Virus record (IMG/VR): IMGVR_UViG_3300020141_000342
Span: 1 to 26,775 of that record
Reading direction: 5' to 3' (one strand)
Length of the DNA stretch: 26,775 nucleotides
Source of the DNA: a virus
Each line of letters begins with the position of its first letter. Position 1 is the stretch's first letter. The translations under genes and the position numbers were made by a program. This document shows, piece after piece, positions 1 to 26,775 of this stretch. The notes beneath the pieces are model-generated. The model was not told where the DNA came from and searched no databases. It was given only the letters and a program-made list of their open reading frames with translations.

Positions 1-438
1 GAAAGCCAAGACTTTGGTAGTAAAATTAAACTGTGGAATGGGTCTGCATGGCAATACGTTGACATAAGACCTTATGCAGATGTTTCTGAAGAAACACAAA
101 CTGTTACTGTCGGTTCTTTGATATTTAAAGGCATCGAATCTTATGGGTTTAATAGTGCCGCTTTTGGTTCAATTAGCGACGGTACTTTTGGATTCATCAG
201 TAATGCTGTAATTAACGAGCTTTTTTGGAGCAACGTTGGAGGTTTAAGTTTCACGCTTGCCGGGAATAGAGCAAATTCTGGATGGAGCACAGTGGTAATA
301 AACAGCATAGCTTTTAATAGATCAGCTGCTGCATATAGTTATGATGGTGATAATAATACCACTAGTTGGTTAATGGCAGGATCAAATCCATTCGGTACAA
401 CAAATGGCTCGGTGGTTCCGGCAGTATTTGTACAATGA
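1..438 (+). CDS. 3' part of a virion structural or fibre-associated protein (5' end outside window)
   Basis: The frame is open from base 1 and ends at TGA 436-438, giving 145 residues of a C-terminal part. An ATG or other start at about 118 is possible but unlikely, because the same frame continues upstream with plausible protein (for example KLWNGSAWQYVDIRPYADVS). The segment is rich in Gly, Ser, Asn and aromatic residues, with alternating hydrophobic stretches that suggest beta structure. No catalytic motif is visible. The stop overlaps the next start (ATGA), so the two genes are translationally coupled. Its place at the head of a fibre gene cluster suggests a virion surface protein. I do not recognise a family. 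Confidence 0.6.
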   Translation, partial: ESQDFGSKIKLWNGSAWQYVDIRPYADVSEETQTVTVGSLIFKGIESYGFNSAAFGSISDGTFGFISNAVINELFWSNVGGLSFTLAGNRANSGWSTVVINSIAFNRSAAAYSYDGDNNTTSWLMAGSNPFGTTNGSVVPAVFVQ

Positions 439-935
439 TAATTACAGCAAGTAAAATAACCAATCTATCAGATATTGATTTTGATGCATTTTTTGAAGTA
501 TCATTGCCAATCCTTGATGCTGAAGAAAACCACTGGCCTGCCGGCGTCACATCTTATGCAGACAAAAAAGCGTATACTATTGCTTCAATCAATGTGATAA
601 ACGGTTTGCCGACAGCGTTTTCCTTCAAGATAAATGTAAATGATCTTACGGTCGTAGCAACGTTTGGGTTTATTGATAATGGACAACATAGTATTATAAT
701 CGGTCTATTACGCGATGATGCAAATGGTTCACGCAGTTACGTTTATGATCCGGGTTTTGCTGAAGCCATTAAAAGTATCACGATGACTAATGGCGCTTCT
801 TCTGGTTCAATTCATTTTTACGCGGGCAGTCAAGCGTGTGAAACATTTAAAAATGTTTACAATGCAACTGAAAGCGATTTAACTTATGTTGTATCGGAAC
901 ATAACCCGCCTGTTACAATATTGCGAATATGGTAG
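435..935 (+). CDS. Unknown protein, coupled to the preceding structural gene (166 aa)
   Basis: I chose the ATG at 435, which overlaps the upstream TGA as ATGA. The in-frame ATG at 366 would lie deep inside the previous gene. The product begins MIITASKITNLSDIDFDAFF and ends PPVTILRIW. It shows alternating hydrophobic and polar residues consistent with beta strands, and no signal peptide, membrane segment or enzyme motif. The end of the gene is followed by a late promoter-like box at 940-947. Position within a run of fibre-type genes suggests a virion protein, perhaps a fibre accessory or tip protein. That role is inferred from context only. Confidence 0.6.
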   Translation: MIITASKITNLSDIDFDAFFEVSLPILDAEENHWPAGVTSYADKKAYTIASINVINGLPTAFSFKINVNDLTVVATFGFIDNGQHSIIIGLLRDDANGSRSYVYDPGFAEAIKSITMTNGASSGSIHFYAGSQACETFKNVYNATESDLTYVVSEHNPPVTILRIW

Positions 936-939
936 ATTT

Positions 940-947
940 AATAAATA
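940..947 (+). promoter_or_regulatory. Late promoter box AATAAATA
   Basis: This is a 7/8 match to the T4 late consensus TATAAATA, in the only gap of this cluster before 1573, 31 nt upstream of the next start codon. The spacing gives a short leader, as usual for T4-type late genes. It probably drives the following structural genes. Confidence 0.45.
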
Positions 948-977
948 TAAGTTATAATCGACTTATTGGAAGAATAA

Positions 978-1307
978 ATGGCACTGAAAGCAAACATAGT
1001 AATCGATCAAGGCACTTCATTTTCTACATCAATTGATGTCACTGATGAAGATGGTAACATCGTAAATCTCGCAGGATTTACAGGTGCCGCTCAGCTGCGT
1101 AAGCATTATACTTCGACCGCTCAAACCGCATTTACAGTTTCAATTACTGCCGTGACTGGTGTTGTCGCTCTTTCAATGTCAGCAAATACTACAAATGGCC
1201 TTACAGCCGGAAGATATGTATACGACTGCGAGTTGACTGATGGCAGTGGAACAGTTTCTCGTCTTGTTGAAGGTATCGTCACAGTTACACCAGGAGTGAC
1301 AAGATAG
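978..1307 (+). CDS. Small virion structural protein, BppU-N-like beta domain (109 aa)
   Basis: The protein has a pattern seen in many phage baseplate and fibre accessory proteins: an N-terminal 'DQGTSFSTSIDVTDEDG' strand pair, a middle 'GFTGAAQLRKHY', and a C-terminal 'LTAGRYVYDCELTDGSGTVSRLVEGIV' hairpin. This resembles the small Ig-like/BppU N-terminal beta-sandwich that attaches fibres to virions. The family call rests on that pattern alone. No enzyme motif is present. It ends TAG at 1305-1307, sharing a base with the GTG start of the next gene, so the two are coupled. Expression is probably late, from the box at 940-947. Confidence 0.65.
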   Translation: MALKANIVIDQGTSFSTSIDVTDEDGNIVNLAGFTGAAQLRKHYTSTAQTAFTVSITAVTGVVALSMSANTTNGLTAGRYVYDCELTDGSGTVSRLVEGIVTVTPGVTR

Positions 1308-1573
1308 TGTCAATTCAAGGTCAAATTAGATCTGCAGCTACAACAATAAAAGCCAATGTTACTAATAATGGTGGAAGTCTTTCTGCGCAATCTCCTATTA
1401 CTCTCAAGAATCAAATACAAGAAATAAGAAGTATTGAAAATATACTTGACGTCAGCGTAGTTGACGTAACCAATGGCTCTACATTAATCTATAATTCTCA
1501 AAATGATAAATATGAGGTGAGACAACTACAAGTCGGAGATTTAAATCTGGATCTTGACGGCGGATCATTTTAA
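1307..1573 (+). CDS. Small structural protein ending in LDGGSF (88 aa)
   Basis: It starts with GTG at 1307, overlapping the upstream TAG by one base. The product is small and polar: an N-terminal part likely to be helical (SIQGQIRSAATTIKANVTNN) and a C-terminal beta-like part ending DLNLDLDGGSF. The last six residues almost repeat the last six of the next protein (LDGGTF). I do not recognise a family. The ending and the context suggest a fibre-associated virion protein. Confidence 0.55.
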   Translation: MSIQGQIRSAATTIKANVTNNGGSLSAQSPITLKNQIQEIRSIENILDVSVVDVTNGSTLIYNSQNDKYEVRQLQVGDLNLDLDGGSF

Positions 1574-1591
1574 TACAAAGGGAATAAAAAC

Positions 1592-3553
1592 ATGGCCGTA
1601 GAGACCGGTAACTTAATTCAAATTAAAAGGTCATTAACGACAGCTGATGCGCCAGCATTAGCTAACGGTGAATTAGCATTTACAGCCAATGGCGATCATC
1701 TCTTTATCGGTTCGAATGGTGCTTCTATCACCATTGCAGGTAAGTTTAATCCCGGCGTACTAACTGCCAATCAAGCACTCGTTGCGAATGGCACATCTGG
1801 TATCGACAAGATTATTACAGCGAATGCTGTCGTAACTACGTTGACGGCCAACGGTTCGACCGGTACTAACGGACAAGTTCTTGCATCAAATGGAACAGCC
1901 GCTTATTGGGAAACTCCTACTTCTGGAGTAGCTGGTTCGAATACACATGTTCAATTTAACAATTCTGGCGCATTAGCCGGAGACGCAGACTTTACGTTTG
2001 ATAATACCAATAATAAACTGTCTGTTGCAGGCGGTGTTATTGCCGCTTCTGGCGGTAACTTCGTTGTTGGTTCTAATTCCTTTGTTGCGAATGCTACAGG
2101 TGTATTCTCTACAGGCACCGTAAACGCAGCGATTGTGAGTGTTGGTGCGGCTTTCGTAGCAAACGCCACACAGATCAATATTGGAGCTAACGTTGCCGTT
2201 AACGCAAATGGCACAAATGGTACTGCAGGGCAAGTTCTTGCATCGAACGGTACAGCCGTATACTGGGTAACACCTCAAGACGGTGATATTACAGCAGTCA
2301 CAGCAGGTGACGGTCTTACTGGTGGCGGTACATCAGGTGCCTTATCTCTTGCCGTTGGTGCCGGTAACGGTGTCAGCGTCTCTGCAGACGCGATTGCCGT
2401 AGTTGCAAATAGCGGTCTTGCTTCAAATACCTCAGGCGTATTTGTTGTTGCTGGTAGCGGTATTGCATCTAACTCAAGTGGTGTACACGTTGTCGCCGGT
2501 GCGAATAGCGGTCTTGTATCGAACGCGACTGGTGTTTTTGTAAGCGCTGGATCTACTCTTGTAGCCAACGCTTCTGGCTTGCACGTTAATACGGCTAACC
2601 TTTCAATTGCCACATCGCAACTAACAGGCGACGTTGCTCTTGGTTCGGGTACATCAGGCGACTATGTTGCGACTATCACAGCTGGTAACGGTATTTCTGG
2701 ATCCTCATCTGGTGAAGGTGGCGCGGCAACAATCGCTGTTGTAGCAAACAACGGTATTGTATCGAATACATCGGGCGTCTTTGCCAAAGCTGCGAATGGT
2801 ATTTCTGTTGATGGCGCTGGTATCAACGTCACAGCCGGCGACGGTCTTACAGCTAACGCGACTGGTGTTCATGTTGGTGCTGCTAACGGTATTAGTGTTT
2901 CTGCAGACACTGTAGGTCTTACCACTGGTTCGACACTCACCGTCAACTCGGCTGGTGTACACGTTAATAGCGCACTCTCGATTACAGATCTTTCTCTTTC
3001 AGGAAATCTGACTGTTCTCGGTACACTTTCAACAATCGATACTACGAACCTGACAGTTCAAGATTCGATGATCGAACTTGCAAACGGCAACGGCACAACC
3101 GATATTCTTGATATCGGTCTTTATGGTCAATACGGTTCGAGTGGAGCTAAATTCACTGGCCTTTTCCGCGATGCAACTGACGGAATCTATAAACTCTTTG
3201 TTGGTTCTCAAACAGAACCTACAACGACTGTAGATACTGGTGCAGCTGGTTATACGACTGCGACATTACAAGCATTCTTAACTTCGGGTGGTTTAGTTTC
3301 GAACGCGACTCACGTTGCTATTACTGCCAACTCAACAGTCAATGTAAGCATCACAGCGAATACTCTTACACTGTCGACTCCTCTTGGCGTTGCTTCAGGT
3401 GGTCTTGGTATTAACTCAATTACATCTGGTGCAATTCTTGTAGGTAACGCAGCTGGAGCAGTTACTGTTCTTACAGTTGGCACAAACGGCCAAGTTCTGC
3501 AATCAAACGGATCATCGGTAATATATAAAACACTTGACGGCGGAACTTTTTAA
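1592..3553 (+). CDS. Tail fibre-like repeat protein (653 aa)
   Basis: Residues 8-48 (IQIKRSLTTADAP, then GELAF and HLFIGSNG) match the Mtd_N-type attachment domain common at the N terminus of phage fibres. The middle is low-complexity beta structure with recurring S-N-x-[ST]-G-V-[FH]-V units (about residues 270-440) and GQVLxSNGTxxYW motifs. Near residues 470-530 there is a conserved fibre segment (NLTVLGTLSTIDTTNLTVQD, then GLYGQYG and GLFRDATDG) shared by many marine T4-like fibres. It ends TLDGGTF. The ribosome site AGGGAA lies upstream of the ATG. Such proteins form trimeric fibres on the virion surface that bind the host. Fast divergence prevents assigning a T4 fibre number. A terminator-like hairpin follows. 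Confidence 0.8.
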   Translation: MAVETGNLIQIKRSLTTADAPALANGELAFTANGDHLFIGSNGASITIAGKFNPGVLTANQALVANGTSGIDKIITANAVVTTLTANGSTGTNGQVLASNGTAAYWETPTSGVAGSNTHVQFNNSGALAGDADFTFDNTNNKLSVAGGVIAASGGNFVVGSNSFVANATGVFSTGTVNAAIVSVGAAFVANATQINIGANVAVNANGTNGTAGQVLASNGTAVYWVTPQDGDITAVTAGDGLTGGGTSGALSLAVGAGNGVSVSADAIAVVANSGLASNTSGVFVVAGSGIASNSSGVHVVAGANSGLVSNATGVFVSAGSTLVANASGLHVNTANLSIATSQLTGDVALGSGTSGDYVATITAGNGISGSSSGEGGAATIAVVANNGIVSNTSGVFAKAANGISVDGAGINVTAGDGLTANATGVHVGAANGISVSADTVGLTTGSTLTVNSAGVHVNSALSITDLSLSGNLTVLGTLSTIDTTNLTVQDSMIELANGNGTTDILDIGLYGQYGSSGAKFTGLFRDATDGIYKLFVGSQTEPTTTVDTGAAGYTTATLQAFLTSGGLVSNATHVAITANSTVNVSITANTLTLSTPLGVASGGLGINSITSGAILVGNAAGAVTVLTVGTNGQVLQSNGSSVIYKTLDGGTF

Positions 3554-3565
3554 AAATAAAATAAA

Positions 3566-3573
3566 TATAAATA
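3566..3573 (+). promoter_or_regulatory. Late promoter box TATAAATA, upstream of the homing endonuclease gene
   Basis: Perfect match to the T4 late promoter consensus. It overlaps the left arm of the hairpin at 3569-3603. A transcript starting the usual 5-8 nt downstream would begin in the hairpin loop and so lack the left arm. Confidence 0.7.
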
Positions 3574-3607
3574 GCTCTAGAGATAATTTCAACGGAGCTA
3601 TTTTTTT
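3569..3607 (+). terminator. Hairpin plus T-run that also covers the endonuclease ribosome binding site
   Basis: The arms AAATAGCTC (3569-3577) and GAGCTATTT (3595-3603) pair perfectly over 9 bp with a 17-nt loop. T's continue to 3607, directly before the ATG at 3608. This is a good intrinsic terminator for the upstream fibre gene. The only Shine-Dalgarno candidate for the next gene, GGAG at 3594-3597, lies at the loop edge and in the right arm, so the hairpin would hide it on read-through transcripts. Confidence 0.7.
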
Positions 3608-4213
3608 ATGCAAGAAAAATACGGATTTATATACATTTGGTTTGATAAAAAACATCGTAAATACTACCTAGGTAGGCATTGGGGGTTTGCAAATGACGGT
3701 TATATTTGTTCTTCTACCGGAATGAGAAATAATTACAAAAATCGGCCATATGACTTTAAACGAAGAATCGTTTCGTATGTTTATACTACAAAAGAAGATT
3801 TAGTATTAGAAGAACAAAGATGGCTTGATTTTATTGATCCTTCTAAATTAAATAAAAAATATTATAATAAAACTAATAGAGCTTCGACTCCTTCTACTCT
3901 TGGTTATTCACATACGATAGAAACTATAGAAAAAATTAAACAGAGTAATTTAGGGTTAAAGCGTTCTGAATATACAAAGAATGCTAATAGTTTAGCTAGT
4001 ATAAAACAATTTTCAAATCAAGAACAAAGAAAAAAAACGGCTGAAGCTTCGCGTTTGATGTGGCAAGATCCAGAATATTTGGAGAAACAAAAAAAAGCCA
4101 GATCTAAACCAGGATATTATGTTGGATTTAAAGGCAAAAAACACTCTGAAGAAACAAAAAGAAAAATTTCAGAAACTAAAAAAATGAAACAGGAACTAAA
4201 AAATGGAAGCTGA
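3608..4213 (+). CDS. GIY-YIG homing endonuclease with NUMOD3 motifs (201 aa)
   Basis: The N-terminal part carries a GIY-YIG nuclease core: GFIYI (6-10) in place of GIY, KYYLG (18-22) for YIG, the following R23/H24, a DGYICSS segment, and E69 in VLEEQRWL as candidate catalytic acid. Two NUMOD3-like DNA-binding motifs follow: GYSHTIETIEKIKQSN (about 99-114) and KKHSEETKRKISETKK (about 176-191). The tail is very basic, as in free-standing Seg-type endonucleases of T-even phages. Such enzymes cut an endonuclease-free allele and spread by repair. The gene is much more A+T-rich than its neighbours, a sign of transfer, and sits between two fibre genes. Its start has no free ribosome site because GGAG is in the hairpin. 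It overlaps the next gene by 11 nt. Target sequence unknown. Confidence 0.88.
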   Translation: MQEKYGFIYIWFDKKHRKYYLGRHWGFANDGYICSSTGMRNNYKNRPYDFKRRIVSYVYTTKEDLVLEEQRWLDFIDPSKLNKKYYNKTNRASTPSTLGYSHTIETIEKIKQSNLGLKRSEYTKNANSLASIKQFSNQEQRKKTAEASRLMWQDPEYLEKQKKARSKPGYYVGFKGKKHSEETKRKISETKKMKQELKNGS

Positions 4214-4394
4214 ATTTGTAAATGAGTATATCAGTCGATTACTCGCGAGTGTACATGATCTTACAAGTAAGAACGTAATGCTAGAAACAAGACTGGTCAT
4301 GGCCGATAAAACCATGGCCAGTCTTCAAGCAAAAATTGTTGATCTTGAAAAGCTTGGAAATAAAAACAAAAAAGCTGAAGATACTTCTGTATAA
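4203..4394 (+). CDS. Small coiled-coil protein (63 aa)
   Basis: AGGA at 4191-4194 sits 8 nt before the ATG. The start lies inside the end of the endonuclease gene. Residues about 5-52 form one amphipathic helix with heptad-like hydrophobic spacing (VNEYISRLLASVHDL, then LETRLVMADKTMASLQAKI), so a coiled coil is likely. The C-terminal end is short and charged. The gene holds an unusual 14-bp inverted repeat (4289-4325). The late promoter box of the next gene overlaps its stop codon. I do not recognise a family. A small chaperone or fibre-assembly factor is conceivable from position next to a giant fibre, but this is a guess. Confidence 0.6.
   Translation: MEAEFVNEYISRLLASVHDLTSKNVMLETRLVMADKTMASLQAKIVDLEKLGNKNKKAEDTSV
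4289..4325 (+). repeat. 14-bp stem hairpin inside the small coiled-coil gene
   Basis: AAGACTGGTCATGG (4289-4302) pairs with CCATGGCCAGTCTT (4312-4325) around a 9-nt loop, with a single G-U wobble. It is one of the strongest simple hairpins I can see in the window and lies inside coding sequence. No T-run follows, so it is not a standard terminator. Confidence 0.75.
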
Positions 4395-4397
4395 ATA
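4390..4397 (+). promoter_or_regulatory. Late promoter box TATAAATA for the collagen-like fibre gene
   Basis: Perfect consensus, overlapping the TAA stop (4392-4394) of the small coiled-coil gene, 49 nt before the fibre ATG. Two perfect 12-bp palindromes lie between box and start: GGTTATATAACC (4407-4418) and CTCTATATAGAG (4428-4439). The second contains most of the GAGG ribosome site (4437-4440). Confidence 0.7.
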
Positions 4398-4446
4398 GAA
4401 TATTAGGGTTATATAACCGCTTTGTTGCTCTATATAGAGGTTGAGA

Positions 4447-7400
4447 ATGGCAAACAAATTTCAATTCAAGCGCACGACAGTTGCTGGTCGTACAGCTAAT
4501 ACTACTGACGTAGCAAATTCTGGTTTTATTGATAACGGCGAATTTGCAGTCAATCTAACTGATCGTAAAGTCTTCTCTTCAGACGCTGCGAATGCCATCT
4601 TCGAAGTCGGTTCAAATCTCTCTTCTCTTGCTGTTGTTACGATTGTAGCTAACGGATCGTCTGGATCCGGCGGCCAAGTTCTTTCGTCGAATGGAACAGG
4701 CCTTTATTGGGGTATAGGTGGCGAAGCGAATGCTGCTACCATGAATACCTATACGTTTACTGTGACATCAAATACGACAGTGTTTACGGGCACTGACGAT
4801 ACATCAAACACATTCATATATACTGCAGGACTTGAAAGCGTCTTTATCAATGGCTCTCGTCAGATTGCGGGCGTTGACTATAACACAACCAATACCACCG
4901 TCCTGACGCTCACGGCGAATGCGATCGCCGGTGATATTGTTCAAGTTACAACCTTAAATGGTGCTTCACTTACTCTCGGTTCTCAAGGTGTCCAAGGCGC
5001 AACTGGTGCACAAGGTGTTGCTGGTGCACAAGGTGCAACTGGAGCCCAAGGTGCACAAGGTGCAACCGGTGCTCAAGGTGTTATTGGTGCCCAAGGTGTT
5101 ATTGGTGCCCAAGGTGCACAAGGTGATACTGGAGCCCAAGGTGCTCAAGGTGTTATTGGGCCACAAGGTATTGCTGGTGCTCAAGGTGCACAAGGTGATA
5201 CTGGCGCTCAAGGTGCAACTGGAGCCCAAGGCTCTACGGGTGCTCAAGGTGCACAAGGCGTAACTGGTAATACTGGCGCACAAGGTGTTGTTGGAGATAC
5301 TGGAGCTCAAGGTGCAACTGGTAATACTGGAGCTCAGGGCGCAACCGGTGCTCAAGGTGTTGCTGGAGATACTGGCGCACAAGGCGCCCAGGGCAACGAT
5401 GGTAACTTTGGCGGGGCTACTTTCGATTATACATTCGATACAAGCACAAGTGCGGCTGATCCTGGCACTGGTAAGATAAGATTTAATAATGCCGACGTTA
5501 CTTTAGCAAGTGCGATATATATTGATGCATCAAATGATGCAGCTACTAATATTCAATCATTCTTAAACACCATCGACGATTCTACAAGCACAATTAAAGG
5601 CCACTTTAGAATCTCTAATCGGCTTGATGCTTCTGACTTTGCGTTGTTTACAATTTCATCATTGACAAATAATACTGGTTGGTTTACAGTTAACTGTGCT
5701 TATGTGAGTGGTTCTGCATCATCGTTTACAAACCTTGAAGATATTATTATTACGTTTGCAAGAACGGGCGATCGCGGAGATACAGGTGCTCAAGGCGCTC
5801 AAGGTGTCCAAGGTGCAACTGGCGCTCAAGGTGCACAAGGTGATACTGGCGCTCAAGGTGCTCAAGGCACGACTGGTAATACTGGTGCTCAAGGTGCTCA
5901 AGGTGCTCAAGGTGCTCAAGGTGCTCAGGGTGCTCAAGGCGCCGTCGGTGCTCAGGGTGCTCAAGGTGTTGCTGGAGATACCGGCGCTCAAGGTGCAACA
6001 GGTGCTCAAGGAGCGACTGGTAATACTGGCGCGCAAGGTATTGCTGGAGCTCAAGGCTCACAAGGAGCTACTGGAGCCCAAGGCGCTGAAGGTGCAGCAT
6101 CAACGGTCGCTGGTCCGCAAGGCACTACTGGCTCCCAAGGTGCTCAAGGTCCGCAAGGTGCTCAAGGCGCCGAAGGAGCAGCTTCATCGGTTGCTGGTCC
6201 ACAAGGTTCTACTGGAGCTCAAGGTGCTCAAGGTGCTCAAGGTCCGCAAGGTGTTATTGGTGCGCAAGGCGTAGCTTCAAATTCTGCTACCATGAATACT
6301 TACACGTTTACTGTGGCATCAAATACTACGGTGTTTACGGGCACTGACGACACATCAAATACATTTGTATATACTCCAGGACTTGAAAACGTCTTCATCA
6401 ATGGCTCTCGTCAGATTGCCGGCGTTGACTATAATACGACAAATACCACTGTCATGACACTCACAGCGAATGCATTAGCTGGTGATATTGTTCAAGTTAC
6501 AACTTTCAGTGACTTAGTGATCGTCGTTGGTACTCAAGGAGCAACTGGTGCTCAAGGTGTTATTGGTGCTCAAGGTGCAACAGGAGCTCAAGGCGCTCAA
6601 GGTGCACAAGGTGGTACTGGCGCCCAAGGTGTCCAAGGTGCAACTGGCGCTCAAGGTGCACAAGGTGATACTGGCGCTCAAGGTGCAACAGGAGCTCAAG
6701 GCACAACGGGTGCTCAAGGTGCACAAGGTGTTATTGGACCACAAGGTGTTACTGGTGCTCAAGGTGCTCAAGGTGCTCAGGGTGCTCAAGGTATTACTGG
6801 AGATACTGGCGCTCAAGGTGCAACTGGTGCTCAAGGAGCGCAAGGTGCTCAAGGCGATGCTTCAACAGTTGCTGGTCCACAGGGTACTACTGGAGCCCAA
6901 GGCTCACAGGGTGCGACTGGAGCCCAAGGCGCTACTGGTGCCCAAGGCGCGCAGGGCGAGACTGGTAATACTGGAGCTCAAGGCGCGACTGGTAATACTG
7001 GAGCTCAAGGTGCGCAAGGCATTACTGGAGCTCAAGGTGCTACTGGCAATACTGGAGCGCAAGGTATTCAAGGCGATACTGGCGCTCAAGGAGCAACTGG
7101 ATCACAAGGTGTTACTGGTGCTCAAGGTGCTCAAGGTGTTACTGGTGCTCAAGGTGCTCAAGGTGCAGCTTCATCGGTTGCTGGTCCACAAGGTGTTACT
7201 GGTGCTCAAGGTGCAACTGGAGCTCAAGGCGCACAAGGTGTTATTGGTGCTCAAGGTGTAGCTTCAAATCTTGCTACTATGAATACCTATACGTTTACTG
7301 TGATATCAAATACTACAGTATTTACAGGCGCAGACGATACAGCAAATACGTTAATATATACCGTTGGGCTTGAAAGTGTCTTTATTAATGGCTCTCGTCA

Positions 7401-9057
7401 GATTGCAGGAGTTGACTATAACACAACAAATACCACTGTTGTAACGCTCACATCTAATGCAGTGGCTAGCGATATTGTTCAAATTACAACCTTGAATGAT
7501 GCTTCGCTTACTCTTGGAGCTCAAGGTGCTACTGGTGCTCAAGGCGCTCAAGGTGCACAAGGTGATACTGGTGCTCAAGGTGCAACAGGAGCTCAAGGCA
7601 CAACTGGCGCCCAAGGCGCTACGGGTGCTCAAGGTGCCCAAGGTGTAACTGGTGCGCAAGGTGCTCAAGGCGATACTGGTGCTCAAGGTGCAGCGGCGGT
7701 TGTAGGCGGATCGAATACACACATACAATTTAATGATTCTACCAGTTCTAACGGATCTGCCGGATTCACGTTTAACAAGACAAGTAATAACGTTACGGTT
7801 GCTAATAATATATCTGCTACTACCGGTACATTTGCTGGGGCAGTATCGGGCATCACAACATTAGCTGCCGGCAATACGACGATTACTGGGGATGTTACAG
7901 TTTCTGGTAATCTTACTATATCTGGTACGAGAACATATGTCAATACAACGACACTTGATGTTGGCGATAATATTGTCACGCTGAATGCAGATCTCGGCGC
8001 TAATCCTCCTACTGAGAATGCTGGTCTCGAGATTATGCGTGGGACATCTTCCAATGTTCAGTTTATGTGGGACGAGACAAACGATCGCTGGTCAACCAAT
8101 AGCCAACCGCTCGCCGTTTCATCGCTCGTAGCCGCAGGTGCAGCATCAGGAATTACAACATTAGCTGCTGGTAATACTACCATCACTGGCTTTGCTAATG
8201 TTACCAGCACCATTCAAGGTGGGTCGTCCTTAACTATTGCAGGTGCTGCTTCTGGTATCACCACCCTTGCCGCTGGTAATACAACGATTACTGGGTTTGC
8301 GACAGTAGCATCAGCTAGAGGAGCGGTTGCGGTTCCAACTGCAGGTCAAAATAACTCTGCTTTCTATGTAAGTGGTTCTGATACAGCATATGGTTTGTTG
8401 TTTGGTGCAGATCCTGCTACAGGTAAAGGTTGGATTCAGTCTCAGCGCACAGATGGCACTGCTACTACTTATAACTTAAAGTTAAATCCTACGGGATCAG
8501 GCATTGAAGCCGGCAATACAACGATTACTGGTTTTGCAAATGTATCTGTTTCTGTGAATTCGGCACTGTTTACAGTTGGAACATCAGTCGTGATCAATGC
8601 GACATCAATGAATACAAGCGGTGGACAGTTCGTTGCTAACTCAACCGGTATTTATGTTTCTGGTTCAATCACTTCAGCGTGTTCTAGTTTTGTTGTTAGT
8701 AGTACTGGAGTATTAACATCACCCGACCTCGTTGACGCAGTGGGTTACAAAGGACTGCCGCAAAACGCCAAAACTGCAGCTTATGGGTTGGTACTTGCTG
8801 ACATGGGTAAGATGATCAATACCACGACAGGAGGTGTAGTAATTCCAGCAAACGCCAACGTGGCCTTCCCACTTGGATCGACGATTGTTATCTATAATAA
8901 CAGCGCATCCAGTCAAACGATTAGCATCACGACTGACACCATCTATCTTGCTGGTACGGCTACAACCGGTTCACGCACATTAGCGCAGCGCGGCCTTGCA
9001 ACATGTGTAAAGGTTGCCAACACGACTTGGGTCGTTTCCGGAGCAGGTGTCACCTGA
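4447..9057 (+). CDS. Giant collagen-like tail fibre protein (1536 aa)
   Basis: I chose the ATG at 4447, 6 nt after GAGG; a TTG two codons earlier is less likely. Residues 1-60 resemble the fibre attachment domain. A 79-residue beta module (MNTYTFTV... [20 protein letters not shown]) occurs three times, at 4741-4977, 6292-6528 and 7279-7515. Between the modules lie Gly-X-Y blocks, mostly GAQ and GAT: 4978-5409 (48 triplets), about 5768-6273, 6529-7260 and 7516-7692. A different globular domain interrupts at about 5410-5767. The C-terminal 450 residues carry [14 protein letters not shown] repeats and a globular end. Collagen-like repeats form trimeric triple helices. In these blocks Pro appears only in the X position, while Thr is frequent in Y. 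The protein is probably a long host-binding fibre. DNA repeats make length variation likely. Confidence 0.88.
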
Positions 9058-9872
9058 TGACTGGTATTCTCTGTGCATTGGTTGGATCAGGTAGTGCAGC
9101 CCCTGTAATTGCAACTTACACAATAGGTGCTTTTGGAGCTGGCGGATCGGGCGCGTCGAACGGCAGTACTGGTGGCACAACCACGTTTATCCTGAGTGGC
9201 ACAACTTTGACTGCTGCTGGCGGCGGGGGAGGCAATTATAACTCTGCTTCTACTTCCTCAGGGGGTACGGCATCTGGAGGAACAACTAATTCAACCGGAG
9301 GTACAGGAGGTGGTGCCTCCGGCGACGTAGGTGGCGCAGGTGGTGGTGGCATAGGAGGTGTAGCCGGGGCTAGCAGTTTAGGGAGTAGTGGCCAGAATGG
9401 AGCGGCAGCGACTTATTTGACCGGACTGCAGACGGCTCTAACCGCGCTTGGATACACAGGCTCGCCTGGTAGTGGATCACCCGCCGGGGACAACACGACC
9501 GCAAATGACAACTACGGCGGGCCCGCAGACGGTCCTGGCTGCGGCGGCGGTGGGGCAGGGTATTGGGGTGGCGGCGGTGGCAGCGGCCGGCTTGGCGGTG
9601 GAGGGGGCGGAGCGGCTGGCTACACAGGCAGCGCGACCGGCGGCGATGGCGGCTTCGGGCTTATCGTGATTGAACGTATCACCAACGGCACAACTGTAAG
9701 AGAAGCCTTAACATCAGGGTCTTCGGCTTTGTACACAATCCCCAGTGGGACTACGTCTTTAACTGTTTGGGCCATCGGCGGTGGCGGCGGTGGCGCTGGC
9801 AGCACTAGTGATGGCACTGCGGGTGGAGGAGGTGCTGCTGGTGGTACGGCGCGCCGCGAGTTCACGTTCTAA
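9057..9872 (+). CDS. Glycine-rich putative fibre-tip adhesin (271 aa)
   Basis: The ATG at 9057 overlaps the fibre stop as ATGA, so the gene is coupled to the fibre. After a short hydrophobic start ([12 protein letters not shown]) the protein is dominated by poly-Gly runs such as GGGGGN, GGAGGGGIGG and GGGGAGYWGGGGG. It has a C-terminal strand (LYTIPSGTTSLTVWAIGGGG) like the Gly-rich domain of phage surface proteins. A glycine-rich protein directly after a long fibre recalls gp38 adhesins of T2/S16-like phages, which cap gp37 with a polyglycine-II sandwich. That analogy is an inference, not a homology I can prove. The gene is far more G+C-rich than its neighbours (48 of 60 bases at 9541-9600), partly because Gly codons are G-rich. 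Confidence 0.7.
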   Translation: MTGILCALVGSGSAAPVIATYTIGAFGAGGSGASNGSTGGTTTFILSGTTLTAAGGGGGNYNSASTSSGGTASGGTTNSTGGTGGGASGDVGGAGGGGIGGVAGASSLGSSGQNGAAATYLTGLQTALTALGYTGSPGSGSPAGDNTTANDNYGGPADGPGCGGGGAGYWGGGGGSGRLGGGGGGAAGYTGSATGGDGGFGLIVIERITNGTTVREALTSGSSALYTIPSGTTSLTVWAIGGGGGGAGSTSDGTAGGGGAAGGTARREFTF

Positions 9873-10011
9873 GGAGCAAAAATTATGACTGAATACCATC
9901 AAGCCTTTCACACTATTACGATATAGCGCGAGATGCGTTCATCAATAACCACACACAAAGAGTTTAAAGTTATAAATACAATAGAATAAAATCTGTGGGA
10001 TAGGGAACCAG
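9873..10011 (+). other. Intergenic region with a 13-codon micro-ORF
   Basis: Just after the adhesin stop, GGAG at 9873-9876 precedes an ATG at 9885 that opens a 13-codon frame (MTEYHQAFHTITI) closing at TAG 9926. The frame has a proper ribosome site but is too short to judge. It may be a leader peptide or the remnant of a gene lost when the adhesin was exchanged. The rest of the gap holds the late promoter box at 9971-9978 and the leader of the next gene. Confidence 0.35.
9971..9978 (+). promoter_or_regulatory. Late promoter box TATAAATA
   Basis: Perfect T4 late consensus, 33 nt before the ATG at 10012. It probably starts the transcript for the fibre-type gene, the decapeptide-repeat gene and the closely packed modification genes downstream. 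No comparable box lies between genes again until 15748. Confidence 0.7.
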
Positions 10012-11451
10012 ATGACACCGAATAATTTTAGAATCAAAAACGGGTTAACCGTATCGAATGGCGTAACAATATCGGCAGGCAACGTTGTAATTACGAGCGG
10101 TCAACTCGTCATTGGTGCTACTGCAATTAACGCTACCTCGCTGAGTGACGGAGCCAATAACGCATATACGAATGCAATTACAATTGCCGCCAATGCCAGC
10201 AATCTGACTTCAGGTACAGTGGCAATTGCTCGAATTCCAACTGCTGATTCAGTAAGCAATACCTCGATCTCTCATGTGCCTACTGCTAATAATGTCAAGA
10301 CTGCATATGATGCGGCGATCGCAGCCAACACTCTTGCCAATACTGCAGCGACTGCAGCAGGAACTGCATACAGTAACGGCGTAACATATACTGATACGAA
10401 AATCGGAACTGCCAATACTGCAATGGTTGCAAATGCCGATGCAGCATATACCAATGCGACTATCTTTGCAGCGAATGCTTCGAATGCAAACAATGGTACA
10501 TTAGCGTTTGCTCGATTGCCTTCATTGTTTGTTGGAACGACAACGATTCAGTCGACGAGTGCTGCACAAGCAGTCAGTGGCATTACAACTCTTGCCGCCG
10601 GTAACACGACGATTACCGGAGATATTACGGTTTCTGGTAATCTCACTATCAATGGTACCACAACGAATATAAATTCTACAAATCTTCTTGTAGAAGATAA
10701 AAATATTATACTTGGTGATGTGACTACTCCATCTGATGTCACTGCCGATGGCGGCGGTATTACTCTCAAAGGTGGTACCGATAAAACATTTAACTGGGTT
10801 GATGCAACTGACAGCTGGACCGCTTCAGAACATATCGATCTTGCGGCCGGTAAAGTCTATAAGATCGGTACTACTACTATTGCTAACTCTACAGCTTTAG
10901 GTACTGGAATTCTTGCGTCGTCTCTTACCTCTGTTGGTACTTTAAGTTCTCTTACACTCGGTGGAGCTTTATCAGGTGTCACAACTGCAGCGATGGGTAA
11001 TACCACAGTTACTGGTTTTGCCAACGTAACCACTACCATGCAAGTCGGCGGTGTCACTACACTCGCCGCAAACTTAGTAATGGCGAACAATTTTATTACT
11101 CGCCCAGTGCTAGCAGGTTACTCTGAACATGAAGTGTCAAATGCGGCAGTTACTGGTACATTTACGTTGGACTTTGCGACTGCAAACTTCTTCGATCTTA
11201 CACTTACTGGAAATACGACAATCTCACCATCTGGAATTCCAGCCAATACAAGAATGGTTTCTGCTACACTTGTAGCCAAACAAGATGCGACCGGAGGAAG
11301 AACGATCACATGGCCGGCAGGTACTAAATATGCGGGTGCTGTCTCTCCTCCTGCAACAACCAACGCAAACGCTGTCGATATCTGGTCGATTATGACGTAC
11401 GATGCAGGCAATACTTACATTGTTTCGTTGTCAGTGAAGAATGCGAGCTAA
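10012..11451 (+). CDS. Tail fibre-type structural protein (479 aa)
   Basis: The N-terminal third is Ala/Asn/Thr-rich with helix-like repeats (AYTNAITIAANASN, NTLANTAATAAGTAYSNGV). Then comes [20 protein letters not shown] and a conserved fibre segment with INGTTTNINSTNLLVEDKNI and DGGGITLKGGTDKTFNWVDA (about residues 185-285), seen in many marine T4-like fibres. The C-terminal 110 residues form a beta domain (GTFTLDFATANFFDLTLTGN, RTITWPAGTKYAG) typical of fibre ends. It is probably a trimeric virion fibre. The [14 protein letters not shown] unit is shared with the collagen-like fibre, pointing to module exchange between the two genes. The next gene starts 3 nt downstream. Confidence 0.8.
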   Translation: MTPNNFRIKNGLTVSNGVTISAGNVVITSGQLVIGATAINATSLSDGANNAYTNAITIAANASNLTSGTVAIARIPTADSVSNTSISHVPTANNVKTAYDAAIAANTLANTAATAAGTAYSNGVTYTDTKIGTANTAMVANADAAYTNATIFAANASNANNGTLAFARLPSLFVGTTTIQSTSAAQAVSGITTLAAGNTTITGDITVSGNLTINGTTTNINSTNLLVEDKNIILGDVTTPSDVTADGGGITLKGGTDKTFNWVDATDSWTASEHIDLAAGKVYKIGTTTIANSTALGTGILASSLTSVGTLSSLTLGGALSGVTTAAMGNTTVTGFANVTTTMQVGGVTTLAANLVMANNFITRPVLAGYSEHEVSNAAVTGTFTLDFATANFFDLTLTGNTTISPSGIPANTRMVSATLVAKQDATGGRTITWPAGTKYAGAVSPPATTNANAVDIWSIMTYDAGNTYIVSLSVKNAS

Positions 11452-11454
11452 GAT

Positions 11455-12639
11455 ATGGGTATTGGTGGCGGTTCTAAATTTACACTCGAAAAAACTTGGA
11501 GAGCAAGCGGCGTCGGTAAGACTAAGTTTAATGCACCAAGCAATATCGCGATTCCTTATGGTAGAAATAGTATTCTTGTTTCAGGACAAGGCGGTATTGG
11601 CACAGCTTTAATTCCTGGGCCTGGAGCTAACTTTAATATTGTTGCAGGAACCGGTACCGGTACATTCAATATAGTTCCTGGACCTGGAGCTAACTTTAAT
11701 ATTGTTCCTGGAACTGGAAGCACATTTAATATTGTTGCAGGAACTGGTACCGGTACATTTAACAAAACTCCTGGTCCTGGTACCGGTACATTCAATATTA
11801 CTGCAGGAACTGGTACCGGTACATTTAATAAAGTTGCAGGAACTGGTGCTGGATTTAATGTTGTTGGGGGAAATGTATCAGGAAGTAACGTTACACCAGG
11901 AACTAGTGCTGGATTTAATGTTGTTGCAGGAACTGGTGCTGGATTTAACGTAGTTCCTGGCAATGTGTCTGGAAGTAACGTGACACCAGGAAATAGTGCT
12001 GGATTTAATGTTACTCCCGGACCCGTCGCATTCATTTTTAAAGGTTCTACTTTCTACAATGCTCCAAGCCCCGGGCCGGAGAACTTCAATGCTCCTTCTC
12101 CTGGACCATCAAACTTCAATGCACCTTCGAACGGTCCTCAAAACTTTAATGCACCTTCGAACGGTCCTCAAAACTTTAATGCTCCAAGCCCCGGTCCTGC
12201 AAACTACAATGCCTTTGCCAACGGGCCACAAAACTTCAATGCGCCTACAAACGGGCCACAAAACTTTAATGCACCTACCAACGGGCCACAAAACTTTAAT
12301 GCACCTACAAACGGTCCACAAAACTTCAATGCGCCTACTAACGGGCCTCAGAACTTCAATGCGCCTACTAACGGGCCACAAAACTTCAATGCGCCTACTA
12401 ACGGACCGCAAAACTTTAATGCTCCTACAAATGGCCCACAGAATTTTAATGCTCCTACTCCGGCGGTTCCAGGAAATGCAGCAAACGCCCTCGGTATTAC
12501 TTTCCCCGGATCAAATGCCGGCGGTACGCCTGCACCCGTAATAAATAGTCAGAGGGCAAGCTACTATGATTTTCCGGATGGCGCTTCACATTCGGTAACT
12601 GTGGCACCTGGAGGATATATTGAAATAACAATTGAATAA
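11455..12639 (+). CDS. Decapeptide-repeat virion protein, Pro/Asn-rich (394 aa)
   Basis: An N-terminal domain (KFTLEKTWRASGVGKTKFNA, VSGQGGIG; residues 1-45) is followed by two repeat arrays. The first (about 52-190) has imperfect 10-11-residue units like GTGTGTFNIVA and GPGANFNIVP. The second (12058-12447) has thirteen exact 30-bp units; seven read NAPTNGPQNF and the others are variants such as NAPSPGPSNF. The C terminus is a short beta domain ending VAPGGYIEITIE. The repeats may form a regular elongated beta structure on the virion. No ribosome site is obvious, and the 3-nt gap suggests coupling to the upstream fibre. The 22-nt gap to a prolyl-hydroxylase-type gene makes the repeat prolines candidate targets. 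Family not recognised. Confidence 0.72.
   Translation: MGIGGGSKFTLEKTWRASGVGKTKFNAPSNIAIPYGRNSILVSGQGGIGTALIPGPGANFNIVAGTGTGTFNIVPGPGANFNIVPGTGSTFNIVAGTGTGTFNKTPGPGTGTFNITAGTGTGTFNKVAGTGAGFNVVGGNVSGSNVTPGTSAGFNVVAGTGAGFNVVPGNVSGSNVTPGNSAGFNVTPGPVAFIFKGSTFYNAPSPGPENFNAPSPGPSNFNAPSNGPQNFNAPSNGPQNFNAPSPGPANYNAFANGPQNFNAPTNGPQNFNAPTNGPQNFNAPTNGPQNFNAPTNGPQNFNAPTNGPQNFNAPTNGPQNFNAPTNGPQNFNAPTPAVPGNAANALGITFPGSNAGGTPAPVINSQRASYYDFPDGASHSVTVAPGGYIEITIE
12058..12447 (+). repeat. Tandem 30-bp repeat array, 13 units
   Basis: Thirteen in-frame 30-nt units encode N-A-P-[ST]-[NP]-G-P-x-N-[FY] variants. Unit 6 begins NAFAN. Synonymous differences between units show that the array is not freshly amplified, but it should still recombine in frame. 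Confidence 0.95.
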
Positions 12640-12661
12640 GTGATTTGAAGAAGGATTTACT

Positions 12662-13255
12662 ATGGCATATACTATCCCTAAATATGGGAAACAATTGAAC
12701 TGCTTTTCTGTGTGGACAGGAGGATTTACTCCCGAAGAAGTCGATAAAATTATTGACATAGAAAAACTTCAAGAATTCGAAAAAGGCAGAATTGGACAAG
12801 ATTTAAATTCTCCGGCTCCAGTCGAAACTCGCGACTCAGATATCTCATGGATACATCACGACCAACATAGCGATTGGTTATTTCAGAGAATGTCTGGAAT
12901 AATATCAATAGTCAACGGTGATCATTTTATGTACAACATTGAAGGTGTCGAAGCTTTTCAGTACTCTAAATATGGTCCTAATCAACACTATACTTGGCAT
13001 TGGGACGTCGAGTTTGGTTGGCAGAAATATATAAGAAAGATATCGGCATCATTACTTCTCTCAGATCCGAATGAATACGAAGGCGGTGAATTAGAGATTA
13101 TTAATAATGGAAATCTTGAAGAAAAACTCTCGTTTAAACCAAATAAAGGTGACGTTGTATTTTTTGCTTCATGGATGCCACATCGCGTAGTGCCGGTCAC
13201 TTCTGGTTTACGTAAAAGTCTTGTAGCATGGGTAATGGGTGAAAGAGAATGTTAA
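12662..13255 (+). CDS. 2OG-Fe(II) oxygenase, prolyl 4-hydroxylase/PKHD type (197 aa)
   Basis: The enzyme fold is indicated by the iron ligands H113-W-D115 (in TWHWDVEFG) and H174 (WMPHRVVPV), with R184 (SGLRKSLVAW) as the 2-oxoglutarate-binding residue. Between them are the typical strands LLLSDPNEYEGGELEI and GDVVFFASWMPH. This is the P4Hc layout of bacterial and phage PKHD hydroxylases, and the length fits. Such enzymes hydroxylate a residue, often proline, using O2 and 2-oxoglutarate. The substrate is not visible. The neighbouring Pro-rich repeat protein (22 nt upstream) and the collagen-like fibre are candidates by position. An AAGGA ribosome site precedes the ATG. The end overlaps the next gene by 7 nt. 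Probably cytoplasmic. Confidence 0.88.
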   Translation: MAYTIPKYGKQLNCFSVWTGGFTPEEVDKIIDIEKLQEFEKGRIGQDLNSPAPVETRDSDISWIHHDQHSDWLFQRMSGIISIVNGDHFMYNIEGVEAFQYSKYGPNQHYTWHWDVEFGWQKYIRKISASLLLSDPNEYEGGELEIINNGNLEEKLSFKPNKGDVVFFASWMPHRVVPVTSGLRKSLVAWVMGEREC

Positions 13256-13986
13256 GTTGGAATCTTTTTAAGAAGAAACCTATCATCGAGTTTTATTGTC
13301 ATCGAGATGATGTCGAAGTATTGCCTCAGCCAAAACCCGCGGCAAAATATATGCCAGAATGGTATAAGAAGATTCCACCATTGATTACTGATGGAAGAGA
13401 TGATCGCGACTGGACTGGTTCACATAGTTTTACGGCAAAAAAATGCATGCCAATGATCGACGCCATGTCACTCGGATATGTCATTCCACTTATCGGTGAT
13501 CTCACGGTGAGATCAAATGATGACTGCAGTACAATAGAGGTGACATCTTCGCCTCAAATCAATGTATGTGAGTTTCATGACATTCGACAACTCGGAGAAA
13601 GATCTGCTCCTGGATTTCCTGCACCTCCTCTCAAGTTTGTCAATCCATGGATTGTAAAGACTGCTCCAGGTTGGTCGACTCTTTTTATAGCACCGATTAA
13701 TAACTTCGAAAGCCATTTTACATGTCTGTCAGGATTAGTTGATACAGATACATATCCGAAGGAAGTCAATTTCCCAGCAATCTGGCACACTCCAAATGCC
13801 GACGTACTTTTACTTGCTGGTACACCCTTAGTCATTGCTATTCCAATTAAGCGCGATGCTGTTCCATCAAAACCTACCATCAGAGATATGAAAGAAGATG
13901 AACACCGCTTAATTAATATCATATCAAAGATGCAAAATACTCGAAGAAGCGTATACACAAAAGAATTGAGAGTACCGAGAAAATGA
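13249..13986 (+). CDS. Conserved phage protein, DUF6065-like, paralogue 1 (245 aa)
   Basis: The start lies inside the end of the hydroxylase gene. The protein opens with MLSWNLFKKKP and has a CMPMIDAMSLGYVIPL segment and a core NPWIVKTAPGWSTLFIAPIN, then LSGLVDTDTYP and LLLAGTPLVIAIPIKRD. This pattern resembles the DUF6065 group of uncharacterised proteins; I hold that name loosely. No metal or nucleotide motif stands out. It has the same length as its downstream neighbour and is alignable with it, so the pair arose by duplication. Location between a hydroxylase and a glycosyltransferase suggests a part in the same modification process, but the role is unknown. Confidence 0.65.
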   Translation: MLSWNLFKKKPIIEFYCHRDDVEVLPQPKPAAKYMPEWYKKIPPLITDGRDDRDWTGSHSFTAKKCMPMIDAMSLGYVIPLIGDLTVRSNDDCSTIEVTSSPQINVCEFHDIRQLGERSAPGFPAPPLKFVNPWIVKTAPGWSTLFIAPINNFESHFTCLSGLVDTDTYPKEVNFPAIWHTPNADVLLLAGTPLVIAIPIKRDAVPSKPTIRDMKEDEHRLINIISKMQNTRRSVYTKELRVPRK

Positions 13987-14720
13987 AAAATCTATTTTCT
14001 TTTTTAAAACCAAAGAAAGATATTGAATTCGTAGATACTAAGAAGTTATCTTATCATAACTTTTCTGTTGAACGGGCCATTGATGTTCCAACGAATACAC
14101 GTAAGGTTCAACAAGACAAGTATGGCAAACATTTGATGCCGCTGTGCCCGGGAATTTTAGACTATGCACAATTTGGATACATCATTCCGGCCTGGGTAGA
14201 TATTCATATTATGGCAAATAAAGCTGGTACTTCTTGGTATATCGGTGATCGAGGTCCTCGCGGAGATCGTGGGTTCGACAATGCTATAAAGATGGATGAA
14301 AAGTTCGTCGAAGGTGCATTTACTCCAGTTGGAATTGATCCTACAGCAATCTTATTTCCATCTCCTTGGAAAATTTTTACTCAAAAAAATATCAGCGCAT
14401 TGTTGATGCCGGCATTTTATCATTCTACTTTTCTCGACGATCTGTATGTTGTTCCCGGTTTGGTAGATTACAAAAACTTCCATGTTGTAAATTGGATTTG
14501 TATGCCGAAGAGAGAATGCAACGTCCATATCAAAGCGGGAGAACCTTTAATGCATGTAATTCCTTTCCTCAATAAAGAGATTAGTGCTTCTGTTGGTCCG
14601 GCCTCAGATGAGAAAATAGATAAAACTATGAATCTAATTCCCGGAGACGATAAGCAATACTATCGAAAGTTTATGGGAATGAAAAAGAAATTTAATATGC
14701 AAAAAGAAGAGATTAAATAA
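13983..14720 (+). CDS. Conserved phage protein, paralogue 2 of the preceding gene (245 aa)
   Basis: It starts with ATGA overlap. It begins MKNLFSFLKPKKD, contains LCPGILDYAQFGYIIPAWVD matching the CMPMIDAMSLGYVIPL part of its neighbour, then SPWKIFTQKNISALLMPAFY, VPGLVDYKNF and IKAGEPLMHVIPFLNK, in the same order as in paralogue 1. Differences are large, so the duplication is old or the genes were acquired as a pair. The C terminus is basic (KKKFNMQKEEIK). It overlaps the next gene by one base (TAATG). No catalytic residues can be named. A heteromeric pair is possible. Confidence 0.65.
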   Translation: MKNLFSFLKPKKDIEFVDTKKLSYHNFSVERAIDVPTNTRKVQQDKYGKHLMPLCPGILDYAQFGYIIPAWVDIHIMANKAGTSWYIGDRGPRGDRGFDNAIKMDEKFVEGAFTPVGIDPTAILFPSPWKIFTQKNISALLMPAFYHSTFLDDLYVVPGLVDYKNFHVVNWICMPKRECNVHIKAGEPLMHVIPFLNKEISASVGPASDEKIDKTMNLIPGDDKQYYRKFMGMKKKFNMQKEEIK

Positions 14721-15742
14721 TGAATATTTTTGTTTCAGTATGTTCGTATCAAGATCCTTTACTTCCTCATACAATTAAAAGTATGTTGCAAACCAAGTCA
14801 AATAGAAATAACGTAGTCTATTCAATCTTCGAACAAACTCGTTACGAAGATTCTTTGGCATGCACTGAACCGGTACTTGTAAGTCGAGACGATGTCATCT
14901 ATAAAAGAATCGATCCCGAATACTCTGATGGTTGTGTTTGGGCAAGATACATTAACATGTTGAATATCACAAACGAGTATGACTTCATCTATCAAGTCGA
15001 CTCACACATGTTACACGATATGAATTGGGATCGTGTTTTGATTGAAGATTATAAGAGAGCCATGGATATGTGTGAGACGAATAAAGTCATCATCACTGGA
15101 TCATGTAAGTCGTTTACAATCGAAGAAAAAGACGGAGAGATTAAAACTTATCTTTGTCAAGAAGAAAATGATGCTTGCCAAGTCAAGTATTATACTATCG
15201 ATCCTGACACCTTGATTCCAGATGTACACGGAGATGTGATTCCATCAACTGATATGCCTCGTCCGGCATTTCATATTATGGCAGGAAACTTCTTCACGCA
15301 TGTCGATTGGATTGATAATGTGGGATTAGATCCAAAGATCTTCTTTGTAGGAGAAGAAGTCATGATGACGATGATGTCATATGCTGCTGGATATAAAATG
15401 TTCCATCATAGTAAGATGGTTTCATATCATCTCGAAAATACTGCGAATTGGCATACGAAAACTCCTCCAGAAAATCAAAAGGCTGCAAGAAGAAGAGAAA
15501 TACTTTCAGAGATTGGTCGTTGGCAATGGAAACATTATCTTGAGGCGTGCAGAGAAGATCTTCTTTCTGAATTTCATCAAGAATTCGGCGTAGACTTTAT
15601 TAATCTCGATATCGAAGAGCGCGCGCGCACTTATAGTCTTGATGTTATTCCTGGTAAAGTTGACGTGCTCGCTATTTCGAAGAAGTCAAAGAAGAAGATA
15701 AAATTGCCGAAGGTTCTTTTCATGAGTGAAGATGAAGAATAA
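14720..15742 (+). CDS. Glycosyltransferase, GlcNAc-transferase family (Skp1 Gnt1-like, PF11397-type) (340 aa)
   Basis: The N terminus IFVSVCSYQDPLLPHTI is the family's opening strand and nucleotide-binding turn. DGCVWARYIN (about 74-83) and YQVDSHMLHDMNWD (about 94-107) follow, DSH being the metal-binding DxD variant. Later AGNFFTHVDWI, VGLDPKIFFVGEE and AAGYKMFHHSKMVSYHL match the acceptor half of the fold. This pattern fits the GlcNAc family, whose known eukaryotic member adds GlcNAc to hydroxyproline on Skp1. The phage acceptor is unknown; hydroxyproline is suggested by the hydroxylase three genes upstream. The C-terminal 40 residues are Lys-rich and family-atypical. It overlaps the upstream gene by one base, so it is in the same operon. 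Confidence 0.82.
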   Translation: MNIFVSVCSYQDPLLPHTIKSMLQTKSNRNNVVYSIFEQTRYEDSLACTEPVLVSRDDVIYKRIDPEYSDGCVWARYINMLNITNEYDFIYQVDSHMLHDMNWDRVLIEDYKRAMDMCETNKVIITGSCKSFTIEEKDGEIKTYLCQEENDACQVKYYTIDPDTLIPDVHGDVIPSTDMPRPAFHIMAGNFFTHVDWIDNVGLDPKIFFVGEEVMMTMMSYAAGYKMFHHSKMVSYHLENTANWHTKTPPENQKAARRREILSEIGRWQWKHYLEACREDLLSEFHQEFGVDFINLDIEERARTYSLDVIPGKVDVLAISKKSKKKIKLPKVLFMSEDEE

Positions 15743-15747
15743 TTTCA

Positions 15748-15755
15748 GATAAATA
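15748..15755 (+). promoter_or_regulatory. Late promoter box GATAAATA (first of two)
   Basis: This 7/8 match to the T4 late consensus lies 6 nt after the glycosyltransferase stop, in a 62-nt gap. A second identical box follows 34 nt later, both within TTnAGATAAATA. It probably starts a fresh transcript for the small genes and the desaturase. Confidence 0.5.
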
Positions 15756-15781
15756 TACAAGAAAAATGATCTAAGTATTTA

Positions 15782-15789
15782 GATAAATA
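15782..15789 (+). promoter_or_regulatory. Late promoter box GATAAATA (second of two)
   Basis: Same 7/8 match, 16 nt before the ATG at 15805. With a start site 5-8 nt downstream the leader would just include AGAGGA (15795-15800). Being so close to the gene, it may work less well than the first box. Confidence 0.45.
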
Positions 15790-15804
15790 CGCTAAGAGGA
15801 AGAT

Positions 15805-15954
15805 ATGTCAGAAGAAACATCAAAATTCGAATCGGTTGAGTTAGGTTCAAATCCTACGGCAGAAACTCACATTGTGAAAAATTGGAATATCAAAAGTCCC
15901 ATAACAGAAGAAATTCATCAACTTTTAGTTGTGCTTAATCCAAAAGAGCTTTAG
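15805..15954 (+). CDS. Small hypothetical protein (49 aa)
   Basis: The AGAGGA ribosome site lies just before the ATG. The protein is acidic at the start (MSEETSKFESVELG), with a hydrophobic helix near the C terminus (ITEEIHQLLVVL). There are no cysteines or membrane segment. The end overlaps the AGGAG (15953-15957) that serves the next gene, so the two are coupled. The two late boxes upstream, a proper ribosome site and lack of any other frame support a real gene. Function unknown. Confidence 0.65.
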   Translation: MSEETSKFESVELGSNPTAETHIVKNWNIKSPITEEIHQLLVVLNPKEL

Positions 15955-15963
15955 GAGTTAAAA

Positions 15964-16413
15964 ATGAAATACAATTTATTTTCTTATTCTCCACTAACTT
16001 ATGTTAGAATTACTGCAGAAGATGGCGAGTTGGGAATGAGTGGTGGAGAAGACGAATCTTTTGGTGTTGTGTATATCAAAGGTGGTATGAAAATTGTTGA
16101 GTCAACAATTCCAGAACAAGTGGGCATTGTATCAAACGAACCTGGATTTGTTCCTAGATATCCAGGAGTCATTAATTACTCGACAGTTGGTGATACCGAA
16201 TGGTGTTGTTTCAATAGAAACGAAACAGGTGAAAGAACGCTTGTGTACCAGGAAGTAAATGGCTCGTATACTTTGCCAAAAGATACAGGGTTTATTGTAA
16301 TTTCAGGTTCAGTTTCCGCAGATGGGTTGACGGCGAATCAAGATGACTATTTCAGACCAAGAACTGCTGAGTGTCTTATCGAAGGCAATGCAGTACTTGT
16401 ATTGGTTTCATGA
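15964..16413 (+). CDS. Unknown beta-rich protein upstream of the desaturase (149 aa)
   Basis: AGGAG at 15953-15957 is 6 nt before the ATG. The protein is acidic and beta-rich, with MKYNLFSYSPLTYVRITAED, EDESFGVVYIKGGMKIV and YTLPKDTGFIVISGSV. These short strands separated by turns suggest a cupin-like or small jelly-roll fold, but I see no metal-binding His cluster. It ends with ATGA overlap into the desaturase gene, so the two are translated together. I do not recognise the family. Confidence 0.65.
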   Translation: MKYNLFSYSPLTYVRITAEDGELGMSGGEDESFGVVYIKGGMKIVESTIPEQVGIVSNEPGFVPRYPGVINYSTVGDTEWCCFNRNETGERTLVYQEVNGSYTLPKDTGFIVISGSVSADGLTANQDDYFRPRTAECLIEGNAVLVLVS

Positions 16414-17117
16414 TCAGGTTAATTAAAAAATTCCATCCGCGTAGCCGCATATTCGTACAGACATTTGGTTTTGCTGCAGCAATATGGGCTATTATAACAA
16501 TGAGCACGTGGCAACTATTGTTATGCTCGCTCGTTATGTTTTACCTTTATAATTTTATTGGAGTGGTAATTACATATCATCGAGTACTTGCTCATAGAGT
16601 TGGAACAATGCATCCTATTGTCGAGTTCATTTGCACAGGGCTCGGGTTTTTTGGTAGTCTGGTATCACCTGTCCTATATGTATCAACACATATCAATCAC
16701 CATAAATACATGGACACCGAAAAAGATCCACATAGCCCGAAGTATTTAGGATGGCGCACGTTTTCTTCTATTTTTTGGGTGAAAGGTGGAGATCGAAAAA
16801 CAATTGTTCGACTCAAAAGAAACAAGATATCTAATTTTTATGACGAGCATTCGTATTTAATATTTCTTCCTTTGTTATTGTTGTTTTGGCCAAAAGTGTT
16901 TTTCTTCTTCTGGTTGATACCTGTAGTAGCAACTCTTTTTTCTCAGTATATGGCCACATGGGGGCATGGAGAAGATGGACCTAAATCGCTTGGTCTAATA
17001 TACGGTATACTCTCATGCGGTGAGCATCATCACAAGTGGCATCACGAAAATTCAAATGATACTTCTGGAGAAGGTTTAGTTCATTACTTCGTGAAAGCAT
17101 TAACATATAGGACTTGA
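16410..17117 (+). CDS. Membrane fatty acid (lipid) desaturase (235 aa)
   Basis: The ATG at 16410 overlaps the preceding stop as ATGA. Three histidine boxes of the di-iron desaturases are intact: H57-RVLA-H62, H94-IN-HH98 and H208-KW-HH212. Hydrophobic segments lie at about 14-33, 36-56, 69-92 and 150-180. The layout is that of the acyl-lipid/acyl-CoA delta-9 (DesC-type) group, somewhat shorter than cellular enzymes because both ends are trimmed. The reaction would introduce a double bond into membrane acyl chains, using O2 and reduced ferredoxin or cytochrome b5 from the host. Lipid desaturases are known from marine cyanophages, which supports an auxiliary metabolic role in keeping membranes fluid during infection. 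Substrate position cannot be told. Confidence 0.9.
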   Translation: MIRLIKKFHPRSRIFVQTFGFAAAIWAIITMSTWQLLLCSLVMFYLYNFIGVVITYHRVLAHRVGTMHPIVEFICTGLGFFGSLVSPVLYVSTHINHHKYMDTEKDPHSPKYLGWRTFSSIFWVKGGDRKTIVRLKRNKISNFYDEHSYLIFLPLLLLFWPKVFFFFWLIPVVATLFSQYMATWGHGEDGPKSLGLIYGILSCGEHHHKWHHENSNDTSGEGLVHYFVKALTYRT

Positions 17118-17119
17118 TC

Positions 17120-17695
17120 GTGGGATCTCATATAAAACATTTGCTTGAACATGAAAAAGAATTGCATGTTTTTGATGACGTCTTTACTCTTTTGTTTCGA
17201 AGTTCTGTATGGTGGTTCGCAAAATATTCGACTTTTAAAATTGGGTGGAGTGACTCTGATGTTCCAGAAAGAAAATCCCACGAATATTTGCATTCAGATT
17301 GCGAAGAAAAACAGCTTGAAGATCTTGGAATAATCAAAGAATTAGAAAATTCTTGCGTTTGGGATTTTATAAAAGAATATGACATAGGAAAAACTGTCAT
17401 AAATCTTAGCACTCCATCAGATGTAAACTATGTGCATACTCATCCAGAAGATAAAATTTTGTTGTATTATGTTAATGTAGAGTGGAGAGAAGGTTGGCAC
17501 GGAGAAACACAATTTTATTCTGAAGATTTAAAACAAATTCAATTTTCATCTCCATATACCCCTGGAAGATTAATTTTATTTGATGCAAATATCCCTCATA
17601 CAATCAGGCCGCAGTCTATTATTGGTCCACAGTTTAGATTTACTTTGTCTATGTGTTTGAGTAAAAAAATAATATGCTCACCTATCGATGCGTAG
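17120..17695 (+). CDS. 2OG-Fe(II) oxygenase-like protein, P4Hc-like with HxH (191 aa)
   Basis: I chose GTG at 17120, 7 nt after AGGA; a TTG at 17114 is too close to that site. The C-terminal half has the oxygenase pattern: NYVHTHPEDKILLYYVN (H106, H108), WHGETQFY (127-133), PGRLILFDANIPH (H160), and R173 in QFRFTLSM for 2-oxoglutarate. In place of the classic HxD there is H106-T-H108. This could be an alternative ligand set or a changed activity. The N-terminal half contains an aromatic patch (SSVWWFAKYSTF) and shows no known domain. It follows the desaturase by 2 nt. Substrate unknown. Confidence 0.75.
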   Translation: MGSHIKHLLEHEKELHVFDDVFTLLFRSSVWWFAKYSTFKIGWSDSDVPERKSHEYLHSDCEEKQLEDLGIIKELENSCVWDFIKEYDIGKTVINLSTPSDVNYVHTHPEDKILLYYVNVEWREGWHGETQFYSEDLKQIQFSSPYTPGRLILFDANIPHTIRPQSIIGPQFRFTLSMCLSKKIICSPIDA

Positions 17696-17716
17696 TTTCA
17701 AGTCCACTTCGTTTAA

Positions 17717-18325
17717 TTAATTTCTAATATCTATATTACCAGAAATAGAAACACGAGGTTCGTTTGAGGTTTGAAATGGATATACCTGATGCTTGAGATA
17801 ATTTGGAAACATAATAAGAGAACCTTCCCACGTCTTATCAATATCTAATTGAGTCGTACTGATTCCGCCGTCTAATGAGTTATAAATGAATTCAAACTTT
17901 GATGCATATTTAACATGTGCTTCTTTTACATTTGGCATATTTAATTCCTCTTCTAAATCGTAAGGAATTGTAATCCATGTAACCCATGAAATAGCTTTGT
18001 GGTGAAAATGTATTGGATTATATTCGTGTTTCTTCTGAAAATTGACCCAAGCGTCATTATCAATGATATAATTTTGATTTTGATAAAAATTAAATTTTCT
18101 TGAATATTCAAGATAAGTTTGCTCTATACAATCTCTAAATTGCCCACTAATAACGTACTCAAATTCTGTTTCTATTTGTCCTATTAAAAAAGCATTGTAT
18201 TTTTTCGGCTTATTATCAACTTGCTTTTGCAAATCTCGAGTCAGATCAGCAAAAATAGAAGCGGGAATTCGTGTTTTAAGAACCCCCGGATTGTAAAGTT
18301 TTATTTCTGAAAATTCTAAGTTCAT
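17717..18325 (-). CDS. 2OG-Fe(II) oxygenase, 2OG-FeII_Oxy_5 type (202 aa)
   Basis: The last gene of a three-gene minus-strand unit. Residues 92-120 read AWVNFQKKHEYNPIHFHHKA followed by SWVTWITIP, giving H106 and H108 as iron ligands. H179 (NYLKHQVYPF) and R191 (EPRVSISGNID) complete the site. The AWVNFQKKxEYNPxHxH and EGSLIMFPNYLKHQV segments are the hallmark of the 2OG-FeII_Oxy_5 group, common in marine phages. The ribosome site GGAG lies 7 nt before the ATG, 3 nt after the glycosyltransferase stop. Substrate unknown. It ends 21 nt from the convergent plus-strand oxygenase gene, with no terminator hairpin between them. Confidence 0.85.
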   Translation of the reverse strand: MNLEFSEIKLYNPGVLKTRIPASIFADLTRDLQKQVDNKPKKYNAFLIGQIETEFEYVISGQFRDCIEQTYLEYSRKFNFYQNQNYIIDNDAWVNFQKKHEYNPIHFHHKAISWVTWITIPYDLEEELNMPNVKEAHVKYASKFEFIYNSLDGGISTTQLDIDKTWEGSLIMFPNYLKHQVYPFQTSNEPRVSISGNIDIRN

Positions 18326-18328
18326 AAC

Positions 18329-19081
18329 TTAACTCCACTTCGTTCCGTGCTTTGAGCTATACTTCGTTTCAGGATCGTATGATGCGAAGTCTTCGTAGCG
18401 AGGATCTCCTGGTTCTGCTCTCTTGCCGATGCTATATTCGCCGATATGATTCACAATGTTATGGCCTTCTTCGGTCTTCAGTTTACATGTTTGCATTCCA
18501 AGTTGTTGCAACGATTTCGCGACAACATATTCGCTTAAGTTCTTCTCACCTACTGATTCGGCATGTGGAAGATCTACTATCGCGCGAGGAAAAACACTCG
18601 CCAAACTCCAAAAATATGCCTCAGAAAGTTCGCCTCGATATTTCCCGAGTGTAATGTCTGTTTCATAAGCCTGTGTTTCCTCTTCAAAGTCATACCATTT
18701 TTGTCTTGTTAAACATACCTGAGAAACGTTTCGATAGTCATGAAGAATCTGAGTCATATCGAGCATTCGAATCGGACAATTGAACGTGACATCATCTTCT
18801 GACAGATATACGTAATCGTAATCTCGTTCTCTCAGCAGTTCGAAGGTTCGATTCCATACATATGGCAAACCCATATTTTGTTGATGTAAGATGATCTCGG
18901 TGAACCCGAAATTCTTGGCCAGTTCAAACATCGTACCATCATGACGGCCTTTTGGCATATCATCGAAAAAGATGCCTTCGACTTGACATCCACTAAAGTC
19001 TAGCATATCTCGCTGTGATTTCAGAGTAGGAATCAAATACTCAAGTCGATTTGTCGACCATATTATCTTACAAACTTTCAT
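18329..19081 (-). CDS. Glycosyltransferase-like protein, GT-A fold (250 aa)
   Basis: I chose the ATG at 19081-19079 (TGATG overlap with the upstream stop, GGAG 8 nt before it); an in-frame GTG one codon earlier is possible. The protein opens with VCKIIWSTNRLEYLIPTL, a family-2-like start that binds the nucleotide, then GIFFDDMPKGRHDG and a loop LHQQNMGLPYVWNR. YVYLSEDDVTF (about 91-100) carries the acidic metal site E-D-D. A later EAYFWSLASVFPRAIVDL may contact the acceptor. The fold suggests sugar transfer from a nucleotide sugar to protein or nucleic acid, with donor and acceptor unknown. Between two oxygenase genes it fits a hydroxylate-then-glycosylate sequence. Confidence 0.75.
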   Translation of the reverse strand: MKVCKIIWSTNRLEYLIPTLKSQRDMLDFSGCQVEGIFFDDMPKGRHDGTMFELAKNFGFTEIILHQQNMGLPYVWNRTFELLRERDYDYVYLSEDDVTFNCPIRMLDMTQILHDYRNVSQVCLTRQKWYDFEEETQAYETDITLGKYRGELSEAYFWSLASVFPRAIVDLPHAESVGEKNLSEYVVAKSLQQLGMQTCKLKTEEGHNIVNHIGEYSIGKRAEPGDPRYEDFASYDPETKYSSKHGTKWS

Positions 19082-19629
19082 CACGCTTGCTCCGTATCAA
19101 AGAAAAATGTTTGGAAAAGACGACCATCGTACAAATCTTTACCAAAGTAATCGAGGCTAGCGTGGAAAAGATCTCCGCTATAAAGAATGAGTCGATTGTA
19201 TTTGTTGCCTACAACATCGATTCGATCCCACTTGGTATAGTCGTATGCTTCGTGCTCGTTTGTTGGAGCTCGATATTCGCCTGTTTCTTTATGTCGATAC
19301 ATGGCAGTGCCAGCGGTATGCGGTGCATCTGGTGACAAGTAGCATACACCAGCCCACGTACTCGTGTGATCGCAATGAATCCACGTTCTATCTGAAGCGG
19401 TAGCATATTGAAAGGCGCCAGTATAACCCGAATCTTCGTGCCAATTAGAAATCTTTCCGACTGGATTCATCCAATGTTGAATGCAATCTTTGACATCTTG
19501 TGTCAAGAAAGAAGGCGTTCGTTTTCCTGGATAATTGCCTATGACACTAAATTCTTGTGTCAGAGCGAAAGCTCGTACGGCATCTGGATTGATATAGAAG
19601 TTATCAATAATCATCAAGTCTAAATTCAT
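19081..19629 (-). CDS. DUF6445-type 2OG-Fe(II) oxygenase-like protein (182 aa)
   Basis: First gene of the minus-strand unit. The segments MIIDNFYINPDAVRAFAL, GNYPGKRTPSF, YTGAFQYATASDRTWIHCD and GNKYNRLILYSGDLFHASLD follow the pattern of the DUF6445 family. H85-C-D87 and H156 provide a complete iron site of the HxD...H kind, and R170 (DGRLFQTFFF) is a good 2-oxoglutarate-binding candidate. Length matches the family. GAGGA lies 11 nt before the ATG, and a perfect minus-strand late promoter box is at 19661-19668. Substrate is unknown; the family is frequent in marine T4-like phages. Confidence 0.83.
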   Translation of the reverse strand: MNLDLMIIDNFYINPDAVRAFALTQEFSVIGNYPGKRTPSFLTQDVKDCIQHWMNPVGKISNWHEDSGYTGAFQYATASDRTWIHCDHTSTWAGVCYLSPDAPHTAGTAMYRHKETGEYRAPTNEHEAYDYTKWDRIDVVGNKYNRLILYSGDLFHASLDYFGKDLYDGRLFQTFFFDTEQA

Positions 19630-19660
19630 AATATTTCAAGTCCTCATCGTGTACTGGTTG

Positions 19661-19668
19661 TATTTATA
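19661..19668 (-). promoter_or_regulatory. Minus-strand late promoter box for the three-gene oxygenase/glycosyltransferase unit
   Basis: The minus strand reads TATAAATA, a perfect T4 late match, 31 nt before the ATG at 19629. It is placed back to back with the plus-strand box at 19674-19681, 5 bp away. Confidence 0.72.
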
Positions 19669-19673
19669 AGCCG

Positions 19674-19681
19674 TATAAATA
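19674..19681 (+). promoter_or_regulatory. Late promoter box TATAAATA for the neck-terminase genes
   Basis: Perfect consensus, 33 nt before the gp13 ATG. Together with the minus-strand box it forms the 21-bp inverted repeat TATTTATA-AGCCG-TATAAATA. A further 7/8 box, GATAAATA at 19689-19696, lies downstream and may be a second start. The ribosome site is GAGG at 19705-19708. Confidence 0.75.
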
Positions 19682-19714
19682 ACTAAAGGATAAATATAGT
19701 AAAAGAGGTATTCG

Positions 19715-20458
19715 ATGGCAACTCCTACTACAAAAGCGACATTTAAAGAGTATTGCCTTCGGAAGCTCGGCAAACCGGTCATTGAGATTAACGTCGACGA
19801 TGATCAGGTCGATGATCGTATCGACGAAGCTTTACGTTACTGGTATGACTATCACTTTGATGGTTCAGAAAAAGTATATTATAAGCATGCAATCACAGAG
19901 ACTGATGTCGCAAACAAGTATATTACTCTTCCAGAAAATATCATTGGAGCTGTGAGTATCTTCTCGATAGGAGATCCTTCGCTAAGCTCTGATGACCTCT
20001 TTAACATTCGTTATCAGATAGCTCTGAATGATATTTATACGCTAACAAACGTATCTCTCGTGCCATATTACATGGTCATGGAGCATCTTGCTTTGATGAC
20101 AGAGCTTCTTGTTGGCAAACAACCGATTCGCTATTCTCGCCATAAAGATCGATTACATGTCGACATGGACTGGAATACCGTTGCCGTCGGCTCGTTTTTA
20201 CTTGTAGAAGCTTATGAGGTCGTCGATCCAGAAACTTTTACAGATGCATATAACGATCGTTGGCTTCAAAACTATGCAACGACTTTGATTAAAGAGCAAT
20301 GGGGTTCAAATCTTACGAAGTTTACTGGAATGTCTTTACCGGGCGGAGTACAGTTTAACGGAGAAAAAATCTATAATGACGCGGTCGACGCAAGAACTAA
20401 GATGGAACAAGAAATGATTTCATCTTATTCCCTTCCGGTTCTCGATATGATAGGTTAA
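19715..20458 (+). CDS. 13: Neck protein gp13 (247 aa)
   Basis: Recognised from the start KATFKEYCLRKLGKPVIEIN, the acidic VDDDQVDDRIDEALRYWYDYHFDG helix, and the C-terminal FNGEKIYNDAVDARTKMEQE, typical of the T4 gp13 group. It is shorter than T4 gp13 (about 309 residues), as in marine relatives. With gp14 it forms the neck ring that closes the DNA-filled head and joins it to the tail. It is the first gene of a tightly packed set in T4 order (13-14-15-16-17-18) and lies behind the late promoter at 19674-19681, so late expression is expected. Confidence 0.92.
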   Translation: MATPTTKATFKEYCLRKLGKPVIEINVDDDQVDDRIDEALRYWYDYHFDGSEKVYYKHAITETDVANKYITLPENIIGAVSIFSIGDPSLSSDDLFNIRYQIALNDIYTLTNVSLVPYYMVMEHLALMTELLVGKQPIRYSRHKDRLHVDMDWNTVAVGSFLLVEAYEVVDPETFTDAYNDRWLQNYATTLIKEQWGSNLTKFTGMSLPGGVQFNGEKIYNDAVDARTKMEQEMISSYSLPVLDMIG

Positions 20459-20462
20459 CCCT

Positions 20463-21191
20463 ATGACAACCAACTTTTATTTCAACAATTTTACGAATAG
20501 TCAAGAGCAGATCTTAATTGAGGATCTGGTTCTTGAGTCTATTCAAATATATGGGCACGATGTATTTTATTGCCCACGTACTTTGATAGATAAAGACGAA
20601 GTTTACGAAGAAGATTCATTATCACAGTACAACAGTAATTATTTAATTGACATGTTTATTCGTAGCTATGAGAGCTATGAAGGCGATGGTCAATTCTTAT
20701 CGAAGTTTGGTCTTGAGATTCGAGATCAGGTTACATTTACTGTCTCTGTTCGTAACTTTATGAATGAGATTGGATCAATAGAAATGATCGATCGTCCTCA
20801 AGAAGGCGATCTGATTTATCTTGCCATGGCAGATCGTTTGATGTATGTCAAGTATGTCAATAAAACTCCTGTCTTTTATCAGATGGGCGCTATTCAGATG
20901 TATGATCTCGTTTGCGAGATGTTTGAGTATGGCAGTGAGAAGTTAAATACTGGCATTGAAGCCATTGATAGTATCGAGAAGTTAAGTAGCTTAAGTCTTG
21001 ATGCCTTTGGAATCTTGACGAATGACAATTTACTTCTGGTTACTCAAGAAGGAAATCCAATCATACAAGGCAGCTATGATTTTGGTACTCAAGCCGGAGA
21101 TGCATTCGAAGATAATGTCGAGTTTGAAACAGACGGGGACACTATCCTTGACTGGACGCAAATAGATCCGTTTAGTGAGGGACAAGTATAA
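20463..21191 (+). CDS. 14: Neck protein gp14 (242 aa)
   Basis: Starts 4 nt after gp13. The IEDLVLESIQIYGHDVFYCP opening and FLSKFGLEIRDQVTFTVSVR are features of T4 gp14. The acidic tail (FEDNVEFETDGDTILDWTQI) is also typical. Its length is close to T4 gp14 (about 256). It pairs with gp13 in the neck and provides the docking site for the tail. The TAA stop shares a base with the gp15 ATG. Confidence 0.9.
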   Translation: MTTNFYFNNFTNSQEQILIEDLVLESIQIYGHDVFYCPRTLIDKDEVYEEDSLSQYNSNYLIDMFIRSYESYEGDGQFLSKFGLEIRDQVTFTVSVRNFMNEIGSIEMIDRPQEGDLIYLAMADRLMYVKYVNKTPVFYQMGAIQMYDLVCEMFEYGSEKLNTGIEAIDSIEKLSSLSLDAFGILTNDNLLLVTQEGNPIIQGSYDFGTQAGDAFEDNVEFETDGDTILDWTQIDPFSEGQV

Positions 21192-22021
21192 TGTTTGGAA
21201 GAACATGGAATCATGATAGTTTAAGAAAATACATCATTGTATTTGGCACTGTCTTTAATGATATCTATATCAATCGACTAAGTAATACAGGAGAAGTCCT
21301 TCAGACATTAAAAGTTCCTTTGACTTACGGTCCAAAAGACAAAATACTTTCGAGACTCGAACAAAGCCCGAGACTCGATAATCAAGTTGGTATTATTCTT
21401 CCGCGCATTTCGTTCGAAATGACGACCATGGAATATGATCCTACACGCAAGTTAAACACTCTGAATAAGCTGACGAAACAATCTGCGGTTGCTGGCACAG
21501 ACGATGAAGTCAAATATCAGTATCAACCTGTTCCATATGACATGCAGTTCGAGATGAATATCTTAGTCAAGAATGCCGAAGATGGCACTCGTATCGTAGA
21601 GCAAATCGTTCCTTACTTTACACCCGCTTTTACTGTGAGCGTGAATGTTGTACCAGAAGTCGATGGTCCTCGTGATATTCCTATCGTTCTGAATAGCATC
21701 TCTTCTCAAGATCAATATGAAGGCAACTTTGAACAAAGAAGAGCTTTAATATGGACACTCAACTTTACATTGAAAGGTTGGTTGTACGGACCATCGAAGA
21801 AATCAAAACTAATTAAACATGCTGAAACTGTATTTAGATTTCCAGAAGATGTCGCGACTGGAAATACTAATAGCACAGCGAATACGATAGTAGTGACTTC
21901 ACGCCCTGGACTCACAGCGAATGGACAGCCTACTACCAACACTGCTTTAAGTATTTCATACGAAGATATTATAAGTACAGATGACTATGCCATTATTAAT
22001 ACAATTACTGAGAATATCTAA
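21191..22021 (+). CDS. 15: Tail completion / sheath stabiliser protein gp15 (276 aa)
   Basis: The FGRTWNHDSLRKYIIVFGTVFNDIYINR opening (positions 2-29) and the PVPYDMQFEMNILVKNAEDG core with EQIVPYFTPAFTV identify T4 gp15, and the length is close to T4 (about 272). It caps the tail tube and sheath, fixing the tail to the neck. The C-terminal 50 residues are Asn/Thr-rich and less conserved. One-base overlaps with both neighbours suggest coupled translation. Confidence 0.9.
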   Translation: MFGRTWNHDSLRKYIIVFGTVFNDIYINRLSNTGEVLQTLKVPLTYGPKDKILSRLEQSPRLDNQVGIILPRISFEMTTMEYDPTRKLNTLNKLTKQSAVAGTDDEVKYQYQPVPYDMQFEMNILVKNAEDGTRIVEQIVPYFTPAFTVSVNVVPEVDGPRDIPIVLNSISSQDQYEGNFEQRRALIWTLNFTLKGWLYGPSKKSKLIKHAETVFRFPEDVATGNTNSTANTIVVTSRPGLTANGQPTTNTALSISYEDIISTDDYAIINTITENI

Positions 22022-22410
22022 TGAGCAATGAACTTGATAAATTTTTAAACATCGCCGCCGGCGAAACTCTTCCGGCTGTGATTGAAAAGAAAATTACTAC
22101 ACAAGCAAATGCAGACTTTGAGTTTGCTCGTGAGAATATGATGGAAGTCATTAATAAAGGGCAAGAAGCGCTCTTCGATCTGATGGATGTGGCAAAACAA
22201 AGTCAACACCCAAGAGCATATGAAGTGCTTGCTGGAATGATGAACACTATGATTGGAGCGAGCAAAGATCTTCTCGATTTACAAGTCAAGAAGAAAAAAC
22301 TGATGGAAGATGATCCAACTGCCACTGCACAACAAGTCACAAACAATCTCTTTGTCGGATCCACTGCAGAATTACAGAAATATTTAAAGCATCATAAAGA
22401 TGGCGAGTGA
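22021..22410 (+). CDS. 16: Terminase small subunit gp16 (129 aa)
   Basis: Assigned mainly by position between gp15 and gp17, and by a helical build with a central region around NMMEVINKGQEALFDLMDVA and YEVLAGMMNTMIGASKDLLD. This matches the coiled-coil core of small terminases. It is shorter than T4 gp16 (about 164). It should form a ring that binds DNA ends and stimulates the gp17 ATPase. The gp17 start lies 11 nt inside its end, so production of the two subunits is linked. Confidence 0.85.
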   Translation: MSNELDKFLNIAAGETLPAVIEKKITTQANADFEFARENMMEVINKGQEALFDLMDVAKQSQHPRAYEVLAGMMNTMIGASKDLLDLQVKKKKLMEDDPTATAQQVTNNLFVGSTAELQKYLKHHKDGE

Positions 22411-24073
22411 AAATTACTTAGGTAATCCTCGGTTAAAAAGAGCCGATACAAAAGTCGAGTATACTCCTGAGCAAGTTGCTGAGTATATCAAGTGCTCTGA
22501 GGATCCAATCTACTTCATCTTAACTTACTGTAAGATTGTCAACATCGACAAGGGTCTAATCATGTTCCCGCTCTGGGAATTTCAGAAAGAAATGATCCTT
22601 GCATTCGAAGAGAATCGATTTGTCATCTGTAAGATGCCTCGTCAGGTTGGTAAGACAACGACTGTTGCCGCTTACTTGCTTTGGAAGATCGTATTTAACG
22701 AAGAATACTCGATCGCTATTCTTGCTAACAAAGACAGACAAGCTCGAGAAATCCTTGGTCGTATTCAGTTGATGTTCGAGCATCTTCCGAAGTGGCTTCA
22801 AATGGGTGTGACTGAATGGAATAAAGGTAACATTAAGCTCGAGAACGGATCTGAAATCCTTGCTTCTGCTACTTCGTCTTCTGCGATTCGTGGTACTTCT
22901 CAGAACATGGTCTACCTCGATGAGTTTGCCTTCGTTCCGACCAATATTCAAGACGAGTTTTTTGCTTCGGTTTATCCTACCATTTCATCTGGTCAAAGTT
23001 CGAAGGTTCTGATTACTTCGACACCGAACGGTATGAACATGTTCTATCGTATCTGGACAGAGTCTGAAGAAGGTCGTAATGCTTATGCTCGAGTCGATGT
23101 GCACTGGTCACAGATTCCAGGCCGTGACGAAGCATGGAGAGAACAGACGATCAGCAACACGTCTGAAGATCAGTTCAGACAAGAATATGAGTGTGAGTTC
23201 CTCGGATCTTCGAACACTCTCATTCATCCTACCAAACTTCGTAACATGGTCTATAAACAACCGATTGCTCAGGCAGACGGTGGATTGAAGATCTACGAAG
23301 AACCAGAGAAAGATACAATTTATGCAATTGTAGTTGATACTGCTCGAGGAGCCGGAGCCGACTATTCTGCTTTCATTGTCGTCAATGTATCGACGATGCC
23401 ATATCGACAAGTCGCCGCATTTCGAAACAATCTAATATCTCCGTTGATATATCCAAACATTATCTACGGTGCCGCAGTAAAATATAATGATGCACTCGTT
23501 CTCGTCGAAACAAATGATATCGGTCAGCAAGTCGCAGATATTCTGCACTATGATCTTGAATATGACGGAGTTCTGGTGACTGCCAATAACGGTAGAACAG
23601 GACAAAGTTTATCAGGCGGTTTTGCTACTACTACACATTATGGCGTGAAAACATCAAAACAAGTCAAGAGAATTGGTTGTGCCACGTTAAAGACTCTTGT
23701 CGAGGCTGATAAGTTCTTAATCTATGATTATGATACTATCTATGAGTTGAGCCGTTTCTCACTCAAGAACACTCTGAAAGGAAATCAGTCTTACGAAGCT
23801 GAAGATGGAAATGATGATATGGCGATGTGTTGTGTTCTTTTTGCCTGGTTAACAACTCAACCATATCTGAAAGAAATTACAAATATCGATATTCGTATGC
23901 AAATTTACGAGCAAAATGAAAAGATGCTCGAGCAACAAATGCTACCATTCGGTCTCATGAGTACAGGTGATGATGTACATGACGAAGAAGTCAATGAATC
24001 GTTGTTTGATGGTGGTCCAAGAGATGATTTTTGGGTAGCACAAAAGCGAGGGTTTTTTGAAGGAAACTTTTAA
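22400..24073 (+). CDS. 17: Terminase large subunit gp17 (557 aa)
   Basis: ATPase domain: Walker A PRQVGKTT (80-87, the Q-L/V-G-K-T form of T4), Walker B VYLDEF (171-176, catalytic E175), and coupling motif TSTPNG (206-211). RNase H-like nuclease domain: D313 in VVDTARGAGADYS, E370 in VLVETND and D472/D473 in NDDMAM form the metal site. Length is a little below T4 gp17 (about 610). The protein pumps DNA into the prohead and cuts concatemers. All key residues are present, so it should be active. A 113-nt gap with a late promoter separates it from gp18. Confidence 0.96.
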   Translation: MASENYLGNPRLKRADTKVEYTPEQVAEYIKCSEDPIYFILTYCKIVNIDKGLIMFPLWEFQKEMILAFEENRFVICKMPRQVGKTTTVAAYLLWKIVFNEEYSIAILANKDRQAREILGRIQLMFEHLPKWLQMGVTEWNKGNIKLENGSEILASATSSSAIRGTSQNMVYLDEFAFVPTNIQDEFFASVYPTISSGQSSKVLITSTPNGMNMFYRIWTESEEGRNAYARVDVHWSQIPGRDEAWREQTISNTSEDQFRQEYECEFLGSSNTLIHPTKLRNMVYKQPIAQADGGLKIYEEPEKDTIYAIVVDTARGAGADYSAFIVVNVSTMPYRQVAAFRNNLISPLIYPNIIYGAAVKYNDALVLVETNDIGQQVADILHYDLEYDGVLVTANNGRTGQSLSGGFATTTHYGVKTSKQVKRIGCATLKTLVEADKFLIYDYDTIYELSRFSLKNTLKGNQSYEAEDGNDDMAMCCVLFAWLTTQPYLKEITNIDIRMQIYEQNEKMLEQQMLPFGLMSTGDDVHDEEVNESLFDGGPRDDFWVAQKRGFFEGNF

Positions 24074-24091
24074 TATCAAATTAAATATACG

Positions 24092-24129
24092 ATTAATTGG
24101 GGTTTTATGAACAAATGCCCTAATTTAAT
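24092..24129 (+). terminator. Imperfect hairpin after gp17
   Basis: ATTAATTGGGG (24092-24102) pairs with CCCTAATTTAAT (24118-24129) over 11 bp with one bulge and one G-U pair, around a 15-nt loop. No T-run follows, so it may be an RNA-processing or stability element instead of a terminator. Confidence 0.3.
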
Positions 24130-24134
24130 GAAGT

Positions 24135-24142
24135 TATAAATA
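24135..24142 (+). promoter_or_regulatory. Late promoter box TATAAATA for the tail sheath gene
   Basis: Perfect consensus, 44 nt before the gp18 ATG. The gene also has a strong AGGGAG ribosome site (24176-24181). An own late promoter agrees with the large amount of sheath protein needed. Confidence 0.75.
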
Positions 24143-24186
24143 AAGTAAATGCAACTTACATGACTAACCTTTAAAGGGAGATAACA

Positions 24187-26775
24187 ATGGCGTTTCAAGT
24201 CAGCCCAGGAATCAATGTTTCCGAAATTGATCTTACAACAACTGTTCCGGCACTTGCGACTACGGTCGGCGGTTTCGGCGGAGTATTTCGTTGGGGACCA
24301 GTCGGAAAGTTCGTTCTTGTAGATTCAGAAAATACACTCGCAAATCGCTTCGGTAAACCGACCTCGGACAACTACGAAACGTTCTATACAGCAGCAAACT
24401 TCCTTTCTTATGGAAATGCTTTGTATGTTTCGCGTGCCGCGAATACAACAGGTTTCTCTAATACAGCGACTGTTACGCTTAGTAGTAATACTACGCTTGC
24501 CACATCAAACGGCGCGGCCCTTGGCCTTACAGTTGGTAATCGCGTACAAGGCGATGGCATTCCCGATGATACCTTCGTTACAGCGGTTTCCAATACCACT
24601 ACTACTATTTCGAGAGCAGCTACTACAAGCGCTTCTGCGGTTCTTTCATTCTTTGCGAACACTACGACTCTCTCTGCTTATGCTGGTGATACAGCTGCAG
24701 TCGTTGCATCAAACGTCGTAGTAAGAAACTCTGAAGAATTCGAAAACAAAGGTGCAGCGAATGCAACTTTCACTGGAACAGAGTTTGTAGCTCGTTATCC
24801 TGGTGCACTCGGTAACTCTCTCAAAGTTTCAATGTGCGACAGCGATAGACAATACGCTGAAACAATTACATTCGAAACTAATACTTCTTACGGTTCGACT
24901 ACTGCAAACACATATGCTCTTGCAGATCTTACCTCAGCTTCTATATCGATTGCAGTCGGCAGCAATACAGCTAACGTTGTCTTCGTATGGTCTAATGACG
25001 ATTTCGCAGATCGCGTAGCCAATTCCGGAATAGCACGCGCAGTTGGATCGAATGGTGTATCAGCTAACTTTATCTCTCTTGCAACCGCAAATACACTCTT
25101 TACGAATGGCGACGCAGTATGGTATGCAAAGGGAACATCTTCGACTGCGAATAGCATTCAAGGTTTATCAGAAGGTACATCGTACTTCATTACTGGAGCG
25201 AATACAACCGGCTTTACTCTCTCGCTAACATCTGGCGGAGCAAACGTTGCTATCTCGAATGGCGCAGCCAACTCTGTTGTTTATTTTACAAAACAATCAG
25301 CGACTGATCTTGGTCTTACTCTTGCAGAAGCTCGTCTTGCAGTGACTGCAGTCAGAGACAAAATCACTGTTGGCGATTATATCGAAGTTGGTAATACTTC
25401 TATCGGTAAGCAGAACATGAAGGTCACTTCAGAGGGTGCGCAGGCCGATGACGGTACGAACATCTACTTCAACATCGTTTTCGATTCAACTTGGAACAAG
25501 TCGACTAACTTTAGCGATACTTCACTGAAGCGTCAATGGGAATACTTCAATACTGTAGATTCTGCTCCAGGTGTGTCTCAAGCAATGACAAACTCTGGTC
25601 GTGCTATTAAAGACGAAGTTTCAGTTGTTGTAGTCGACGAAGATGGTCTAATCAGCGGAACACCTGGTCAAGTCCTTGAAATCTACCAAAACCTTTCGCG
25701 CGCTACTGATGCCAAGAAAGAAGATGGTACGACTAACTACTATAAGACAGCGATCAACGACTTCTCACGTTGGATTTGGGCTACAAACGATCGCTCGGGT
25801 GCGGCTTCGAATACTCTCTCAACCGTTGCTAACTCGACCAATACGACGACTTATACGAAGTCATTCGTTCGCGGAACAGACGGCGCGACAGAAAGTACTG
25901 TTTCAATGGCAGCAGTTGGTGCTGCATACGATCTCTTCGCAGATGCAAGTACAGTCGATGTTTCTCTTATTCTTCAAGGGAAAGCAATCGGAACAAACGA
26001 CGTTCAGTTAGCTAACTATCTGATCGACAACATTGCAGAAGTTCGTAAGGATTGCGTAGTGTTCGTTTCTCCAGCATATTCTGACGTTGTAGGTATCACT
26101 ACAGAAAACGCACAAGCTCAGAACATCGTAGATTTCAGAAATCTTCTGCGTAATACTTCATATGCATTCCTCGATTCTGGTTACAAGTATCAGTACGACA
26201 AGTATGCGGACGTATATCGCTACATTCCATTGAACGGAGATATTGCTGGTATTACTGCTCGGAGTGATAGCCTGAAAGATCCTTGGTTCTCTCCTGCTGG
26301 ATTTACTCGCGGTCAAATTAAAAACCTCGTGAAGTTGGCATTCAGCCCTGGAAAAACTGAAAGAGATCTTCTGTATAAGAATGATGTCAATCCAATCGTG
26401 ACATTCCCAGGTCAAGGCACAGTACTCTACGGAGATAAGACTCTCCTCGGTCGTGCAAGTGCATTCGATCGTATTAACGTACGTCGCTTGTTTATTGTTC
26501 TTGAAAAGGCGATTGCCACAGCTTCAAACTCTACTCTGTTTGAATTCAATGATGACTTCACAAGATCACAGTTTGTAAATCTAGTTGAACCATATCTTCG
26601 CGACGTTCAAGGTCGTCGTGGAATCTTTGACTTCCGCGTGGTTTGCGACGAGACGAATAATACTGCTGAAGTAATCGACAGCAATCGCTTTGTTGGAGAC
26701 ATCTACATTAAGCCTGCTAAGTCGATCAACTTCATTCAGCTAAACTTCGTCGCCGTCAGATCTGGTGTCGAGTTC
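24187..26775 (+). CDS. 18: Tail sheath protein gp18 (863 aa seen, C-terminal end beyond window)
   Basis: The frame is open from ATG 24187 to the last base. The start FQVSPGINVSEIDLTTTVPA is the classic gp18 N terminus. The C-terminal part (KDPWFSPAGFTRGQIKNL, VNPIVTFPGQGTVLYGDKTL, AFDRINVRRLFIVLEKAI, IYIKPAKSINFIQLNFVAVR) is the conserved sheath core that contacts the tail tube, so only a few residues are probably missing. It is clearly longer than T4 gp18 (659). The extra length lies in Thr/Asn/Ser-rich insertions at about 90-165 and 225-380, including a VGNRVQGDGIPDDTFVTAV module. These are probably surface domains. The protein forms the contractile sheath. Confidence 0.95.
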   Translation, partial: MAFQVSPGINVSEIDLTTTVPALATTVGGFGGVFRWGPVGKFVLVDSENTLANRFGKPTSDNYETFYTAANFLSYGNALYVSRAANTTGFSNTATVTLSSNTTLATSNGAALGLTVGNRVQGDGIPDDTFVTAVSNTTTTISRAATTSASAVLSFFANTTTLSAYAGDTAAVVASNVVVRNSEEFENKGAANATFTGTEFVARYPGALGNSLKVSMCDSDRQYAETITFETNTSYGSTTANTYALADLTSASISIAVGSNTANVVFVWSNDDFADRVANSGIARAVGSNGVSANFISLATANTLFTNGDAVWYAKGTSSTANSIQGLSEGTSYFITGANTTGFTLSLTSGGANVAISNGAANSVVYFTKQSATDLGLTLAEARLAVTAVRDKITVGDYIEVGNTSIGKQNMKVTSEGAQADDGTNIYFNIVFDSTWNKSTNFSDTSLKRQWEYFNTVDSAPGVSQAMTNSGRAIKDEVSVVVVDEDGLISGTPGQVLEIYQNLSRATDAKKEDGTTNYYKTAINDFSRWIWATNDRSGAASNTLSTVANSTNTTTYTKSFVRGTDGATESTVSMAAVGAAYDLFADASTVDVSLILQGKAIGTNDVQLANYLIDNIAEVRKDCVVFVSPAYSDVVGITTENAQAQNIVDFRNLLRNTSYAFLDSGYKYQYDKYADVYRYIPLNGDIAGITARSDSLKDPWFSPAGFTRGQIKNLVKLAFSPGKTERDLLYKNDVNPIVTFPGQGTVLYGDKTLLGRASAFDRINVRRLFIVLEKAIATASNSTLFEFNDDFTRSQFVNLVEPYLRDVQGRRGIFDFRVVCDETNNTAEVIDSNRFVGDIYIKPAKSINFIQLNFVAVRSGVEF

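Follow-up and report, generated by a model that had tools for sequence, protein, structure and literature searches.

Why should an uncultured virus carry, directly behind a gene for a repeat protein, an overlapping string of genes that includes an oxygenase and a glycosyltransferase? This question was addressed using a stretch of 26,775 nucleotides of viral DNA, analysed at its full length and called the window here. The locus lies, as originally predicted, between fibre genes and neck genes, both of which are present, with neck, terminase and sheath genes further downstream. The two genes placed upstream of it, encoding a Pro-rich repeat protein (11455) and a collagen-like fibre (4441), are both real. 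Genes J, K, L, M and N occupy 11455–15742; K, L, M and N overlap and lie directly 3' of J.

J, 11455..12639, + strand: 394 aa; repeat fibre protein, likely substrate
J decapeptide array, 12058..12447, + strand: 13 units of consensus NAPTNGPQNF (TRF)
J C-terminal cap, 12448..12636, + strand: ALGITFPGSN...YYDFPDGASHSVTVAPGGYIEITIE
K, 12662..13255, + strand: 197 aa; 2OG-Fe(II) oxygenase, prolyl-hydroxylase/PKHD-like
L, 13249..13986, + strand: 245 aa; DUF6065/phrog_7084 protein, proposed accessory
M, 13983..14720, + strand: 245 aa; divergent paralogue of L
N, 14720..15742, + strand: 340 aa; PF11397/GT60-type glycosyltransferase with D94-S-H96

Since J is followed by K-L-M-N in one tight operon in many uncultured T4-like phages, these phages probably add hydroxyls and sugars to a probable tail fibre of their own. 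It is fairly likely, in our estimate, that 11455–15742 is a self-contained, portable fibre-maturation cassette in which K hydroxylates J, N glycosylates J and L and M assist. In such a cassette, J would be a virion fibre with conserved end caps and swappable repeats, and K would hydroxylate residues of the repeats, most likely proline. The GT60-type enzyme N would add a sugar to J, on the new hydroxyl or on an adjacent residue, and the paralogous accessory proteins L and M would present or bind the repeats. What L and M do, which sugar is added, the choice of proline and the order of action are all inferred.

The assignment of K (12662) to the 2OG-Fe(II) oxygenases was confirmed by PF13640 (2OG-FeII_Oxy_3; 1.2e-17, 65.1 bits against a curated cut-off of 27) and by phrog_61 (1.9e-35). 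The Fe/2OG residues H113-x-D115, H174 and R184 were invariant in homologue alignments, and the predicted catalytic centre (HxD...H...R) is intact. Against PDB profiles, PKHD ranked first (1.6e-12), followed by P4H entries from 1.5e-8 (5c5t) to 3.8e-7 and by EGLN1 (1.3e-5). The original family call of K is supported; that the best solved relatives are of the PKHD type (PiuC) and not collagen P4H counts against the fibre-maturation model. The entry 5c5t, which we take to be the prolyl 4-hydroxylase of Chlorovirus PBCV-1, and the phage phrog_61 oxygenases share the 2OG_Oxy_3 superfamily with K. Genes of the phrog_61 type are common in cyanophages; the homologues in phage isolates differ from K, with about 31–43% identity among the matches listed.

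N was matched by PF11397 (GlcNAc; 2.7e-25, 90 bits against a cut-off of 21) and by phrog_24687, and its homologue in the L231 cassette reached 102.5 bits to PF11397. This result and the gene overlaps from K to N bear out the prediction that 14720 belongs to the GlcNAc family and lies in the same overlapping string as K. The residues D94-S-H96 were invariant down to 27% identity and would form a DxD-like metal motif of the GT-A type, a metal role suggested by the DxH of related transferases. PDB sequence searches with the N profile gave no match, and an AlphaFold model built from a five-sequence alignment only was unusable (pLDDT 41). A set of 50,697 phage isolate records contained no GT60 of the clade of N and only three distant matches.

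L was matched by PF19541 (DUF6065; 1.1e-12) and by phrog_7084 (6.8e-53); M was matched by phrog_7084 (3.3e-20) and aligned as a paralogue of L. The L family was found in 55 clusters, usually adjoining K, and the position of M in the L-M-N order was conserved. These two genes (13249 and 13983), which lie between K and N, went unmentioned in the original prediction and prove to be part of the unit. A PDB sequence search with the L profile returned nothing useful, and the AlphaFold model of L, from a five-sequence alignment, had a pLDDT of 38.

Some 20 divergent clusters of contigs from uncultured viruses showed the order J-K-L-M-N, so that the linkage of hydroxylase, GlcNAc transferase and repeat protein, proposed as a check on the pathway, recurs in divergent contigs. 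Proteins of the N clade (at least 38% identity to the N of the window) were encoded within the cassette in 20 of the 20 clusters with context; K, L and M were lacking in 27 of the 28 clusters with a more distant viral GT60. The K-L, L-M and M-N overlaps (1–31 bp) were kept in nearly all independent clusters, and J lay directly or nearly directly 5' of K in all 18 K-L-M-N or K-N clusters whose sequence reached there. The flanks of the cassette differed, with gp13 in the window and baseplate-like genes in L055, and in L017 the cassette stood beside the 18329/19081 pair in a rearranged order. Two tandem units, J-K-N followed by J-K-L-M, were found in L231, and the J-K-N unit indicates that the pairing of K and N does not depend on L or M being present. 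The order in L224 was J-K-sulfotransferase-L-M. Both L224 and L225 carried a sulfotransferase (PF03567, 4.8e-10) directly 3' of K and no glycosyltransferase; sulfotransferases also adjoined K in L242 and L248 and were near K in L315. Glycosyltransferases and sulfotransferases both act on hydroxyls, which fits a logic of hydroxylation followed by decoration. Related L-K units adjoined a Gly-rich fibre, with a median of 4.1 Pro-Gly per 100 aa against 0.5 in Gly-rich fibres away from K (p=8e-4, uncorrected for kinship). A functional link between K, N and J is supported by these arrangements, although the gene linkage could instead reflect a shared time of expression.

J consists of a conserved N-cap, 10–11-mer [FY]N..PG repeats, decapeptide repeats and a conserved C-cap. 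Seven NAPTNGPQNF repeats were identical as protein and all different as DNA, which argues that the protein repeat is under selection. Orthologues of 394–697 aa had the same caps and other repeats, and a C-cap resembling that of J was found in the divergent cassettes L224, L231, L243, L258 and others, and also in L055. As read from these alignments, J keeps its end caps while its repeats are exchanged; it is probably in the virion and probably the substrate. Caulobacter phage matches to J were confined to the repeats (26% identity), had no annotated cassette neighbours and were treated as compositional. Pro made up a median of 11.2% (4.4–25.1) of J in K-L-M(-N) cassettes against 4.3% in ordinary ORFs. 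Constant parts of the decapeptide in close relatives were the Pro of 'GP' and [FY]N; in the 'NAPT' slot, Pro and Thr were both replaceable across orthologues (APT/APS/PAN/VA). Some repeats of J in the divergent L055 and L248 were free of Pro, which rules Pro out as a target common to all repeats.

Which residue is modified bears directly on the rival explanations. The acceptor of the trypanosome GT60 enzyme is Thr. On that model, and on that of the glycosylated Thr of bacterial collagen-like proteins, N would put its sugar on Thr (or Ser) of the repeats, and hydroxylation by K would be a separate, fibre-stiffening modification. Both the T. cruzi polypeptide GlcNAc-transferase and Hyp-transferring enzymes belong to GT60 (PMC6939170), and Thr was present in all J proteins (6–17%); with Thr dispensable in the window-type decapeptide and K and N directly adjacent in L231, a Thr route is possible but rather unlikely. 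The motif that best tracks the glycosyltransferase is [FY]N, which may simply be structural. It was present in 17 of the 17 glycosyltransferase-linked J proteins examined (3.3–8.9 per 100 aa), and was constant where Pro positions varied. Of six J proteins without a glycosyltransferase, three had little of it; it was nearly absent in L158, L240 and L224, which have no N. K might accordingly hydroxylate the Asn (or the aromatic residue) of this motif, with N glycosylating there or recognising it. This is unlikely: the Gly-rich fibres of the L-K units keep K and are almost devoid of [FY]N, Pro-Gly and not Asn content tracks K among Gly-rich fibres in general, and the association of [FY]N with the glycosyltransferase was not significant after tree correction, which left three independent pairs.

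Other readings direct N, or K and N together, away from the fibre. DNA is modified elsewhere by oxygenase–glycosyltransferase pairs, as in base J; K and N might hypermodify DNA likewise, a neighbourhood having once tied cyanophage P4H-domain genes to DNA repair (PMC2984593). We regard DNA hypermodification as highly improbable and disfavour it on the family of K and its fibre-linked context: K is a PF13640 protein whose nearest relatives are PKHD, P4H and EGLN, Pfam and PDB profile searches gave no match to TET/JBP or AlkB, and the cassette tracks a fibre-type protein and not DNA metabolism genes. Alteration of the host surface (O-antigen) by N during infection, the published reading of glycosyltransferases from the pelagimyophage host-recognition cluster (PMC7029224), would agree with the more distant viral GT60 genes outside the cassette. 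It is quite unlikely for N, whose clade always comes with K-L-M or K, plus a capped J where sequence reaches, and whose reading frame overlaps those of the cassette; the main family in that literature is GT8, whereas N belongs to PF11397, a eukaryotic protein O-glycosyltransferase family.

The preferred reading, modification of J by K and N, has counterparts elsewhere. Mimivirus L230 is a collagen lysyl hydroxylase-glucosyltransferase. Like the proposed cassette, it provides virus-encoded hydroxylation and glycosylation of a fibre-like protein; it differs in its target (Lys in collagen), its bifunctional enzyme and its eukaryotic host, and the collagen-like fibre of the window is not an apparent substrate. 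The glycosyltransferase families of mycobacteriophages are, to our knowledge, different from that of N. Mycobacteriophages also have phage-encoded glycosyltransferase genes, for which capsid glycosylation has been suggested (PMC11256854), but neither a hydroxylase step nor a repeat protein. In the Skp1 pathway, the GT60 transferase requires hydroxylated Pro (PMC6939170). PhyA and Gnt1 of Toxoplasma and Dictyostelium likewise pair a 2OG prolyl-hydroxylase-type enzyme with a GT60 transferase; there the target is a single Pro of a ubiquitin-ligase subunit, whereas the phage genes form an operon that encodes a repetitive protein and two additional DUF6065 proteins, and the phage chemistry is a predicted one. 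As a tentative possibility, uncultured T4-like phages may modify a modular tail fibre in two steps, as in the Skp1 pathway: one conserved hydroxylase would provide a Hyp handle, interchangeable transferases (GT60 or sulfotransferase) would glycosylate or sulfate it, and the repeats would evolve to match the transferase.

According to one paper, bacteria and viruses do not have the prolyl hydroxylases that collagen requires (PMC3368898). For the oxygenase genes of T4-like cyanophages, a role in DNA repair was guessed (PMC2984593), or they were counted among auxiliary genes and collagen was named as the textbook target (PMC9301287). Among the mainly open-access papers covered on phage tail fibres and hydroxyproline or P4H, none described such a cassette. 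For these oxygenases, long noted without a known substrate, the cassette offers a concrete candidate, J. It would also give DUF6065 a first functional context, and it provides a testable enzyme pair with natural variants (GT60, sulfotransferase or neither). A likely benefit would be a stiffer, receptor-tuned or protease-protected fibre. If the reading is true, phages adjust the chemistry of their own fibres, and sequence-only fibre studies miss this layer of control over host range and stability.

The remaining genes of the original prediction fared differently. The collagen-like fibre (1538 aa; Collagen, 4.3e-84) had been proposed as a substrate; it contains 20 Pro and 2 Pro-Gly, no Pro was found among the commonest Y residues listed for its 202 Gly-X-Y triplets, and it was ruled out as the main substrate on these grounds. 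Four 2OG oxygenases had been called: 12662 and 17717 (2OG-FeII_Oxy_5, 4.5e-12) stand, whereas the 17120 gene, an ORF from 17114 (TTG), was below the Pfam cut-off (2OG-FeII_Oxy_3, 0.0017) and 19081 is a DUF6445 protein (3.9e-15) with a marginal 2OG match (0.018). Among the two glycosyltransferase calls, that of 14720 is strong and that of 18329 weak, with a modest PHROG match (2.7e-5) and no Pfam match. O (15964) and Q (17114) were dropped as cassette members because relatives lack both. The further oxygenases and second glycosyltransferase do not appear to share the pathway, and the genes at 17114–19629 lie outside the cassette: Q is absent from relatives, and 18329 and 19081, on the opposite strand, form a pair of their own that either keeps its place near gp13 or travels together with it.

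The window is an IMG/VR virus record of 26,775 bases. The cassette formed by genes J to N (11455-15742) lies among the following genes of the window:

4441, collagen-like fibre (1538 aa), upstream of the cassette
9003, Gly-rich protein, upstream of the cassette
10012, fibre-like protein, upstream of the cassette
11455..12639, plus strand, J, repeat fibre protein (394 aa), proposed substrate
12662..13255, plus strand, K, 2OG-Fe(II) oxygenase
13249..13986, plus strand, L, DUF6065 family
13983..14720, plus strand, M, DUF6065 family
14720..15742, plus strand, N, PF11397/GT60-type glycosyltransferase
19715, T4-like neck gene (gp13-like)
20463, T4-like neck gene (gp14-like)
21191, tail sheath stabiliser
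22400, large terminase
24187, tail sheath

The large terminase had a best phage identity of ~57% among the matches listed, the nearest being Synechococcus and Pelagibacter phages. In T4-like pelagimyophages the tail and neck genes flank a variable host-recognition cluster, whose glycosyltransferases were interpreted as host LPS modifiers (PMC7029224); the cassette region of the window corresponds to this cluster. A homing-endonuclease-like gene (3608-4213; NUMOD3, phrog_314) lies immediately 5' of the fibre genes.

The original prediction placed four oxygenase-like and two glycosyltransferase-like genes in one fibre modification pathway. Profile searches confirmed K (PF13640, 1.2e-17; centre H113-x-D115/H174/R184 intact) and the GlcNAc family assignment of N (PF11397 'GlcNAc', 2.7e-25). 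L and M, between them, are paralogues of the DUF6065/phrog_7084 family. The other oxygenase calls were weaker: 17717 matched 2OG-FeII_Oxy_5 (4.5e-12), 17114 fell below the Pfam cut-off and 19081 was assigned to DUF6445. The second glycosyltransferase (18329) gave only a modest PHROG glycosyltransferase match. Some PHROG labels seem misleading, as phrog_274 'DNA endonuclease V' and phrog_1644 'minor coat protein' match oxygenase-like or DUF6445 proteins (17114-17695, 19081-19629). Phage phrog_61 proteins have a predicted structure resembling EGLN prolyl hydroxylases (PMC12774648), and cyanophage P4H-domain genes were interpreted as DNA repair genes (PMC2984593).

With N as the query, 43 IMG/VR loci were found, and the order J-K-L-M-N was present in every one of sufficient length. 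Lengths are near constant for K, L, M and N (197, 245, 246 and ~340 aa) and range from 394 to 697 aa for J. The opposite-strand pair 18329/19081 was discarded as a cassette partner: it stays beside gp13 and travels with it in the rearranged locus L017. The genes at 15964 and 17114, downstream of N, differ from the cassette genes in being substituted in relatives, which typically carry 3' of N a 177-aa gene, a desaturase-like gene, a sulfotransferase-like gene and another oxygenase. At 16371-17117 the window has a fatty-acid-desaturase-like gene with histidine boxes (PF00487, 0.0088, below cut-off). Almost all close relatives have a fast-evolving homologue (~40-50% identity) after the cassette, and a further one is located close to a distant GT60 (L056-L058). 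L017 also carries, on the minus strand at 13055-19142, an additional oxygenase/DUF6065 pair (39-40% identity to K and L) near a 1030-aa collagen-like gene, accompanied by another 2OG-FeII_Oxy_5 gene; this pair shares its genomes with the main cassette.

Profiles of N, L, M and K were used to collect distant relatives and gave hundreds of loci; cluster counts are sensitive to the 80% identity threshold and to the ORF calls, whose starts were unrefined. L proteins formed 55 clusters. The predicted linkage held here too, with K-L-M-N or K-N order in about 20 independent clusters and genes overlapping or touching (K-L -31 to +7 bp, L-M -14 to +2 bp, M-N -4 to +6 bp). N proteins with 38% or more identity to that of the window formed 21 clusters, and the cassette was found in 20/20 with context, counting L054, where L-M-N is visible before the contig end. 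In all 18 N clusters with enough upstream sequence, J precedes the cassette enzymes directly, except that one or two small genes intervene in L248 and L252 (J was identified by eye in L251 and L376). Among more distant viral GT60 genes, 27 of 28 clusters had no K, L or M up to five genes away; in L314 two neighbours are L-like. All cassette carriers are contigs from uncultivated viruses, and none of the isolates in a set of 50,697 phage records carries a member of the N clade.

Natural variants of the cassette were found. Locus L231 has two tandem units, J-K-N and J-K-L-M. L224 and L225 have J-K-sulfotransferase-L-M without N (PF03567, 4.8e-10), and homologues of this sulfotransferase are adjacent to K in L242 and L248 and close to it in L315. 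K-L(-M) without N occurs in L158, L238, L240 and L274. In another K clade, distinct and well supported (98/87), the genes run L-K and lie 3' of Gly-rich, collagen- or polyglycine-like fibres. At least four changes are needed for N on the K tree, and separated N-less cassettes are interspersed with N-bearing ones; this pattern is compatible with, and no proof of, an old K-N pairing with later losses. Sulfotransferases recur in modification cassettes (L224 6573-7274, replacing the glycosyltransferase; L242; L248; L315; L001 11151-11855). In L231 (3-959), a repeat ORF 5' of the first J runs through poly-Gly and then has an unrelated, globular C-terminus, which may be a Hint/intein-like or frameshifted domain.

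The collagen-like fibre, also proposed as a substrate, is a poor candidate: it has 20 Pro in 1538 aa, and its Y positions are Gln, Thr and Ala, with no Pro among those tallied, in agreement with a report on viral collagens (PMC3368898). J of all lineages has a similar N-terminal cap (e.g. TW......TTTFN.PGN..IPYGR....VSGRGGTG) and, in K-L-M-N cassettes, also a C-terminal cap (ALGV.FPGG...YPDN..YPV.VP.GG.I). The repeats between the caps are wholly different from lineage to lineage; the decapeptide units of the window J are conserved as protein and divergent as DNA. Pro reaches a median of 11.2% in J of K-L-M(-N) cassettes vs 4.3% in ordinary ORFs, and in Gly-rich fibres Pro-Gly density is higher beside K (Mann-Whitney p=8e-4, with rough deduplication and relatedness not removed). 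Composition therefore favours proline as the probable target of K. As for the candidate acceptor of N, the 'NAPT' slot can be APT, APS, AAT, PAT, PAN or VA in close J orthologues, whereas 'GP[QA]N[FY]N' hardly varies. [FY]N was present in 17/17 glycosyltransferase-linked J proteins and rare in 3/6 of those without; this association comprises three independent contrasts only and was not significant. GT60 has among its members the Skp1 Hyp transferase as well as a polypeptide transferase of trypanosomes (PMC6939170).

The data show the gene families, the catalytic residues, the gene order and its co-conservation. As to chemistry, order of action and virion location, we infer as the likeliest mechanism that K would hydroxylate J during late expression and that J, a putative virion protein, would then be decorated by N, or by a sulfotransferase in other lineages, with L and M as candidate accessory proteins. 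No proposal of a fibre hydroxylation-glycosylation cassette was found in the literature searched, whose coverage was incomplete.

Dozens of haloarchaeal tailed viruses, such as HRTV-7 and HF2 (L046, L053), carry DUF6065/phrog_7084 homologues (~30-35% identity) with no annotated oxygenase nearby. Other relatives adjoin tryptophan halogenases in cyanophages Syn9 (L047) and S-RIM44 (L052), directly after tandem halogenases; a general accessory role of DUF6065 in protein oxidation would fit this position, as a lead only. The S-RIM44 string spans structural gene(s) to the gp13 neck gene, and the halogenase strings of both phages are possibly a halogenating analogue of the cassette.
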